Below, one piece after another: positions 1-64,000 of a DNA stretch of 64,000 bases. The notes below the pieces were generated by a model. The model was not told the origin of the DNA, did no database searches, and saw only the letters and a program-made list of their open reading frames with translations. The number at the start of each line of letters is the position of its first letter. Positions within the stretch are counted from its first letter, which is position 1. The DNA lies in NCBI RefSeq assembly GCF_034092465.1, contig NZ_CP139303.1:1330865-1394864 (forward strand). Reading direction: 5' to 3'. The translations under genes were made by a program, and so were the position numbers. The DNA is from Prochlorococcus sp. MIT 1223 (GTDB taxonomy: Bacteria; Cyanobacteriota; Cyanobacteriia; PCC-6307; Cyanobiaceae).

Positions 1-7
1 ATCTTTA

Positions 8-706
8 ATGTTTAATCATTTGCTTGAGGAATTACATGAAAGTATTCGGAACCACGGAGGCGATTTACTAGAGATACCTATGGAATTTAGTGAATATTTT
101 TCTATTAATAGAGAATCAAAAATTAGAAGTTGGTTGTGGAATGTACCTGGATTTAGGCGCTGGAGGACTACCAGTTTAGACGCAGGCGAAAATCTACAAG
201 TTTTGAATTCAGTTGCTTATCCAGTTTATGAAAAAGACCAACCAATAATGGGCATTGACCTTTTATGGTTTGGGAAGAGAAAAAGATTAGTAGCAGTTCT
301 TGATTTTCAGCCATTAATCCAAGATCATCTTTATTTTGATCATTACTTTCAAGAACTTGAGTCCCTTAAGAATCAATATCCAGAATTTAACTCGAAGCAG
401 GAAATGTTTGCATATGATCCAAAGCAATATTTCTCTCCATGGGTTCTTTTTTGCAAAGGAGGTATTAGTCAAGCTCAAGAAACGCTCCCTTTAATTTTCA
501 GCTCTTTTCTCGATTTATATTGGAAAATTCAAAGTAAGAGTAGAAATAAAGCACTTGCTTTGACAGTAGAAGAGATTGAGAATTTGCATGTTAATTATGA
601 CAAATATAGTGCAGAGAAAGATCCTGCCCATGGTCTATTTACTGGTTTTTTTGGAAAAGATTGGTCTGATAAATTCCTTCATGAATTTCTTTTTCCATCT
701 AGTTAG
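8..706 (+). CDS. pebA: 15,16-dihydrobiliverdin:ferredoxin oxidoreductase
   Basis: Ferredoxin-dependent bilin reductase that reduces biliverdin IXalpha to 15,16-dihydrobiliverdin, the first step to phycoerythrobilin. The 232 residues match the length of the HY2/PcyA family. The N-terminal pattern (GGDLLEIPMEFSEY) and the later blocks GIDLLWFG and LDFQPL are typical of PebA. The C-terminal block YSAEKDPAHGLFTGFFGKDW is shared in form with the next gene, as expected for the paralogous PebA/PebB pair. It lies 35 nt upstream of pebB, presumably in one operon. The window begins only 7 nt before the start codon, so its promoter and a possible upstream partner (haem oxygenase is common) are not visible. 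Identity is by family recognition. Confidence 0.88.
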   Translation: MFNHLLEELHESIRNHGGDLLEIPMEFSEYFSINRESKIRSWLWNVPGFRRWRTTSLDAGENLQVLNSVAYPVYEKDQPIMGIDLLWFGKRKRLVAVLDFQPLIQDHLYFDHYFQELESLKNQYPEFNSKQEMFAYDPKQYFSPWVLFCKGGISQAQETLPLIFSSFLDLYWKIQSKSRNKALALTVEEIENLHVNYDKYSAEKDPAHGLFTGFFGKDWSDKFLHEFLFPSS

Positions 707-741
707 ATATAATTCATTTTTTTATTGCTCTATTTAAATTT

Positions 742-1518
742 ATGGATACACAGCGTCAATCAAGTTTAGATAGTATAACTTTCCCTAATTGGCGATGGAA
801 ATTTTTTTTAGATTATGCTATTGATCAGCTTTGTTTTTTAAAATTAAAACCTTATCCGATACAAGATGAGTTTCTTGATAAAGAAGTTGATATAGGAGCT
901 AAAGGTAAGTCACTTCTTGCAATGACTTCGACATGGGCATGTAAGACAAATAAAATTAGACAAGCAAGAGCAGTCTGCCTTGAGGCACCAGGTATAGCAT
1001 CAGTATTGAATTTTGTAATTGCTCCTTCTCCACAATATGATCTTCCTTTTTTTGGTGCTGATTTTGTAAGTCTTCCATCTGGCCATCTTTTAGCTTTAGA
1101 TCTTCAACCTGCTGTCAAAAATGATAAAGAGCATACATCAAAAGTTTGGGATAAATTATTACCTTTACATCAGAAATGGCAAACGCGTTTACCATATGGA
1201 GGTCCAATTCCTGAAGAAGCTCAGCAATACTTTTCACCAGGATTCTTGTGGACAAGAATACCTTTAGGTGTAGATGGAGATGCACTTATTTCTACAGTGA
1301 TTAAACCTGCTTTTCAAGACTATTTAAATTTATTTCTTGAGCTTTTGAGAAATGCAAGTGAAATTGCTGAAGAAAGAAGGCTTATGATATTAAATGGCCA
1401 AAAATTATACATGAAATATAGAGCGGAGAAAGACCCAGCACGATCAATGTTAACCAGGTTTTATGGAATAGACTGGACAGAAGAATACATTAATAAAGTA
1501 CTTTTTGATTTGAAGTGA
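742..1518 (+). CDS. pebB: Phycoerythrobilin:ferredoxin oxidoreductase
   Basis: Second bilin reductase, converting 15,16-dihydrobiliverdin to phycoerythrobilin with electrons from ferredoxin. It has 258 residues, usual for PebB. The family blocks are visible: STWACKTNKIRQARAVCLEAPG near residues 63-84, FFGADFVSLPSGHLLALDLQP near 110-130, and a C-terminal YRAEKDPARSMLTRFYGIDW block parallel to pebA. PebA and PebB act as a channelling pair. The ATG is preceded by a T-rich stretch with no clear Shine-Dalgarno, which is common in this genome. A strong hairpin follows the stop. No phycobiliprotein gene lies in the window. Confidence 0.9.
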   Translation: MDTQRQSSLDSITFPNWRWKFFLDYAIDQLCFLKLKPYPIQDEFLDKEVDIGAKGKSLLAMTSTWACKTNKIRQARAVCLEAPGIASVLNFVIAPSPQYDLPFFGADFVSLPSGHLLALDLQPAVKNDKEHTSKVWDKLLPLHQKWQTRLPYGGPIPEEAQQYFSPGFLWTRIPLGVDGDALISTVIKPAFQDYLNLFLELLRNASEIAEERRLMILNGQKLYMKYRAEKDPARSMLTRFYGIDWTEEYINKVLFDLK

Positions 1519-1544
1519 AATTTAAAAAGTCTTCTAACTAATAG

Positions 1545-1578
1545 TAATTTATATTCTCATATAATAGAATATAAATTA
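1545..1578 (+). terminator. Hairpin after pebB
   Basis: A perfect 12-bp inverted repeat (1545-1556 with 1567-1578) has a 10-nt AT-rich loop. It sits 26 nt after the pebB stop and 15 nt before the phosphatase gene. There is no long T run after it, so it may slow or end transcription, or protect the 3' end of the peb mRNA. Confidence 0.45.
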
Positions 1579-1593
1579 TCGACAAAATCATTT

Positions 1594-2073
1594 ATGAATA
1601 AGAGAATTTTATTTGTTTGTCTTGGTAATATTTGCCGGTCTCCAGCTGCCGAAGCTATTTTTCTGAAAGAGATAGAGGTTAATGGTCTAATTAAATACTT
1701 TACCGTTGATTCAGCGGGAACTGGAGGATGGCATTCTGGTAATCAAGCAGACTCTAGAATGAGAGATGCTGCTTCAAAAAGAGGAATAGATATACAAAGT
1801 AGGGCAAGAAAACTTAATCTTAAGGATTTTGAAAAGTTTGATTTAATTTTGACTATGGATAATTCGAATCTTTCAGACGTTCAATCTCTTGCTAAAAAAG
1901 CAGGTGATAAAAAAATATCTCATATCTATCCAATTTTAAAGTATGCAACTAAGACTAGCTTAATAGAAGTTCCTGATCCTTATTATGGAGGAGTTAATGG
2001 ATTTAATACCGTACTTGATTTGCTTCAGGATGCAATTGAGGGCTTGATATCATCATTTAATCTTGACGATTAG
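1594..2073 (+). CDS. Low-molecular-weight protein-tyrosine-phosphatase
   Basis: Cytoplasmic phosphatase of the LMW-PTP family (159 aa, normal length). The active-site P-loop CLGNICRS is at residues 9-16, with nucleophile Cys9 and Arg15. The general-acid loop VPDPYYGG lies in the last third, with the expected DPYY. Such enzymes dephosphorylate tyrosine, often in exopolysaccharide control (Wzb-like), but no kinase partner is nearby and the substrate is unknown. The 3' end overlaps the convergent panC-cmk gene by 17 nt, so the two transcripts are antisense at their tails. Confidence 0.85.
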   Translation: MNKRILFVCLGNICRSPAAEAIFLKEIEVNGLIKYFTVDSAGTGGWHSGNQADSRMRDAASKRGIDIQSRARKLNLKDFEKFDLILTMDNSNLSDVQSLAKKAGDKKISHIYPILKYATKTSLIEVPDPYYGGVNGFNTVLDLLQDAIEGLISSFNLDD

Positions 2074-3616
2074 GAGTTGGCCAGACCTCTTCCGGGACTC
2101 TTAATCTAAACATTTCTATTATTATATCTACCACCTCTTCAATATTCATACCATCTGTTTTTAACTCCTTAGCATCATCAGCTTTAGATAAAGGGGAAAT
2201 CATTCTAGAGCAATCTAACTTGTCTCTAGCATCTATTTGTTGCTCTAAATCTAATAAGTTTGGGACTGGATAACCTTGCTTTTTCAAGTCAAGTGCTCTT
2301 CTTCTTGCCCTTTCTTTTGGACTAGCGGTAAGAAAGATTTTTAACTCTGCATTTGGAAAAACAGTTGTACCGATATCTCTACCTTCTGCGACAAAACCAC
2401 CCTTAATACCAATTTCTTTTTGTTTAGATGTCATAGCTTGTCTAACACACAAATATGTGGCAATTATGGATACATTTTTAGTTACTAGAGGGGATCGAAT
2501 CTCTTTAGTAACATTGTTTCCATTTACAAGGATTTCCTGGTCCCCTGATCGTGTTAATTCAATTTGTAGGTCAAAGTCTTTTAGAGCTGCCTCAATACTT
2601 TCTTCATCACTAGAGTTAATATTTTTCTCTTTTATCATCCAAGTAAGAGCTCTATACATTGCTCCTGTATCCAAATACATTAAACCAATTTCTTTTGCGA
2701 ATTTCTTAGTAACAGTACTTTTCCCTGCCCCAGCAGGTCCATCTATAGCAACTATTGGAGATCGAGTCATAAGAAATGTGTGATCAATAAGTCGTGTGTT
2801 CCCAATGTGTACCGCTGCAGCAAGAAGAGATAATTTTGATGGATCTCTTATTGGCTTGAGAGATTCTGGGTCAACATTTTCAACATACTCAACATTTAGA
2901 TTATTATTCATTAAGGAAGTTTTGAGGGTTTCGAGATTTAGTACATTTTCTTTAAAAAAACTATTGGAAATTTTCTTTAATTCCCTGGAAAGTGTTAATG
3001 CTTGTGTACGTTCGCTTGTATTTAAATATTTGTTTCTTGAACTGGTAGCCAGTCCATCTGAATCTCTATGAGTCGCAACACTTTCAACTTTGATATTTAG
3101 ATTTAAATCTACTATCAGCTTTTTTAAGATTATTAATTGCTGCCAGTCTTTTTCTCCTAAGACAAGATAATTTGGCTTAATAAGAGTTAAAAGTTTTAAT
3201 ACTATTGTTGCGACTCCATCAAAATGTCCATTTCTCTTTTTCCCGCAGAGTTGAGATTTGAGTAGTTTCGGTGCTTCTATTGAGAAATGAGCACCTATTC
3301 CTCCAGGGAAAAGATCTTCAAATGAAGGCGTCCAAATAGCATGTGCTCCTGCTTCATATGCTATTTGAGAATCTTGTCTCAAGTTTCTTGGGTATTTTTC
3401 AAAATCTTCATTATCTCCAAACTGCAATGGATTTACAAAAATACTTACTAAAACTGTACGGGATTTCTGCTTTTTCTTTCTTTTGGCTGCTTCGATTAGT
3501 TTTTTATGCCCATCATGGAGGCATCCCATTGTAGGAACAAATGTGACTTCATCTAATTGGTTCTTTCGCCATTCTTCTAGTTCCTTTTTTGTTTTTAAGA
3601 TGAGTAAGTTCCGCAT
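2057..3616 (-). CDS. panC/cmk: Bifunctional pantothenate synthetase / cytidylate kinase
   Basis: Fusion enzyme of 519 residues. The N-terminal part (about 1-283) is pantothenate synthetase, joining pantoate and beta-alanine with ATP: TMGCLHDGH nucleotide motif near residue 30, GEKDWQQL near 155 and TSSRNKYL near 190. The C-terminal part (about 284-519) is cytidylate kinase: P-loop AIDGPAGAGKST, LDTGAMYRALTW, and EGRDIGTTVFPNAELKIFL. The PanC-Cmk fusion is known in cyanobacteria and links coenzyme A and pyrimidine nucleotide synthesis. Start ATG at 3614-3616. It is divergent from purM with 131 nt between the two starts. Confidence 0.93.
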   Translation of the reverse strand: MRNLLILKTKKELEEWRKNQLDEVTFVPTMGCLHDGHKKLIEAAKRKKKQKSRTVLVSIFVNPLQFGDNEDFEKYPRNLRQDSQIAYEAGAHAIWTPSFEDLFPGGIGAHFSIEAPKLLKSQLCGKKRNGHFDGVATIVLKLLTLIKPNYLVLGEKDWQQLIILKKLIVDLNLNIKVESVATHRDSDGLATSSRNKYLNTSERTQALTLSRELKKISNSFFKENVLNLETLKTSLMNNNLNVEYVENVDPESLKPIRDPSKLSLLAAAVHIGNTRLIDHTFLMTRSPIVAIDGPAGAGKSTVTKKFAKEIGLMYLDTGAMYRALTWMIKEKNINSSDEESIEAALKDFDLQIELTRSGDQEILVNGNNVTKEIRSPLVTKNVSIIATYLCVRQAMTSKQKEIGIKGGFVAEGRDIGTTVFPNAELKIFLTASPKERARRRALDLKKQGYPVPNLLDLEQQIDARDKLDCSRMISPLSKADDAKELKTDGMNIEEVVDIIIEMFRLRVPEEVWPTPNRQD

Positions 3617-3747
3617 GTTCTAAAATTAAATTAAAGAAGCTTCTCTATAGAGATTTTTCAAAAAACAAATAGTCTTTTTACATATTGAACCAAATTTCCT
3701 TTCTGAGGAAGGTTAAATTCCAAGTAATAGGAGGATTACAAGCAACT

Positions 3748-4782
3748 ATGGATTACAAAACATCTGGCGTTGATGTACAGGCAGGAAGAAATTTTGTTGC
3801 TCAAATTACTTCAAGTGTTGAATCAACTCATCAACCTCAGGTTCTTGGAGGTTTGGGTGGATTTGGAGGCTGTATAAGAATCCCAGAGGGATATAAGAGC
3901 CCTGTTTTGGTGGCGGGTACAGATGGCGTTGGAACAAAGCTGGAATTAGCCCAACAACATCAAAGACATTTTGAAGTTGGAATAGATTTAGTCGCAATGT
4001 GCGTAAATGATGTAATAACAAATGGCGCAAAACCTTTATTTTTCCTTGATTACATTGCTACTGGCACTCTTTCTCCTCAATCATTAGTAAAAGTGATTGA
4101 AGGAATTGCTAATGGCTGTAAAGATTCTGGCTGTTCGTTGTTAGGAGGAGAAACAGCAGAAATGCCAGGTTTTTATGAGAAAGATAAATATGATCTAGCA
4201 GGTTTTTGTGTTGGTGTTGTAGAAGCAGAAAAATTAATCGATGGTCATTTAATTCGTGCTGGCGATCAAATCCTTGCAATTCAAAGTAGTGGGATTCATA
4301 GCAACGGTTTTAGTCTGGTTCGAAAAATTTTGTCTCAGCAAAAAGACATAGACCAAATCTTTTTAGATAAAGACAAAGTTTCCTTAGTTGATAAGTTGCT
4401 TTCTCCAACTTTGATTTACGTAAAGCTTATTCAATCTTTGTTGAAAGCTCAAATTCCTATCCATGGGATGGCTCATATAACTGGAGGAGGATTGCCAGAA
4501 AATCTTCCTAGATGTCTGCCATCAGGATTAAGAGCAGCAATTGATACAAAGTCTTGGGAAATTCCTTCGATTTTTAGATGGCTAGAAAAAGCAGGCCAGA
4601 TTCCAGTTTCTGATCTTTGGAATACATTCAACTTAGGTGTCGGTTTTTGCGTAGTTCTTCCATCTGAAACAGTAAACCCATCTATAGATATATGCAGTCG
4701 GTTTGGTCTCTCCGCCTGGAATATGGGTCGTGTTGAAGAATCTTCTCGAGATCATCAGAAATTGATTGGATTACCTTTTTGA
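3748..4782 (+). CDS. purM: Phosphoribosylformylglycinamidine cyclo-ligase
   Basis: AIR synthetase, which closes the imidazole ring in purine synthesis using ATP. I chose the ATG at 3748, giving 344 residues that begin [13 protein letters not shown], the usual PurM start. The open frame extends back to a TTG at 3685, but that stretch does not look like family sequence. An AGGAGG lies about 13 nt before the chosen start. Conserved blocks seen: [63 protein letters not shown], and [13 protein letters not shown]. Confidence 0.93.
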
Positions 4783-4856
4783 TTTATTTATTTTGCATAA
4801 GGTTTGAACTTCACTTTGCATCGGAGTTAAACAGTAATTAGTCTATTGATATATTC

Positions 4857-4874
4857 TTAGGATTAATATCCTAA
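4857..4874. repeat. Palindrome upstream of the 4939 gene
   Basis: A perfect inverted repeat TTAGGAT-TAAT-ATCCTAA lies between purM and the next gene, 65 nt before its ATG. A second weaker one (CCGAA...TTCGG, near 4892-4907) follows. It could be an operator for the downstream gene or a weak purM terminator. It lacks a T run, so I do not call it a terminator. Confidence 0.3.
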
Positions 4875-4938
4875 AATCATCTAAAAGCAAGCCGAATATT
4901 TTTTCGGAAGCTGCGTAGTTAGATCTCGAATTAGTGCA

Positions 4939-5562
4939 ATGCCTTTTGAAAATCAACAGCGGCTAACCCGTAGGAGAAGCTCTGCAGGACCAACACCTCC
5001 AAGAAGACCTCTAGGGGGTGAATCAGATTCAATGCGTCAAGGGCCTAGGCCAACATTCTTGACACTGAGAGATCATGGCAAGGTATATGTTGCTGAATTG
5101 CCTAATCTTTCTGATGGCCAATTAGCCCATATCTCTAAAGAAGTTGAAGAGGTTCTAGAAAGTCTTGAGAGGCGTATACAAGATTTGCAACAGGAAACTA
5201 GTAATGGTTTTCGAGATAATGACACCTTAATCAAAGCAACAACTAAGCATGAGGTGACCCAGAGATTTATAAGTGCTATCCAAGACGAACAAGAGCATCG
5301 TAGAAATAATCCTGCATTGAAAGATGCTGCTTCTGAATCTTTACCATTAACGTTTTTAGAAGTTGCTCGACATCGTTTACCAGGTGCTACTTTTGACTCT
5401 TTATTACGAGAGGCTCTAGAAGCTTGTGCTCAAGATGAAAAAGCAATAAATGAAGATGTTCTTAAAGATAAAACTTCCTCGAGCTCTATTCCTGAAAAAA
5501 TTATTGATCTTCCATCTCCTTCTCAAAATGGGATGCCAGTAGTAGTAAGTCCTGATTCGTAA
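4939..5562 (+). CDS. Conserved picocyanobacterial protein of unknown function
   Basis: I do not recognise a named family. The 207-residue protein has a basic, proline-rich and probably disordered N-terminus (about 1-40: RRRSS, TPPRRPLGG). A middle section (about 45-105) reads as amphipathic helix with LSDGQLAHISKEVEEVLESLERRIQDLQQE, which looks coiled-coil capable. A compact helical part follows (about 105-160: LTFLEVARHRLPGATFDSLLREALEACAQ), then a polar tail. There is no signal peptide or membrane segment, so it is probably cytoplasmic. It follows purM in the same direction after 156 nt. Confidence 0.7.
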   Translation: MPFENQQRLTRRRSSAGPTPPRRPLGGESDSMRQGPRPTFLTLRDHGKVYVAELPNLSDGQLAHISKEVEEVLESLERRIQDLQQETSNGFRDNDTLIKATTKHEVTQRFISAIQDEQEHRRNNPALKDAASESLPLTFLEVARHRLPGATFDSLLREALEACAQDEKAINEDVLKDKTSSSSIPEKIIDLPSPSQNGMPVVVSPDS

Positions 5563-5614
5563 TTAATAACTTTTATAAATGGCACAACATTTTTAATGAT
5601 AGATATTTATTGAT

Positions 5615-5773
5615 ATGGAAGCTTTGATTAAAGATAGTAACGAATTTGAATGTGAAGATAAAAAAGATTTTTTCTCATTAAAAAATAATAAAATTCTCTG
5701 TATACATTGTCTCAGGACGAAAGAAAATGGAATTAGATGTAAAGGTATGTGCGTCGCTGATAACGAATATTAG
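5615..5773 (+). CDS. Small Cys-rich protein, unknown
   Basis: A 52-residue reading frame starting at an ATG. The first half is acidic and lysine-rich. The second half carries a four-cysteine arrangement, C-x2-C-x9-C-x3-C (CIHC, then CKGMC), of the sort that binds zinc or an iron-sulphur cluster. There is no obvious Shine-Dalgarno. It sits 52 nt after the preceding gene, and its stop is 27 nt from the convergent 5801 gene. Function unknown. The Cys spacing is the only support that it is a real gene. Confidence 0.45.
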   Translation: MEALIKDSNEFECEDKKDFFSLKNNKILCIHCLRTKENGIRCKGMCVADNEY

Positions 5774-5800
5774 TTTTATAGGGATAGATTATTACTATCT

Positions 5801-6232
5801 TTACTCTAAAAAGTCTATTATCCCTTCAGTTATATATTGAGCCATAGGTCTTACATGCTTATTGATTTCTCTTTCTCGGACTTGCCACTTAGTTGCCATT
5901 TCTTTTGACATTTTTTGTTCTCTTACGAATGTAATCATTGCATTAGCTAGGTATTGAGGCAATGCAAGATCATTTTTCTCTGCAAGTTCTTCCCATTTAT
6001 CTTTGTTTATATTACTTATATATTTAAGATCTTTATTTTCACTGTATTCATACAGTTCTGTAAAGCCTATATGTATAAACCTTTTGCCAAGTTCGTCTAA
6101 GAAGCTTTTTGGTTGATCAGGGTCTTTGTATTCACTGATTATTTTGTTAATTAAGTCGTTATTGGTTTCATCTCCTTCTTTTATTCCATCAAGAAGCTTG
6201 AAAAAATTGCTGAATTCAATTGATTCCGACAC
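5801..6232 (-). CDS. Hypothetical protein
   Basis: A 143-residue acidic, soluble, mostly helical protein with no family I recognise. The N-terminal half is rich in D, E and K (FFKLLDGIKEGDETNNDLINKI). The C-terminal half contains QYLANAMITFVREQKMSKEMATKWQVREREINKHVRPMAQYI, with conserved-looking aromatic and basic residues. No signal peptide or membrane helix. It starts an accessory-looking stretch of AT-rich minus-strand genes. Its upstream region carries the putative sRNA at 6421. Confidence 0.6.
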   Translation of the reverse strand: MSESIEFSNFFKLLDGIKEGDETNNDLINKIISEYKDPDQPKSFLDELGKRFIHIGFTELYEYSENKDLKYISNINKDKWEELAEKNDLALPQYLANAMITFVREQKMSKEMATKWQVREREINKHVRPMAQYITEGIIDFLE

Positions 6233-6420
6233 AAAAAATAATTAAATTAACTTGTAATTACTATACTTAAAATAATGATTGCCACTATACATATATTCAT
6301 CGTTGTAATGAAATTATTAATTTTCCATATTTAAGATCCAATCAGGAATTCAAATTTTGCTGATTATGTTAACGAGTGTTTCTACCTAATGACTTAAGGC
6401 TAGTGGAGGCATTATGAAGT

Positions 6421-6485
6421 TAATGGACACTCCTCACACAAGTTTGTCCAGTAGGGCGCTGCTCGATGAGGGCGCCCATTTCTTA
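6421..6485 (+). ncRNA. Putative Yfr10/Yfr1-type sRNA, copy 1
   Basis: The 11-mer ACTCCTCACAC (6429-6439) is identical to the ultraconserved unpaired motif of the cyanobacterial sRNA Yfr1, which the Yfr10 family shares. Here it lies in the 17-nt loop of a hairpin (stem TGGAC 6424-6428 with GTCCA 6446-6450). Four nt later comes a GC-rich terminator-like stem, GGGCGC 6454-6459 with GCGCCC 6472-6477. A weak promoter may precede it (ATGACT at 6389, CATTAT or ATTATG near 6410). That gives an RNA of about 60 nt. The motif held in a loop, rather than between two stems, fits Yfr10 better than Yfr1. The 5' end is inferred. Confidence 0.68.
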
Positions 6486-6633
6486 TGACCATCCACTTGA
6501 TTTATCTCTAGAGACTTTTAAGTTTTTATATTAGTCATAATTTATCAGCAAAGACATAGGAAATATATTGTCTTAGTATATTCAAATAACATTATTTTCT
6601 TCTTGATAGAAAGTAATTTTTAGAATACCTAAG

Positions 6634-8007
6634 TTAAAAGCTATCAAAAAACGAAATATAAAGCTCTGGGTAGTAATCTCCATTCCTTTTGAAATCAAAA
6701 AGTCCACTCCCATCTGCTTCATTAATATGGAAAACACGTTTTGAGATTTCCTGAAGTATGATTGGTTCTATTCTAATTGAAAGCCAATATTTTATATCTG
6801 AATCATCTATATATCTAAAAAAATCATTCCCTGTAAAATCTATTATTTCAAACCCATCAAAATTTATTAAAATTATTTTACTACCTGAATTAACAATAAA
6901 AATCTGATCATATTCTGGGTATGAATTCTTATCATTTTTATTTTGAAGCAATGTTGTAAGTTTTTCACCAATAGAATTAAAGTAATCTTCTATAAACTTA
7001 GTTGAAGGTGTTGTGAAATTTTTATGCTTTATATCAAGGGCTATCCTGGAAGAGAATGATTCTATAAAATGTGATTTCCTAAACTCAAAATCAATAGATA
7101 AATCTTCTATATTATCTTTATCAAAAAAAGTTTCATTTATATCAATCACATTACCGGGTTCGAAATATATACCTTTTGACGACAAAACTTTTTTAGAACT
7201 ATATGAAAGTGTTTTATATGGGTTCAATAAGAAGCTCGTTGTTTTATGCCAATCCATTGATTTGCCAACGATAATATGATTACCAGCTACTGGCATGAAA
7301 TACTCAAAATTTGATTGATTTAAAAAAGAAATAGCCTGATCCTCATAGTTATTTCTAATGGCTTTTGCTATATTTAGTTTCTCTTCATGGGATAAGTTTA
7401 GATAACTTGATGGATAACCACTTCCACCTGAAAATGGAATTAAAGCTAGCAAAGACTTAGTATTTAAGGAATTAATAAATTTTGCATGCTTAGAATGAGC
7501 TATATTGTCATTAGAAAATAAAATCAAACCATCTTTTGATTCAATTAGTAAAGAGGAATCTACTAATTTATTTATTGGACTATCATCCTCAGGCGGAATA
7601 CACCATGTTCTAAATGTGCCATTTGATTCTTGTTTATATGGATCCTGTATTAAAAACTTATCTTGAATCGACTCACCCAGTTTAATTAAAAGTTTCTTCT
7701 TGAGGAAACAACGCCCTTCTTCTCTATTTAAAAAAATAAATTTAGCATTAGGACTATAAGTTAATATTTTTTTTATTGATTGAAAGCAACAATGATCTGA
7801 ATGGACATGACTTATAAAAATATGAGTGATATTTGTTAGATCTGAAATACTAATACTAGGAGGTGGAAACTGAGTCCAAGCGCCTCCATAGATTGATTCT
7901 CCAAACCAAGGGTCTGTAATTAATTTTGTCTCCCCTTGTGAGAAAATAAAACTAGATTCACCTAAAACCTTTATCTTGAAGTCATCGATATTTTCCTTTA
8001 ATCGCAT
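6634..8007 (-). CDS. Metallo-beta-lactamase-fold hydrolase
   Basis: A 457-residue protein with an N-terminal metallo-beta-lactamase fold. It has ITDPWFGES near residue 30, the metal-binding HVHSDHCC near residues 68-75 and LILFSNDNIAH around 160. The arrangement resembles the UlaG-like and CMP-sialic-acid hydroxylase-like branch, in which such a domain acts on sugar nucleotides or lipids, but no Rieske domain is present. The C-terminal 200 residues (SIDFEFRKSHFIESFSSRIALDIKH onward) are not recognised. The gene is AT-rich, flanked by a gene-poor stretch and an sRNA, and may have been acquired laterally. Substrate unknown. Confidence 0.72.
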   Translation of the reverse strand: MRLKENIDDFKIKVLGESSFIFSQGETKLITDPWFGESIYGGAWTQFPPPSISISDLTNITHIFISHVHSDHCCFQSIKKILTYSPNAKFIFLNREEGRCFLKKKLLIKLGESIQDKFLIQDPYKQESNGTFRTWCIPPEDDSPINKLVDSSLLIESKDGLILFSNDNIAHSKHAKFINSLNTKSLLALIPFSGGSGYPSSYLNLSHEEKLNIAKAIRNNYEDQAISFLNQSNFEYFMPVAGNHIIVGKSMDWHKTTSFLLNPYKTLSYSSKKVLSSKGIYFEPGNVIDINETFFDKDNIEDLSIDFEFRKSHFIESFSSRIALDIKHKNFTTPSTKFIEDYFNSIGEKLTTLLQNKNDKNSYPEYDQIFIVNSGSKIILINFDGFEIIDFTGNDFFRYIDDSDIKYWLSIRIEPIILQEISKRVFHINEADGSGLFDFKRNGDYYPELYISFFDSF

Positions 8008-8060
8008 CTTAAATCTGTTTAACTGAAATTATACCCTATCAAAAACTATATAAAATGACT

Positions 8061-8297
8061 CTATTCAACGGGAAAATGTATAATTTGACTTGTTTCAATG
8101 GATTTAAAAATTGTATAAAAATCAATAATATTTCTCCCGATTACTATCTCTTTGAAGGTCTTCATTAACTTTATTACTTTATCTATATCCTTATTGCCCA
8201 TTATATTTATTAGAGAGCATCTTATTGCATGAGCTATTTTCCAAAAATGTAAGTAGTTGTTGATATACCTCACCAGCACCCCATAAGAGATATACAC
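8061..8297 (-). CDS. Small hypothetical ORF
   Basis: A 78-residue reading frame 53 nt upstream of the metallo-hydrolase on the same strand. It is basic and rich in isoleucine, with no recognised motif (KDIDKVIKLMKTFKEIVIGRNIIDFY). It could be a real small gene, an upstream piece of the metallo-hydrolase transcript, or chance. AT-rich sequence makes frames of this length less surprising. Confidence 0.3.
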   Translation of the reverse strand: MYISYGVLVRYINNYLHFWKIAHAIRCSLINIMGNKDIDKVIKLMKTFKEIVIGRNIIDFYTIFKSIETSQIIHFPVE

Positions 8298-8734
8298 GAG
8301 GAGTAATTATTTTTTGTTAACTATCTTTTGTATTGACTTAAACTCACGTACTAATTGTTACTTGTCTGTTTATTTGTGAAACTAATCAAATGCCTTCACC
8401 TTTTCAGTATCATCATCAAAGGAGAGACTTTCATTTGGTACATCTGCCAGTAATTGTGGAATTTGTTTTCTTTTAAAACATCAACCTGACGATCAGTTCC
8501 CTAATGTGAAGTGCTTACGTGCTCGTAACCAATAATTTAAGGTCTGAACTCGTACGAAAATCCACCAATAACTGACTGGTCAGAGAAGACGACTAACGAA
8601 CGAGATAAGAAATGCAAATATCCTGTATATCGAAACAAGCCAGAGTGCAGGTAATGACTTGGTGGAACACAGACGGCATACTGAAAACAGGGCGATGGTA
8701 CTAGCCGTGTACCACCTGTGTACCACAACCATTT
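8298..8734. other. Gene-poor stretch beside tRNA-Cys
   Basis: About 437 nt with no supportable gene. It holds a possible 28-codon frame from the ATG at 8390. It also holds a hairpin TGGTAC/GTACCA (8696-8701 with 8709-8714), overlapped by a direct repeat of GTGTACCAC (8707-8715 and 8718-8726). Base composition is less AT-rich than the minus-strand genes to its left. It could be the scar of an excised element next to the 3' end of tRNA-Cys, but I found no second copy of the tRNA end to serve as an attachment site. Confidence 0.4.
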
Positions 8735-10159
8735 ATGGCGAAAAGAATTAGAAAAAGAGATCTAATAATTGAGTTCCTGCAACTGATTACAGGAATTGGA
8801 GTGAAGAAAGGTAAGAAGGCGGCACCCAGATTCGAACTGGGGATAAAGGATTTGCAATCCTCTGCCTTACCACTTGGCCATGCCGCCAACGAAATTGATG
8901 ATCCAGTATCAGTCAATCATATTAATCAATCTAATGAAAAATTTCTATTCATATCGAATGGACATGGTGAGGATCTTATTGCATTGCGTGTTTTAGAAAA
9001 ACTTTATCAACTTCATCCAAATAATTCTTTTGAGATTCTTCCTTTAGTAGGAGAAGGGAAGGCATTTGCAAGTGCAATCTCAGAAGGTTGGTTAGTCCAA
9101 AAAGGGCGATCCCAAGCCTTGCCTAGTGGTGGCTTTAGTAATCAAAGTTTGCGTGGATTGTTTGCTGATCTTTTGTCTGGATTATTAGTGAATTTGTGGA
9201 ATGATTGGCGTTATATAAATTGGGCAGCTAGAAATGGAAGATTAATTGTCTCAGTTGGCGATCTACTCCCTCTTCTTTTGGCTTGGTCTAGTGGCGCTCC
9301 TTTTGGATTCATTGGAACTCCAAAAAGTGATTACATTTGGACAAATGCTTTTGGGAGAAAACCTAGTGATTTTTACCATCGCTTAAAAGGCTCAGAATGG
9401 GATCCTTGGGAATATGCGTTAATGAGATCTTCTCGCTGCAGATTTGTCACTGTTAGAGATGAAATAACTGCTCAAGGACTAAGAAAACATGGGGTTTGTG
9501 CTAGTGCCCCTGGTAATCCAATGATGGATGGCTTTTCGAAAGAACCTTGTCCTGATTGCTTGAAGCAATACAGGCGATTGATTTTGCTTTGCGGTAGTCG
9601 CATGCCAGAAGCTTTAAAAAACTTCAAGCGGATTATTAATTCTCTTGAGCTTGTTAGGACCAAAGATTCTCTTGCAGTTTTTGTCACACTTGGTCAAGAC
9701 CCATCAGTAGAACTTATTGAAGAACATTTAAATTTTGCTGGTTATTCTAGATCGTTGGATTATTGCGCAGATATAAATGCTAAATCTGCTTGGGACAAGG
9801 GTCCTTTAAGAATTTTTTTAGGACCTGGATGTTTTAGTGATTGGGCTATATGGGGCGAACTTGGTTTAGCTAATGCTGGCACGGCTACAGAGCAACTAGT
9901 AGGACTAAGGATCCCGTGCCTTTCACTTCCAGGTAAAGGTCCTCAGTTCAAGTATGGCTTTGCGAGTAGGCAAAGTAGATTGCTTGGTGGGTCAGTTCTG
10001 CCTTGTGAGAATCCAAAACTCTTTGCTGAACGAGTCGAATTGCTTCTAAAAGACGAACAATTTAGGAAGCAATTGGGTCTTATTGGAGAACAAAGGATGG
10101 GCTTACCTGGTGGAAGTAAATCTTTGGCTTTTTTAATATCTAAAATGCTTTTGAGCTAG
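8735..10159 (+). CDS. Lipid-A-disaccharide synthase-like (LpxB-related) protein
   Basis: The recognisable protein begins near 8939 with FLFISNGHGEDLIALRVLEKL, a GT-B fold start. It continues with LPLVGEGKAF, the block LGPGCFSDWAIWGELGLANAGTATEQLVGLRIPCLSLPGKGPQFKYGFASRQSRLLGG, and a C-terminal helix. This is the cyanobacterial LpxB-related conserved family (about 400 aa). The exact acceptor is unknown. The start is a problem: the open frame reaches an ATG at 8735 but runs antisense through tRNA-Cys (8817-8887). No ATG, GTG or TTG lies in frame between the tRNA and the conserved part. ATT codons at 8894 or 8921, or a TTG inside the tRNA, are alternatives. Confidence 0.7.
   Translation: MAKRIRKRDLIIEFLQLITGIGVKKGKKAAPRFELGIKDLQSSALPLGHAANEIDDPVSVNHINQSNEKFLFISNGHGEDLIALRVLEKLYQLHPNNSFEILPLVGEGKAFASAISEGWLVQKGRSQALPSGGFSNQSLRGLFADLLSGLLVNLWNDWRYINWAARNGRLIVSVGDLLPLLLAWSSGAPFGFIGTPKSDYIWTNAFGRKPSDFYHRLKGSEWDPWEYALMRSSRCRFVTVRDEITAQGLRKHGVCASAPGNPMMDGFSKEPCPDCLKQYRRLILLCGSRMPEALKNFKRIINSLELVRTKDSLAVFVTLGQDPSVELIEEHLNFAGYSRSLDYCADINAKSAWDKGPLRIFLGPGCFSDWAIWGELGLANAGTATEQLVGLRIPCLSLPGKGPQFKYGFASRQSRLLGGSVLPCENPKLFAERVELLLKDEQFRKQLGLIGEQRMGLPGGSKSLAFLISKMLLS
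8817..8887 (-). tRNA. trnC: tRNA-Cys (GCA)
   Basis: Read on the minus strand it begins GGCGGCATGGCC and ends in TGCCGCC plus discriminator U, giving a 7-bp acceptor stem. The anticodon loop is TTGCAAA with anticodon GCA (cysteine), and the T-arm has GTTCGAATC. CCA is not encoded. U73 is the expected identity base for tRNA-Cys. It lies antisense within the open frame of the LpxB-like gene. Confidence 0.96.
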
Positions 10160-10210
10160 TTAGTCATTTAGAGTTAGTGCATTATCTTTACTTTTTCAGG
10201 AATATTAGAT

Positions 10211-10480
10211 ATGCCAAAAATTGATGATCATTCATATCTAAAAATTTGCGCGGAATTAGCATCTTGCTTAAGTATTAGTCTCGCTGCTGCCAAAAGAAAA
10301 GTTGAGCTTGCTTTAGCAAGTACAGGCAAAAAGAGTTTGCAAGATAGAAAAATAATGGCAGAGAAATTACTTAAAATAGCTATTTCTGATAGACAAAGTA
10401 AGGCAGAAGATCCCTCCACTAATTTAGATATTTTGTTAAAAGCACTGGCTCAAGATGAAAACTTTATGATTGAAGATTAA
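10211..10480 (+). CDS. Conserved small hypothetical protein
   Basis: An 89-residue soluble, helical, lysine-rich protein with no recognised motif. It reads SYLKICAELASCLSISLAAAKRKVELALASTGKKSLQDRKIMAEKLLKIA, followed by an acidic tail. It follows the LpxB-like gene by 51 nt in the same direction and is probably cotranscribed. The stop is 20 nt from the convergent RNase D gene. A compact helical bundle is likely; function unknown. Confidence 0.65.
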   Translation: MPKIDDHSYLKICAELASCLSISLAAAKRKVELALASTGKKSLQDRKIMAEKLLKIAISDRQSKAEDPSTNLDILLKALAQDENFMIED

Positions 10481-10500
10481 TTTAAAGTTAGTGAATTCAA

Positions 10501-11145
10501 TTAATGCTCGAAAGTATTTGCAAATTTAAATCTGTCAAGCTCAGAAAGAGTAGGTATACAAGAGAAACAGCTCTTTGCTAGACCCCATCTCCCTTCTCTT
10601 TGGAGCATGTCCTGGAGTTTAATTTTTGCAGCCAAAAGAAAACGAACGTCATTTGCTGCATAAATCAATTGTTTTTCCGATAACTCGTCACTTTTTCCCC
10701 AATCACTACTTTGAGCTTGTTTATCAAGCTCTACCCCTACAAGTTCCATAACAACTTCTTTTAGACCATGTCTTGGGCTATATGTTCTACCTATTTTGCT
10801 TGCCACTTTTGTGCAAAAAATCGGATTTACTTTTATGTTTAGATTTGCTGCGAGTGCTGCAACATCAAATCGAGCAAAATGAAAAACTTTTTCTATATCC
10901 TTATTTTCTAATAAGGATTTTAATTTTGGAGCATTACTTTGTCCTAAGCGAATGCGTATGCAAGCAACATTATCATTTGGGTCACAAATTTGAACTAAGC
11001 ACAGTCGATCACGACCATGAATTAATCCCATTGCTTCAGTGTCAATTGCAACTGCTGATGAGCTAGAAAATCTTATGAGGGTTTTCTCATCAAGATCTTC
11101 ATCCAAGACGATGAAACTAGCCGGATTCGTTAGAGAGATAGACAT
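10501..11145 (-). CDS. rnd: Ribonuclease D-like 3'-5' exonuclease
   Basis: DEDD-family exonuclease for 3' trimming of tRNA or other stable RNAs. At 214 residues it contains only the exonuclease domain, without the HRDC domains of E. coli RNase D. The Exo I motif is AIDTEAMGL near residue 33, Exo II FHFARFDVAAL near 90, and Exo III YAANDVRFLLAAK near 165-177, with the Tyr of the DEDDy subclass. The gene is convergent with the 10211 gene. The short form is common in cyanobacteria and could act on DNA as well as RNA. Confidence 0.85.
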   Translation of the reverse strand: MSISLTNPASFIVLDEDLDEKTLIRFSSSSAVAIDTEAMGLIHGRDRLCLVQICDPNDNVACIRIRLGQSNAPKLKSLLENKDIEKVFHFARFDVAALAANLNIKVNPIFCTKVASKIGRTYSPRHGLKEVVMELVGVELDKQAQSSDWGKSDELSEKQLIYAANDVRFLLAAKIKLQDMLQREGRWGLAKSCFSCIPTLSELDRFKFANTFEH

Positions 11146-11358
11146 GGCTTAAGAAAGATTATTTTGAAAGAGATCTATAGATGTAGAATATCGATTCATA
11201 TGTAGTCCAAAAATTTATTGTTAGGATATTATTGAAAGTGAACTTTAATGTTTAAATTTTAATTAACTTGACACTATCAAATAAATTTTTAATAGAAACC
11301 CAATTTGTATTTTTTAAGGCTTAGTAAATTGATTGAACGAATTAAATTATTTTTTGAG

Positions 11359-11910
11359 ATGCAATATGCATTCTCTTCTATCTTATTGTTAACCATTTTG
11401 TTAGCTATAGGATTGGTTTTCTTTCTTAGAGCAGCTAGCAAAGATAGAACAACGGTAATTGATATTTCTTCTCCCTTGCCACCATTAGAAGTGCTTGATG
11501 GGATTACTATTTGGCTCAATGCTAGAGGCTGGAAGAATGATGGAGGAGACATCAGTAGGAAAGTACTTAGATTTAATGGGAAAGTCTCTTCAAGTACGGG
11601 TTTGGCTATTTTTTTATCGTTTCTGGGAGGGGTAGGAGCTAGTTGCTTGGGTTTAGTCCTATCCCAATTATTTCCTGTACTAGGTTATTGGCCACTAATG
11701 CTTGCAGTATTTGGTGCTCCAGCTGCAGGGATTATTTATAGGTCTAGATCTGCGAGAGTTGAGTCTTTGGAATTGAGATTAATGAATGAAAAGAATGGAA
11801 GCATCTTAAGACTGCGAGCTCATCGAGATGAACTGATAGCTATGGAGTTGGATTTAGCAAAAAGCCTTAAGTTGAAGAGTGATGGGACTTTGTTATCTTC
11901 GCCTATCTAG
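11359..11910 (+). CDS. Probable cofactor-assembly protein of cytochrome b6f (CCB2/CCB4-like)
   Basis: A membrane protein of 183 residues from the ATG at 11359. The open frame reaches back to a TTG-type start at 11305, but the 11359 start places the first membrane helix at the N-terminus. Visible: an N-terminal helix (about 4-24) followed by RAASKDRT, a soluble segment with LDGITIWLNARGWKNDGG, a hydrophobic pair (about 73-118), and a basic C-terminal helix. This pattern resembles the cyanobacterial DUF2930/CCB2-CCB4 family, which helps attach haem ci to cytochrome b6. The family call is from memory of the pattern, so moderate. Confidence 0.5.
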   Translation: MQYAFSSILLLTILLAIGLVFFLRAASKDRTTVIDISSPLPPLEVLDGITIWLNARGWKNDGGDISRKVLRFNGKVSSSTGLAIFLSFLGGVGASCLGLVLSQLFPVLGYWPLMLAVFGAPAAGIIYRSRSARVESLELRLMNEKNGSILRLRAHRDELIAMELDLAKSLKLKSDGTLLSSPI

Positions 11911-12007
11911 TCCTTAATATTCTTCTTATCTAAATAACTTATCGGTTTAGAAAATACAGGTTTATATATTTAACTTGAAATAAAATACTTAACCTAGAAA
12001 ATCAAAT

Positions 12008-13054
12008 TTAATTAACAGCATCAAAAGGTTCGCATTTTTCTAAAAGTGATTTATCAGTAAACCATTCTTGCGGTTTTGTAAATAGTTTAGTAAGAAGTTC
12101 TTCTCTACTATTTTCTTCAGCTTTGAACCCATATTCCCAACGAGCAAGAGGTGGTAATGACATTAGTATTGATTCTGTTCTTCCATTAGTTTGTAAGCCA
12201 AAAATTGTTCCTCTATCCCAAACTAAATTGAACTCTACATATCGTCCTCTTCTATAAAGTTGAAATTGTCTCTCACGATCTGTATAGCTTTGATTCTTTC
12301 TTTTTTGGATAATTGTCTCGTATGCAGGTAAGAATGCTTTGCCACATGATTTGGCTAAAGAAAAAAGTTCTTCCCAAGTTAATTTGCACTCTCCTATGCT
12401 CTGGGATTTTTTTGATGCTTTGCCGTTAATATTTTGTCCTTTGTAAATAGTACCTCCTCCATCTTGGTAGTCATAAAAGATACCTCCTATTCCTCTTGTT
12501 TCATTTCTGTGTTTGAGAAAAAAGTATTCGTCACACCAAGGCTTGAAAACACTATGAAGAGACGTATTGACTGAATCACATGCGTCTTTATGGACTTGAT
12601 GAAAATGTTGCGCATCCTGTAAATATGGATAATAAGGAGTTAAATCAGCTCCTCCTCCAAACCACCAAACTGGACCTGCTTCGAAATAGCGGTAATTTAG
12701 ATGGACAGTTGGAATGTATGGATTTCTAGGATGGAGAACCATTGAAGTGCCTGTGGCAAACCAAGGGTGTCCTTTGGCTTCGGGTCTTTGATTGGTAATT
12801 GATGGTGGTAATTCTTGCCCTCTAACCTCAGAGAAATTCACACCTCCTTGTTCAAAGACTTTCCCTTCAGTCATGACTCTCGATCTACCTCCACCCCCTT
12901 CAGGTCTATCCCATGTTTCTTCGTGGAACTTTCCTTCTCCATCAAGACTCTCAAGTCCTGTACAAATTTCATCTTGCAGGGATAGCACAAGTGCTTTTGC
13001 TCTTTCTCTAGAATTGAGAGGAGGTGATGAAATTCTTTCAGTTGATCTAGACAA
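12008..13054 (-). CDS. hemF: Oxygen-dependent coproporphyrinogen III oxidase
   Basis: Decarboxylates coproporphyrinogen III to protoporphyrinogen IX using O2, on the shared haem and chlorophyll route. The 348 residues match the family. Blocks seen: [28 protein letters not shown] near residues 49-76, [43 protein letters not shown], and [14 protein letters not shown]. The C-terminal block [36 protein letters not shown] is also present. It is divergent from mrp with a 73-nt gap between start codons. Confidence 0.96.
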
Positions 13055-13127
13055 AATGACTCTATTTCTTTCTTGAGGCTATCTCAAGAGATTGCTTACT
13101 CAGCCTCTCCGACATCTATTGCTAACT

Positions 13128-14204
13128 ATGACAACTGCTGATGACGTTTTAAAAGTCTTAAAAAGCATTGAGGATTCTGGAAGTGGCAAATCAGTTGTTG
13201 CCCTTAATTGGGTTGGAGAGGTAAGAGTCAATTTGCCACGAGTAGTTTTGCGCCTTAGTCTTCCAGATTTTGCCCAAAAGCAACGGGACCGAATTGCAAA
13301 AGAAATTAAGCAGTTATTGCTCAAATTTGATGACGTTAGTGATATTCAAATCGAGTTAGCAAATGTAACTAATCCCTCCATTGGCAATGCAGGTCATGGT
13401 GAAATAACTTCTTTACAGCCTATTAGAGGGATAAAAAAAATTATTGCAGTTAGTAGTGGGAAAGGTGGAGTTGGTAAAACCACTGTGGCTGTAAACCTTG
13501 CTTGTTCAATTGCTCAACAGGGATTCAAAGTAGGTTTACTTGATGCAGATATTTATGGGCCTAATACTCCAACAATGCTTGGGATAGGTGATGTTTCACC
13601 TGAAGTTTCAGGAGAAGGAGCTAATCAAAAAATCACACCAATAGATACTTGTGGAATTTCAATGGTGTCGATGGGATTACTTATTGATGAAGATCAACCA
13701 GTCATTTGGCGAGGGCCAATGCTTAATGGAATTATTCGACAGTTTCTTTATCAAACAAATTGGGGTAATAAAGATTTTTTAGTTGTTGATTTACCTCCTG
13801 GTACTGGAGATGCACAGTTGTCCTTGGCTCAATCGGTCCCTATGGCAGGAGTTTTAATTGTTACTACTCCTCAGAGAGTTGCGTTAGAAGATTCCAGACG
13901 AGGATTGGCAATGTTTAAAAAAATGAACGTACCAGTTTTAGGCGTGATTGAGAATATGACTGCATTTATCCCCCCAGATAATTCAAATAAAAGATATGAA
14001 TTATTTGGAGCTGGTGGTGGTCAACAATTGGCAAGTGAAAATGATGTTCCGTTGCTATCTCAGATACCTATGGAAATGCCTATCTTGCAAAATGGGAACA
14101 AAACCATGCCTCTAGTAAATATTGCGCCTGATTCTATAACTGCTACAGAATTTAAAAGATTGTCCCGACTAATTATTAATCAATTAATTAAGACTAAAAA
14201 TTAG
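13128..14204 (+). CDS. mrp: Mrp/ApbC-type P-loop ATPase, Fe-S cluster carrier
   Basis: A 358-residue MinD/Mrp-family ATPase thought to carry and transfer Fe-S clusters. The start ATG 13128 gives MTTADDVLKVLKSIED, and the frame continues upstream only to a TTG. The first 95 residues are the MIP18/FeS-assembly domain. The ATPase domain follows, with deviant Walker A SSGKGGVGKTTVAVNLA near 110, LLDADIYGPNTPTMLG, VVDLPPGTGDAQLSLAQ, and IENMTAFIPPD. The C-terminal CxxC of many Mrp proteins is absent, as the region around FGAGGGQQLA shows, so cluster ligation may differ. It stands 8 nt before rodA, in one unit. Confidence 0.9.
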   Translation: MTTADDVLKVLKSIEDSGSGKSVVALNWVGEVRVNLPRVVLRLSLPDFAQKQRDRIAKEIKQLLLKFDDVSDIQIELANVTNPSIGNAGHGEITSLQPIRGIKKIIAVSSGKGGVGKTTVAVNLACSIAQQGFKVGLLDADIYGPNTPTMLGIGDVSPEVSGEGANQKITPIDTCGISMVSMGLLIDEDQPVIWRGPMLNGIIRQFLYQTNWGNKDFLVVDLPPGTGDAQLSLAQSVPMAGVLIVTTPQRVALEDSRRGLAMFKKMNVPVLGVIENMTAFIPPDNSNKRYELFGAGGGQQLASENDVPLLSQIPMEMPILQNGNKTMPLVNIAPDSITATEFKRLSRLIINQLIKTKN

Positions 14205-14212
14205 TTGCAAAA

Positions 14213-15484
14213 ATGAAGAATTTAATTATCACAAGAAATTCATTTTTACGACGTAAGAGACCTAATAAAAGCTTTAAAGACTTTAATTTTATTTTGTGGA
14301 TTATCCCTTCTATATTATTTTTACTGGGGGGTATATTGATTGCTAGCATTCAACGCCAAGTTGAATTATCTAATTGGAATCCTCACTTAATCACTGGTTT
14401 GATTGGAATTGCCATTGCTTTTTTTGTTGCCCAATCGCCGGTTGATCTAATTCGTAAGTATTTATCGCCAATATACTTTTTAACCATTTTAAGTCTGATT
14501 GCAGTATTGCTTTTCGGTACGGAAGCCTTTGGAGCACAAAGATGGCTAAGTATAGGAGGAATTAATATTCAACCTTCCGAAATTGCGAAATTAACTTCGA
14601 TACTTGTACTTGCTGGAATTCTTGATCGCAATGAGTTTGATAATCCCAGCAAATTAATTAAGCCATTGCTTGTTATTTTTATTCCTTGGATATTAGTTTT
14701 CATTCAGCCAGACTTAGGGACTTCATTAGTTTTTGGTGCTGTCTTACTAGTGATGATGTATTGGTCAGGTATGCCATTTGAATGGGGATTGATTTTCTTG
14801 TCAGGTATCTTTACAGCAATCTTTTCAGGAGTCTTTAAAATAATTCTTTTTCTATGGATACCATTTTTAGGATTTTTAGCTTATAGATCTTTACCTAAGA
14901 AAAGACTCATTTCTTTATTAGTGATGCTGAGCCAGATAGCTATAGCTTGGATGACTCCTTGGTTATGGACATATGCTCTGCAGGACTATCAAAAAGATAG
15001 ATTGACCTTATTTTTGGATCCTGGAAAAGATCCTCTTGGCGGAGGCTATCATTTGATCCAGAGTCAAATAGGGATTGGGTCAGGACATCTATTAGGGACT
15101 GGTTTGTTACAAGGTCAATTAACCAGATTAAACTTTATTCCCGAGCAACATACTGATTTCATTTTTAGCGCATTAGGAGAAGAGACAGGTTTTTTGGGTA
15201 CCATTTTTGTAGTAGTTTCGTTTTCTTTATTGATACTTAGGTTATTGGCAATAGCAAGAACTGCTCGTACAGACTTTGAATCTCTTGTGGTCGTTGGCAT
15301 TGCTTCTATGTTTATGTTTCAGGTGATTGTCAATGTTTTTATGAATATTGGATTAGGCCCAGTTACTGGAATACCTCTTCCTTTTATGAGTTATGGGAGA
15401 ACTGCATTAATAGTTAATTTCATTTCTATTGGATTGTGTATTTCTGTGGCTCGTCGGAGTCTTTCATTAAGCAAAAGCTTGTGA
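14213..15484 (+). CDS. rodA: Rod-shape protein RodA (SEDS peptidoglycan polymerase)
   Basis: A 423-residue polytopic inner-membrane protein of the SEDS family (RodA/FtsW) that polymerises lipid-linked glycan strands. It has about ten hydrophobic segments. Signature parts: GAQRWLSIGGINIQPSEIAKL near residue 103-123, FIQPDLGTSLVFGAVL near 162, GGGYHLIQSQIGIGSGHLLGTGL near 277, IPEQHTDFIFSALGEE near 310, and GIPLPFMSYGRTALIVNF near 392. The order matches RodA more than FtsW in length and N-terminus. It overlaps the next frame if that gene starts at the GTG at 15481. Confidence 0.9.
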   Translation: MKNLIITRNSFLRRKRPNKSFKDFNFILWIIPSILFLLGGILIASIQRQVELSNWNPHLITGLIGIAIAFFVAQSPVDLIRKYLSPIYFLTILSLIAVLLFGTEAFGAQRWLSIGGINIQPSEIAKLTSILVLAGILDRNEFDNPSKLIKPLLVIFIPWILVFIQPDLGTSLVFGAVLLVMMYWSGMPFEWGLIFLSGIFTAIFSGVFKIILFLWIPFLGFLAYRSLPKKRLISLLVMLSQIAIAWMTPWLWTYALQDYQKDRLTLFLDPGKDPLGGGYHLIQSQIGIGSGHLLGTGLLQGQLTRLNFIPEQHTDFIFSALGEETGFLGTIFVVVSFSLLILRLLAIARTARTDFESLVVVGIASMFMFQVIVNVFMNIGLGPVTGIPLPFMSYGRTALIVNFISIGLCISVARRSLSLSKSL

Positions 15485-15519
15485 TTAATTCAAATACAAT
15501 CAAATCAATTCAAGAGCGA

Positions 15520-16851
15520 ATGGCACTAGATGTGCCTGTTGGAAAGCTTGATGAGACTACTGTTAGAAGACTTTGGTGGGCCGCTTTAGACACTTTGCAG
15601 GATGAAATTTTATCTAAGATTGATGTAAAAGGAGGGATTTGGCTAGCTTCTCCTTTGCCTGCTTTATATGAGCCAAAGTTACTTGAATCTATGAAAGGTT
15701 GGGTTTGGTCCCCTGAGGGTTTAGAGACCTCACGCTTTACAAATATAGGTCTTTTACCTCCTACAAGATCTAGATCATTTAATAATCAAGCATTGAAAGA
15801 TTCAAGTAGCTTTAAACGATTACCTTTGCGATTAGAAGATGGGAATGATCCATTATTGATAATTATTACTTCTGAAGTTCAAGTTTTATTGGCTTTGCAA
15901 GGACAGAGTGGCGAACGTAATTTGTTAATGAGAAATGATAAAGATACTGTTCAAGATGTTCTTAAGATGATTTCTTTAAGACTAGAAGAAGAAGATTTTC
16001 CAGAGTCCTTAGATCTGAGGAAAGCTTTGCAATCAATTAGACCAATTGATATTAGTAATGATTTAGATAGGGTTTTTTGGCCTCTTGTTTCAGAAAAGCT
16101 TGCTGGATTTGCTCCTAGTCTGAATATTCAAACACTGCCAGACAGGTCTAACTTAGAGAATATCTCTAATATTAATCAGGGCCAAATATCTCTTTTAGAA
16201 GCAATTACTCATGAGGTAAGAACTCCTCTTGCAACAATAAGAACCCTAGTTCGTTCTTTGCTCCGTAGAAATGATATTACCAATGAAGTTCTAACGCGAT
16301 TAAAGCAAATTGATTCTGAATGCAATGAGCAAATTGATCGGTTTGGATTAATCTTTAAAGCCGCAGAACTTGAGCGAAATCAATCATCACATGCTGGGTT
16401 AGCAAGAACTGATTTGGGAAATATGATAGAGATTATGTACCCAGTTTGGTCTAAGCAACTGGAAAGAAGAGGTCTTGAACTTAAGCTAGAAATTGCACCA
16501 GACTTACCTCAAGTTTTAAGTGATTCAGAGCAATTGGAATTAATGTTGGGGGGGTTAATAGACAGAAATTCCAGAGGATTAAAGTCTGGTGGAAGTTTAA
16601 TTCTAGAGCTTAGTCCTGCTGGTCATCGTTTGAAATTACAGATAATTTGTAAGTCCGCTAATATTCAATTAAAGGGTATGGATAAAAATCAAACTAATGC
16701 TGATCTAGGACCCGTTGTTAGTTGGAACCCTAGTACTGGGAGCTTGCAACTAAGCCAGGCCGCAACTCAGAGGCTCTTAGCAAGTTTGGGCGGGATAGCT
16801 ACTGATAGACGTGAAAAGGGATTGACCGTATTTTTCCCTGTAGCAAATTAA
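15520..16851 (+). CDS. Histidine-kinase-like protein with degenerate ATP site
   Basis: From the ATG at 15520 the protein has 443 residues; a GTG at 15481, overlapping the rodA stop, is possible. An N-terminal globular region of about 220 residues is followed by a HisKA-type helix with an H-box, LLEAITHEVRTPLATIRTLVRSLLRR. The following ATPase region is eroded. The N-box is replaced by SEQLELMLGGLIDRNSRGLKSGGSL, no DxGxG G-box is visible, and the end reads RLLASLGGIATDRREKGLTVFFPV. It may be a regulator or phosphotransfer partner rather than an active kinase. No response regulator is adjacent, and psaD follows. Confidence 0.65.
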   Translation: MALDVPVGKLDETTVRRLWWAALDTLQDEILSKIDVKGGIWLASPLPALYEPKLLESMKGWVWSPEGLETSRFTNIGLLPPTRSRSFNNQALKDSSSFKRLPLRLEDGNDPLLIIITSEVQVLLALQGQSGERNLLMRNDKDTVQDVLKMISLRLEEEDFPESLDLRKALQSIRPIDISNDLDRVFWPLVSEKLAGFAPSLNIQTLPDRSNLENISNINQGQISLLEAITHEVRTPLATIRTLVRSLLRRNDITNEVLTRLKQIDSECNEQIDRFGLIFKAAELERNQSSHAGLARTDLGNMIEIMYPVWSKQLERRGLELKLEIAPDLPQVLSDSEQLELMLGGLIDRNSRGLKSGGSLILELSPAGHRLKLQIICKSANIQLKGMDKNQTNADLGPVVSWNPSTGSLQLSQAATQRLLASLGGIATDRREKGLTVFFPVAN

Positions 16852-16936
16852 AATTAATAGTCTTTTCGTGCTTGCGATTGTTGACGCGTGTGAAGGTTAT
16901 TGAGCTTAGGTACTAAAAATCACAATTTTAAGTGCT

Positions 16937-16962
16937 ACTTTCAACTAATGAATAGTGAAAGT
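16937..16962 (+). promoter_or_regulatory. Hairpin in the psaD 5' region
   Basis: Inverted repeat ACTTTCA (16937-16943) with TGAAAGT (16956-16962), 12-nt loop, ending 18 nt before the psaD ATG. A TTGACG near 16884 further upstream could be a -35 element. It may shape the psaD leader or be an operator. There is no direct evidence for either. Confidence 0.3.
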
Positions 16963-16980
16963 TGATTCCCCAGATTAGCT

Positions 16981-17406
16981 ATGACTGAAGGTTTAACAGG
17001 CAAAATTCCTCAAAGCATAGGAAGCACAGGTGGTCTTCTTAATGCAGCAGAGCAAGAGGAAAAATATGCGATTACCTGGTCAAGTAAAAAGGATCAGGCT
17101 TTTGAGTTGCCTACTGGTGGTGCAGCGCTAATGAATGAAGGTGCAAACTTAATGTATTTTGCCAGAAAAGAGCAATGTTTAGCTTTAGGCACGCAGTTAA
17201 GATCATTTAAGCCTCGGATTGAGGATTTCAAGATTTATAGAATTTATCCAGGTGGTGATGTTGAATTTCTTCATCCAAAAGATGGAGTATTTCCTGAAAA
17301 AGTTAATGAGGGAAGGGTCTCTGTAAATCATAATCCAAGGAGAATTGGTGAAAACCCTGATCCCTCAAAGCTTAAATTCAGCGGTAAAAAGACCTACGAC
17401 GCTTGA
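16981..17406 (+). CDS. psaD: Photosystem I reaction centre subunit II
   Basis: Stromal-side PSI subunit that docks ferredoxin and stabilises PsaC. It has 141 residues, usual for cyanobacteria. Signature parts: [46 protein letters not shown] (residues 29-74), [30 protein letters not shown], and the basic end [26 protein letters not shown]. It is a peripheral protein with no transmembrane helix. It is likely monocistronic and strongly expressed, with its own 129-nt upstream region. Confidence 0.97.
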
Positions 17407-17470
17407 TCAATCTATATATTTAGTTTTTTGCAGCATCTGATTTTATCTTATTGGCTGCGATGATGCAGTC

Positions 17471-18997
17471 ATGGACAGCTCAAACAGAGCAAAATTTTTG
17501 AAATCTGCTGCCCAAGGGGCAAGCTTTATTCCTCTTTCACAAAGTTGGCCAGCTGACTTAGAGACCCCACTTTCAACGTGGTTAAAAGTGGGAAATGGAA
17601 ACCCCCCAGGCGTTTTGCTCGAATCTGTAGAAGGAGGAGAAACTCTTGGTAGATGGAGTGTTGTTGCTACTGACCCTTTATGGGTTGCAACTGTAAGAGG
17701 AGACCAATTAACTAGAAAATGGCGTGATGGGAGATGTGAAACTTCAACCGGTAATCCATTCGAATCCTTGAGGGAATGGCTTGCACCATACAAATCAGAA
17801 CCTTTGTCAGGTGTTCCTCCTATAGGCCAACTTTATGGAATGTGGGGGTATGAATTAATTCATTGGATTGAACCTTCTGTCCCTGTGTATCAATCTTCTG
17901 AAAATGATTTGCCAGATGGAATATGGATGTTTATGGATAGAGTCTTGATATTTGATCAAGTCAAAAGATTTATCACAGCTATTGCATATGGAGATTTAAC
18001 TAATCATTCTGAACCAGAAGAAGCATATGAAATTGCTCTTCAAAGAATAAATAATCTCAAAGATTTGATGTGTACTCCACTTGCTAATGCTAATATTAAT
18101 AATTTGAATTGGAAATTAAATAGAGAAAATTTACCTTATACTAAAAGGAATTGGACGAAATCTAAATTTGAGAAAACAGTTAAAACTGTTAAAGAATTTA
18201 TTGCAAAGGGTGATATCTTTCAATTAGTAATTAGTCAAAAATTTAATGCAACAGTTTCTGAAAATCCATTTGATTTGTATCGAAGTTTAAGGATGGTGAA
18301 CCCTTCACCTTTTATGGCGTTCTTTGATTTTGGTGATTGGCAATTAATAGGTTCAAGCCCTGAGGTAATGGTGAAAGCAGAGCCATCTCAAGATGGTATT
18401 GAAGTTAGTCTTAGACCAATTGCTGGAACTCGTCCTAGAGGAACTACAGAGATTGAAGATCTAATGCTTGAAAGAGAGCTGTTATCCGATCCGAAGGAAA
18501 GAGCTGAACATGTAATGTTAGTTGATTTAGGACGTAATGATTTAGGTCGTGTATGTCAATCAGGCACTGTTTCCGTTGATGAGCTCATGGTTATAGAAAG
18601 ATATTCACACGTTATGCATATCGTTAGCGAGGTTAAAGGTTTACTGGATGCTGATAAAGATGTTTGGGATTTACTGATGGCGGCTTTCCCTGCTGGAACA
18701 GTGAGTGGAGCGCCAAAGATAAGAGCTATGCAATTGATTAATCAACTTGAGACAGAGAGAAGAGGTCCTTATTCAGGAGTTTATGGATCTATGGATCTCA
18801 ATGGAGCTTTGAATACAGCAATTACAATCAGAACAATGATTGTGGTACCTAATGGTAAAGGTGGTTGGAATGTGCAAGTACAGGCTGGAGCAGGAGTAGT
18901 TGCAGATTCAATTCCAACTAATGAATTTCAGGAGACCTTAAATAAAGCCAAGGGAATGTTATCTGCGGTTGCCTGTCTCAATCAAGATAGTAAATGA
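17471..18997 (+). CDS. trpE: Anthranilate synthase component I
   Basis: Converts chorismate to anthranilate with the glutamine amidotransferase partner, the first step of tryptophan synthesis. It has 508 residues. Motifs: IAGTRPRG near residue 317, ERELLSDPKERAEHVMLVDLGRNDLGRV near 333-360, YSHVMHIVSEVKG, and AAFPAGTVSGAPKIRAMQLI near 412. The N-terminal feedback region is present. It opens a tight run of four genes, with the stop overlapping gshA by 4 nt (ATGA). Confidence 0.93.
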   Translation: MDSSNRAKFLKSAAQGASFIPLSQSWPADLETPLSTWLKVGNGNPPGVLLESVEGGETLGRWSVVATDPLWVATVRGDQLTRKWRDGRCETSTGNPFESLREWLAPYKSEPLSGVPPIGQLYGMWGYELIHWIEPSVPVYQSSENDLPDGIWMFMDRVLIFDQVKRFITAIAYGDLTNHSEPEEAYEIALQRINNLKDLMCTPLANANINNLNWKLNRENLPYTKRNWTKSKFEKTVKTVKEFIAKGDIFQLVISQKFNATVSENPFDLYRSLRMVNPSPFMAFFDFGDWQLIGSSPEVMVKAEPSQDGIEVSLRPIAGTRPRGTTEIEDLMLERELLSDPKERAEHVMLVDLGRNDLGRVCQSGTVSVDELMVIERYSHVMHIVSEVKGLLDADKDVWDLLMAAFPAGTVSGAPKIRAMQLINQLETERRGPYSGVYGSMDLNGALNTAITIRTMIVVPNGKGGWNVQVQAGAGVVADSIPTNEFQETLNKAKGMLSAVACLNQDSK

Positions 18998-20127
18998 ATA
19001 TGCGTTTCTTATTAAAAGGTTTTGAAGTAGAGCTTTTTACAGGTTCTTTTACCGGGAAAAATGTGGGAGTTGCCGCATCTGTTACGGAAGATCTATCGGA
19101 ATTTGTTATAGAGCCTGATCAACGCAATTTGGAATTTATTACCTCTCCAGAAAGACAATATTCGGTATTAAGAGAAGCGCTTTTGTCTCCTAGAAGAAAA
19201 TTAAGAAAATGGTTAGCACAAAGAAATCTTACGATTTTGCCTGGGAGTACTTTGAGCCTTGGAAATAGTAATTATTTTGAACGCTCTGATCCTTTAAACC
19301 CATATCACGAGCTAATTGAAAATACGTATGGAACAGACGTTGTTACAAGTAGTGTTCATATCAATTTAGGAATCGAGGATTCATCCATTCTATTTGCAGC
19401 TTTGCGACTAATTCGTTGTGAAAGTGCTTTGTTTTTAGCTTTGAGCGCAAGCTCCCCATTCTTGGATGGACGTTCTACTGGGGTGCACTCGCAGAGATGG
19501 ATACAGTTTCCAAAAACCCCTAAACAAGTACCTCTTTTTGTTAATCATGACCATTATGTGAGTTGGTTTAAAACCCAGCTAGATAAGGGCATCATGTGGA
19601 ATGAAAGACATTTCTGGAGTTCAGTGAGGCCTAATGGTGATAGAAGACCTCATGATTTGAATCGATTAGAAATACGTATTTGCGACTTGATAACAGACTG
19701 TGATTTGCTTTTGGCCGTAACAGCATTAATAGAGTTAAGAATTTTGACTCTGATTCATGGAGTAGAACAACTAGATCCACTGGAGGTAAGTAACCTTAAT
19801 GTGAATGAACTTGCTCTTCTAAGCGATTTGAACGATATTGCTGCTGCAAAAACTAGTATTGATTCAACCCTTAACCATTGGGTGGATGGGAAATCGATAA
19901 AATGTAGAGATTGGATTGAGGAGTTGTTAGAAAGTGTTTCACCATTAGCTATGGAGATGGACATGATAGAAACTCTTAAGCCCATACAACATGTTTTAAA
20001 TAATGGTAATCAGGCTATTCAATGGTTAGATAGATATTCACATGGTGAATCGATTGAGGCATTAATTCAACAAAGCATCTCAAGTATGGAGCAAGAAGAA
20101 TCCACTACACATCAAGATATATCTTGA
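18994..20127 (+). CDS. gshA: Glutamate-cysteine ligase, cyanobacterial type
   Basis: ATP-dependent ligation of glutamate and cysteine, first step of glutathione synthesis. The 377-residue length and the blocks [14 protein letters not shown] near residue 4, [20 protein letters not shown] near 44, and [43 protein letters not shown] near 112-154 are those of the cyanobacterial GshA family. The block [15 protein letters not shown] follows. The start overlaps the trpE stop, so translational coupling is likely. The stop falls 5 nt before the ppc ATG. Confidence 0.88.
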
Positions 20128-20132
20128 AAATA

Positions 20133-23100
20133 ATGACAAAATCCAATTCTCCGAATTTCTCTTCTGAACAACTACCTTCTTTTACTGAAAATGAAGCTTC
20201 AGGTAAGATAATAGACTTACTTTCCGATCCAGGACGTTTGTTAGAGCAAAGACTTGAATTAGTTGAAGATCTTTGGAAAACAGTCCTACGAAGCGAATGT
20301 CCTACAGATCAAACCGATCGTTTATTACGTCTTAAGGAACTTAGTAACCCTGGAGTACTTGAAGGTTTAAATCAAACAAACTCTAGCAGTGAAATAGCTC
20401 AACTTATTGGCAATATGGATCTTGCTGAGGCGATTTCAGCAGCCCGTGCTTTTTCACTTTATTTTCAATTGGTAAATATTCTTGAACAACGAATTGAGGA
20501 AGATAGCTACCTTGAATCGATTAGTACATCAAAGACTAAAAAAGAGAATGAGCCAGATCCCTTTGCACCTCCCTTAGCTAGTCAAACGGCACCTGCAACC
20601 TTTAGCGAATTATTTCAACGCTTAAGACGATTAAATGTTCCCCCTGGAAAATTAGAAGCACTTCTAAGAGAAATGGATATTAGACTTGTATTTACAGCAC
20701 ATCCAACAGAGATAGTGCGACATACTGTTAGACATAAGCAAACAAGAGTAGCAACTTTGCTACAACAATATCAATCTGACACGACACAATCAATCACTGA
20801 AAAAGAAAGCTTGAGATTGCAATTAGAAGAAGAAATTCGATTATGGTGGAGAACAGATGAGTTGCACCAGTTCAAGCCGTCAGTGTTAGATGAAGTTGAT
20901 TATGCACTTCACTATTTTCAACAGGTATTATTTGATGCAATGCCTCAGCTTCGTAGGCGTCTTATCTCTGCATTATCTCATAGTTACCCTGATATTGAAA
21001 TCCCCCAAGAAGCTTTTTGTACTTTTGGTTCTTGGGTTGGTTCAGATCGTGATGGAAATCCATCAGTTACTTCGGAAATTACGTGGAAAACAGCCTGCTA
21101 TCAGCGTCAATTGATGTTAGAGAGATATATGCAAGCAGTAAAGGACCTTAGGGATCAATTGAGTATTTCCATGCAGTGGAGTCAAGTTAGTCCCCCACTT
21201 CTTGAGTCTTTAGAAATTGATAGAGTGCGTTTTCCTGAGATTTATGAAGAGAGAGCAGCTCGTTACAGACTAGAACCATATCGTTTGAAATTGAGTTATA
21301 CAATTGAAAGACTACGTTTAACTCATGAAAGGAACACGCAGTTAGCGGAAGCTGGCTGGCAGACCTCTCTAGACATTACTAGATCTATTGCTACTATTAG
21401 TAGTCCAAGTGATACACTTCACTATGAATCATTTATCGAGTTTAGAAGTGATTTAGAACTAATTAGAAATAGCTTGGTTAATACAGACTTAAGTTGTGAA
21501 TCTTTGGACACCTTGCTAACACAAGTTCATATCTTTGGATTTTCTCTAGCAAGTCTTGATATTAGGCAAGAGAGCAATAGACATAGCGATGCTATCAATG
21601 AATTGACTAAATATCTTAGACTTTCCAAGCTATATGACGATATGAGCGAAGAGGAGAAAGTTACTTGGCTGATGGATGAATTGAAAACCCGAAGACCGTT
21701 AATACCTACTGCTGTCGAATGGTCTAGTAGTACTGAAGAAACATTTTCTGTTTTTCGAATGTTGCATAGATTGCAGCAAGAGTTTGGTAGTCGAATTTGT
21801 CGCTCTTATGTAATTTCAATGAGTCATACTGCTTCTGATCTTTTGGAAGTTTTACTCTTAGCCAAAGAGTCAGGACTTGTTGATTCCTCTAGCGGAACAT
21901 CTGATTTATTGGTAGTACCTTTGTTTGAAACAGTTGAAGATTTACAAAGAGCCCCAGCTGTTATGGAAGCATTGCTTCAATCGCCAATTTATAGAAAACT
22001 TTTACCTGTTGTAGGGGAAAAATCCCAACCACTTCAAGAGCTCATGCTTGGTTATTCAGATAGTAATAAAGATTCTGGATTTTTATCGAGCAATTGGGAA
22101 ATTCATAAAGCTCAGATAGCTCTTCAGAATCTCGCTAGTCAACAAGGTATAGCTCTTAGATTATTCCATGGACGAGGTGGTTCTGTTGGTCGTGGAGGTG
22201 GGCCTGCTTATCAAGCAATTCTTGCTCAACCTAGTGGAACTTTGCAAGGGCGTATAAAGATCACTGAACAAGGAGAAGTGCTTGCTTCTAAGTACAGTTT
22301 GCCAGAGCTTGCTCTTTACAATTTAGAAACTGTTACTACGGCTGTCCTCCAAAATAGTCTCGTAAAAAATGATCTTGATGAGACTCCTAGTTGGAATGAT
22401 TTAATGACAAGACTTGCAGGACGCTCCAGAGAGCATTACAGAGCCTTAGTTCATGAGAACCCTGACTTAGTCCAATTTTTTCAAGAAGTGACTCCAATTG
22501 AAGAGATTAGTAAGTTGCAGATTTCAAGTCGTCCAGCGAGAAGAAAAACAGGAGCTAAAGATTTATCTAGCTTAAGAGCCATTCCATGGGTTTTCGGATG
22601 GACCCAAAGTAGATTCTTACTTCCTAGTTGGTTTGGGGTAGGCACTGCTTTATCTCATGAATTAGAAGCAGATCCCAACTCAATAGTTCTATTAAGAGCC
22701 TTACATCAGCGTTGGCCTTTTTTTAGGATGTTGATCTCGAAGGTGGAGATGACACTCTCCAAGGTTGATCTAGAAGTGGCTCATCACTATGTTACAAGTC
22801 TTGGAAGTAGCGACAATAAGAAAGCCTTTGACGATATTTTTGAGACAATATCTTCAGAATATAGCTTAACTAAGAGACTAATTCTTCAAATCACTGCTAA
22901 ATCAAGACTGCTCAGTGATGATCCGGCCTTGCAATTATCTGTTAATCTTAGAAATAGGACAATTATTCCTTTAGGCTTTTTACAAGTTGCTTTATTACGT
23001 CGCCTACGAGATCAAAACCGACAACCTCCGATGAGTGAATCTTCTTTTCATAAAAGAGAAGCTAAGCGAACTTATAGCCGTAGTGAATTGCTGAGAGGTG

Positions 23101-23150
23101 CCTTGTTAACCATTAATGGTATTGCTGCAGGAATGCGTAATACAGGTTGA
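20133..23150 (+). CDS. ppc: Phosphoenolpyruvate carboxylase
   Basis: Anaplerotic enzyme joining bicarbonate and phosphoenolpyruvate into oxaloacetate. From the ATG at 20133 it has 1005 residues; a TTG at 20124 is less likely. Catalytic blocks: [18 protein letters not shown] near residue 187, [16 protein letters not shown] near 301, [20 protein letters not shown] near 643, [20 protein letters not shown] near 677, and [17 protein letters not shown]. The C-terminal tail is [10 protein letters not shown], as in the family. It sits in the trpE-gshA-ppc run. Confidence 0.97.
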
Positions 23151-23153
23151 GCC

Positions 23154-23609
23154 TTGATCAGTTTTCCTCATCGATACTCAAAAGCACCTAAAATCCCCGA
23201 TAGATTTATCTTGGAGTCTAAAGATCCCCCTGCCCCCCAGGCGATTAACAGATTGCTTTCAAGGTGTAAGTTGCAAACCCACCCTCCGCAGAGGCTAGAG
23301 TTAGCAATAAAGAAAAGCGACTACTTTTTAAGTCTTGTAGAAAAGAGTACTGGTAGATTATATGGATTTGTCCGGGTAACAAGTGATCGAGGATTGAATG
23401 CGAATTTGTGGGATCTTTCTGCTGAACCAGGAAAATCCCAAGATTTAGTAATGAGTATTCTGGTGCATCGTATTTTGGTAATGATTAGGCAAAAAATGCC
23501 TGGTTGCAGTATTTCTGTAGCAGCTCCTGGCATTGCTGTAAAAGCACTACAAGATCATGGATTTCTTCTTGATCCTGGTGGAATTAGAACTATGGGATTT
23601 AGAGTTTAA
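23154..23609 (+). CDS. GNAT-like conserved cyanobacterial protein
   Basis: A 151-residue protein starting at a TTG 3 nt after the ppc stop. The central YFLSLVEKSTGRLYGFVRVTSDRGLNANLWDLSAEPG, followed by a helix and an IAVKALQDHGFLLDPGGIRTMGFRV end, resembles an acetyltransferase-type (GNAT) fold in shape. The acetyl-CoA pyrophosphate loop is not clear. The tight spacing suggests translation coupled to ppc. The substrate is unknown. Confidence 0.6.
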   Translation: MISFPHRYSKAPKIPDRFILESKDPPAPQAINRLLSRCKLQTHPPQRLELAIKKSDYFLSLVEKSTGRLYGFVRVTSDRGLNANLWDLSAEPGKSQDLVMSILVHRILVMIRQKMPGCSISVAAPGIAVKALQDHGFLLDPGGIRTMGFRV

Positions 23610-23628
23610 TTAAAATTTAATTTCTTAA

Positions 23629-23702
23629 CGAGCATGGAGGGACTCGAACCCCCGACTCTCAGAACCGGAATCTGATGCTCTATCCAACTGAGCTACATGC
23701 CC
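23629..23702 (-). tRNA. tRNA-Arg (CCG)
   Basis: On the minus strand it begins GGGCATGTAGCTCAGTTGG, has anticodon loop TTCCGGT (CCG, arginine) and T-arm GTTCGAGTC, and closes with CATGCTC plus discriminator G. One G-U pair lies in the acceptor stem. CCA is not encoded. It lies between the GNAT-like gene and recF. Confidence 0.95.
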
Positions 23703-23764
23703 TAAATAGGGTTACGCCATAAAATGAGACCAATATTAAGGCCCTCACAAAATCACTTTAGCTA

Positions 23765-24901
23765 ATGATTTCCAGGGCAAAGATTCGACTTAATTCCTTA
23801 GAACTGAAGTGGTTTAGAAACTACAAACGGTTTCAACTTGAGTTGACTGAAAATCGTTTATTGGTGATTGGGTCAAATGGTATTGGGAAATCAAATCTTC
23901 TGGAGGCTGTTGAATTAATTGGAACCTTAAGGTCTCATCGTTCAAGTAGAGATCAAGATATTATTTTTTGGAATGAAAAAACTGCTTTTATAAAAGCAGT
24001 TTCGAATGAAGAAGAAAAGCTTTTCTTGGAATTGAATAAGCAAGGAGGCCGCAAGGTTTTTCGTAATGACAAGCCTCTTTCTAGACAACTTGATTTAGTT
24101 GGTCCCTTGAGGTGTGTTTGCTTTAGTGCTTTGGATCTTGGCTTGGTAAGAGGAGAGCCATCACTCAGGCGTAATTGGCTTGATCGACTTGTCCAGCAAC
24201 TTGAACCAGTGTATTTAGATTTAATAAGTAGGTTTAATAAATTATTGCGGCAAAGAAGTCAACTATGGGTTCAATTAAGGGATGTATCATCTCTAGATCG
24301 CAAGGCATTGTTGGATGCGTTTGATGTTCAGATGGCATTAGTTAGTACTCGTATCCATCGCCGCCGGAGACGAGTTTTAAGCCATTTACAGCCCCTTGCT
24401 GATTCATGGCAAAAAAGGTTGAGCAATGAGCAAGAATGCTTGCAAATTGAATACTTACCAGGCAGTCATTTAGAAGAAGAAGAAGATGAGCTTGTTTGGC
24501 GACTTTCAATAGAGAAGCAGTTATTTGCTCAGAGAAATGATGAAGAAAGAATAGGAAATTGTCGCATTGGCCCTCATCGGGATGAGGTTGGATTTTTACT
24601 GAATGGATTTCAAGCAAGACGATTTGCTTCTGCAGGTCAACAAAGAACTCTTGTGTTGGCATTAAAGATGGCAGAATTAGAGCTAATTGGCCAAATTTAT
24701 GGAGAGTGTCCAATCTTGCTTCTAGATGATGTGCTTGCAGAACTTGACCCTCATCGCCAATTATTACTTTTAGAGGCCGTGGGGAACACTCATCAATGCT
24801 TGATAAGTGCAACACATCTAGATGCTTTCGAAGGTGACTGGAAAAAACATTCACAAGTTATGGACTTAAAATCTTCAAAGTCCATACATGAAATCAGTTA
24901 A
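23765..24901 (+). CDS. recF: DNA replication and repair protein RecF
   Basis: SMC-like ATPase that helps load RecA at gaps. It has 378 residues. Motifs: [12 protein letters not shown] near residue 12, Walker [28 protein letters not shown] near 34, and [23 protein letters not shown] near 126. The signature [22 protein letters not shown] near 287 and Walker [18 protein letters not shown] near 318 follow. The order and length are those of RecF. It begins 62 nt after the tRNA-Arg gene and reads away from it. Confidence 0.95.
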
Positions 24902-24927
24902 TCTAAAACTCATTTTTTAATTTTTCT

Positions 24928-25389
24928 ATGGATCATTTTCTATCTTGTTTACATCCAAATCCTGGGTGGAGTGAAAATCAAATCAGCGATTTTCCTCAGG
25001 AAATATCTTTAAGTGATTCATATGTTATCGGTAAACATTGCATTCTTGAATTATATGAATGCAATAAATATAAACTCAATGATGAAAAATTCGTCAATAA
25101 AGCAATTAAACTTGCAGCTAAATATGCAGGAGCAACCTTACTTAATCTCACTACTCATAAATTTGAGCCACAAGGACTAACTAGTCTTGCATTACTCGCA
25201 GAATCTCATATTTCTATTCATACATGGCCTGAAATGGGATATGGAGCTGTGGATGTTTTTACCTGTGGAGACCATGCAATGCCTGAGCGAGCTTGTGATG
25301 TTTTAATTAAGGAGTTATCTGCAAAAAGATTTTCTTTGCAAAGTCTAAAAAGAAAGGCGCCAGTTCAATTTTCTCATTCATCTAATTAA
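24928..25389 (+). CDS. speD: S-adenosylmethionine decarboxylase proenzyme
   Basis: Pyruvoyl-dependent enzyme making decarboxylated SAM for spermidine synthesis. The 153-residue proenzyme contains [32 protein letters not shown] near residues 89-118. The serine of ESHIS is the self-cleavage site that becomes the pyruvoyl group, and the GDHAMPE block is typical of the bacterial family. The N-terminal 40 residues ([14 protein letters not shown]) are longer than the minimal family. It is convergent with larE, with a strong palindromic terminator between. Confidence 0.93.
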
Positions 25390-25390
25390 G

Positions 25391-25416
25391 CTAAATAATA
25401 AGATCTTATTATTTAG
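25391..25416. terminator. Bidirectional palindromic terminator between speD and larE
   Basis: A perfect 26-nt palindrome (two 13-nt arms meeting at AGATCT) begins 2 nt after the speD stop and overlaps the larE stop codon at its other end. T-rich sequence follows on the plus strand (TTATTTTT), and the A-rich left flank gives T on the other strand. This placement between convergent genes fits a shared terminator. Confidence 0.75.
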
Positions 25417-26252
25417 TTATTTTTATCCCGATTCAACTTACCGCTTACGAGTCCTTCAAGATCTAAACTTACAGATGTAAACCCTATAGATATGAAATAC
25501 TTGACAACATCTTCACGTACAGAACTTTTTAGAAAATCATCAATACATTCTTTGGGTATTTCAATTCTTGCAGATAAGCCATGTAGTCTGACACGAACTT
25601 TTATGAACCCTCTAGAAATAAGCCATTTTTCGGCTAAGGCGATTTGCTTTAGTCGTTTTGAGCTAATTGCTTCACCATACGGAAACCTCGAAGCCAAGCA
25701 TGGTTGAGCTGGTTTGTCCCACCATGGAAATCCTAACCCTTTCGATAAGACTCGAACAGTGTTTTTGGGAATTTTTAATTCAGCTAGAGGGGAAATAACA
25801 CCTGCCATTTTTGCTGCTTCTATCCCTGGCCTGTCTTCACTGAGATCATCATGATTTACACCATCTAAAACTTTTGCACCTGCTGAAAGCTCCGAAATAG
25901 CTTTTAGATGCTTGTGCAATTCCTTTTTGCATGCATAGCAACGATCTACAGGATTACTGTTGTAATTGGGATCAAGAAGTTCTTGCGTTAGACATTCTTG
26001 ATGATTAATGCCGATCCAATTGGCTTGTTGCCTTGCCTCATTAAGAAGATATGGAGCTAGTGCAGGAGAAACCCCAGTGACAGCAATCGCTTCAGACCCT
26101 AATTGTTCAAATGAAATGGCAGCAACAAGAGTGCTGTCAACCCCTCCTGAATATGCAATAAACACTCTGCCTAGATTTCGGATAAAATCTCTAAGATTAA
26201 CTAATTGCTTTTCTTTTGTTTTGTCCAATTTTTCAACCAGAGGGAATTCCAC
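25413..26252 (-). CDS. larE: LarE-type ATP-dependent sulphur transferase (PP-loop)
   Basis: PP-loop pyrophosphatase family protein of 279 residues. The ATP motif VFIAYSGGVDSTLVAAIS is near residue 31. The block DRCYACKKELHKHLKAIS near 102 carries a Cys that in LarE-like proteins lies by the sacrificial cysteine region, and KPAQPCLASRFPYG near 180 has a second conserved Cys. LarE builds the nickel-pincer cofactor of lactate racemase; larB, larC and larA are not in the window. The cyanobacterial relative may therefore have another thiolation role. Confidence 0.8.
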   Translation of the reverse strand: MEFPLVEKLDKTKEKQLVNLRDFIRNLGRVFIAYSGGVDSTLVAAISFEQLGSEAIAVTGVSPALAPYLLNEARQQANWIGINHQECLTQELLDPNYNSNPVDRCYACKKELHKHLKAISELSAGAKVLDGVNHDDLSEDRPGIEAAKMAGVISPLAELKIPKNTVRVLSKGLGFPWWDKPAQPCLASRFPYGEAISSKRLKQIALAEKWLISRGFIKVRVRLHGLSARIEIPKECIDDFLKSSVREDVVKYFISIGFTSVSLDLEGLVSGKLNRDKNN

Positions 26253-26326
26253 TTCTTTAGGTTTTTATTTAGAGTTTATTTTCGCCTATAGATGTGGTTA
26301 AGCTTTAATTGAAATCAAATTGATTT

Positions 26327-27532
26327 ATGGAGTCTATTAGAAAAGAAGAAAATATATCTTCTCAGAGTAAAGCTAACCGTCCTTCACGTGGGAAAGGAAT
26401 TGGGATAGTTACTGCTAGCGATAGTCAGGAAAGAAAGCAAGGACAATTACATATTTATGATGGAGATGGTAAAGGCAAAAGCCAAGCTGCTTTAGGCGTA
26501 GTTTTACGGACTATAGGGTTAGGGATTTGCGAGAAGAAACAAACAAGAGTTCTCCTTCTCCGATTTCTTAAAGGACCTGAAAGATCCTATGACGAAGATC
26601 CAGCAATAGATGCTTTGCAGCAGGGTTTCCCCCATTTAATCGATCAAGTTAGGACGGGAAGAGCAGATTTTTTTACTGCCGAGGAATCTACAAAATTTGA
26701 TATTCAAGAGGCTCAAAGAGGATGGGATATTGCAAAAGGGGCTATTGCAAGTGCTCTTTATTCAGTTGTTGTACTTGATGAATTAAACCCTGTATTGGCT
26801 TTGGGCTTATTACCCGTAGAAGAGGTTGGGAAAACACTTGCCGCAAGGCCTAATGGAATGGAGATTATTGTCACTGGCAGAGCTGCTCCCATTGGGTTAA
26901 TAAAAATTGCACAATTACATTCTGAAATGAAAGCTCATCGTCGACCAGGGATGAATGAAAACATTGCAATTCCTTCAAATCTAGGTGGAATAGAAATATA
27001 TACAGGGGAAGGCAAAGGGAAATCTACTAGCGCTCTTGGTAAAGCTTTGCAAGCTATTGGGCGCGGGATTAGCCAAGACAAGAGTCATAGAGTATTGATA
27101 TTGCAGTGGCTGAAGGGTGGTAGCGGTTATACAGAAGATGCTGCAATAGCTGCTTTACGTGAGATTTATCCACATTTGGTTGATCATCTTAGATCTGGTA
27201 GAGATGCAATAGTTTGGAGAGGCCAGCAACAACCTATTGACTATGTAGAAGCAGAAAGAGCATGGGAGATAGCAAGTGCGGCTATCTCTAGCGGCCTTTA
27301 TAAAACTGTAATCTTGGATGAATTAAACCCAACTATTGACTTGGAATTGCTTCCTGTTGAACCAATTGTGCAAACATTATTACGTAAGCCATCTGACACA
27401 GAAGTAATAATTACTGGAAGATGTAAGAACCAACCTGCATACTTTGATTTGGCTAGTGTTCACTCTGAAATGGTATGTCATAAACACTACGCTGAGAGTG
27501 GGGTAGATTTAAAACGTGGCGTTGATTATTGA
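26327..27532 (+). CDS. cobO: Tandem cob(I)yrinic acid a,c-diamide adenosyltransferase
   Basis: Protein of 401 residues formed by two CobO/BtuR-type domains in a row. The first P-loop, DGDGKGKSQAALGVVLRTIG, is near residue 45, with VVVLDELNPVLALGLLPVEEV near 145. The second P-loop, TGEGKGKSTSALGKALQAIG, is near 225, with TVILDELNPTIDLELLPVEPI near 325. Each half is followed by EIIVTGR or EVIITGR and HSEM. The enzyme puts the adenosyl group on corrinoids. Fused duplication suggests an internal dimer. The N-terminal 40 residues are basic and probably flexible. It is convergent with the E1-like gene. Confidence 0.87.
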   Translation: MESIRKEENISSQSKANRPSRGKGIGIVTASDSQERKQGQLHIYDGDGKGKSQAALGVVLRTIGLGICEKKQTRVLLLRFLKGPERSYDEDPAIDALQQGFPHLIDQVRTGRADFFTAEESTKFDIQEAQRGWDIAKGAIASALYSVVVLDELNPVLALGLLPVEEVGKTLAARPNGMEIIVTGRAAPIGLIKIAQLHSEMKAHRRPGMNENIAIPSNLGGIEIYTGEGKGKSTSALGKALQAIGRGISQDKSHRVLILQWLKGGSGYTEDAAIAALREIYPHLVDHLRSGRDAIVWRGQQQPIDYVEAERAWEIASAAISSGLYKTVILDELNPTIDLELLPVEPIVQTLLRKPSDTEVIITGRCKNQPAYFDLASVHSEMVCHKHYAESGVDLKRGVDY

Positions 27533-27547
27533 TTAATATAATATCTA

Positions 27548-28693
27548 TTACATATTTTCCTTCTCCCAGGCTTCTATTCCTCCTTCAACATTTATACAAT
27601 TAATACCTTCTTCCTTGAGCTTGAGAATTGCTTGTATAGATCTTTTACCAGTTTTGCAGTGAACATAAATTTTTTTGCCTTTTCCAAGTTTTCTTATAGT
27701 TGGAATTGAACTTTCATCATTAATTGTATTTAAAGGAAATAGTTTTGAATTCTCTATAGATTTTAATTTATGCTCAGACTCACTTCTTACATCTATTAAT
27801 AGTAAATTATTAATCCCACTTTCTAAAAGACATTGCAAATCTTTTATTGAAATATTTTCTATAGAGTTTATTTTAGTGAGTTCTCTCTTATTAAAATAGA
27901 AACCCTCATATTCGATTAATTTATTTATATAATTTTTTGTTCCGTTAGATTTAATATTTAATTCTTTAAATTTCATCTTAAGTGCATTGAACACTAAAAG
28001 TCTTCCGTCTAGAGTATCTCCTATATTTAATATAATTTTTATTACTTCTGTAGCTTGAATTAATCCTATAATTCCTGGTAAAACACCTATCACGCCTCCT
28101 TCGGAACAGCTAGGAAGAAGTTCACTTGCTGGGGGCTCAGGAATTAGATCCCTTAGATTAGGACTTCTAGAGTTCAAGTTGAAAACTGACGCATGTCCTT
28201 CAAATTTGGCTATTGAGCCATATATCATTGGTTTGTCTAGTATCACGCAAGCATCATTTATTAAATACTTAGTTGGGAAATTATCACTGCAATCACAAAT
28301 TATGTCAAATTCTTTAATTATCTCTATAGCATTATTTTTATTTAGAATCTCTTCAAAGGTATTAACTTCGCAATTTGGATTTATTTCAAGAATCCTTTCT
28401 CTAGCAGAATCAACCTTTAATCTACCAACTGCATTATTCCCATGTATTACTTGTCTTTGTAAATTTGATTCTTCAACTATATCAAAATCGACAATCCCAA
28501 TTCTTCCTATACCAGCAGCAGCTAGATAAATAATAATTGGAGAGCCTAGACCACCACTCCCTATACATAAAACAGAACTTTCTTTTAGAATCTTTTGTCC
28601 ACGAACTCCTATCTCCTCTAATGAGATATGCCGTGCATATCGTGCTAACTCTTCATTAGTTAATTCATAAGCATCATTTATTTCTTTTCGCAT
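27548..28693 (-). CDS. moeB: E1-like ThiF/MoeB adenylyltransferase with C-terminal rhodanese domain
   Basis: A 381-residue protein: ThiF-family E1 domain (about 1-245), then rhodanese (about 280-381). E1 features: RYARHISLEEIGVRGQKIL near residue 18, nucleotide loop CIGSGGLGSPIIIYLAAAGIGRIGIVDFDIVEESNLQRQ near 44-82, and CDCSDNFPTKYLINDAC near 133. The rhodanese active-site loop is KIYVHCKTGKRSIQAI near 346-361, with Cys in the persulphide position. This is the MOCS3/MoeZ layout: adenylate a sulphur-carrier C-terminus, then hand over sulphur. It is followed upstream by a JAMM peptidase 4 nt away. Confidence 0.88.
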   Translation of the reverse strand: MRKEINDAYELTNEELARYARHISLEEIGVRGQKILKESSVLCIGSGGLGSPIIIYLAAAGIGRIGIVDFDIVEESNLQRQVIHGNNAVGRLKVDSARERILEINPNCEVNTFEEILNKNNAIEIIKEFDIICDCSDNFPTKYLINDACVILDKPMIYGSIAKFEGHASVFNLNSRSPNLRDLIPEPPASELLPSCSEGGVIGVLPGIIGLIQATEVIKIILNIGDTLDGRLLVFNALKMKFKELNIKSNGTKNYINKLIEYEGFYFNKRELTKINSIENISIKDLQCLLESGINNLLLIDVRSESEHKLKSIENSKLFPLNTINDESSIPTIRKLGKGKKIYVHCKTGKRSIQAILKLKEEGINCINVEGGIEAWEKENM

Positions 28694-28697
28694 TTAA

Positions 28698-29234
28698 TTA
28701 AGTGAGAGTGGAATTGAGTCTGCTTGTAGATAATAAATAAGAAACAATTTTAATTTCTTGAAATTGTTTCTTATTTATTATCCACCAAGCACGCAAAATA
28801 TCACCACTGTCTACAATAATCATTAAATTATGACTTGAACTCAGGGCAATATCAATTTTCGAAGGAATTCCCTCGCTAGAAGGGTGTGAATGAGCATTCC
28901 CTAAAATTTTTAGATTTTTAGAACGTGCCCATTTTTGAGCTTGAATCTGGTCAGTTGGGGAAATTAAAAATCGATTTTTTCTGGATAAATCTAATATTCG
29001 ATCCCTGGATTCTTTGGGGGTAATTGCATCTTCTTTGAATATTCCAGATTCCCATACATTTGAACAGGGCCAAACTTTTTGAATAGTTAAATTAATTTCA
29101 CCTGATGAGACTGCTTCCTTGACTTCTTTGCCTATGAGCAAAGCACAGCCTTCATTGGGTATTGCATCTAAAATTATTCTATGCAAAACATTTTGATTCT
29201 CTTCGGATAGTTCAACAAAGCGTGGAATGTTCAT
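28698..29234 (-). CDS. JAMM/MPN metallopeptidase (Mec+-like)
   Basis: A 178-residue zinc peptidase of the JAMM family. The HxHPx7SxxD motif is intact: HSHPSSEGIPSKID near residues 116-129. The catalytic-type Glu lies in NEGCALLIGKEV near residue 27. A Trp-rich WPCSNVWESG sits between. In Mycobacterium the relative Mec+ frees cysteine from the carrier CysO. Here the gene starts just before the E1-rhodanese gene (stop at 28698, E1 start at 28693), so a coupled carrier-activation and processing unit is likely. The carrier itself is not in the window. Confidence 0.83.
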   Translation of the reverse strand: MNIPRFVELSEENQNVLHRIILDAIPNEGCALLIGKEVKEAVSSGEINLTIQKVWPCSNVWESGIFKEDAITPKESRDRILDLSRKNRFLISPTDQIQAQKWARSKNLKILGNAHSHPSSEGIPSKIDIALSSSHNLMIIVDSGDILRAWWIINKKQFQEIKIVSYLLSTSRLNSTLT

Positions 29235-29356
29235 TAGTAAATCTTGAAGTTCGGTATCCTCTCTATTCAGGTTCGGAATTATCTGTATTGTTACCCTGGC
29301 ATAAAAAAGATTATTTCGATAGGCTAAAAAAAAGTACTTGATTAGAGTTTGCGTTC

Positions 29357-29713
29357 ATGTCAGATGCTCCTTCAGAGTCAAAAGAAGGCTCAAATACTAC
29401 TCAAGGCAGTGGCTTCTCCGAACGTTCCGGTGAGGTTATGAACAAGCTCAATGAGACCCTAAGCAAAATTGATTGGACTCAGATGGGTAAATATGGCAAG
29501 GCCGCAGGCATTGTCGCCATCGTAATACTTGCTCAAGTACTAATAAAAATAGTAATTGACACTATTAATTTCTTCCCAATTTTGCCTGGATTGCTTGAAC
29601 TACTTGGAGTTGTTGTTCTATGCCAATGGTGTTGGCAGAATCTTACAACTAGTGAAAAAAGAAATGCGGTGGTAGAGAAAGTTCAGAATCTTAGACAAGA
29701 GTATTTAGGTTGA
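29357..29713 (+). CDS. CAAD/CURT1-like thylakoid membrane protein
   Basis: A 118-residue protein with a polar N-terminus (1-25), an amphipathic helix (EVMNKLNETLSKIDWTQMGKYGKAAG) and two hydrophobic helices (about 50-70 and 75-92, IVAIVILAQVLIKIVIDTI and PILPGLLELLGVVVLCQWCW). An amphipathic tail (LTTSEKRNAVVEKVQNLRQEYLG) ends it. This is the CAAD fold shared with the CURT1 family, which in thylakoids bends membrane. Whether it acts in curvature or anchors other proteins is inferred. It is convergent with the kinase gene at 29714, whose stop abuts its own. Confidence 0.8.
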   Translation: MSDAPSESKEGSNTTQGSGFSERSGEVMNKLNETLSKIDWTQMGKYGKAAGIVAIVILAQVLIKIVIDTINFFPILPGLLELLGVVVLCQWCWQNLTTSEKRNAVVEKVQNLRQEYLG

Positions 29714-30604
29714 TTAACTCAGGTAAAGGTTTAATTTCTTCATCATCAATAAACTTTGGTTTATATAAGAACCTCCAAATATATTTGCATGATTTATTAA
29801 ATGATAAAGATTATAAATATCAATCCTTTTAATTGCTAACTCAGACTGAGGAGATATTTCATTATATGCATTATAAAAATCATTAGTGAATCCACCAAAT
29901 AGATAAGTCATTGCTATATCGACTTCCTTGTCTGCCCAATAAGAAGCAGGGTCAAACAAAATACCTTTATTATTTTTATTAGTTGCAACATTACCTCCCC
30001 ATAAATCACCATGAACTAAAGCAGGTTTGGGGTCATGTTGATTTAAAAAGGATATTACTTTGCCTAAAAATCTTTGGAAATCACCATTTATTTTTCCTTG
30101 TTTTGCGGCTAGAGATAGTTGTGGCTTTAATCTAAATTCTACAAAAAACTCCCCCCAATTCTTCATCCATCCTCCTTTTTGCAAATTTGAACCTATAAAT
30201 CCATCATTTGGCCATCCAAATTTTTCTTGGTTATTATTTTCAGAATTCTTATGAAGCATAGCCAGACCTTTTCCTAAATTAGTTTGATTTCTATTTCTTA
30301 GATCCAACCAAGGTAAAAGCAGTATGGAGAATTGGTTTAATTGTTTTATGCTAATTGGGTGGGGTATTTCAAGGAGCTCTTTATTAGCAAATTTTGTAAG
30401 TTCTTCTAAGCACTGAACTTCGAACTTAAGCATTTCAAATTTTTCTTTAGCAGTTGTCTTTGCAAAAAAGTGTTTTCCATTTTTCAGTTCTATATGCCAG
30501 GATTTATGGATACTTCCTCCAGAAACAGGAACGATTGTTTTTATTTCTGTTTCTGGGAAAATGTTTTTTTCCTTTCTCAGTTCATTAACAATTAACTCTT
30601 GCAT
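29714..30604 (-). CDS. Fructosamine/ketosamine-3-kinase family protein
   Basis: A 296-residue kinase of the FN3K family, which phosphorylates ketosamines made by glycation of protein amines and so reverses them. Motifs: VSGGSIHKSWHIELKNGKHFFAKT near residue 27 with the ATP-binding lysine, GLAMLHKNS near 128, and the catalytic VHGDLWGGNVATNKNNKGILFDPASYWADKEVDIAMTYLFGGF near 197-240, with HGDLWxxN and DP in place. The start is 31 nt from the divergent carotenoid-family gene, so the two share a short promoter region. Confidence 0.87.
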   Translation of the reverse strand: MQELIVNELRKEKNIFPETEIKTIVPVSGGSIHKSWHIELKNGKHFFAKTTAKEKFEMLKFEVQCLEELTKFANKELLEIPHPISIKQLNQFSILLLPWLDLRNRNQTNLGKGLAMLHKNSENNNQEKFGWPNDGFIGSNLQKGGWMKNWGEFFVEFRLKPQLSLAAKQGKINGDFQRFLGKVISFLNQHDPKPALVHGDLWGGNVATNKNNKGILFDPASYWADKEVDIAMTYLFGGFTNDFYNAYNEISPQSELAIKRIDIYNLYHLINHANIFGGSYINQSLLMMKKLNLYLS

Positions 30605-30635
30605 TGATTATTGTTTAATTTTTAAAATTTATTGA

Positions 30636-32153
30636 ATGATACAAGACGAATCAGTAATTGTTGTTGGAGGCGGCATAGCCGGCTTAACTGCGGCATCCTT
30701 ACTTGCTCACGAAGGAATCCCCGTAACCTTAATAGAAGCCCATTCCCAGTTAGGCGGATGTGCAGGTACTTTTCGTCGAGGTCATTATGTGTTTGATGTA
30801 GGAGCCACTCAAGTCGCAGGATTGGAGCCTGGAGGCATTCATGAACGATTGTTTAGATATTTGAATTCTCCTATCCCTGAGGCAACAATTTTGAACCCAG
30901 GTTGCTTAGTGGATTTAGTAGATGGTTCTGACCCTATTTACATCTGGCATGATCGTCAGAAATGGTTGGAAGAGAGGAAACAACAATTTCCTGGAAGCGA
31001 ATCTTTTTGGAATCTTTGCTCTGCATTACATAACAGCAATTGGTCTATAGCAAGTCGAAATCCTGTTTTACCTGTACGCAGTTATTGGGATTTTCGGTGC
31101 TTTATCCAGTCCATTCGTTTAGAGAATCTACCCGCAGGATTATTCACTACACTTTCGGTTGCCGATCTTTTAAAGTTAACGGGTTGTTATGCCGATAAGC
31201 GATTAAAGAAATTTTTAGATATACAGTTGAAATTATATTCCCAAGAATCTACTGAAAGAACAGCCGCTTTATATGGAGCAACCGTTCTTCAAATGGCACA
31301 GGAACCTCTTGGCTTATGGCATTTATCAGGTTCTATGCAAAAAATGAGCGATTATTTATCAGCTTGTTTTAATCGGGATGGAGGGAATTTATTACTAAGT
31401 CAAAAAGTAGTTGGATTGAAATCATTAGCTCCAGAAAAGTTGTGGGAAGTAGAAATTGTTAGTAAGAATAATTCAAAACGTTTATTGCAATCCAATGATG
31501 TGATTTTTTCACTTCCTCCCCAGTCTTTATTGACTTTGTTGCCAATTCGTCATGGCATGCCAAGAAATTATTATAAGAAGTTAAAGAATTTATCTAAGCC
31601 AAGTGGAGCTATAGTTTTTTATGGAGCAATTAATCGTGAGGCTTTGCCCAGCAATTGCCCAGAGCATCTGCAAGTAGTTTCTAAAATATTTGGGTCGCTA
31701 TTTATTTCAATTAGTAGAGAAGGTGATGGGCGAGCTCCACTAAGAGAAGCTACTTTTATCGCGAGTTTATTTACAGATGTTGATGATTGGTTCTCTTTAA
31801 ATCAAGATACTTATCAAGCTAAAAAAGCAATCATTTTCGAGCAGATTACTTCTGAATTAAATTGTTACTTTCACTTTTCTGATGATGATTGGCTACATCG
31901 AGAATTATCCACCCCGGTCAGTTTTGCAAAATGGACTGGTCGTCCCAAAGGTATTGTTGGAGGACTTGGACAGCACCCATTGAATTTTGGTTTCTTGGGG
32001 TTACCAAGTAGAACGCCAATGAAAGGACTATGGCTTTGTGGAGACTCTATCTACCCTGGAGAAGGTACAGCTGGCGTAAGTCAATCAGCTTTAATGGTGT
32101 GTAATCAAATTATGGCTACTAGAGGTAGACAACGAATTGATGTATATCATTAA
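30636..32153 (+). CDS. FAD-dependent carotenoid isomerase/desaturase-family oxidoreductase (CrtH/CrtD-like)
   Basis: A 505-residue flavoprotein of the phytoene-desaturase superfamily. The Rossmann motif [43 protein letters not shown] begins near residue 7. The C-terminal FAD block is GLWLCGDSIYPGEGTAGVSQSALMVCNQI near 465. Between lie hydrophobic and substrate regions. It could be prolycopene isomerase CrtH or the C-3',4' desaturase-like CrtD. I cannot separate these by eye, and Prochlorococcus pigments fit CrtH need better. It overlaps the convergent tyrA by 4 nt at the stops. Confidence 0.7.
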   Translation: MIQDESVIVVGGGIAGLTAASLLAHEGIPVTLIEAHSQLGGCAGTFRRGHYVFDVGATQVAGLEPGGIHERLFRYLNSPIPEATILNPGCLVDLVDGSDPIYIWHDRQKWLEERKQQFPGSESFWNLCSALHNSNWSIASRNPVLPVRSYWDFRCFIQSIRLENLPAGLFTTLSVADLLKLTGCYADKRLKKFLDIQLKLYSQESTERTAALYGATVLQMAQEPLGLWHLSGSMQKMSDYLSACFNRDGGNLLLSQKVVGLKSLAPEKLWEVEIVSKNNSKRLLQSNDVIFSLPPQSLLTLLPIRHGMPRNYYKKLKNLSKPSGAIVFYGAINREALPSNCPEHLQVVSKIFGSLFISISREGDGRAPLREATFIASLFTDVDDWFSLNQDTYQAKKAIIFEQITSELNCYFHFSDDDWLHRELSTPVSFAKWTGRPKGIVGGLGQHPLNFGFLGLPSRTPMKGLWLCGDSIYPGEGTAGVSQSALMVCNQIMATRGRQRIDVYH

Positions 32154-33016
32154 TTATTGAGGAAATCAGGCCGAATTTCATGTGTTTTTTCTAATTTATT
32201 TCTCAAGCTATTCCAATCTTTAGAAGATATTGTGTCTTTGAACTCTTTTAAAGTCTCTTGATAGGAATTTAAAAAGTAGATGATTGCTTCAGTATTATTT
32301 GCCATCATTGACAAACCAAGTTCTGCATTACCTCCACCAATTCGGGTTGTATCCGCAAAACCACTAGAAGCTAGGGCTCTTGCTAGGTTTGAAATAGATT
32401 CGCTTTTCTCATTGTCAGCTGTTTTTAGAAGTGCGGCACTTACTAAGACTGGTAGATGAGAAATTAACGCTACCGCTTGGTCGTGATCAGCAGGATTTGC
32501 ACTTATCCAATGACATCCAAGATCGACAGCTAACTCTCTAACTGTTTGAAGGGCTTCTATATCAGTTGATGAATCGGGAGTAGTGACCCATGCTTTTCCA
32601 TTAAAGAGGTTTACTTCTCCTGCTTCTACACCTGACTGGCTTGTTCCAGCCATTGGATGACTTCCTACAAACTTAGGATGCAAATTTTTCCATATCTTTA
32701 CAATAGGTTCTTTCACAGAACCTACATCTGTAATAGTTGCATTAATTGGTAGTGCATCAATCAAGTTTTGATTTGGATTTAAAAGCTGGTTTAGCGGTAA
32801 TGCAAGTATCACAGTTGAACAGTTCTGCAGAATTTCATGATTCGTACTTATTAGATTTGCTAGACCTCTTTTTTTTGCTCTAGCCGCGGTAATAGAACGA
32901 TGAGTTAGTCCGTGGACGTTATAACCAACTTTCTGAAGGGCTAAACCTAATGATCCTCCAATAAGTCCTAGTCCAACTATTCCAATTGTTTTTGAGGGTT
33001 TGAGTGTTTGCGTCAT
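32150..33016 (-). CDS. tyrA: Prephenate/arogenate dehydrogenase
   Basis: NAD(P)-dependent oxidative decarboxylation on the tyrosine route. It has 288 residues. Motifs: TIGIVGLGLIGGSLGLALQKVGYNVHGLTHR (Rossmann) near residue 10, VILALPLNQLL near 69, ITDVGSVKEPIVKIW near 95, FVGSHPMAGTSQSGVEAG near 116, and a helical dimer domain with HDQAVALISHLPVLVS near 178. The cyanobacterial enzyme usually prefers arogenate and NADP; this is family knowledge, not shown here. It is divergent from the DinG-like gene. Confidence 0.92.
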   Translation of the reverse strand: MTQTLKPSKTIGIVGLGLIGGSLGLALQKVGYNVHGLTHRSITAARAKKRGLANLISTNHEILQNCSTVILALPLNQLLNPNQNLIDALPINATITDVGSVKEPIVKIWKNLHPKFVGSHPMAGTSQSGVEAGEVNLFNGKAWVTTPDSSTDIEALQTVRELAVDLGCHWISANPADHDQAVALISHLPVLVSAALLKTADNEKSESISNLARALASSGFADTTRIGGGNAELGLSMMANNTEAIIYFLNSYQETLKEFKDTISSKDWNSLRNKLEKTHEIRPDFLNN

Positions 33017-33091
33017 ATAGTTGTTTTGTTCAAAATGATCATCTATAGATCAATATGGAGATCAAGCTTCTCTTGATCTTAGGCAATTGTG

Positions 33092-34537
33092 ATGTTGGAA
33101 GCTAATGCTCATAATCATCTAAAAGTCTTATTGCAAAGTGAGACTTCAATTTGGCATCACAATTTAACTTTAAGTCGATTAGTTGCTAGAAGTTTGCGCA
33201 GAAGAGATAAATCCTTATTGCAATTACCAATTGGGAGTAAGAATTATTGGTGGCCTGGCATACTTATTCCTCTTTGTTTAGATAGTTCTGATGCGGTTTT
33301 GGTTCTTTCTTTAAAACAACGTAGACGTCTTTTGGATTTTGAATTACCTCGATTAAAAGATGCTGGTTTACATTTCCCTCTTTGGGAAGGATTAGAACCT
33401 CCTCCAAATGGAAAAGTTTGGTTACTGGATTATGCCGGTTTTTTATATGTTTTTGAAAATGGATTGTTAAATTTTAAGCAAATAATTATTCCGGAAGCAG
33501 AATTTCTTTGTGAAAGGCTGAGGGAAACAATTGCCATTAAAATTCATCATTTAGATTGGGAACAATTAAGAAGAGCTTTACCAGTTTTTGATTCAGCTTT
33601 TTTAGAGATTTATCAGAGAATTACCAAAAGAATTTTTATTCAAGCGGCATCTGAAGATGCACAAGTTTCCATTGATAATGGTGACCTTCTTGCGTTAAAG
33701 GATCTTTTGACGATTGCAGGATCCTTGCCTTCTCCGTGGCCTGAGATTGTTCATGCGATTAAAAGTGGTTGGGCTAGCTGGGGACAATTGAATCACAAAA
33801 CACTAGACTGGACATGGCATTTACAGCCTTTAGAACCTTTGAAACATATTCAAAGTCTTTTAAATAAATCGTCTTTTTTGATGCTTGCAGGGTCATTGCA
33901 AAATGATTTACTTCTATCAGAGTTGAAAACTATTCCTTGTGAATTAAATGTTTCTATAAGTCTTGGAAGAACAATTCATCAAGAGCCTATTCAACTATTT
34001 GTTCCTTATCGTCAGCCATTACCTAATACAGAGTATTTTGCAGAATACCTTCTGGATCAATGTCGAAGATTAATTCTTGGAGTTCCAGGAATTACAATTA
34101 TTTTATTGGATGATTTTCAGCTTAGAGCTAAATTAACTAGTCAATTGGCTGCAGAGTTTGGCAGGAGAGTTGTTCAAGAAACGACAACACCTGAATCTAA
34201 TGGAGTTGTTAGTTGTAGTTGCTCTTGGTGGTTAAAACATCATGAACAAATACCAGTACCTCATCAATTAATATTTGCCATACTGCCATTTACAAGCTTG
34301 GAATCACCGTTGCTCCAAGCAAGAGTTAATGAACTCAAAAAAGAAGGCCGAGATTGGTTCCGAGATTTATTATTACCTGATGTTTTAAATATGATACCTT
34401 TTGCGGTAGAGCCAATTCGCAAAAATCAAGGTAGAGTGGCTATTCTTGACGGACGATTACGTTCTAGAAGTTGGGGTGGGCTTGTTTTTAGAACATTGGA
34501 ACCATGGACTCCATTGGAAAGGTTGATGCCGTCTTAA
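33092..34537 (+). CDS. Degenerate DinG/Rad3-type helicase-like protein
   Basis: A 481-residue protein, starting at the ATG at 33092 (a GTG at 33089 is also open). The order of blocks is that of DinG/XPD helicases, but both nucleotide motifs are eroded. LQLPIGSKNYWWPGIL near residue 46 stands where the Walker A PTGTGKT should be, and IIIPEAEFLCERL near 131 where the DEAH box should be. The C-terminal half keeps the form of motifs V-VI (FTSLESPLLQARVNELKKEGRDWFRDLLLPDVLNM, then GRVAILDGRLRSRSWGGLVFRTL). It probably has no helicase activity. A structural role is inferred. Confidence 0.72.
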   Translation: MLEANAHNHLKVLLQSETSIWHHNLTLSRLVARSLRRRDKSLLQLPIGSKNYWWPGILIPLCLDSSDAVLVLSLKQRRRLLDFELPRLKDAGLHFPLWEGLEPPPNGKVWLLDYAGFLYVFENGLLNFKQIIIPEAEFLCERLRETIAIKIHHLDWEQLRRALPVFDSAFLEIYQRITKRIFIQAASEDAQVSIDNGDLLALKDLLTIAGSLPSPWPEIVHAIKSGWASWGQLNHKTLDWTWHLQPLEPLKHIQSLLNKSSFLMLAGSLQNDLLLSELKTIPCELNVSISLGRTIHQEPIQLFVPYRQPLPNTEYFAEYLLDQCRRLILGVPGITIILLDDFQLRAKLTSQLAAEFGRRVVQETTTPESNGVVSCSCSWWLKHHEQIPVPHQLIFAILPFTSLESPLLQARVNELKKEGRDWFRDLLLPDVLNMIPFAVEPIRKNQGRVAILDGRLRSRSWGGLVFRTLEPWTPLERLMPS

Positions 34538-34573
34538 GATTTAATTATCAACTAGAATATTCTGAGGGGATTC

Positions 34574-34822
34574 ATGGGAGAAGCTCGACGTAGGGCTGAA
34601 AAAAAGGAGTTTCCTTTCAGCAAAAACAAGCAGCCAAGAAAAAGTGACTCTTCTCAGAGAATTTTTTCTTGGCTTCCTATTACCGAAGAGCAAGAGCAAT
34701 TATTTATCGAACTCTCCATTAAAGGAGCTTGGTTTGGAATAGGTCTTTTAGTTTTACTTTGGGTCGTAGTTCGTTTTATTGGTCCTGCAGCTGGTTGGTG
34801 GATTCCAGCTGATTTGCATTAG
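34574..34822 (+). CDS. DUF2839 family membrane protein
   Basis: An 82-residue protein beginning MGEARRRAEKKEF, the typical start of the DUF2839 family of cyanobacteria and plastids. It has a basic N-terminus (1-35), a soluble segment with SWLPITEEQEQ, and one transmembrane helix (about 52-75, GAWFGIGLLVLLWVVVRFIG) ending in GWWIPADLH. Function unknown. A likely Shine-Dalgarno GAGGGG lies 8 nt before the ATG. It follows the helicase-like gene by 36 nt and is convergent with recA. Confidence 0.8.
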   Translation: MGEARRRAEKKEFPFSKNKQPRKSDSSQRIFSWLPITEEQEQLFIELSIKGAWFGIGLLVLLWVVVRFIGPAAGWWIPADLH

Positions 34823-34886
34823 CAATTTCATTAGGATGTAGCGATTAACTTTTCCTCATTTATCTCATTCATACTCTCCATTTTAT

Positions 34887-36023
34887 TTAAGCAGCCGTAG
34901 CTATTTTACTATTTACAATTGGTGGTGTTTTTTGTGCAACCGCAGCTATTGGTTTCATTGAATTAGAGCTAACTTCTGAACCTTCTGTGAGTTTTTGCTT
35001 TACTAATACTTCAATTTGTTTTTTGGATTCTGGGTTTTCTTCAAGCCAACTAATTGTATTGTCTCGACCTTGACCAATGTTATCGCCTTTATAGCTATAC
35101 CATGCACCTTTTCTAGTTACGATATTAGTTTCTTCTGCTAAGTCGAGTAAACAACCAACGGTACTTATTCCTTGACCAAATAGAATGTCAAACTCTGCGA
35201 TTCGGAATGGTGGTGCAACTTTGTTCTTGGCTACTTTGACTTTTGCTCGTATTCCGTATTCTTCAGTTCCTCTTTTCAGAGTTTGAATGCGACGTATATC
35301 GAGTCTGACAGATGCATAAAACTTAAGAGCATTTCCTCCAGTTGTTGTTTCTGGATTTCCATAAGTGATACCAATCTTTAGGCGTAATTGGTTTAGGAAA
35401 ATGACTGTGCAACCTGATTTCCCAATATTGCCTGTGATTTTGCGCATCGCTTGACTCATTAGTCGCGCCTGACTTCCTACTGCGTGATCACCCATTTCTC
35501 CTTCAATTTCTGATCTTGGGGTTAGTGCTGCTACAGAGTCAACAACTACTAAATCGACGGCTGCAGAACGTACAAGTTGATCGACAATTTCCAATGCCAT
35601 CTCGCCTGTATCTGGTTGCGAAACAAGAAGATTCTCTACATCTACTCCCAGAGCTGCTGCATATACAGGATCCAATGCGTGCTCTGCATCAACAAAGGCT
35701 GCTACTCCACCATTCCTTTGTACTTCGGCTATTGCATGCAAGGTTAATGTTGTTTTACCAGAGCTTTCTGGCCCATAAACTTCAACTACTCTTCCTTTCG
35801 GATAACCTCCCCCGAGTGCAAGGTCTAACGTAAGAGCACCTGTGGATATCGTTTCTACTCTCATCTTCGAGGCATCTCCTAGGCGCATGATCGATCCTTT
35901 GCCGAAGTTTCGTTCTATTTGCCCTAGTACGAGATTTAATGCTTTTTCTTTTTCTCCAGACTTTGAATTAACTGGTAGCTTTCCGTTACTTGTGGATGGA
36001 TTGGTGTTTGCTTCGGTTTTCAT
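34887..36023 (-). CDS. recA: Recombinase RecA
   Basis: ATP-dependent strand-exchange protein and co-protease for LexA. It has 378 residues. Walker [24 protein letters not shown] is near residue 80, Walker [11 protein letters not shown] near 158, then the L2/DNA loop area [32 protein letters not shown] near 210-242. A long variable tail ends in [18 protein letters not shown] 14-nt LexA-box-like palindrome lies about 36 nt before the start codon. The gene is downstream of the HAD gene, in the same direction. Confidence 0.97.
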
Positions 36024-36058
36024 GATGTTTTATGGCCTTTAATAGCAATATTTTGATT

Positions 36059-36072
36059 AGTACAGGCGTACG
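36059..36072. promoter_or_regulatory. Probable LexA (SOS) box of recA
   Basis: AGTACAGGCGTACG is a GTAC-N4-GTAC palindrome that matches the published cyanobacterial LexA box (RGTACNNNDGTWCB) with one deviation on either strand. It lies between the HAD gene and recA, 36 nt from the recA start codon, where a repressor site would be expected. It would allow SOS induction of recA. Confidence 0.65.
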
Positions 36073-36080
36073 CTAGCTAA

Positions 36081-36860
36081 TTAATGCCACTTCGCCAAGG
36101 GCTTTATGAATGTTTTGGGCTCTAGCAAGTAAATGCCTTCGGGGAGATTCTTGCAATCACTTGGCTTCAGATAGCCCCAACTTGCTAAGAAGCAAGGTAC
36201 CGTATCTAAATTTGGAGTAATTAAAACTTTCTCAAGAGTGGATCTTCGGTCTTCTATGAAGCCCCTTATAGTTCGATTGCAAGACATTTCAAGTAATACT
36301 TCTGTTTTGCTTCCTGCTTCATAGCCAAATAAAAAATCTACACTTATCTGGAGTGAATTTAGTATCTCAGATGTGAATTTTTTACTTTTAGTTGTCAGGA
36401 TAGCAATCTCAATTCCCTCTGCTTTAAGACGATTAATGCGATCTTTTATTCCAGGAAAACCTTTGTGAAGACTCAGCCAATGATCTAAATTTCTATGTAT
36501 ATTCTCGTTTCTAATATTATCTAAAGCTTCTTGAAGTTGTTTCGCATTCCAGCCTCTTGAGATTAATGCTGTATCACATCTGTCTGTGTAATTCCCGGCA
36601 AAAATCTTATAATTTTCGGAAGATAGTTCACTATTAGGATCTATTAACTCTGTAGCAATTATCACCATTTCCCACCCATGATTCACCCATGGCCGTAAAT
36701 ATTTGAAGGATTCTGGAACTATAGATGGAGAAAAAGAAGCATTGATGCTTTGCTCAAGCAATTTCATGGATGCTTTTAGAGAGCTAGACCAATACTCAGC
36801 AATACCGTCAATAATTACCCCATCAAAATCAAAAACTAAAAGAGATTTTTTAGTCACCAA
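36081..36860 (-). CDS. HAD-family phosphatase
   Basis: A 259-residue haloacid-dehalogenase-family hydrolase, phosphoglycolate-phosphatase-like. Motif I is VFDFDGVIIDG near residue 9 with the nucleophile Asp. Motif II/III region: IEIAILTTKSKKFTSEILNSLQI near 149 and a late FIEDRRSTLEKV near 205, which fits motif IV. A large helical cap (about 20-130) is inserted after motif I, including SRGWNAKQLQEALDNIR. The substrate is not known. It ends 57 nt before recA, but the LexA box lies in that gap, so recA probably has its own promoter. Confidence 0.78.
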   Translation of the reverse strand: MVTKKSLLVFDFDGVIIDGIAEYWSSSLKASMKLLEQSINASFSPSIVPESFKYLRPWVNHGWEMVIIATELIDPNSELSSENYKIFAGNYTDRCDTALISRGWNAKQLQEALDNIRNENIHRNLDHWLSLHKGFPGIKDRINRLKAEGIEIAILTTKSKKFTSEILNSLQISVDFLFGYEAGSKTEVLLEMSCNRTIRGFIEDRRSTLEKVLITPNLDTVPCFLASWGYLKPSDCKNLPEGIYLLEPKTFIKPLAKWH

Positions 36861-36873
36861 TAGTTTAGAGAAA

Positions 36874-36945
36874 CTGGGGCGGTAGGATTCGAACCCACGA
36901 ATGGCGAGACCAAAACCCGCTGCCTTACCACTTGGCGACGCCCCA
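36874..36945 (-). tRNA. tRNA-Gln (TTG)
   Basis: Read on the minus strand it starts TGGGGCGTCGCCAAGTGG, has anticodon loop TTTTGGT with anticodon TTG (glutamine), T-arm GGTTCGAAT, and ends CGCCCCA plus discriminator G, with U1-A72 as usual for tRNA-Gln. CCA is not encoded. It lies just upstream of the HAD gene on the same strand. Confidence 0.95.
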
Positions 36946-37090
36946 ATAAAGAGATCAAAGCTTTAAGACTCGTCTCTCATTCGAAATAATGGCATATCTT
37001 AGATTCAACTGGGCTCGTTCGTCATACCTAATTCGGTTTTATGAGGGTTTCTTCTTTTTTTTGTTGCACTTTTTATGAGTTGTATTGTTC

Positions 37091-38101
37091 TTATCTTTGA
37101 AGCCATGGATTAATAAGTTTTTGAGCTCTTTCAAGAGCGGTATCCCATCCTTCATTCCAATCGATAAGATTCATATTTTTTGCTTGGGCTTCTAGTAATA
37201 ATGGTTGTATTAATTTGCGTGCCATTCCACCAAATGCCACGCCTGATGGGCTATGACCCCTAGATAAATAATTAATTGTCTCTGAATTTGTCCCTCCAGC
37301 TAGTTGCAGAGGCCCTGGAGGGGCAATTGGTCGAATTTTTTGCCAAAGAGATATTGCGAATTTGCCTGTTCCTTTTCCTAAATCTCCACTCATTGGTCTC
37401 CCGTCTAGCTGCCAGATTGGTTTTTGTTTATATCGACATAGGCATTCATGGCGTTGCCAAAGTTCTTTTGAAAGAATCTCTATGTTAATAGAATGATTTT
37501 GCAGTCCACAGCTCACAGCTATTCGTTTTAGAGGAACATTGGATTGAACGATTGCTTTAACTGATTCTTCGAAAGCTTGTAATCTCCCTGGTGCAGTATG
37601 GATTTCGACTGCATCAGGATTAGCTTCAGCAATTAAAGACCCAAACTCATTAATCTTTAAAGACTGATCTTTCTCTTCGATAATTCCTAGTGGACATGTT
37701 GTTAAACATCTTCCACACCCATAGCAAAGGTTTTTATTAATTCCATCCCCTTGGTTGATTGCATTAGTGGGGCAGACTTTTTCGCAAGGTCTAGGACAAT
37801 CTGCTGGACAACTTTCAGGATTAAAGTGTGCTTTCCTGAAATGCACATCTTTACCGTCACTAACGCTAATCATTAGCCACGGTCTTTTCCCAAAACGAGT
37901 CTCAACCCAATTAAGACCTTTTTCTGCAGCATTTACTACTGCAATATCAGCAGCTACATCAATGCAGTTAACTCCTGCAGCTGCGTAAATGGCGCACAGA
38001 TCACTTATAGAAGCTAAATCTTGATTGCTCGCTCCACAAATTAATTTTACCCAGGTACCTTTGGAAAGAGCTAATTCATTTGCAATAGTAGGTTTTTTCA
38101 C
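37091..38101 (-). CDS. ldpA: LdpA-like light-dependent period protein (Fe-S)
   Basis: A 336-residue iron-sulphur protein. Two ferredoxin-type cysteine blocks lie near residues 98-145: CPADCPRPCEKVCPTNAI and CYGCGRCLTTCPLGII. The rest (GTWVKLICGASNQDLASISDLCAIYAAAGVNCIDVAAD at the start) reads as a TIM-barrel-like part. In Synechococcus elongatus LdpA relays redox state to the circadian clock. It lies 20 nt after ndhN in the same direction, a fitting context for redox sensing. That it affects a clock here is inferred. Confidence 0.82.
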   Translation of the reverse strand: MKKPTIANELALSKGTWVKLICGASNQDLASISDLCAIYAAAGVNCIDVAADIAVVNAAEKGLNWVETRFGKRPWLMISVSDGKDVHFRKAHFNPESCPADCPRPCEKVCPTNAINQGDGINKNLCYGCGRCLTTCPLGIIEEKDQSLKINEFGSLIAEANPDAVEIHTAPGRLQAFEESVKAIVQSNVPLKRIAVSCGLQNHSINIEILSKELWQRHECLCRYKQKPIWQLDGRPMSGDLGKGTGKFAISLWQKIRPIAPPGPLQLAGGTNSETINYLSRGHSPSGVAFGGMARKLIQPLLLEAQAKNMNLIDWNEGWDTALERAQKLINPWLQR

Positions 38102-38121
38102 ATTGTATTTATTTATATGAA

Positions 38122-38583
38122 TTAAGCTTTTATAAATTCAGTTATTGATTGCCATTTGATACTTCTTGCCCCTCCCATTTCTATGACAATTTTTAAACGA
38201 GGTTCTCGTTGACAAAGATTATTTAAGTTAAGTAGTTCAGATTGGGATAAAACTTGTCCCTCAATTAACCAAAGAACTATTGGACAATTGTCTTTTAAAA
38301 ATTCATTAATTTGTGGGATTACTTGTTGAACTTCTCCAAGTGCACCATTACGACCAATATTTTGATGCCCCAGATGTGGAGGCCTTATTCCATGAAGTTG
38401 GCAGAGAAATATTTCAGGATCTCCAAGACCTCTAGCTGAGATTATTTGAGTTCTATAGCCTGCTGCTCTAAGGCGGCGTAATAGACGTGTTTCCGCCCCT
38501 CCTTCTAAAGGTGTGAGTATTGCAAGGCAGCCACAATCCTCAAGATCTTGGCGGAACTTGCGACCTGAGAGCAGAAGAGGCAT
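38122..38583 (-). CDS. ndhN: NAD(P)H-quinone oxidoreductase subunit N
   Basis: Hydrophilic-arm subunit of the thylakoid NDH-1 complex, specific to cyanobacteria and plastids. It has 153 residues. The start [57 protein letters not shown] (1-57) and [38 protein letters not shown] are diagnostic. No transmembrane helix, as expected. It is divergent from the rplC leader region and forms a two-gene unit with ldpA. Confidence 0.95.
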
Positions 38584-38639
38584 TGCTTTAACTCAATTGG
38601 AGTTAGAAGACACTTTAAAGATAATTATTAAAGGTGCCA

Positions 38640-38805
38640 TCGTGGTGTAGGCTTTTATATCGCTGAAGCTTTTCTGTGCTCGTTCGCTAGCCGAGCCTCC
38701 AGAGAGTAAGGCAGATTCAACGTATGCGTGAATCTTTAGGCCAAGCAGAAAGGGTTTGAGGCCCTTGCTGCGGAGAAACTAATCAATCTAAATTATTAGT
38801 TTGAT
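38640..38805 (+). ncRNA. Structured leader or sRNA upstream of the ribosomal cluster
   Basis: Four hairpins in a row lie in the ndhN-rplC gap. (A) GCTCG 38678-38682 with CGAGC 38692-38696. (B) AGATTCA 38713-38719 with TGAATCT 38729-38735, extended by CG/CG around a TATG loop with one bulged A. (C) GCAG-a-AAGGG 38745-38754 with CCCTT-g-CTGC 38762-38771, one mismatch. (D) AAACTAAT 38776-38783 with ATTAGTTT 38795-38802. Such density suggests a folded 5' leader of the rplC operon or a separate small RNA. It matches no RNA I recognise (not tmRNA, RNase P, 6S or SRP RNA). Confidence 0.5.
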
Positions 38806-38914
38806 TAAGTCTCAGCCAGCTGATGAACTCGCTAGCTAACTACAAGTTTCGACTCTGTTTACCCAGTTCTCGATCCTTTAGTGCATAAGCGTCTATTTAT
38901 CAGCACTTCCAAAT
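38806..38914 (+). promoter_or_regulatory. Rest of the rplC upstream region
   Basis: About 110 nt with no gene and no strong hairpin. It contains CAGCCAGCTGATGAACTCGC and T-rich stretches that could hold the operon promoter. I cannot place -35 and -10 elements with confidence. Confidence 0.25.
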
Positions 38915-38934
38915 AAATCTCCTATTGGAGATTT
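38915..38934 (+). promoter_or_regulatory. Hairpin that encloses the Shine-Dalgarno before rplC
   Basis: AAATCTCC (38915-38922) pairs with GGAGATTT (38927-38934) around a TATT loop, 8 bp. The GGAG of its right arm is the only good Shine-Dalgarno ahead of the cluster. It is spaced 7 nt from an ATG at 38938, in frame with rplC (whose usual start is at 38959). Two further T follow the stem, so it could also act as an attenuator. It may control L3 translation. Confidence 0.5.
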
Positions 38935-38958
38935 TTGATGCTGGCGTTATTAACTCTC

Positions 38959-39615
38959 ATGTCTATTGGCATTCTTGGAAAGAAATTGGGAATGTCCCAA
39001 TTCTTCGATGATCAAGGCAGGGCAATTCCAGTCACTTTGATTGAAGCTGGCCCATGTCGGATCACACAATTAAAAAACGACGAAACTGATGGCTATTCAG
39101 CCGTTCAGATAGGTTTTGGATTTGTTAGAGAAAAACTAATAAATAAACCTTTTAAAGGTCATTTATCTAAGTCTGGAAAAGATCTTCTGCGTTATTTACG
39201 TGAATATCGTGTAAAAGATCTAGCTGACTTTGAACTAGGAACAGCAATAACTGTTGGTAATTTTCAGGCTGGTCAAAAAGTTGATGTCAGCGGAGATTCC
39301 ATGGGAAGAGGTTTTGCTGGTTATCAAAAACGACATGGGTTTAGTCGGGGACCAATGAGTCATGGTTCCAAAAATCATCGATTACCTGGATCTACTGGAG
39401 CGGGTACAACTCCAGGTCGAATATATCCAGGAAAGCGAATGGCTGGTCGCTATGGAGGGAAGAAAATTACAACTAAAGGTTTGACTATTTTAAAAGTTGA
39501 CAGTGATAAAAATCTCCTAGTAGTAAAGGGTTCAGTCCCTGGTAAGCCTGGCTCACTTTTGAACATATCACCTGCTAAACGAGTTGGTTCTATATCTACT
39601 AAAGGAGGTAAATGA
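38959..39615 (+). CDS. rplC: 50S ribosomal protein L3
   Basis: First gene of the ribosomal cluster; an early-assembly 23S-binding protein with a long loop reaching the peptidyl transferase centre. With the ATG at 38959 it has 218 residues and starts [20 protein letters not shown], as in the family. The loop block [49 protein letters not shown] is intact. An in-frame ATG at 38938 has the better Shine-Dalgarno (GGAG inside the hairpin) and would add 7 residues (MLALLTL). rplD overlaps its end by 1 nt or more. Confidence 0.95.
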
Positions 39616-40250
39616 TGGCTACTTGTATTATTCGTGATTGGCAAGGTAAAGAGGCAGGTAATGCGACTCTTGATCTAAAGGTAGCCAAAGAAACAAGTGC
39701 ATTAGATTTGATGCACAGAGCAGTTTTACGCCAACAAGCTCATAGTAGGCAAGGTACTGCAAGTACTTTAACTAGGGCTGAAGTCCGAGGTGGTGGTCGC
39801 AAGCCTTATAAGCAAAAGGGAACGGGAAGAGCTCGGCAAGGTTCCATTCGTACCCCCTTACGTCCTGGAGGTGGAATTACATTTGGTCCAAAGCCTAGAA
39901 CATATAATTTATCGATGAATCGTAAGGAGCGACGCTTGGCTTTGCGTACAGCTCTTATGGCCAGAATTGATGATGTGTTGGTTGTAAAAGATTTTGGAGG
40001 AACTTTAGATACTCCAAAAACCAAGGAGATTATTAATGCTTTTACTCGATTGGGAATAAAGCCTAATTCGAAGGTGCTCATTGTTCTTGCCAATCCATCA
40101 GAGGTTCTTCGTAGATCTATTAGAAATATTGAGAAGGTCAAGCTAATAAAAGCTGATCAGCTCAATGTTTTTGATTTACTCAATGCAAGCTCATTACTTG
40201 TAGGAGAAGATGCATTGAAAATTATTCAGGAGGTGTATGGCAATGACTGA
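39615..40250 (+). CDS. rplD: 50S ribosomal protein L4
   Basis: 23S-binding protein that lines the exit tunnel; in E. coli it also represses its operon. From the ATG at 39615 it has 211 residues; an overlapping ATG at 39612 adds one Met. The tunnel-loop block [45 protein letters not shown] is intact near residues 53-97. A perfect AAAGGAGGT lies inside the end of rplC. Confidence 0.96.
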
Positions 40251-40545
40251 CAATTTTAAAGGCAGACTTGCTGATGTAATTAGGCGTCCTTTAATTACTG
40301 AAAAAGCAACAAGAGGTATTGAGTTAAATCAATACTCGTTTGAAGTCGATCATCGGGCTGCAAAGCCAGACATAAAGGCAGCTATTGAAGAAATGTTCGA
40401 CGTTAAAGTTATTGGCATTAGTACTATGAATCCTCCTCGAAAAAGCAGGAGGGTTGGTAGATTTGCGGGCAAACGAACTCAGGTAAAAAAAGCTGTTGTT
40501 CGCTTGGCTGAGGGTAACTCAATTCAACTATTCCCCGAGTCATAA
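40243..40545 (+). CDS. rplW: 50S ribosomal protein L23
   Basis: Exit-tunnel protein that docks trigger factor and SRP. It has 100 residues from the ATG at 40243, which is 9 nt after AGGAGG; an ATG at 40237 is closer to the Shine-Dalgarno and less likely. Family blocks: [46 protein letters not shown] and [29 protein letters not shown]. The start overlaps the end of rplD. Confidence 0.95.
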
Positions 40546-40561
40546 GGAGAGATTAAAAACT

Positions 40562-41425
40562 ATGGCAATTCGAACTTTCCGACCTTATACACCTGGAACT
40601 AGAACCAGAGTTGTAACTGATTTTAATGAGCTTACAGGTCGCAAGCCTGAACGCTCATTAGTAGTTTCAAAACATCGACGTAAAGGTAGAAATAATAGAG
40701 GAGTTATTACTTGCAGGCATAGAGGAGGAGGCCATAAGCAACTTTATAGGTTAGTTGATTTTCGAAGGAATAAGCCTGGAATAGCCGCTAAAGTTGCGGC
40801 TATTCATTACGATCCCCATCGCAATGCTCGACTGGCTTTGCTTTTTTATTCTGATGGAGAAAAACGATATATTCTTGCCCCTGCTGGAATATCAATAGGT
40901 CAAGAGATTATTTCTGGAGTTGATTCTCCTATTGAGCCAGGCAATGCTCTTCCTTTATCTGCAATCCCTCTTGGCTCAAGTGTGCACTGTGTTGAGCTAT
41001 ATCCTGGTAGAGGAGGGCAGATGGTTAGATCTGCTGGTGCGAGTGCCCAGGTTGTGGCTAAAGAAGGTGACTATGTGGCGTTGAAATTACCCTCGACTGA
41101 AGTTCGTTTAGTTCGTCAAGAGTGTTACGCAACTCTTGGTGAGGTAGGTAATTCTGAGATTAGAAATACTAGTCTTGGTAAAGCAGGTCGTAGGCGTTGG
41201 TTAGGCAGAAGGCCTCAAGTTAGAGGTAGTGTGATGAACCCTTGCGATCACCCTCATGGTGGTGGTGAGGGTAAAGCACCTATAGGTCGAGCTGGTCCTG
41301 TCACTCCATGGGGTAAGGCAGCCTTAGGCCTTAAGACTCGGAAGAAGAATAAGCCAAGTAATCGGTTTGTTCTTCGGAAACGTCGTCGCGTCTCCAAGCG
41401 GAGCCGAGGAGGACGCGATTCCTAA
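40562..41425 (+). CDS. rplB: 50S ribosomal protein L2
   Basis: Core 23S-binding protein next to the peptidyl transferase centre. It has 287 residues from the ATG at 40562 ([14 protein letters not shown]); the open frame reaches back into rplW, which is not coding there. Blocks: [27 protein letters not shown] near 43, GREEG-type basic region, and the C-terminal [36 protein letters not shown] near 221-256. The conserved HPHGGGEG with the key His is present. Confidence 0.97.
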
Positions 41426-41460
41426 TGTCGAGAACCATTCTCACTTTCTTTTAATCATCT

Positions 41461-41736
41461 ATGGGACGTTCACTTAAAAAAGGACCTTTTATTGCTGATA
41501 GCTTGCTCCGTAAGCTTGAGAAGCAAAATGAAAATGATGACAAATCTGTTATCAAAACTTGGTCAAGAGCCTCAACCATTCTTCCAATGATGATTGGCCA
41601 CACAATTGCAGTTCATAATGGCAGAAGTCATATTCCAGTATTCATTACTGAACAAATGGTTGGCCACAAGTTGGGAGAATTTGCACCAACTCGTACTTAT
41701 AGAGGTCACATTAGAGATAAAAAAGGAGGTAGATAA
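41461..41736 (+). CDS. rpsS: 30S ribosomal protein S19
   Basis: Head protein of the small subunit. It has 91 residues: [21 protein letters not shown] at the start and [57 protein letters not shown] in the rest. It begins 35 nt after rplB and ends 4 nt before rplV, in the standard S10-operon order. Confidence 0.97.
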
Positions 41737-41740
41737 ATAA

Positions 41741-42127
41741 ATGACTAATTCATCCGCCAATTCTTCAGTTGCCAAGGCTCATGGCCGATTTATAAGAGGC
41801 TCTGCTTCCAAAGTTCGTCGGGTTCTTGATCAGATAAGAGGTCGAACTTATAGAGATGCTTTGATCATGCTTGAATTTATGCCTTATCGTTCAACAGGAC
41901 CAATCACAAAAGTATTGCGTTCTGCAGTTGCAAATGCTGAACACAATATGGGACTAGATCCTTCTTCATTAATTATCACCACTGCAAGTGCTGATATGGG
42001 TCCTACAATGAAACGCTTTAGACCTAGAGCTCAAGGAAGGGCTTTTGCTATCAAAAAGCAGACCTGTCATATCAGTATTGCTGTGGCAGCGCCAACAAAT
42101 ACACTCGATGCGGAGGCTCAAGACTGA
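41741..42127 (+). CDS. rplV: 50S ribosomal protein L22
   Basis: Tunnel-lining protein of 128 residues. Blocks: [39 protein letters not shown] at residues 13-51, [52 protein letters not shown] with the loop that reaches the tunnel. The N-terminus is short and polar ([10 protein letters not shown]). The stop overlaps the rpsC ATG by one nucleotide, so translation is coupled. Confidence 0.96.
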
Positions 42128-42858
42128 TGGGACATAAAATTCACCCTACTGGAATTCGTCTTGGAATAACTCAAGAACATAGGTCGCGTTGGTATGCACC
42201 AAGCAAGACTTACCCTCTTTTACTTCAAGAAGACGATCGTATTCGCAACTTCATTAATAAAAAATATGGTTCAGCCGGAATTAGCGAAGTTCTTATAGCG
42301 CGCAAAGCACATCAACTCGAAGTAGAACTTAAGACTGCTCGTCCAGGAGTAATTGTTGGCCGACAGGGTAGTGGGATTGAGGATCTCAGATCTGGGATTC
42401 AGAAAACCATTGGAGATACAAATAGGCAAATTCGTATAAATGTTGTCGAAGTTGACCGAGTTGATGCTGATGCGCATCTTTTAGCGGAATATATTGCTCA
42501 GCAGTTAGAGAAAAGAGTTGCGTTTAGGCGCACAATTCGTATGGCAGTTCAGAGGGCTCAGAGAGCAGGAGTACTAGGTTTGAAAATTCAAGTTGGAGGA
42601 AGGCTTAATGGTGCTGAGATAGCCAGATCTGAATGGACTCGAGAGGGCAGAGTCCCGCTACATACTTTGCGTGCCGAAATTGATTATGCAACTAAGATTG
42701 CGAGTACGACTTATGGAGTACTTGGAATAAAAGTTTGGGTTTTCAAAGGTGAGGTCTTACCTAAGGAAGAGCAACCTTTACCTGTTGGCGCAAGTCCTCG
42801 ACGGCGAGGTAATCGTCGCCCTCAACAATTTGAGGATCGCTCAAATGACGGTAAATAA
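42127..42858 (+). CDS. rpsC: 30S ribosomal protein S3
   Basis: Head protein at the mRNA entry site; contributes helicase action. It has 243 residues. The start [29 protein letters not shown], the KH motif [26 protein letters not shown] near 60-85, and [55 protein letters not shown] are typical. A basic tail follows ([21 protein letters not shown]). A GGAG lies just before rplP. Confidence 0.97.
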
Positions 42859-42872
42859 GGAGATCTACAACC

Positions 42873-43352
42873 ATGCTTAGTCCAAAACGAACAAAATTCC
42901 GCAAACAACAACGAGGTCGCATGCGCGGTGTTGCAACTCGTGGAAATAAAATTGCCTTTGGGCAATTTGCTTTACAAGCTCAAGAATGTGGCTGGATCAC
43001 ATCTAGGCAAATTGAAGCAAGTAGGCGAGCAATGACTCGTTATGTCAAGAGAGGAGGACAGATATGGATTCGAATTTTCCCAGATAAACCTGTAACGATG
43101 AGAGCTGCTGAAACCCGTATGGGGTCTGGTAAAGGTAATCCAGAGTTTTGGGTTGCAGTTGTTAAGCCTGGTCGAATTCTTTTTGAAATGGGCGGTGATG
43201 CAGAGATTACCGAGTCAATTGCAAGAGAAGCAATGCGACTTGCTCAATATAAATTGCCTATTAAAACGACCTTTTTAGCATTAGATGATCCCCCTCAGAC
43301 TCAGAATGGATCTAGTACTTCTAATGCCACACCCGTCACCTTGGAGTCTTAA
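42873..43352 (+). CDS. rplP: 50S ribosomal protein L16
   Basis: Protein near the A site that organises tRNA entry. It has 159 residues: [108 protein letters not shown] is the core in shape. The last 20 residues ([18 protein letters not shown]) are a longer polar tail than the common 137-aa form. Confidence 0.96.
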
Positions 43353-43354
43353 TC

Positions 43355-43564
43355 ATGGCTAGACCAGATACAGCCGAGGTGCGAAAGCTCACCGATGCTG
43401 ACATCAAGCAAAAAATTGACGATTTACGTCGTGAATTATTTGATCTTCGTTTTCAGCAGGCAACTAGACAGCTGAATAAGACTCATCGTTTTAAAGAAGC
43501 CCGCATTGAGCTGGCTCAACTTTTGACGGTTACGTCCGAGCGAAGTCGCTCAACTTCATCCTGA
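43355..43564 (+). CDS. rpmC: 50S ribosomal protein L29
   Basis: Small helical protein by the exit tunnel. It has 69 residues; the core is [53 protein letters not shown], the L29 helical hairpin. It begins 2 nt after rplP's stop and precedes rpsQ by 17 nt in the conserved order L16-L29-S17. Confidence 0.94.
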
Positions 43565-43581
43565 TCACCTAATTAGAAACC

Positions 43582-43848
43582 ATGGCACTTAAGGAACGGA
43601 TAGGCACCGTAGTCAGCGACAAGATGGATAAGACAGTTGTAGTGGCTGTTGAAAACCGTTTTCCACATCCAATCTATGAAAAGATTGTTAGTCGCACTAC
43701 AAGATATAAAGCGCATGATGCTCAGAATAACTGCATGGAGGGAGACAGAGTTCGTATTAAAGAAACTCGTCCCATGAGTGCACATAAACGTTGGGCTGTA
43801 TCAGAGGTACTAAATAAAGGTATGAAATCTAGAGAGGCAGAAAAATGA
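43582..43848 (+). CDS. rpsQ: 30S ribosomal protein S17
   Basis: 16S-binding assembly protein. It has 88 residues: [77 protein letters not shown] has the usual KTVVV and ETRPxSxxKRW forms. The stop overlaps the ATG of rplN by 4 nt. Confidence 0.96.
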
Positions 43849-44210
43849 TTCAACAAGAGACATTCCTAACTGTTGCAGATAACAGTGGCGCTAAACGACT
43901 TCAATGCATACGAGTATTGGGTTCTAATAGACGTTATGCCCATGTAGGTGATGTGATAGTGGCTGCAGTGAAGGATGCTATGCCAAACATGGGAGTAAAG
44001 AAATCTGATGTCGTAAAAGCTGTTGTGGTTCGAACAAAAGCGACAATGCGACGCGAGACAGGTAATTCAATTCGTTTTGATGATAATGCAGCAGTTTTGA
44101 TCAATGATGATAAGAACCCTAAGGGGACAAGAGTATTCGGTCCTGTTGCGCGCGAATTGCGTGATAGAAACTTCACGAAAATTGTTTCACTTGCCCCGGA
44201 GGTTATTTAA
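43845..44210 (+). CDS. rplN: 50S ribosomal protein L14
   Basis: Universally conserved protein at the subunit interface, 121 residues. Blocks: [48 protein letters not shown] and [55 protein letters not shown]. It overlaps rpsQ by 4 nt, and its stop is directly followed by the rplX ATG. Confidence 0.97.
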
Positions 44211-44576
44211 ATGTTGAATACTCCTCAAAAAGCTAAGTCTTTAAAACCTTCAAGTCGCATAAAAATGCGAATTCGGAAAGGAGATACTGTACAAGTTATT
44301 AATGGAAAAGATAAAGGTAAAACAGGAGAAGTACTTCAAACCATGCCAATAGAAAATCGAGTCATAGTTAAAGGAGTAAATATGCGTACAAAACATGTAA
44401 AGCCGTCACAAGAAGGAGAGAGTGGACGAATTGTTACTGAAGAAGCTTCATTACATGCATCAAACGTTATGTTTTATTCCACCTCTAAGAAAGTTGCTAG
44501 TCGTATAGAAATATTTGTGGATAAGGATGGAGCGAAGAAACGACGACTTAAGAAAACTGGTGAATTGATTGACTAA
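44211..44576 (+). CDS. rplX: 50S ribosomal protein L24
   Basis: Assembly-initiating protein with a KOW motif. From the ATG that abuts the rplN stop it has 121 residues. A 19-residue lysine-rich lead comes before [72 protein letters not shown] shorter form from the internal ATG (MRIRKGD) is possible, but the abutting start favours the long form. A hairpin follows in the 104-nt gap to rplE. Confidence 0.94.
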
Positions 44577-44594
44577 TTCCCCAGTTTTTCGAAT

Positions 44595-44612
44595 GACAAG
44601 ACAAATCTTGTC
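44595..44612 (+). terminator. Hairpin between rplX and rplE
   Basis: GACAAGA (44595-44601) pairs with TCTTGTC (44606-44612) around a CAAA loop, followed by T/C-rich sequence (CTTCTTTCCTTTTGTTTTC). It lies in the 104-nt rplX-rplE gap, which is wide for this cluster. It may be an attenuator or processing site dividing the cluster. Confidence 0.4.
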
Positions 44613-44680
44613 TAATTAAGCTTCTTTCCTTTTGTTTTCTTATTTGATTCAGCTAAGCATTAATCCCCCTTCCCTAAACT

Positions 44681-45220
44681 ATGTCACTTAAAAAGCGCTA
44701 TCGCGAGACAATTAGACCAAAACTCCTCAAGGAATTGGGCCTAAGGAATGTTCACCAAGTTCCACAGGTGACGAAAGTCACTGTAAATAGAGGACTAGGT
44801 GAAGCTGCCTCAAATTCCAAGTCTCTTGAGGCTTCTTTATCTGAAATGGCAGTAATAACTGGACAAAAGGCTTTGGTCACAAGGGCTAAGAAAGCAATTG
44901 CAGGCTTCAAAATTCGTCAAGGCATGCCTATTGGTTGTGCTGTGACTCTTAGAGGAGACCGAATGTATTCTTTCTTAGAACGTTTTATTAATCTCGCTTT
45001 GCCACGTATTAGAGACTTTAGAGGCGTGAGCCCAAAAAGTTTTGATGGCCGTGGTAATTACACAATAGGAGTTAAAGAACAATTAATTTTTCCAGAAGTA
45101 TCTTTTGACAAAGTCGATTCAATTAGGGGGATGGACATCACTATTGTCACAAGTGCTAGTTCAGACGAAGAAGGTAAGGCTCTCCTGAGTGAGATGGGAA
45201 TGCCCTTCCGCAATAACTGA
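44681..45220 (+). CDS. rplE: 50S ribosomal protein L5
   Basis: Central protuberance protein that binds 5S rRNA. It has 179 residues: [40 protein letters not shown] at the start, [56 protein letters not shown] and [18 protein letters not shown]. In this lineage rpsH follows directly, without an rpsN (S14) gene between, as usual in cyanobacteria. Confidence 0.97.
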
Positions 45221-45237
45221 CCTAAACTAATAAATTC

Positions 45238-45639
45238 ATGGCTAATCACGATCCAATTTCAGATATGCTCACTCGTATTCGAAATGCGAGTGAGAAGAAA
45301 CATCAGAATACTAAAATCCCTGCTTCGCGAATGTCTCATAGCATCGCCAAAGTATTGCAAAAAGAGGGTTTTATTGCTGATATTAGTGAAGAGGGAGAAG
45401 GAATTACAAAACATCTTGTCCTTGAATTGAAATATAGCGGTAAGCATCGTCATCCCATTATTCGTTCAATGCAAAGAGTGAGTAGACCTGGTCTTCGAAT
45501 CTACAAAAAAACTCGTGGATTACCAAAGATCTTGGGAGGTTTGGGCGTTGCAATCGTTTCAACTTCAAAAGGTGTCATGAGTGATCGCGATGCTCGAAAA
45601 CAAGGTGTCGGAGGCGAAGTCCTCTGCTACGTCTACTAA
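45238..45639 (+). CDS. rpsH: 30S ribosomal protein S8
   Basis: Central-domain 16S-binding protein. It has 133 residues: [45 protein letters not shown] at the start and [54 protein letters not shown] at the end. The family often autoregulates its operon in enterobacteria. It is 17 nt after rplE and 15 nt before rplF. Confidence 0.97.
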
Positions 45640-45654
45640 TTAGGAGCCTGCATT

Positions 45655-46194
45655 ATGTCTCGCATTGGTAAGAAACCGATTTCAGTACCAGAAAAGGTAG
45701 CTGTGACTGTTGAAGGACTATCTTTGACTGTTAAAGGCCCTAAAGGAGAACTTAGTCGAACACTTCCTCAAGGCGTTTCCATTAGTCAAGAGGAAAACTC
45801 GATTGTTATTTCACCAGTTAATGAAAAGAGAAAGTCTCGAGAGCGCCATGGTTTATGTAGAACCTTAGTTTCCAATATGGTTGAAGGGGTGACTAAGGGA
45901 TATTCAAGGAAGCTAGAAATTATAGGGGTAGGATCAAGAGCTCAAGTTAAAGGACGTAATTTGGTGGTTAGTGCTGGCTATAGCCACCCTGTAGAAGTAA
46001 TTCCGCCTGCTGGTATTACTTTTGCGGTGGAAAATAACACGAATGTTACTGTCACAGGTGTTGATAAAGAGCTTGTGGGGAATGAAGCTGCAAAAATTCG
46101 TGCAATTCGTCCTCCTGAGCCATATAAGGGTAAAGGAATTAAATTTGAAGGTGAGAGAATAATTAGGAAGGCTGGTAAATCAGGAAAGAAATAG
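45655..46194 (+). CDS. rplF: 50S ribosomal protein L6
   Basis: Two-domain protein near the GTPase-associated centre. It has 179 residues: [38 protein letters not shown] at the start and a second repeat, [39 protein letters not shown]. The C-terminal [35 protein letters not shown] is present. A GGAG precedes the ATG by 8 nt. Confidence 0.97.
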
Positions 46195-46229
46195 CTTTCT
46201 ATTTAATTGCTTTAATTCATTTTTTTAAC

Positions 46230-46598
46230 ATGGCCACACTTTCAAGAAAACAACAAACTCAAAAAAGGCACAAAAGGCTTAGGAGGAATTTATCTGGGAC
46301 CTCTCAAAAGCCTCGTCTTGCAGTTTTTCGCTCGAATAATCACATTTATGCCCAAGTAATAGATGATGATTCTCAAAGCACTATTTGTGCAGCATCTACT
46401 ATCGAGAAAGACTTAAGAGTTAACCTCAAATCCAATGGTAGTAATTGCGATGCATCTAAAGCTGTTGGCGAACTTGTTGCTCAAAGAGCTTTATCAAAAG
46501 GTGTTCAGCAAGTAGTGTTTGATCGAGGGGGTAATATTTACCACGGTAGAGTTAAAGCTCTCGCGGAAGCAGCTCGAGAAGCAGGTCTTGAATTCTAA
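46230..46598 (+). CDS. rplR: 50S ribosomal protein L18
   Basis: 5S rRNA-binding protein. It has 122 residues with a basic N-terminus ([41 protein letters not shown]) and [49 protein letters not shown]. It starts 35 nt after rplF and is followed by rpsE. Confidence 0.96.
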
Positions 46599-46613
46599 GC
46601 TCTTATTTTTATT

Positions 46614-47240
46614 ATGACTGACACAAAATCACAATCTAAAAATACTGAATCTTCAACAGGTTCTAACGTTCCGGCAGCAGAAGGTCAGAAGGAACAACGC
46701 AGAGGACGCGGCGGAGAAAGACGCGGGCGACGTAGAGACAGACAAGGCCAAGAAAGAGATTCTGAATGGCAAGAAAGGGTTGTTCAAATTAGAAGGGTTT
46801 CTAAAACGGTCAAAGGTGGAAAAAAGATGAGCTTTCGAGCAATAATTGTTGTTGGAAATGAAAGGGGTCAAGTTGGAGTTGGTGTTGGTAAAGCTGGAGA
46901 TGTGATTGGAGCTGTTCGAAAAGGTGTTGCTGATGGTAAGAAACATTTAGTAAAAGTTCCTTTAACACGAAATAGTTCTATCCCAACAATTTCTAATGGG
47001 CGTGACGGAGCGGCTAGTGTTCTGATTCGTCCAGCTGCACCTGGTACTGGAGTAATTGCAGGAGGCTCTATTCGAACTGTCTTAGAATTAGCTGGAATTA
47101 AAAATGTTTTAGCTAAGAGGTTAGGAAGTAAGACTCCTTTAAATAATGCTCGTGCTGCAATGGTGGCTTTATCCGATTTAAGAACTCATAAAGCAACTGC
47201 CAAAGAGAGAGGCATTTCCCTCGAACAGATTTACTCATGA
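46614..47240 (+). CDS. rpsE: 30S ribosomal protein S5
   Basis: Body protein at the decoding and mRNA entry region. It has 208 residues. The first 50 are a polar, Arg/Gly-rich extension ([23 protein letters not shown]) longer than in E. coli. The core [62 protein letters not shown] follows. The stop overlaps the rplO start by 4 nt. rpmD (L30) is absent after it, as in cyanobacteria generally. Confidence 0.96.
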
Positions 47241-47695
47241 AAACAATGAAACCAACTCTGGATTCCCTTAAATCAAATATTGGCTCTCGTAGAAGAAAGC
47301 TAAGAAAAGGCAGAGGAATTGCAGCAGGGCAAGGAGCTAGCTGTGGTTTTGGTATGCGTGGTCAAAAATCTCGCTCAGGTCGCCCAACTCGCCCTGGATT
47401 TGAAGGTGGTCAAATGCCTTTATATAGAAGAGTTCCTAAACAAAAGCATTTTCAATTAATTAATCAAAAGTCTTTTACTGTAATTAATGTATCTGATTTA
47501 AATAAATTAAAGACTGGAACCACGGTGAATTTAGATTCATTAGTAAAAGAAAAAATAGTTACTAGTCCTAAGCATCCTTTGAAGATCTTAGGTAAAGGGA
47601 AATTAGAAGTTAAATTGACAGTACAAGCAGCAGCTTTTACTGCATCCGCTAAAACAAAGATAGAAGCTGCCGGCGGGGCTTGTGAAATCTACTAG
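47237..47695 (+). CDS. rplO: 50S ribosomal protein L15
   Basis: Late-assembly protein. It has 152 residues from the ATG overlapping the rpsE stop; a second in-frame ATG is at 47246 ([11 protein letters not shown]). Family blocks: [61 protein letters not shown] and the C-terminal fold with GACEIY. It precedes secY by 61 nt. Confidence 0.95.
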
Positions 47696-47756
47696 TATTT
47701 GTTATTTCATATATATTGGTTCAATATCAATTGAAGCTCATTGTAATTTTTCCTAA

Positions 47757-49076
47757 ATGTTAGTTAGCAGGGGTCGTAATCCAAGTGCAGGTGAAGTAGT
47801 AACTCAGTTATTGCTAAATAAAGAGTTGCGTGGAAGAGTGTTAACAACTTTAGCTCTTTTGCTTCTTGTTCGTTTAGGTATCTACATCCCACTGCCAGGT
47901 ATAGATAGAGAGGCTTTTAAAACCTTTATTGAGCAAGGGGGACAGCTATTAGGTTTTTTAGATATTTTCACCGGAGGGGGTATATCTACTTTAGGTATCT
48001 TTGCGCTTGGAATATTACCTTTCATCAACGCTTCGATAATTATTCAATTACTTACAGCGGCTTTACCACAATTAGAAGATTTACAAAAAAATGAAGGAGA
48101 AGCTGGAAGAAGAAAGATCTCCCAAATCACTCGTTATGTAGCTCTTGGATGGGGATTTGCCCAAAGCATAGTATTTGCGTTGATTTTAAGAAACTATGCA
48201 ATAGAAAGCTTGAGTGAAGTTTCTTTTGTTCTTCAGACTTCCTTGGCTTTAGTAACTGGATCAATGATTGTTATGTGGCTAAGTGAGATTATTACGGAGA
48301 AAGGTATAGGCCAGGGAGCTTCATTAGTTATTTTTTTGAATATTGTTGCGACACTGCCAAAAGCTCTTAGTTCCACTATAGAGAAAGCGCAAACTGGAGA
48401 TAGAAGTGATGTGGTTGGAATTATTGTTCTTCTTCTTGTCTTTTTAATAACAATTGTGGGAATTATTTTTGTGCAAGAGGGTGCAAGGAGAATTCCTATA
48501 GTTAGTGCTAAAAGACAAATTGGGGGGACTGCTTTATTGCCAAGTAGACAAAGTTATCTTCCTCTGAAGTTAAATGCAGGTGGAGTTATGCCCATAATCT
48601 TTGCCTCAGCTTTGATATTCCTCCCGATAACAATTGCAAATATAACTAAAAACCCCCTTTTAATTCGCGCTGCGAGTTCTTTAAATCCTAGTGCAGCTAA
48701 CCCTTGGCCTTATGCATTGACTTTCTTTGCTCTAATTCTTGGTTTTGCTTATTTTTATGCATCTTTAACGATTAACCCTGTTGATATCTCTGCAAATTTG
48801 AAAAGGGGTGGGGTTGCTATCCCTGGAGTTAGGCCTGGGAGTGCCACAGCCAATTATCTTTCAGGTGTTCAAAATCGATTAACTTTACTTGGAGGATTAT
48901 TCTTGGGTTCAGTTGCAATTATTCCTGCAGCGGTTGAAAGAGCAACTAATGTTCAGACTTTTCAGGGTTTAGGCGCTACTTCTTTGTTAATACTTGTTGG
49001 TGTGGCTATTGATACTGCTAAACAAGTTCAAACATATGTCATATCGCAAAGATATGAAGGTCTTGTTAGGCAGTAG
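47757..49076 (+). CDS. secY: Protein translocase subunit SecY
   Basis: Channel-forming subunit of the Sec translocon in plasma and thylakoid membranes. It has 439 residues and about ten transmembrane segments. Signature parts: LLLLVRLGIYIPLPGIDREAF near residue 35, LGFLDIFTGGGISTLGIFALGILPFINASIIIQLL near 66 (plug and TM2), YVALGWGFAQ, and GGVAIPGVRPGSATANYLSGVQNRLTLLGGLFLGSVAIIPA near 350. It lies in the standard place between rplO and adk. Confidence 0.97.
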   Translation: MLVSRGRNPSAGEVVTQLLLNKELRGRVLTTLALLLLVRLGIYIPLPGIDREAFKTFIEQGGQLLGFLDIFTGGGISTLGIFALGILPFINASIIIQLLTAALPQLEDLQKNEGEAGRRKISQITRYVALGWGFAQSIVFALILRNYAIESLSEVSFVLQTSLALVTGSMIVMWLSEIITEKGIGQGASLVIFLNIVATLPKALSSTIEKAQTGDRSDVVGIIVLLLVFLITIVGIIFVQEGARRIPIVSAKRQIGGTALLPSRQSYLPLKLNAGGVMPIIFASALIFLPITIANITKNPLLIRAASSLNPSAANPWPYALTFFALILGFAYFYASLTINPVDISANLKRGGVAIPGVRPGSATANYLSGVQNRLTLLGGLFLGSVAIIPAAVERATNVQTFQGLGATSLLILVGVAIDTAKQVQTYVISQRYEGLVRQ

Positions 49077-49118
49077 TTATTTTAAAATTCCAACTCTTTT
49101 TTGATTTTCCCTAGTTAG

Positions 49119-49667
49119 ATGAAAAAAAGACTTCTTTTCCTTGGACCACCAGGAGCTGGTAAAGGAACTCAAGCTTCCATTTTTTGTAAGAATAATGGGT
49201 TCTTACATTTATCGACTGGTGACTTATTAAGGCAGGAAGTCTCGGCAAAAACTCCTCTTGGGCGAGAAGCCGCATTAATTATGAATAAAGGAGAGTTAGT
49301 AAGCGATTCAATAGTTTTATCAATTGTTCAGAAAAACTTATCAAATCAAGATAAATCTTGGTTATTAGATGGCTTTCCTCGAAATTTATCTCAAGCAAAG
49401 TCTTTGGAGCGACTGCTAAAACAAATTGAACAACCTATAGACGCAGTAATTTCTATAGAAATAAATGATGAAGTGCTTATAAAGCGTCTTTTGGCAAGAG
49501 GTAGAGATGATGATAATGAAGATGTAATTAAGAATAGGTTGGTGGTATATAGAGAGAAAACTGAACCATTAATTGGATATTATGCTAGTCGTGGACTAAT
49601 TAAGTCTATTGAAGGAGATGCTGAAATTGATATTGTGGCGAATCTGATCCAGAAAGCTTTAAATTGA
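49119..49667 (+). CDS. adk: Adenylate kinase
   Basis: Interconverts AMP, ADP and ATP. It has 182 residues: P-loop LFLGPPGAGKGTQASIF near 6, FLHLSTGDLLRQEV near 28, LLDGFPRNLSQAKSLERLL near 81, and RLLARGRDDDNEDVIKNRLVVYREKTEPLI near 123. The zinc-type LID insert is missing, so it is the short form common in cyanobacteria. infA is not found between adk and rpmJ. Confidence 0.95.
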   Translation: MKKRLLFLGPPGAGKGTQASIFCKNNGFLHLSTGDLLRQEVSAKTPLGREAALIMNKGELVSDSIVLSIVQKNLSNQDKSWLLDGFPRNLSQAKSLERLLKQIEQPIDAVISIEINDEVLIKRLLARGRDDDNEDVIKNRLVVYREKTEPLIGYYASRGLIKSIEGDAEIDIVANLIQKALN

Positions 49668-49714
49668 ACGATGTAGTAAAGTCTAAGTTTGGAATCTCAT
49701 AGAGCTACGCCATT

Positions 49715-49831
49715 ATGAAGGTGCGAGCCTCAGTCAAGAAAATGTGTGAAAAGTGCCGGGTTATTCGACGCCACGGCCGAGTTATGGTCATTTGTACTGC
49801 AACTCAAAAACACAAACAGCGTCAGGGGTAA
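49715..49831 (+). CDS. rpmJ: 50S ribosomal protein L36
   Basis: A 38-residue zinc protein, the smallest of the ribosome. It reads [19 protein letters not shown], then [19 protein letters not shown], with the C-x2-C ... C ... H zinc ligand pattern of the cysteine-bearing L36 form. It sits between adk and the rpsM leader, in the standard order. Confidence 0.96.
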
Positions 49832-49850
49832 ATCTCACCTCTGATTATTA

Positions 49851-49909
49851 TCTAAGTTACAAACTTTTAGGTTTGTCTTAGAAAACCACCTTTTTTCAAA
49901 TTAAGGTGG
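49851..49909 (+). promoter_or_regulatory. Twin-hairpin leader of rpsM
   Basis: Hairpin 1: TCTAAG (49851-49856) with CTTAGA (49877-49882), a two-nucleotide bulge, then ACAAAC (49859-49864) with GTTTGT (49871-49876) around a TTTTAG loop. Hairpin 2: CCACCTT (49886-49892) with AAGGTGG (49903-49909) around a 10-nt loop. Neither ends in a T run. They fill the 114-nt rpmJ-rpsM gap. In E. coli the same place holds the S4 repressor site, so a ribosomal-protein control site is a reasonable guess. rpsM starts at a GTG with no good Shine-Dalgarno. Confidence 0.5.
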
Positions 49910-49945
49910 ATTCCAGATCTCTTCTATTCCCCGTTAACTAGCTAA

Positions 49946-50311
49946 GTGGCACGGATTGCAGGCATCGACATACCTCGTGAAAAGCGAGTGGAAGTTGCTC
50001 TCACATACATCTATGGCATTGGCCTTACAAGAGCCAAGACCATCCTCGATCAAGCAGGAGTTAATCCTGATATTCGTGTTAAGGACTTGGATGATGGAGA
50101 TGTGCAGAAACTCAGGATTGCGACTGAATCATTCACTCTTGAAGGTGATTTACGCCGTCAAGAAGGAATGGCTCTTAAAAGATTGCAGGACATCGGATGC
50201 GTTAGAGGCCGTCGGCATCGAATGAGTCTCCCAGTTAGGGGGCAACGCACACGCACTAATGCACGTACTCGTCGTGGCTCGAGAAAAACTGTCGCGGGTA
50301 GAAAGAAATAA
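49946..50311 (+). CDS. rpsM: 30S ribosomal protein S13
   Basis: Head protein contacting the large subunit and P-site tRNA. It has 121 residues and a GTG start ([56 protein letters not shown]). The C-terminal [43 protein letters not shown] is intact. The unusual GTG and lack of a Shine-Dalgarno fit control by the leader. Confidence 0.96.
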
Positions 50312-50366
50312 TTAATTTCTTTGTGCAGTTTTTAATCACTGATCTTTATTTACAAGGCCCAACAAT

Positions 50367-50759
50367 ATGGCCACTCCAACTAAGAAAACCGGCTCTAAAA
50401 AGGTTAAGCGCAACGTCCCAAATGGCGTAGTGCATATTCAAAGCACCTTCAATAACACAATTGTTTCTATTACGGATACCGCTGGACAAGTAATTTCTTG
50501 GTCCTCAGCTGGTGCTAGTGGATTCAAAGGTGCCAGGAAAGGCACGCCTTTCGCAGCCCAGACTGCAGCCGAAGCAGCAGCTAGAAGGGCCCTTGAGCAA
50601 GGTATGCGTCAAATAGAAGTTCTAGTTCGAGGTCCTGGTTCAGGTCGTGAGACTGCCATTAGAGCTTTACAAGTAGCTGGACTTGAGATCACATTGATTA
50701 GGGATGTAACTCCACTTCCTCATAACGGATGTAGGCGTCCAAAACGCAGACGCGTTTAA
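50367..50759 (+). CDS. rpsK: 30S ribosomal protein S11
   Basis: Platform protein near the mRNA exit. It has 130 residues: a basic lead, then [87 protein letters not shown] and [18 protein letters not shown]. rpsD (S4), which lies here in E. coli, is absent. A terminator-like hairpin separates it from rpoA. Confidence 0.97.
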
Positions 50760-50762
50760 TTC

Positions 50763-50787
50763 AATTCACTTTATTAGTGAATTTTTG
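50763..50787 (+). terminator. Terminator-like hairpin between rpsK and rpoA
   Basis: AATTCACT (50763-50770) pairs perfectly with AGTGAATT (50776-50783) around a TTATT loop, and TTT then GTT follows. It begins 4 nt after the rpsK stop. A partial terminator here would lower rpoA mRNA relative to the ribosomal proteins. Confidence 0.6.
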
Positions 50788-50813
50788 TTCCTTTCTCTAC
50801 ATTTTTTAGACCG

Positions 50814-51749
50814 TTGCCATACCAGATTGACCGAATTGAGCATCAAGTCTCTGAAGATCGCTCTCAAACAGGTGTTTTCCTCATAGGTCCTCTTGAACGA
50901 GGTCAAGCTACAACTCTTGGTAATTCTTTGCGAAGGGTTTTAATGGGTGGGCTTGAAGGTAGTGCAGTTACAGCTGTGCGAATTGCAGGCATAAACCATG
51001 AATATGCCACAATCCCTGGAGTTAGAGAGGATGTTTTGGACATTCTTTTAAACTGTAAACAGCTTTCTGTTAATAGTCGTAGTGAAGAACTCGAGATTGG
51101 AAGGCTAGTAGTCTCTGGCCCAGCAGAAGTGAAAGCACGTGATATTCAGTTCTCCTCACAAGTTGACATTGTTGATGGAGAAAGGCCTATCGCAACAGTA
51201 AATGATGGACATAATCTTGAGCTTGAATTACATGTTGAAAGAGGTACTGGTTATCGCCCAGTAGATCGATACAACGAAGAAACTACAGCTATAGATCTAC
51301 TTCAGATAGATGCTGTCTTTATGCCTATTCAGAGGGTAAATTTTACTATTGATGAAACTGCAGTAGCTGAAGGAGGATCTACTAGAGAAAGGCTGAGAAT
51401 GGAGATTGTCACTGATGGTTCTACTTCTCCTGATGATGCATTAGCAGAAGCTGCTAATCAATTGATTGAACTTTTTCAACCTTTAGCAACTGTGACAATG
51501 GTTGAGGAGGTTCCACAAGAGCCAGAACCTTCTGCAGAAGCTCAAATCCCTCTAGAAGAACTTAACCTTTCTGTGAGAGCATATAACTGTTTAAAACGTG
51601 CTCAAGTTAATTCAGTTTCTGATTTAATGGGCTTTAGTTATGAAGACCTTTTGGAAATTAAGAATTTCGGATCCAAATCTGCGGATGAGGTTATTGAAGC
51701 TTTAGAAAGAATAGGAATAACAATTCCTCAAAGTAGGACTTCAGTATGA
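50814..51749 (+). CDS. rpoA: RNA polymerase alpha subunit
   Basis: Assembly platform of RNA polymerase; the C-terminal domain contacts UP elements and activators. It has 311 residues with a TTG start ([58 protein letters not shown]). The N-terminal domain runs to about 230. A linker with [65 protein letters not shown] holds the start of the C-terminal domain. No ATG is available near the family's usual start. Confidence 0.97.
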
Positions 51750-51786
51750 ATTCCATTCTTAATTAGTCCTTCTAATACTAAAAACG

Positions 51787-52137
51787 ATGAGACATCAACT
51801 ACGAGTACCAAAATTAGGTCGGCCTGCTGACCAGAGGAAAGCAATGCTTCGGGGGTTAACAACTCAGTTAATTCGAGAGGGAAGAGTTACTACAACAAAA
51901 GCACGTGCTAAGGCAATTAGGGATGAGGCCGAGAAAATGATTTCACTGGCAAAAGAAGGAACTCTTTCCGCGAGAAGACAAGCGATTGGTTACATTTACG
52001 ATAAGCAGTTAGTTCATGCGCTTTTTGATAAAGCACAGGATAGATATGGAAATAGGAAAGGTGGTTATACAAGGATTGTTAGAACTGTTCCTAGGCGTGG
52101 AGACAATGCAGAGATGGCAATAATTGAACTAGTTTGA
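51787..52137 (+). CDS. rplQ: 50S ribosomal protein L17
   Basis: It has 116 residues: [58 protein letters not shown] at the start and [30 protein letters not shown] at the end. Located between rpoA and truA, 37 nt after rpoA, as in other cyanobacteria and E. coli's alpha operon. Confidence 0.97.
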
Positions 52138-52173
52138 TTGATAAGGAAGTTTTATAATTAATTATTTGGCTGG

Positions 52174-53043
52174 ATGTTTTCTGATGGCTCTAATTCAAAG
52201 ACCGGGAAAAATGTAGTAAGAAGAATTGGATTATCATTGCAATATGACGGCTCAGCATTTTGCGGCTGGCAAAAGCAAAAGCAAGGAATAAGTGTTCAGA
52301 GTGTTATAGAAGAAGCAATATATGATTTGGATCCCAATAGACCCATAAACCTTTTTGCAGCTGGTCGAACTGATTCAGGCGTACATGCTGCTGGACAGGT
52401 TGTTCATTTTGATTGCTCTGGTTATATACCACCTAATCAATGGGCTGGCGCCCTTAATGGAAGATTGCCAAATACTATTAGAATTAGAGAATCTATATGC
52501 CGTCCATTAAACTGGCATGCATGTTATTCAGCTATTTATCGAAGATATAGATACACAATTTATAACGGTTGTCGGCCAAATATTTTTTTAGCCAATTGGT
52601 CTTGGCATAGATATAGATTTCGTTTGGATGAAAATTTAATGAGATTAGCCGGAAAGGAACTAATTGGTTTACATGACTTTTCGGCTTTCCGTCGAGCTGG
52701 AAGCAATCGAAATGATTCATGGACAACTATTCAAGAAGTTTCTGTTGAGAGGGAAGGGGATTTAGTTGTTTTAGATATCCAAGCCAGTGGTTTTTTATAT
52801 GGAATGGTAAGACTTTTAGTTGGCCAATTAGTTGCTCTTGGAGAGCATAGATTGACTCTCGATCTTTTTAGAGACAGATGGAAACAATGTCGGCGTGAGG
52901 AAGTACGATATGCGGCCCCTCCGAATGGGCTGTGTTTTGTTCGTGCTGGTTATAAGGATTCGATATTCTCCGAAGCTGCTTGGTTTGATAGTTTTCCGAA
53001 ATATTTTTTAGGTATAAATGATCCTCCTAATGATCCTCCTTAA
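52174..53043 (+). CDS. truA: tRNA pseudouridine synthase A
   Basis: Makes pseudouridine at positions 38-40 of the tRNA anticodon arm. It has 289 residues: [33 protein letters not shown] near 17, [21 protein letters not shown] near 62 with the catalytic Asp in [30 protein letters not shown], and [18 protein letters not shown] near 207. It follows rplQ by 36 nt. The 3' tail after [16 protein letters not shown] adds about 30 lineage-specific residues. Confidence 0.95.
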
Positions 53044-53183
53044 GATGTTTTTCAAGAAATCCTTTCTATTAAACAAAAAAGGACTTGTTAAAGTGTAAAA
53101 TCATATTTCTTGATCTCAATAATCCTCTTAAATGGATATGAGATTGATTTTAACCCTATCTTTATTGATAGATCTATAAAAAA

Positions 53184-53202
53184 TACCCGCTGACCGGGGG
53201 TA
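53184..53202 (+). promoter_or_regulatory. Hairpin at the rplM ribosome-binding site
   Basis: TACCC (53184-53188) can pair with GGGTA (53198-53202), and CCCG can alternatively pair with CGGG. The pairing takes up the GGGGG just before the ATG of rplM. This would sequester the ribosome-binding site. It is short, so weak support. Confidence 0.3.
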
Positions 53203-53655
53203 ATGAACAAGACAACAATCCCATCTATAGATTCAATCAACCGCCACTGGTATTTGGTGGATGCTGAGAATCAAACTCTTGGTAGGCTCGCCACCGAAGT
53301 GGCTTCTGTTCTTCGTGGCAAGAATAAGCCCAATTACACCCCTCACTTAGATACAGGGGATTTTGTAGTTGTAATTAATGCTGAAAAAATCCAAGTAACT
53401 GGAAACAAAGCTGATCAGAAACTTTATCGCCGGCATTCTGGTCGCCCAGGAGGAATGAAAGTAGAAACATTTAGTGCTCTGCAAGATCGAATCCCAGAGA
53501 GAATTATTGAAACAGCTATCAAAGGGATGCTTCCACATAATTCTCTTGGCAGACAGCTATTCAGAAAACTAAAGGTTTATAAGGGTTCTGAACATCCTCA
53601 TGCTGCACAAAATCCCGAAACAATGAACTTACACTCCTCTTCAATAGCACAATGA
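53203..53655 (+). CDS. rplM: 50S ribosomal protein L13
   Basis: Early-assembly 23S-binding protein. It has 150 residues: [71 protein letters not shown] and the C-terminal [32 protein letters not shown]. It has a 159-nt upstream region, so it may begin a transcription unit. The stop overlaps the rpsI ATG by 4 nt. Confidence 0.97.
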
Positions 53656-54062
53656 GTAGCTCTAGCACTAAGCAAGTTGTTTACTGGGGAACAGGACGAA
53701 GAAAAACCTCAGTAGCGAGGGTTCGTTTGGTTCCTGGTAAAGGAGCCATTACTATTAATGGCCGCCCAGGTGACCATTATTTGAATTTTAATCCTGCTTA
53801 TATCTCTGCGGTTAAATCACTATTGGAAACACTTGGTTTAGTTGATTCCTATGACATTTTGGTCAATGTTTATGGTGGGGGATTAACTGGTCAATCCGAT
53901 GCTATTAAACAAGGAGCTGCTAGAGCTCTTTGTGATCTTTCTCCTGATAATCGAAAACCATTAAAAGTCGAGGGTCACCTCAGTAGAGACCCAAGGGCTA
54001 AGGAGAGAAGGAAGTATGGACTTAAGAAAGCTCGAAAGGCTCCACAATTCTCCAAACGCTAA
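53652..54062 (+). CDS. rpsI: 30S ribosomal protein S9
   Basis: Head protein whose C-terminal tail contacts P-site tRNA. It has 136 residues: [36 protein letters not shown] near residue 9, [32 protein letters not shown] near 74, and [24 protein letters not shown] at the end, with the terminal KR. It is coupled to rplM through a 4-nt overlap. Confidence 0.97.
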
Positions 54063-54108
54063 ATTTGTTGTTCTTGCTTGACTCTTTTTAACTTAATTTA
54101 TTAATTAA

Positions 54109-54384
54109 ATGCCTAAGTCTGACATTCATCCCAAATGGTTTCCAGAAGCAAAAGTTATTTGCAATGGTGAAGTGGTAATGACAACTGGATCGACCCAAGA
54201 AGAGCTTCATGTGGATGTTTGGAGTGGTAATCATCCATTCTTTACTGGTACTCAAAAAATTCTTGATACAGAAGGTCGAGTTGATAGATTTATGAGAAAG
54301 TATGGAATGTCCTCTTCTGAAGTTGAGAATCCCACAAATACAAAGTCTTCTGATAATAAAAGTGATGAGAAGCCTGCAAGTTGA
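54109..54384 (+). CDS. rpmE: 50S ribosomal protein L31
   Basis: A 91-residue protein: KSDIHPKWFPEAKVICNGEVVMTTGSTQEELHVDVWSGNHPFFTGTQKILDTEGRVDRFMRKYGM. The zinc cysteines of the C+ form are reduced to one (C at VICNGE), so it is a C- type L31, common in marine cyanobacteria. The tail SSSEVENPTNTKSSDNKSDEKPAS is polar. It lies between rpsI and prfA. Confidence 0.95.
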   Translation: MPKSDIHPKWFPEAKVICNGEVVMTTGSTQEELHVDVWSGNHPFFTGTQKILDTEGRVDRFMRKYGMSSSEVENPTNTKSSDNKSDEKPAS

Positions 54385-54440
54385 ACTGGAAGGACTTAAC
54401 TTTCAATTATTAATAAAAACACTATGACTTGTTGATGGGT

Positions 54441-55535
54441 ATGGACTCTTCAACGCTTAAGTCGCGCCTGGAAACAGCTAAGAGAAGTTTCAAGAATTTG
54501 GAATTACAATTAGCTGATCCTGATGTTGCATCAGACCCAAAGAAGTTAGAAGGTATTGCTAGAGAGAGATCTAGGCTGGAACCTCTTGTTGTTGACTATG
54601 AAGCATTAGAAACTCTCGAGAAAGAATTTAGCGAAGCAAAAGACTTATATAAAGAAAGTAAAGATGATAAGGAGATGGAGTCTCTTGCTCAAGAAGAAAT
54701 GAAACGAATAGAAGTTGTAAAAGATGAATTAATTCAGAAAATTACATTAGCTCTTATACCGCAAGACCCTAGAGATCAAAAAAGTGTAATGCTCGAAATC
54801 AGGGCAGGAGCAGGAGGTGATGAGGCATGTATTTGGGCAGGTGATTTAGCGCGCATGTATGAACGTTATGGCCAAAAAGTTGGCTGGCTAGTAAAACCAA
54901 TTAGTTCTACAGAAGCTGATCTAGGGGGGTTTCGAGAGTTAATTATTTCAGTCAAAGGAGAAGCAGTTTTTAGCCAGCTTAAATTCGAAGCAGGAGTTCA
55001 TAGAGTTCAGCGAGTACCAGCGACGGAGTCCCAAGGTCGCGTTCATACTTCAACCGCTACAGTCGCTGTAATGCCAGAAGCAGATCCAGTTGAAGTACAA
55101 ATCGAACCTACTGATATAGAAATAAGTTCAGCTCGTTCTGGCGGGGCTGGCGGACAAAATGTGAACAAAGTTGAAACTGCAATTGATTTGTTTCATAAAC
55201 CCACTGGGATACGAGTTTTTTGTACCCAAGAACGCTCTCAGCTTCAGAACCGTGAAAGGGCTTTTGAAATTCTAAGGGCAAAATTATTAGAAATAGAAAT
55301 TGCTGAAGCCAATGCCAAAGAACGATCTGAAAGACTTTCTCAGGTTGGTACCGGTGATAGAAGTGAGAAAATAAGAACTTATAACTATAAAGATAATCGA
55401 ACAACTGACCATCGATTAGGTTGCAACTTCCCACTAGATCCAGTACTTGCAGGCCAACTTGAGAATATTATTAATGCATGTATAGCAGAAGAGCAACGTC
55501 AGAAGATGGAGAGTTTAGCTAAAGAGGCTGATTAA
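54441..55535 (+). CDS. prfA: Peptide chain release factor 1
   Basis: Ends translation at UAA and UAG. From the ATG at 54441 ([17 protein letters not shown]) it has 364 residues; an ATG at 54435 and TTG codons upstream are less likely. Motifs: [56 protein letters not shown] with the PxT-type loop, and the catalytic [21 protein letters not shown] near 232. A C-terminal NRTTDHRLG follows. It ends the ribosomal cluster. Confidence 0.95.
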
Positions 55536-55543
55536 TAACTTTC

Positions 55544-56050
55544 TCAAGAAAACCAGCCAATTACATATTTTCCCCATTCTTTATGTAAGCCAGAATTAAT
55601 CTGTTTTGTTGCCTCAAAGCTAAGATTGCTAAGAGGTTTATAAGGTTTTTGTTTTAAAATCATATTTGCTTCTTCAGGAGTTCTGTTTCCTTTGATTATA
55701 TTGCAAGTCAAACAAGCAGTCGTTACATTTTCCCAAGTATCAGGACCTCCTCTGCTTTTTGGCAATATGTGGTCTATTGACAGTTTTAACCCTTTATATC
55801 CGCAGTATTGACAACAGTTATTGTCTCGATAAAGAATATTTTTTCGCGTTAAAGGTATATCTCTATAAGGAACTTTTATGAAATGTCTTAGTCGAATCAC
55901 AGTAGGTATATTCTTGTCAGGCCTAATTTTTAAGTCTGGATTTTCTTCCAGGCTTTCAGCTTTCCCTTTTAGCATCAAAACCGTTGCTCTTCGCCAAGTC
56001 GTGATGTTTAAAGGTTCATAAGAGGCATTTAAAACGAGAACTTGGACCAT
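55544..56050 (-). CDS. HNH endonuclease family protein
   Basis: A 168-residue protein with an HNH fold near residues 80-125. CCQYCGYKGLKLSIDHILPKSRGGPDTWENVTTACLTCNIIKGNRTPEEA contains two CxxC pairs for structural zinc and the DHxxP...GG...WxN catalytic block. The N-terminus, VLVLNASYEPLNITTWRRATVLMLKGKAESLE, is the common lead of this stand-alone cyanobacterial HNH family. DNA target and role unknown, possibly repair or a domesticated nuclease. It is convergent with prfA, with 8 nt between stops. Confidence 0.82.
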   Translation of the reverse strand: MVQVLVLNASYEPLNITTWRRATVLMLKGKAESLEENPDLKIRPDKNIPTVIRLRHFIKVPYRDIPLTRKNILYRDNNCCQYCGYKGLKLSIDHILPKSRGGPDTWENVTTACLTCNIIKGNRTPEEANMILKQKPYKPLSNLSFEATKQINSGLHKEWGKYVIGWFS

Positions 56051-56143
56051 GCCAGCTCCCTAAATTTTAATCATATTAATTGGAATACAAGGAAGGTGCA
56101 GTTCTCTTAATTAGAGCTTAAATAACCTTGGAGCCAGATCCTT

Positions 56144-57328
56144 ATGAACCCAAATAGTTTTGTAAATTTGACTAATCAATATATGAGTTCAACTGACTTT
56201 GATCCCTGTCAAAGAGCATGGATAGAAATAAATTCATCGGCAATAGAAGCTAATACTCAATTAATTAAAGAATTTGTTGGCCCAAAATGTTCTCTAATGG
56301 CAGTTGTAAAGGCTGATGGATATGGACATGGAGCAGAGACCGTTGCAAGAGCTGCTTTACTAGGAGGAGCTAATTATTTAGGAGTGGCTACTCTTAAAGA
56401 AGGCATTGACCTGCGTAAAGCAGGTTTGAAATGTCCCATACTTATTCTTGGGAATTTAGTTAGTAAAAATGAATTAAAGGCATCTTTATTATGGGGACTA
56501 ACTGTTACATTAAGCAGCATTAGAGAAGCATTAATATGCCAAGATATTGCAGAAGATTGTAAAAAGAATTTTAATGTACACATTAAGGTAGATACTGGTA
56601 TGTCAAGACTTGGGTGTGATTTACAAGATGCATTGAGCTTTTGCACGGAAATTGAATCTTTAGATAATATTCATTTAGAGGGAGTTTATAGTCACCTTGC
56701 TTCAGCAGATTCTGATTTCGATTCAAAAGGTGATTCGGTTACTTCATCACAAAAGAATAAATTTGATACTCTTATAAATTCTTTATCTTCAAAAAATGAT
56801 TCTTTATGTTTTCATTTAGCAAATTCTGCTGGAACTCTTTGTAATAACAGTTTGCATTACAACATGGTAAGAGTTGGTCTTGCTTTATACGGACAAAATC
56901 CACTTCCTAAAGCTAAAAGTGATTTAGCTTTAGAGCCTGCAATGTCTGTTAAAGCAAGAGTTAGTTTATTAAGAACAGTTCCTAAGGGTACTGGTGTTAG
57001 CTATGGACATAAATTTAAAACCAATCGAGAGAGTCGTTTGGCAGTTGTAGGTATTGGGTATGCAGATGGAGTTAGTAGGGCTCTTTCTGGAAAGATTTCT
57101 GTTATGTATAACGGAAAGTTAATTCCTCAAATCGGATCTATAACAATGGACCAACTTGTTTTAGATATAACTGATTATTCGGATCTCAAAGTTGGGAAAA
57201 TAGTCACTTTGCTTGGGAAAGATGGTTCTAATAGTGTTGATGCTCAGTTATGGAGCGAAATGATAGGTTCGATTCCGTGGGAGATTCTTTGTAGTTTTAA
57301 AAATAGGCTTCCCAGAGTTGTCGTTTGA
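56144..57328 (+). CDS. alr: Alanine racemase
   Basis: Pyridoxal-phosphate enzyme making D-alanine for peptidoglycan. It has 394 residues; a shorter start at MSSTDFDPC is possible. Motifs: AVVKADGYGHGAETVARAALLGGANYLGVATLKEGI near residue 50 with the PLP lysine in VKADGYGHG, HIKVDTGMSRLG near 147, HLANSAGTL near 226, VRVGLALYG near 244, and VSYGHKFKTNRESRLAVVGIGYADGVSRAL near 285 with the catalytic Tyr in GIGYADG. Confidence 0.95.
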   Translation: MNPNSFVNLTNQYMSSTDFDPCQRAWIEINSSAIEANTQLIKEFVGPKCSLMAVVKADGYGHGAETVARAALLGGANYLGVATLKEGIDLRKAGLKCPILILGNLVSKNELKASLLWGLTVTLSSIREALICQDIAEDCKKNFNVHIKVDTGMSRLGCDLQDALSFCTEIESLDNIHLEGVYSHLASADSDFDSKGDSVTSSQKNKFDTLINSLSSKNDSLCFHLANSAGTLCNNSLHYNMVRVGLALYGQNPLPKAKSDLALEPAMSVKARVSLLRTVPKGTGVSYGHKFKTNRESRLAVVGIGYADGVSRALSGKISVMYNGKLIPQIGSITMDQLVLDITDYSDLKVGKIVTLLGKDGSNSVDAQLWSEMIGSIPWEILCSFKNRLPRVVV

Positions 57329-57397
57329 GGGTCCTGAAAATAGGAACACTTTTTGAGAAAAAAAATAAGTTCTTGATTAAGGTATGTACATGCTGCT

Positions 57398-57486
57398 GGA
57401 GAGGTGGCTGAGTGGTTGAAAGCGGCTCCCTGCTAAGGAGTTACAGGAGGCAACTTCTGTCGAGGGTTCGAATCCCTCCCTCTCCG
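57398..57486 (+). tRNA. tRNA-Ser (GCT)
   Basis: Starts GGAGAGGTGGCTGAGTGG, anticodon loop CTGCTAA with anticodon GCT (serine), a long variable arm (class II), T-arm GGTTCGAATC, and ends CCTCTCC plus discriminator G. CCA is not encoded. Length 89 nt, usual for tRNA-Ser. Confidence 0.97.
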
Positions 57487-57514
57487 TTTGTTAGAAGGTG
57501 TTTATAGAAATATA

Positions 57515-57542
57515 GTCATCGACTTCGATGACAGAATTTTTT
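57515..57542 (+). terminator. Terminator of tRNA-Ser
   Basis: GTCATCGA (57515-57522) and TCGATGAC (57525-57532) form a tight hairpin, followed by AGAATTTTTT. The stem plus T run, 29 nt after the tRNA end, reads as an intrinsic terminator. Confidence 0.7.
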
Positions 57543-57705
57543 ATGCCATAATTTTTATTTCTAATACCTAATTAGTTTCTGAAATATTAAAATTTCTGAT
57601 AAGAATTTCAAATTTTTTTTTTATAGTTTTTCCATATTTTTTAGTTGCTAATTACCTTTTTGAATTTTATCGCATCATTTTTTTTCACTTTTTTTAGGGA
57701 AGAGG

Positions 57706-57742
57706 TGCTTGAATAAGCTGTTATTTCTTGGATTAATCAGTG
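57706..57742 (+). promoter_or_regulatory. Shared upstream cassette, copy 1
   Basis: TGCTTGAATA at 57706-57715, then GGATT at 57730-57734 just before the GTG start at 57740. The same TGCTTGAATA ... GGATT ... GTGG order and spacing (34 nt from the T of TGCTTG to the GTG) recurs before the 58882 and 59534 genes. GGATT may be the Shine-Dalgarno, and TGAATA may be part of a -10 element. Confidence 0.6.
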
Positions 57743-58777
57743 GCAGTGAAGAAAGCAGCAGAGGCGAAGAAAGCAGCTGAAGTGAGGAAAGCAGCAGAGG
57801 CGAAGAAAGCCGCTGAAGTGAGGAAAGCAGCTGAAGCGAAGAAAGCCGCTGAAGTGAGGAAAGCAGCTGAGGCGAAGAAAGCAGCTGAAGTGAGGAAAGC
57901 AGCTGAAGCGAAAAAAGCAGCTGAAGTGAGGAAAGCCGCTGAAGCAAAGAAAGCAGCAGAGGCGAAGAAAGCCGCTGAAGTGAGGAAAGCCGCTGAGGCG
58001 AAGAAAGCAGCTGAAGCGAAGAAAGCAGCAGAGGCGAAGAAAGCAGCTGAAGCGAAGAAAGCAGCAGAGGCGAAGAAAGCCGCTGAGGCGAAGAAAGCCG
58101 CTGAGGCGAAGAAAGCAGCTGAAGTGAGGAAAGCAGCTGAAGCGAAAAAAGCAGCTGAAGTGAGGAAAGCCGCTGAAGCAAAGAAAGCAGCAGAGGCGAA
58201 GAAAGCCGCTGAAGTGAGGAAAGCCGCTGAAGCAAAGAAAGCAGCTGAAGCGAAGAAAGCAGCTGAGGCGAAGAAAGCCGCTGAAGTGAGGAAAGCCGCT
58301 GAAGCAAAGAAAGCAGCTGAAGCGAAGAAAGCAGCTGAAGCGAAGAAAGCCGCTGAGGCGAAGAAAGCAGCAGAGGCGAAGAAAGCAGCTGAAGTGAGGA
58401 AAGCAGCTGAGGCGAAGAAAGCAGCTGAAGTGAGGAAAGCAGCTGAGGCGAAGAAAGCAGCTGAAGCGAAGAAAGCAGCAGAGGCGAAGAAAGCCGCTGA
58501 AGTGAGGAAAGCAGCTGAGGCGAAGAAAGCAGCTGAAGCGAAGAAAGCAGCTGAGAGGAGAAAAGTAAAAGCTTTAAATCAAAACAAAACAGGAATCAAG
58601 GCTCAATCCGTTTTGCAAAAGGATAAAAAATCTGTTTCTGAAGAAAAGAGAGCAAAAAGAAATGAGTTATTGACTGTTTCTATTTCTGTAAATACAGGAA
58701 AAATCGCTAGCATCGTTGCTGTTGGAATTATTGCTTCAGCTTTACTAGTTGCAGCCCTTAGTTTTGTGGCAATGTGA
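57740..58777 (+). CDS. Hexapeptide-repeat, tail-anchored helical protein
   Basis: 345 residues, GTG start. After MAVKKA come 44 exact six-residue units, AEAKKA (31 times) or AEVRKA (13 times), then one broken unit. A lysine-rich linker (about 277-313) and a single C-terminal hydrophobic helix (about 322-344, ending FVAM) follow. The E-to-K spacing (i+3, i+4) favours a stable rod-like single helix, like TolA domain II in composition, but anchored at the other end. About 264 residues of helix would be roughly 40 nm long. The end NELLTVSISVNTGKIA resembles the 44-aa protein at 59534. It may be a spacer, tether or scaffold; function unknown. Confidence 0.75.
   Translation: MAVKKAAEAKKAAEVRKAAEAKKAAEVRKAAEAKKAAEVRKAAEAKKAAEVRKAAEAKKAAEVRKAAEAKKAAEAKKAAEVRKAAEAKKAAEAKKAAEAKKAAEAKKAAEAKKAAEAKKAAEAKKAAEVRKAAEAKKAAEVRKAAEAKKAAEAKKAAEVRKAAEAKKAAEAKKAAEAKKAAEVRKAAEAKKAAEAKKAAEAKKAAEAKKAAEAKKAAEVRKAAEAKKAAEVRKAAEAKKAAEAKKAAEAKKAAEVRKAAEAKKAAEAKKAAERRKVKALNQNKTGIKAQSVLQKDKKSVSEEKRAKRNELLTVSISVNTGKIASIVAVGIIASALLVAALSFVAM
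57758..58549 (+). repeat. 18-bp coding repeat tract, 44 units
   Basis: Forty-four 18-bp units in one frame, with synonymous variation mainly in GCT/GCC/GCA and GAA/GAG. The segment 57866-57996 (131 bp) is repeated without change at 58100-58230, an offset of 234 bp or exactly 13 units. This shows recent segmental duplication within the tract. Such a tract should vary in length between strains and is prone to assembly error. Confidence 0.9.
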
Positions 58778-58848
58778 TATCTAATTGGTTCATTTGAAGA
58801 ACTTTTTCGATTAATACTTGTGTTTTTGGGCCAACAAAGTTCTTTAAA

Positions 58849-58884
58849 TGCTTGAATATGTTTTGATTTTGAGGATTGAAAGTG
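58849..58884 (+). promoter_or_regulatory. Shared upstream cassette, copy 2
   Basis: TGCTTGAATA at 58849-58858 with GGATT at 58873-58877 and GTGG at 58882. The spacing is 33 nt from the T to the GTG, one shorter than in copies 1 and 3. It begins 71 nt after the stop of the repeat gene. Confidence 0.6.
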
Positions 58885-59385
58885 GTACGAGAGAGGATTA
58901 TTGAGGTTGTTGATTTTGCGAGAAGTGAGTCTCCATATCGCAATGCGAACAAAGGATGGATAACTAATGATCTGTTTTTGCAATGGGGAAAAGCCTCTAA
59001 TAGACAGCCAAATTCAGGTGATGAAGTACTTGATCTTTTTGTTTATTGGGGTCCAGTTCAAAAACTTTTGTCAATTTTGTTTTTGGTTATATCGCTTGCA
59101 GCAGCTTTTGTTTTTTTAAGTATTGGATTTTCTAAGGGAAGAATTGCATTTACTTTTAACAGTTCAACTTTTGACACTCCAAAGCAAGAGGTTGTTGAAC
59201 TGGTTCAACCACTGAATAATAAAATTGACTATCTGGAGAAAAATATTGAGATAGATCAAGACTTAACAGGTGCAAAAATCAATACAGCTAATAAAACTGA
59301 GCTGCAGAGAACCATTGAACAGGAGGAAAAGGCTCCTCAGTCTTCTTTTAAGAAAAATTCAGGCACTGCAGGTAACTTGTTTTAA
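58882..59385 (+). CDS. Single-helix membrane protein, unknown
   Basis: 167 residues from the GTG at 58882, chosen because the shared cassette sets that start; a TTG two codons upstream at 58876 is also open. The N-terminal 60 residues are soluble (VVDFARSESPYRNANKGWITNDLFLQWG). Then comes a membrane helix (about 72-92, KLLSILFLVISLAAAFVFLSIGF). The C-terminal part is a probable coiled coil rich in E, Q and K (EVVELVQPLNNKIDYLEKNIEIDQDL). No family recognised. It is the middle gene of the three-gene cassette locus. Confidence 0.65.
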   Translation: MVRERIIEVVDFARSESPYRNANKGWITNDLFLQWGKASNRQPNSGDEVLDLFVYWGPVQKLLSILFLVISLAAAFVFLSIGFSKGRIAFTFNSSTFDTPKQEVVELVQPLNNKIDYLEKNIEIDQDLTGAKINTANKTELQRTIEQEEKAPQSSFKKNSGTAGNLF

Positions 59386-59499
59386 AAAGCTAATACAAGA
59401 GGCTTTTAAATTGTCCTATGAGAAATCTTTAAATTTTATTTTGGTTTTTGTCGTTTTTGTGTGATGACAATTTCCAGAGCCTTTTATTGCGACATGTGA

Positions 59500-59536
59500 T
59501 GCTTGAATATGTTTGTTTATATAGGATTCTCCAGTG
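59500..59536 (+). promoter_or_regulatory. Shared upstream cassette, copy 3
   Basis: TGCTTGAATA at 59500-59509, GGATT at 59524-59528 and GTGG at 59534. The spacing is 34 nt, identical to copy 1. The sequence between, ATGTTT, is also shared with copy 2. Confidence 0.6.
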
Positions 59537-59668
59537 GCTGAAAAACAAGGAAATGAGTTAGCAAGCATATCTGTTTATTTGAACACTCCTATAGCAGCTG
59601 TTCTTTTGGGAGTTGGATTTATCCTCGGATCTGTCTTGTTTGCTGGTGTGATGCTCATTGCTCGTTGA
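59534..59668 (+). CDS. 44-residue membrane protein, related to the end of the repeat protein
   Basis: A small protein with a GTG start: MAEKQGNELASISVYLNTP, then a hydrophobic helix to the end (IAAVLLGVGFILGSVLFAGVMLIAR). NEL-(A)SISVYLNT-IA aligns with NELLTVSISVNTGKIA of the repeat protein, and both start MA with K nearby. It is a probable tail-anchored membrane protein. No named family recognised; it is not one I know from photosystem or NDH small subunits. The shared cassette supports it as a real gene. Confidence 0.65.
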   Translation: MAEKQGNELASISVYLNTPIAAVLLGVGFILGSVLFAGVMLIAR

Positions 59669-59752
59669 TCAAAATGAAGTAAAAAGGTAGATTTTGATCT
59701 GTATAAAATTTCATCGTTGACACTCTGGTATATCCGTGCCTAGAAAAGAAAA

Positions 59753-59818
59753 GTCAGAACACTCCTCACGCAATTAGTTCTGATAATTAGGGCACCTCGT
59801 GAGCAGGGTGCCCTTTTT
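59753..59818 (+). ncRNA. Putative Yfr10/Yfr1-type sRNA, copy 2
   Basis: A 7-bp hairpin (TCAGAAC 59754-59760 with GTTCTGA 59777-59783) displays ACTCCTCACGC in a 16-nt loop, one base from the Yfr1/Yfr10 motif. An 8-bp terminator follows, AGGGCACC 59789-59796 with GGTGCCCT 59807-59814, then a T run. Upstream is TTGACA (59717-59722) with TAGAAA 18 nt later, so the start is probably about 59753. The build (loop motif, short spacer, GC terminator) is that of copy 1 at 6421, with little other sequence shared. Confidence 0.75.
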
Positions 59819-59895
59819 AATGAGAAAATACCTGAGAAGCTATGAAAAGCATTTAGTTATATACACCTTCTTTTCTTTCTATTTTTGACAAAACT

Positions 59896-60381
59896 ATGAA
59901 AGTAAGCGCTAAAGCAATTATGAGAACTTCACCATTATATAGCTATTGGCAGACGAATCAAAATGAATTAGATGAAGAAGAAAGACTATTAATGGTTAAT
60001 GAAGAGGATGTATCTTCTTCATTATTTAAGAATGAACCATACAAATGGGAGAATTTATATCAGAGTATTATTAGGGAAATTTGTAATGGAGATAAAAGTG
60101 CTATTAATGGATTGTTAATTGTATTAAATACTGTCAAAGAAGACTATAGAGAAAGAATTATTTTGTCTTTAAGAGATGAAAAGATCTTTGATGAAGAGAC
60201 GCTTGATTTGCTAAATAGTAAAAAAAAAGTTGAATTTAAGAAAAAATATAAAACTCTTAGATTTCTAAGAATTTTATTTGCTATTTTTACTAACCCATAT
60301 TGTATTAAATTAAATCGTAAGAAACATCATCTTTATGAGAAAACAGGCGCTTTTTTCTTTTCTATAAGAAAATTATTTTAG
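59896..60381 (+). CDS. Hypothetical protein
   Basis: 161 residues, no recognised family. The N-terminal 50 residues are polar and acidic (NQNELDEEERLLMVNEEDVSSSLF). The middle is helical (LYQSIIREICNGDKSAINGLLIVLNTVKEDYRERIILSLRDEKIF). The end is very basic (KKYKTLRFLRILFAIFTNPYCIKLNRKKHHLYEKTGAFFFSIRKLF), perhaps nucleic-acid or membrane binding. It follows the sRNA by about 80 nt and reads in the same direction. It could be cotranscribed with nothing else visible. Confidence 0.6.
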   Translation: MKVSAKAIMRTSPLYSYWQTNQNELDEEERLLMVNEEDVSSSLFKNEPYKWENLYQSIIREICNGDKSAINGLLIVLNTVKEDYRERIILSLRDEKIFDEETLDLLNSKKKVEFKKKYKTLRFLRILFAIFTNPYCIKLNRKKHHLYEKTGAFFFSIRKLF

Positions 60382-60418
60382 ACTAGAAAGTAAATTATAT
60401 TTAATCTATAATATCTAT

Positions 60419-61312
60419 TTAGCTATTGAAATTACGTAATTCGTCAGCAAAAGCAGGAAGTAAAAAAGGGTCTTTAGATAACTCTGTACCTCGAGTAAAA
60501 ATAACTAATAGCATAGGATTTTTGTTTTCCTCCTCCCACCAAGCAGCATCATGGCGCACTTCACTCATCCATCCAGCCTTGCTCCAGATTTTCGATTTTT
60601 GAGAAAGTCCTTCTCCAATAAAACCATCTATTTGATTATCTGGATTTTTCTTACGATCAATCATATTTAATGATCTGGATAAATAATTTTTTAACCTTCC
60701 CGTGGCTTTCGGAGATATTAAAGAATTGGTCATTAAAGCTTCAAATATTTTTGCTACTGCGCCAGTGCTTAGAGCATTACGGTTCTCGTTATTTTCCCCA
60801 TAGAAATCTTTTTCTCTTCCATAAGGTCCATCGCTCCATGTTTTTTGGCAGCAGTTGATATTTTCTAGCTCTGACCAGTTAAATGTTTTTAACCATTGAT
60901 TTATTAAGCTTCTTTGTTGCTTCCATGCCTCCCATTCTTTCTCTGGAAGAGAAGCACCACTATTTGTCCCAGTCAGAATATCGACAATATAACTAGTTGC
61001 ATCATTACTCGAATGGATAATCATGTCAGAAAGAGCTCTACGCAGTTCTTCAGATTCAATAAGAAGGTCATTTTGTAGCCATATTTCAGTTGCGATTGCA
61101 TAAATAAGCTTTACAACGCTAGCTGGATAGAAAAGGTTGTTTTGGGACCATGTCGCACCGTGTCCACTCCCCGCATTTGGATATAGTTTTAGATACCGAA
61201 TCCAGCAAATTGAAATATTCTTATGTAATTCAGGTCGACCTTCATTTGAGAATCTATTTATTAATGATTTTAGATGATCCAACATCTCTGGATCTGATTG
61301 GTAAAACGCCAT
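60419..61312 (-). CDS. Serine beta-lactamase-like hydrolase
   Basis: A 297-residue protein of the class A beta-lactamase/penicillin-binding fold. The SxxK block is YPASVVKLIYAIATEIWLQ near residue 59. The second block is HSSNDATSYIVDILTGT near 97, where S-N-D stands for the usual S-D-N. The third, WSKAGWMSEVRHDAAWWEEENKNPMLLVIFTRG near 250, is in the place of KTG. There is no clear signal peptide, which would leave it in the cytoplasm. It may be a peptidoglycan-related or amide hydrolase rather than a resistance enzyme. It is divergent from the NlpC/P60 gene. Confidence 0.75.
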   Translation of the reverse strand: MAFYQSDPEMLDHLKSLINRFSNEGRPELHKNISICWIRYLKLYPNAGSGHGATWSQNNLFYPASVVKLIYAIATEIWLQNDLLIESEELRRALSDMIIHSSNDATSYIVDILTGTNSGASLPEKEWEAWKQQRSLINQWLKTFNWSELENINCCQKTWSDGPYGREKDFYGENNENRNALSTGAVAKIFEALMTNSLISPKATGRLKNYLSRSLNMIDRKKNPDNQIDGFIGEGLSQKSKIWSKAGWMSEVRHDAAWWEEENKNPMLLVIFTRGTELSKDPFLLPAFADELRNFNS

Positions 61313-61331
61313 ATTGTTTGATTAGCAGAAA

Positions 61332-62078
61332 ATGAATTTAGGAGATTTCCTAAAAATCGAAAATTTCGAGACTCGAGGCTACTGGAAACTAAATGTAGCT
61401 GTAAATGGATATGAAAATAGCTTTGATAATTCCTTAGTTACTCAAGTTGCTAAGGGCAGAAATTTCCAAATTATTCAATTACCCAAGATGAACATAGACC
61501 TTAAACTGAATTCTCAGAGAATGAAGGTGCGCCTATTAGAAGATGGTTACTTGTGTTGGTTAACGGTTTCAGAGGTCCTTGGAAATGCATATTGCATATC
61601 GACATGGAAGCCCAATTTCTTAAATAGCAGGCAAATATCTGAATGTATTCCAAAAGTTCTGGAATGGGTTCGAGAATCTTCGCAAGTTCCTAATAAATAT
61701 CTATGGGGGGGTGCAATTGGACCAGATTTTGATTGCTCTGGGTTGGTTCAGGCTGCATTTTCGAGTGAAGGAATTTGGTTGCCTAGAGATGCATATCAGC
61801 AAGAGCAATTTTGTCTAAAAGTTGAATATTCATTGGGTAGTGACGAATTACTTTTGCCAGGCGATTTAGTATTTTTTGGAACAAAAGCTAGATGCAACCA
61901 TGTCGGAATTCATATCAATAGAGGTAATTATTGGCATAGCTCAGGGATTTTGAATGGTTTAGATGGAATAGCAATGAGCTCTTTGTATGAAAATGACTCC
62001 GTTTCCTCCTACTATCGTTCTATATTTCGATCTATCGGAAGAGTTTATAGATGTCATGATGGAACTACTCTCCCTTAA
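61332..62078 (+). CDS. NlpC/P60 family peptidase with SH3-like N-terminus
   Basis: A 248-residue cell-wall hydrolase. The N-terminal 115 residues include SH3-like parts (QRMKVRLLEDGYLCWLTVSEVLGNAYCISTWKP). The NlpC/P60 domain begins at NKYLWGGAIGPDFDCSGLVQAAFSSEGIWLPRDAYQQ near 133-170, with the catalytic Cys in DCSGL. CNHVGIHINRGNYWHSSG near 205 carries the catalytic His. It cuts D-glutamyl-diaminopimelate bonds in the family. No signal peptide is evident. It is divergent from the beta-lactamase-like gene, only 19 nt apart. Confidence 0.86.
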   Translation: MNLGDFLKIENFETRGYWKLNVAVNGYENSFDNSLVTQVAKGRNFQIIQLPKMNIDLKLNSQRMKVRLLEDGYLCWLTVSEVLGNAYCISTWKPNFLNSRQISECIPKVLEWVRESSQVPNKYLWGGAIGPDFDCSGLVQAAFSSEGIWLPRDAYQQEQFCLKVEYSLGSDELLLPGDLVFFGTKARCNHVGIHINRGNYWHSSGILNGLDGIAMSSLYENDSVSSYYRSIFRSIGRVYRCHDGTTLP

Positions 62079-62111
62079 TTGAATTCTTTTCTTTTGTAGA
62101 GGAATTATTAA

Positions 62112-63077
62112 ATGACTAAAAAGATAGATGTTTCTGTAGTTGTTCCAATATTTAATGAAGAGGAGAGCTTGCCTGGATTGGTAGAACAAATCGTTCAAGT
62201 CATGCGTTCTAATGGCGAGACTTTTGAATTGGTATTAGTTAATGATGGGTCTACAGATAAAAGTGCTGATGTTTTATTCAATTTAAGTTTACAAGTCCCT
62301 GAAGTTTTATGCGTTTTACTTAGAAAGAATTATGGACAAACTGCAGCTATGGCAGCAGGGTTTGATATTTCTAAAGGAGATGTGATTGTTACTCTTGATG
62401 GGGATTTGCAGAATGATCCTGCTGATATCCCTTCGCTAGTGAAACGACTTAGAGAAGGTTTTGATTTGGTCAGTGGTTGGCGTTATCGACGAAAAGACGC
62501 AGAAATTACTAGGAAACTTCCTTCTCGTATCGCTAATCGCTTGATTGGTGCAGTTACAGGAGTTCGATTAAATGATTATGGCTGTTCTTTGAAAGCATAT
62601 CGCCGGGACGTCTTGGCTGATATAAGACCATATGGAGAATTGCATAGACTATTACCCGTTTTGGCAAATATTGAAGGTGCAAAGATTACTGAAATTAGGG
62701 TAAATCATAGATCTAGGAAATATGGTAAAAGCAAATATGGCATTGATAGAACTTTTCGCGTATTGATGGATTTATTAACTGTTTGGTTTATGAATCGCTT
62801 TCTAACAAGACCAATGTATGTATTTGGATTTGGTGGAATTGTTGCAATTTTTGCTAGTTTTTCAACAAGTATATATCTTTTGATTCTTAAAATAATGGGT
62901 CAAGATATTGGCAACAGGCCTTTACTGACATTTTCATTAGTTCTTGGTATCGCTGGTGTGCAACTTTTTTGCTTTGGTTTATTAGGAGAGCTACAGATAC
63001 GTACTTATCATGAAAGTCAAGGAAGACCTATTTATCGCATTAGAAATATATTTAGGGGTAAAGATTCCTTGGATTGA
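62112..63077 (+). CDS. Glycosyltransferase family 2, GtrB/DPM1-like
   Basis: A 321-residue membrane-bound GT2 enzyme. The start SVVVPIFNEEESLPGLVEQI near residue 8, LVNDGSTDKSADVL near 43, LRKNYGQTAAMAAGFDISKGDVIVTLDGDLQNDPADIPSL near 72-110 with a DxD-like DGD, and YGCSLKAYRRDV are typical. Two C-terminal transmembrane helices (about 238-262 and 270-295) follow. Enzymes of this form load a sugar on undecaprenyl phosphate. The sugar is unknown. The 3' end overlaps the convergent HEAT-like gene by 46 nt. Confidence 0.88.
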   Translation: MTKKIDVSVVVPIFNEEESLPGLVEQIVQVMRSNGETFELVLVNDGSTDKSADVLFNLSLQVPEVLCVLLRKNYGQTAAMAAGFDISKGDVIVTLDGDLQNDPADIPSLVKRLREGFDLVSGWRYRRKDAEITRKLPSRIANRLIGAVTGVRLNDYGCSLKAYRRDVLADIRPYGELHRLLPVLANIEGAKITEIRVNHRSRKYGKSKYGIDRTFRVLMDLLTVWFMNRFLTRPMYVFGFGGIVAIFASFSTSIYLLILKIMGQDIGNRPLLTFSLVLGIAGVQLFCFGLLGELQIRTYHESQGRPIYRIRNIFRGKDSLD

Positions 63078-63499
63078 TTATCTTTTTTTATTGAACACTT
63101 TTTAAACTTATGAATACCCTTTGCCGCTAACACAACTATCTCACTCTCGGAATCTCGTAGTCCTTGTCTAAGGATTGATAGTACACAAGGATCACCCCAT
63201 TCATTTGCAACTGCAACGGCATAGATCCTATCTTCAGGGTTTGATTTAATTAATTTGAAGAGTCTTTTTCGAAGGCTTATCTTTTCAAAACTTGTTTCAG
63301 GACGATTCCATATAATTTTATGATTTTCATAATTAGTGGATGATCTTTTTTCTTGAATCAAACTTATTTCTGGTAAACCATTTGCTGCATAAGGCTTTTT
63401 CGAGTAAAGACCATGAATAGTTTTCTTTGATTTTTTACCAATCCCCCAAATTACTAAAGCTAGAATGAAAGCAATTCCACCTGCGAAAAGTTGATTCAT
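63032..63499 (-). CDS. HEAT-repeat-like membrane-anchored protein
   Basis: 155 residues. An N-terminal transmembrane helix (about 3-21, LFAGGIAFILALVIWGIG) is followed by a basic stretch. A helical repeat then resembles a HEAT or PBS-lyase-type repeat (RIYAVAVANEWGDPCVLSILRQGLRDSESEIVVLAAKGIHKFKKC). A probable anchored scaffold. Overlaps the GT2 gene at the 3' ends. Function unknown. Confidence 0.6.
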   Translation of the reverse strand: MNQLFAGGIAFILALVIWGIGKKSKKTIHGLYSKKPYAANGLPEISLIQEKRSSTNYENHKIIWNRPETSFEKISLRKRLFKLIKSNPEDRIYAVAVANEWGDPCVLSILRQGLRDSESEIVVLAAKGIHKFKKCSIKKDNQSKESLPLNIFLMR

Positions 63500-63628
63500 G
63501 AATCAAATATAGGCTTTAAGGACATTTTAGACCCTTGAAAATCAATATTGGATTGAACTTTTATGTCACCAATGAGAATTAAAGATATTCAAACTTTAGA
63601 CTATTCAAGAACCTAGTGAGATATCTAA

Positions 63629-63748
63629 ATGACTAGTGACTTTGCAGTAAATTTCTTGCCGCAAATTTTTGTTCCACTTATTGGGATTATGGCACCTGCT
63701 GTGTTCATAGTTCTTATAGGTCGTTACATTACAGCGTCTGCTGAATAA
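63629..63748 (+). CDS. psaI: Photosystem I subunit VIII
   Basis: 39 residues with one transmembrane helix: MTSDFAVNFLPQIFVPLIG, then IMAPAVFIVLIGRYITASAE. PsaI lies at the monomer interface of PSI and helps PsaL bind. It precedes psaL by 39 nt, the usual pairing in picocyanobacteria. Confidence 0.9.
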   Translation: MTSDFAVNFLPQIFVPLIGIMAPAVFIVLIGRYITASAE

Positions 63749-63787
63749 ATTCTTTTTTAAGTGAATTAAACCAGTCTTTCTATTCCC

Positions 63788-64000
63788 ATGCCTGAAAACA
63801 AAGAAACTATGTCTGAGCAGTGGGCTGTAAAAACAGTCTCTGACCCTTTTGCTGGAAACCTCGCTACTCCTGTCAATTCAGGTTGGTTTACCAAATGGTT
63901 TATTAATAATCTTCCTTTTTATAGGGAAGGCCTCTCTCCTAATTTCCGCGGTCTAGAAGTGGGCGCAGCTTTTGGATATTTGCTTTATGGTCCATTTTTT
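63788..64000 (+). CDS. psaL: Photosystem I subunit XI (5' part)
   Basis: The first 71 codons, cut by the window edge. The N-terminal extension is followed by [56 protein letters not shown], which is the conserved start of PsaL with NNLPxYRxGLSP and RGLEVG. PsaL makes the contact for PSI trimers. It is downstream of psaI. Confidence 0.95.

Follow-up and report, generated by a model that had tools for sequence, protein, structure and literature searches.

Yfr1 is described as near-universal in cyanobacteria, and the tentative explanation so far for its loss in LLII/III Prochlorococcus is a Yfr10 RNA in SS120. According to the available sections of PMC6778093, Yfr1 represses a porin 5'UTR in MED4 and Yfr2 relieves this repression, and Yfr10 lies directly upstream of Yfr2 in high-light (HL) strains. 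The same sections describe Yfr10 homologs as lacking conserved structure and synteny, and they apply broad Yfr10-like criteria (presence of the Yfr1 motif in an RNA that is not Yfr1).

We analyzed a 64-kb window (the whole stretch of DNA under study, numbered from its first base) and identified a Yfr10-like small RNA gene at 6421-6481 (+). "R1 RNA" refers to the family defined by our covariance model R1, which the window copy, itself included in the model, matches at 82.5 bits. The predicted transcript likely extends from about 6424 to 6484. It begins with a 5' hairpin (6424-6450, +; stem 6424-6429/6445-6450, loop 6430-6444 by folding) carrying the motif ACTCCTCACAC exactly at 6429-6439 (+), the sole exact copy within the window; TCCTCACAC is perfectly complementary to GTGTGAGGA at porin starts. 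The preliminary description had placed the exact 11-mer in a 17-nt hairpin loop; the motif is where it said, in a loop of 15 nt, with the first A of the motif paired to the closing U of the stem. The GC-rich terminator-like stem that it reported after the loop was recovered at 6454-6477 (+), with one such site observed in the intergenic region versus 0.1 expected; the U-run behind it, at 6478-6485 (ATTTCTTA), is weak. The segment 6413-6485 folds with an energy of -22.3 kcal/mol (z -1.99; 6 of 200 shuffles at least as stable). A possible, unproven -10 box, TATGAA, lies at 6413-6418 (+), in a region where 64 of 75 copies have TA(T/G)ANN; a sigma-70 scan did not report this hexamer and gave no promoter match for the window R1 RNA. 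The 11-mer alone is within chance: with up to one mismatch it has 2 matches in the window (the second at 59761-59771) versus 0.66 expected, 19 of 100 shuffles reach 2, and the whole genome contains 2 exact copies versus 1 for a reversed control. The R1 RNA stands far above chance because it is conserved (82.5 bits, BLAST identity in relatives and covariation), not because of the 11-mer itself.

BLAST matches in relatives show 77-93% identity over approximately 56-64 nt in dozens of genomes and stop near the edges of the RNA. With a 96-base query, matches were obtained in 82 of 400 genomes of the family. Matches of 18-28 nt in Synechococcus-like genomes cover the terminator half only and were rejected, the stretches read (L107-L120) being coding-like and free of the hairpin motif. 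Model R1 places the family in 58 of the 400 related genomes with 1 to 6 copies each (matches below about 50 bits are weak), including 13 of the 14 genomes of genus g10, to which G011 belongs. We take G011, G101 and G094 to be SS120, MIT9211 and MIT9313, respectively. All 49 named stretches found in an exact-pattern search are Prochlorococcus, AG-435-K18 included; viral contigs and phage sets contained no R1 match, and viral or phage carriage was rejected. In some low-light Prochlorococcus, G021 and G102, up to six R1 matches were found per genome (e.g., L077 of G102), which suggests copy-number expansion.

For structural analysis, 75 of 97 segments were retained, and alignment A1 was built from 56 of these together with one divergent second RNA (L122:1327), which slightly lowers the pairing counts; near-identical or damaged copies, chosen by eye, were omitted. 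Across the 57 aligned copies, 97.8% of pair cells were paired, compared with 43-64% in slid controls. Double changes occurred in 9 of 15 pairs, with 66 such cells versus 21.1 in shuffles, and none of 500 shuffles reached these values. Both stems show compensatory changes, the terminator-like stem having double changes in 7 of 10 pairs and the outer pair of the motif stem being C-G in 30 copies and G-C in 26. The motif is mostly unpaired over 75 R1 copies (mean 0.85; below 0.5 in four). Conservation of loop and stem in relatives, on which the preliminary description had staked its proposal, is present in these copies, and the proposed Yfr10-like RNA of about 60 nt is further borne out by tandem copies beside Yfr2 in relatives.

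Like Yfr10 of MED4 (RF02362), the R1 RNA presents the 11-mer in a stem-capping loop ahead of a terminator stem, and it has copies upstream of Yfr2 in relatives. It differs from Yfr10 in being shorter, in its strongly conserved GCGCTGCTCG terminator, and in also occupying its own locus away from Yfr2; the window R1 RNA is not directly upstream of a Yfr2 homolog, as Yfr10 is in HL strains. With Yfr1 (RF01116) it shares the 11-mer and the complement at porin starts, whereas Yfr1 carries the motif between two stems, at a guaB-trxA locus, and the R1 RNA in a loop. In the covariance search suggested by the preliminary description, the window R1 RNA scored 12.7 bits with the Yfr1 model (gathering 38) and 21.8 bits with the Yfr10 model (gathering 43), below gathering in both cases. 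It combines the exact 11-mer with a single-stranded loop motif, as in the broad criteria of the available sections of PMC6778093, and we conclude that it counts as Yfr10-like when the term is used broadly, as published, and lies outside RF02362 as drawn. Within low-light Prochlorococcus, R1 structure and synteny are both conserved, in contrast to the general statement on Yfr10 homologs in those sections. A second Yfr10-family RNA, overlooked by the preliminary description, is located at 59753-59828 (+) with the motif variant ACTCCTCACGC in its loop; it passes the Rfam Yfr10 threshold (RF02362, 43.9 bits; gathering 43) and scores 32.9 bits with R1 (fold z -2.79).

Genome G011 contains two exact 11-mers, in agreement with the count of "twice in SS120" in the available part of PMC2190773, and only its R1 member lies in a hairpin with a terminator. 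The Yfr10 detected by Northern blot in SS120 (PMC6778093) is probably the R1 ortholog, and the existence of the RNA in one strain is likely known already; in the sections available, that RNA is published without a conserved locus, structural family or porin sites. Yfr104 of MIT9313 likewise carries the Yfr1 motif in those sections, and G094 has two R1 members, a comparison by description only. Yfr106-108 of NATL2A, which the text section of PMC7368042 describes without sequence, could be R1 RNAs. Yfr103, at 290-328 nt in the available part of PMC5069720, was rejected as an R1 RNA. Yfr10-like RNAs are known already, and the R1 subfamily, its locus and the porin-site evidence appear to be new.

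The R1 locus has the conserved gene order panC/cmk, purM, a 207-aa gene, R1 RNA, tRNA-Cys and an lpxB-like gene. The purM identity has Pfam support; panC/cmk and lpxB-like, as well as guaB and trxA elsewhere in this text, are presumed names assigned from sequence. On the same strand as the R1 RNA, the 207-aa gene precedes it in 21 genomes and the lpxB-like gene follows it in 16; 22 genomes have at least one of the two. In the window these anchors are the 207-aa gene at 4939-5562 (+) and the 474-aa lpxB-like gene at 8735-10159 (+), both without a Pfam match, and tRNA-Cys (GCA) at 8817-8887 (-); a tRNA follows the R1 RNA in L039, L042, L049 and L050. The window R1 RNA sits in a 400-bp intergenic region flanked by a minus-strand 143-aa ORF and an MBL-fold gene (6634-8007, -; PF13483). 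This gene, inserted between the R1 RNA and tRNA-Cys, was found only in the window genome among those compared, beside none of the other R1 copies, and it is not part of the RNA system. The accessory patch of the preliminary description therefore shrinks to the MBL-fold gene, the R1 locus being conserved in 22 genomes. The 143-aa ORF (5801-6232) has no Pfam match, and its relatives occur near R1 copies in several genomes (L070, L079 and L194).

A second locus type comprises 19 R1 copies in 18 genomes, each with a Yfr2-like motif 100-590 nt downstream, an arrangement like that of Yfr10 in HL strains (PMC6778093); Rfam Cyano-1 matches were found beside 9 of 20 R1 loci tested, 8 of them above gathering. 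None of the three Yfr2 copies of the window genome lies in the 64-kb window, where Cyano-1 gave no match at gathering, and the window R1 RNA is far from all of them. At L122 (1000-1400; G173), an R1-type hairpin, a Yfr2 and an RF02362-like RNA (35.4 bits) follow one another, so that two distinct motif hairpins flank one Yfr2.

The preliminary description had further proposed that this RNA took over the role of a lost Yfr1. For the window genome this does not hold: the search of the rest of the genome that it recommended found a true Yfr1 at 541994-542050 (59.9 bits; gathering 38) between guaB-like and trxA-like genes, and therefore nothing needed replacing there. Yfr1 was matched in 336 of the 400 genomes. 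By hand count, the 58 R1-positive genomes divide into 29 with Yfr1 and 29 without a match, several of the latter being incomplete, and Yfr1 was found in none of the 13 R1-positive genomes of genus g10. G063, G101 and G115 each have a single exact 11-mer, and it lies in the R1 RNA. Common ancestry confounds the link between R1 and the loss of Yfr1.

Predicted targets were sought at porin genes, after a one-mismatch search for the 11-mer complement had detected a porin start site in the window genome. The porin is por_somb, an iron uptake porin (NF033921, 183 bits); it has no match in Pfam, and its solved relatives are SLH-domain proteins. Porin homologs were present in 15 of the 18 genomes searched. 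We read 30 of 34 matching 5' regions, of which 29 entered the conservation and binding analysis (L242, from an HL genome, was left out). Before the ATG, at least 7 nt of GTGTGAGGA are kept in 28 of 30 porin genes and all 9 nt in 21; in Yfr1-less genomes the corresponding counts are 17 of 17 and 12. The exceptions are a G094 gene that carries one substitution and the gene of G018 (HL), which has 5 nt. Conservation reaches 2.1 bits per position within the GTGTGAGGA block and does not extend to its flanks. Some of this conservation is expected in any case, since GAGGA is itself a Shine-Dalgarno sequence, but the conserved block also takes in GTGT, which is not required for a Shine-Dalgarno sequence. 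In 7 genomes, GTGTGAGGA occurred 2-8 nt before an ATG 13 times, versus 3 for a reversed control; 11 of the 13 are at porin genes, and the frames that start at the remaining two are only 9 and 2 codons long. G115 had no start-placed site under the strict GTGTGAGGA pattern (8 nt only). Genome-wide, 11-mer complements showed no excess (13 versus 16 in the control). In a literature search of mostly open-access main texts, we found no published report of porin-site retention in Yfr1-less strains.

Binding was estimated from co-fold energies with loop-only shuffles as controls, which replaced duplex folding without intramolecular structure, a method that did not discriminate, since between 9% and 76% of shuffles did as well. 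In the co-fold analysis, 14 of 15 RNA-porin pairs beat their loop-shuffled controls (at most 4 of 200 shuffles as good); the pair in G017 (L235) failed, with 50 of 200. Predicted binding of the window R1 RNA to each of the three Yfr2 copies of its genome beat the controls as well (0, 1 and 4 of 300 shuffles). The predicted energy at the porin 5'UTR was -8.2 kcal/mol for the window R1 RNA versus -17.1 for Yfr1, and at Yfr2 it was -9 to -12 versus -15 to -17, as expected if the R1 hairpin must open.

Considering these data, we think it likely that the R1 RNA is a trans-acting Yfr10-like sRNA that represses translation of por_somb porins as Yfr1 does and is counteracted by Yfr2. The RNA would be made from its own promoter as a transcript of about 60 nt ending at the intrinsic terminator, and its hairpin would display TCCTCACAC in single-stranded form. 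The loop may pair with GTGTGAGGA overlapping the ribosome-binding site of por_somb mRNAs and block translation, as Yfr1 does in MED4, and Yfr2-family RNAs, with GUGAGGAG at their 5' end, would lift the block by binding to this loop. In the window genome, the R1 RNA would act alongside Yfr1 and the second Yfr10; where low-light relatives lack Yfr1, it would probably be the main carrier of porin control.

Pairing with Yfr2 could itself be the function, in that the R1 RNA would mainly titrate Yfr2-family RNAs and thereby free Yfr1, with no porin action of its own. Many R1 copies adjoin Yfr2, the window R1 RNA is complementary over 8-10 nt to each Yfr2 copy of its genome, and Yfr10 shields Yfr2 from RNase E in vitro (PMC6778093, available sections). 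We nevertheless regard titration as unlikely, since Yfr1-less strains have nothing to free, yet retain the R1 RNA and the porin sites, and the window copy is distant from any Yfr2. A broader role is improbable, in which porins would be minor targets and the RNA would act mainly within the coding sequences of genes for energy and carbon metabolism, as described for MED4 Yfr10, whose targetome partly differs from that of Yfr1 and whose peaks lie mainly in coding sequence, with atpA, atpC and csoS among the targets (PMC6778093, available sections); among real genes in the 7 genomes, full start-placed sites occur only at porins, in a count confined to start sites. That the window copy is a decaying remnant, redundant through Yfr1 and the second Yfr10, is very doubtful: its U-run and promoter are weak, Yfr1 is present, and of its genus-mates G001 (76% complete) has no R1 match and G002 has a copy beside Yfr2, but the full motif and both stems are intact and its 82.5 bits are typical of the family.

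Returning to the R1 RNA as a porin repressor, a takeover from lost Yfr1 in relatives is plausible and fits the genomes that lack Yfr1 and keep both the R1 RNA and the porin sites. For the Yfr1-less low-light clade (the genera of G011, G101 and G017), we lean slightly toward the view that the R1 RNA at its fixed locus replaced Yfr1 as the dedicated por_somb repressor. The old Yfr1 sites would have been kept while a hairpin loop took the place of an inter-stem linker in presenting the motif, which would amount to the replacement of one sRNA by a non-homologous or paralogous one. The tentative explanation of Yfr1 loss by the SS120 Yfr10 can thereby be tied to a defined RNA family with a conserved gene position and concrete targets, and is therefore testable by one reporter assay. 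The data suggest an sRNA regulon whose target sites outlast one of its regulators.

Follow-up and report, generated by a model that had tools for sequence, protein, structure and literature searches.

A yfr10-type small RNA gene read from the genome sequence of Prochlorococcus sp. MIT 1223, and its relatives in two scaffold classes

Introduction

In marine Prochlorococcus, the small RNA (sRNA) Yfr10 tunes photosynthesis and carbon metabolism with its partners Yfr1 and Yfr2. The motif common to Yfr1, Yfr10, Yfr12 and Yfr18, their multicopy nature and a suspected partnership with Yfr2 were described in 2008, with Northern and 5'RACE support for the Yfr10 family (PMC2518516), and a 2019 study put the Yfr2 partnership to the test (PMC6778093). 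In MED4 Yfr10 the motif sits in a hairpin loop; the RNA binds Yfr2, and Yfr2 bound to Yfr1 or Yfr10 is protected from RNase E cleavage in vitro (PMC6778093). In the same work, 253 mRNAs were pulled down with MED4 Yfr10, specific targets included atpA/atpC and csoS1/csoS2, a footprint on ppa was lost when the seed UCCU was changed, and one hour in the dark raised Yfr10 2.4-fold (PMC6778093).

The window analysed here is a 64,000-nt stretch of the Prochlorococcus sp. MIT 1223 genome (1.796 Mb, one contig), and coordinates refer to it unless a locus or model is named. An initial annotation, made from the letters of the window, had placed an sRNA gene at 59753-59818 and a second one of the same layout at 6421.

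Results

The gene at 59753-59818

The locus was compared with its syntenic counterpart in the Prochlorococcus single-cell genome AG-402-N21 (G001). Its features are as follows.

59717..59722, +, -35-like element TTGACA (sequence; identical in AG-402-N21)
59741..59746, +, -10-like element TAGAAA after an 18-nt spacer (non-consensus for sigma-70; recurrent in the family)
~59753, +, expected transcript start (predicted position)
59753..59818, +, whole yfr10-type sRNA gene, ~66 nt (Rfam RF02362 match 59753-59828)
59753..59760, +, left arm of the seed hairpin, GTCAGAAC (sequence and fold; 8/8 identical in AG-402-N21)
59761..59769, +, seed ACTCCTCAC in the hairpin loop (sequence; 9/9 in AG-402-N21; complements the anti-seed of 3/3 Yfr2)
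59770..59776, +, variable 3' part of the loop, GCAATTA (4/7 kept in AG-402-N21)
59777..59784, +, right arm of the seed hairpin, GTTCTGAT (sequence, fold and syntenic comparison)
59789..59818, +, predicted intrinsic terminator with a 9-bp stem, 8-nt loop and T run (sequence; 29/30 identical in AG-402-N21)

The seed hairpin has a stem of 8 bp (seven Watson-Crick pairs and one outer G-U) and a loop of 16 nt, ACTCCTCACGCAATTA, at 59761-59776. A 4-nt spacer separates it from the terminator, whose arms AGGGCACCT (59789-59797) and GGGTGCCCT (59806-59814) form nine pairs, with the T run extending to 59818. Folding gave -24.7 kcal/mol (z = -3.6) and recovered both hairpins. An enclosing stem of at least 8 bp followed by a terminator was found at 16 of 42,548 sampled positions in the window, and CTCCTCA occurs 11 times, so about 0.004 occurrences of CTCCTCA inside such a stem with a terminator would be expected by chance. 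The coordinates, the layout and the start of the loop had been given correctly by the initial annotation, which took the stem for 7 bp, quoted 11 of the 16 loop nucleotides and counted eight terminator pairs instead of nine. Its proposal that an sRNA gene at this place displays a conserved seed is supported.

Upstream, TTGACA was read at 59717-59722, 30 nt before the expected start, and both TTGACA and TAGAA are retained in syntenic AG-402-N21. The promoter had been called strong, which is the one weak point of that description: the -10 is off consensus, and a strict sigma-70 scan called no promoter at the locus because of TAGAAA. Elements of the types xTGAC and TAGAA/C recur at near-constant spacing across 111 upstream regions of the family and occur together in 49, so the different promoters proposed for its members are not simply unrelated.

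Assignment to the Yfr10 family

The locus matches Rfam Yfr10 (RF02362) over the full model (1-78) with 43.9 bits and a genome-wide E of 1.6e-5, barely over the gathering score of 43. By sequence and fold, the core ACUCCUCAC is displayed in the hairpin loop, and the sequence predicts a short RNA with an intrinsic terminator. The motif agrees with the published 11-mer ACUCCUCACAC at 10 of 11 positions, with A changed to G at position 10; after the seed, the loop continues with GC. Shared with MED4 Yfr10 are the loop seed of a 5' hairpin, a short spacer, a terminator and the CAGAA/TTCTG stem core, whereas the motif end (CACGC versus CACAC), the outer stem pair and the terminator sequence differ. 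Unlike Yfr10 of high-light strains, the copy has no adjoining yfr2: there was no Yfr2 match in the window, and the nearest lies more than 200 kb off. A downstream yfr2 is a feature of high-light strains and not defining for Yfr10, and the synteny is reported as unconserved.

Yfr1 (RF01116) has the same seed core and complementarity to Yfr2, but its motif is a single-stranded stretch between two hairpins at the guaB/trxA locus; at 59753 the motif sits in a hairpin loop, and the gene at guaB-trxA is a different one. MED4 Yfr12 and Yfr18, compared by description only, are likewise same-motif sRNAs of one genome (PMC2518516), Yfr12 differing in its mutated motif. The Yfr2 family (Rfam Cyano-1, RF01701) is the partner, with the complementary GUGAGGAG in its 5' part; its motif polarity is opposite and its structure different (GGAAAC loop). 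Judged from its sequence, the 59753 locus is a genuine sRNA gene of the already described Yfr10 family; it is not a new design, as the family is named and its motif is common to Yfr1, Yfr12 and Yfr18 (PMC2518516, PMC6778093).

The syntenic locus and neighbouring ORFs

The AG-402-N21 yfr10 is flanked by the same neighbours, a 44-aa ORF and a 161-aa ORF. Between the two loci, the arms (16/16) and the seed (9/9) are identical, followed by the terminator (29/30), the promoter region (31/36), the rest of the loop (4/7), the downstream ORF (340/486, ~70%) and the sequence after the terminator (42/77). A fixed seed and fixed arms with a free loop remainder are what a seed-displaying hairpin would predict.

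The 44-aa ORF (59534-59668, +), small and membrane-like (MAEKQGNELASISVYLNTPIAAVLLGV...), lies upstream of the sRNA; besides AG-402-N21, it is found in L020 near a 6421-type sRNA. Further upstream, an ORF at 57740-58777 (+) consists almost entirely of KKAAEA/KKAAEV repeats with a membrane-like C-terminal segment, and similar repeats also precede the syntenic yfr10 of L142 and lie close to yfr10 in L017.

Same-seed and anti-seed genes in MIT 1223

Yfr1 is present at the guaB-trxA locus (L001, 59.9 bits with RF01116; both genes named from gene sequence). The second hairpin locus, in the layout claimed for it, was read from the sequence as follows.

6424..6485, +, second Yfr10-type sRNA (sequence; used with four others to train model R1, below)
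6424-6429/6445-6450, +, TGGACA hairpin
6429-6437, +, seed ACTCCTCAC
6454-6477, +, terminator

This copy scores 21.8 bits with RF02362, under the cut-off of 43, and is therefore named only Yfr10-like. The genome search gave three Yfr2 genes over the Cyano-1 cut-off, and all three contain GTGAGGAG, which is exactly complementary to the seed core. The earlier picture of two same-seed hairpin loci is thus right as far as it goes but incomplete, Yfr1 and three complementary Yfr2 supplying the mechanism. A third ACTCCTCACNC outside Yfr1 (L002) was rejected as a chance occurrence, as it falls within an ORF that follows a ribosomal protein S1 leader; the leader is of the cyanobacterial type (RF03151) and lies at L002:539-621 (+).

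Spread of the family and stem covariation

Relatives fall into two scaffold classes. The first, with the 59753 copy, has CAGAAC- or CAGAAA-type stems; the second, with the 6421 copy, has GGACA, CGACA or CGAGA stems and a GGGCGCTGCTCGATGAGGGCGCCC-like terminator, and scores only ~20-30 bits with RF02362, below the cut-off. A custom model of the second class (R1) was built from five sequences including the 6421 copy. R1 matched at E <=0.1 in 51 of 101 family genomes, a count that includes the five sequences on which it was trained and which are bound to match it; a portion of the weakest hits belongs to the first class or is due to chance. The loop core CTCCTCAC is present in 74 of the 84 R1 matches, and some of the ten matches lacking it are antisense or spurious. 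Outside the syntenic comparison, seed conservation is over-stated, as members were partly found via the motif. Most of the weak RF02362 matches (L018, L019 and L026, for example) proved to be bare terminators and were dropped. Of 60 pattern stretches, five fall in unrelated bacteria, about the chance level. Neither phage records (blastn) nor IMG/VR viral contigs gave a match, so nothing points to carriage by phages.

The 6421 copy is syntenic in G011, G017, G040, G065, G066, G078 and G150, where alignments cover the flanking gene (4884-5450) and, from ~8746, a gene or tRNA. Several Prochlorococcus genomes have 3-7 Yfr10-type copies, often within a few kb, and copies often lie 100-160 nt upstream of a Yfr2. 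In L151, L160, L191 and L171, from other Prochlorococcus, Yfr10-type clusters span 2-20 kb with several copies at this distance from Yfr2, and some copies in these clusters are decayed. A multicopy family with one seed, as the initial annotation had supposed, is therefore right, though already known from Yfr1, Yfr10, Yfr12 and Yfr18.

The supposition that stems vary in sequence and keep pairing also holds, with compensatory stem changes across ~100 distinct relatives. Covariation was counted on alignment A3 and at fixed coordinates. In 22 distinct ungapped fixed-coordinate hairpins, the inner five stem pairs were paired in 110 of 110 cells, pair 2 occurring as CG, GC or AT and pair 5 as CG, GC, AT or UG; the observed total stem pairing was reached by none of 2000 shuffles, a procedure that leaves relatedness in. 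Loss of the loop with the stem kept, which the initial annotation had named as counting against the idea, was seen in a few paralogues (for example L153:1237-1298, ACTCTTCAC) that resemble MED4 Yfr12, and the family as such is not refuted.

Pairing with Yfr2 and targets

Cofolding differences were used in place of RNAduplex energies of full-length RNAs, which ignore self-folding. The 59753 RNA paired with Yfr2 seed on anti-seed, with a ddG of -7.9 to -8.2 kcal/mol beyond self-folding, against 0.0 with the anti-seed changed in silico and about -1.5 for shuffles. In the same model, Yfr1 cofolded more strongly with Yfr2 (-13.1 to -17.1 kcal/mol); the weaker Yfr10 value would fit a seed held in a closed loop. 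With two of the three Yfr2, the G at motif position 10 makes a U-G pair out of a U-A one; few relatives carry this G (L040 in the R1 alignment, and L134). Genome-wide, GTGAGGAG is not enriched near ATG (11 sites versus 11 for a reversed-pattern control), and among the first ORFs with the anti-seed near ATG none was recognised as a known target.

Discussion

The 59753 locus is very probably a Prochlorococcus yfr10 gene, encoding a seed RNA opposed by Yfr2. It would yield a ~66-nt terminator-ended RNA in which the 8-bp hairpin displays ACUCCUCAC as a single-stranded seed, and this seed would pair with mRNAs having GUGAGGAG-like sites, probably altering their translation or stability. The three Yfr2, each with GUGAGGAG, would act as antagonists or sponges, so that Yfr1, the 6421 copy and the 59753 copy may face the three Yfr2 as RNAs that share the seed and differ in scaffold and promoter. 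By analogy, the expression, the Yfr2 and target binding and the darkness response of MED4 would carry over to MIT 1223. Against this reading count the narrow Rfam margin, the G at motif position 10, the missing neighbouring yfr2, the off-consensus -10 and the lack of anti-seed enrichment near ATG.

The RNA could instead serve chiefly as a decoy for Yfr2, through RNase E protection or titration, with few mRNA targets of its own. Perfect complementarity of 8-9 nt to all three Yfr2 genes, the missing enrichment of the anti-seed near start codons and the protection of Yfr2 from RNase E cutting by Yfr1/Yfr10 in vitro (PMC6778093) all speak for such a role, but it is hard to square with the 253 mRNAs pulled down by MED4 Yfr10 and the UCCU-dependent footprint on ppa (PMC6778093), and we regard it as possible though on the whole unlikely. 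That the copy is a paralogue gone silent or in decay, as with MED4 Yfr12, and retained by chance is quite improbable: the arms, the 9-nt seed, the terminator and the promoter elements are conserved in AG-402-N21 next to flanks at ~70%, against which stand the changed motif position 10, the weak -10 box and the decayed paralogues known elsewhere in the family.

The 44-aa ORF ends on the same strand 84 nt upstream of the hairpin, and the structure might be the terminator or attenuator at its 3' end and not an sRNA gene at all. The seed hairpin and a -35/-10 pair intervene, however, the same RNA element adjoins quite different genes in other genomes, and the match is to an RNA family with Northern/5'RACE support (PMC2518516), which makes this explanation extremely improbable.

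The idea of a same-seed multicopy family was already known, since motif sharing, loop position, Yfr2 binding and dark induction are published for MED4. The additions are modest: a widespread subfamily below the Rfam cut-off, several genomes with 3-7 copies, a series of syntenic loci and the G found here at position 10 of the motif. It is a doubtful but conceivable extension that one seed has been expanded in Prochlorococcus on two or more scaffold classes (CAGAAC-type, and G/CGACA- or CGAGA-type), the second of them largely missed by the present Rfam model. Copies would number as many as seven in an incomplete genome, often next to a Yfr2, and the response to light and nitrogen would depend on how many seed genes there are relative to anti-seed genes, not on any single sRNA.

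The Yfr1/Yfr10/Yfr2 network is placed by these results in another Prochlorococcus lineage, with one Yfr1, two Yfr10-type genes and three Yfr2. The compensatory changes show that the role of the hairpin is the display of a fixed 9-nt seed, and the under-annotated 6421-type subfamily points to more Yfr10-type genes than Rfam shows.
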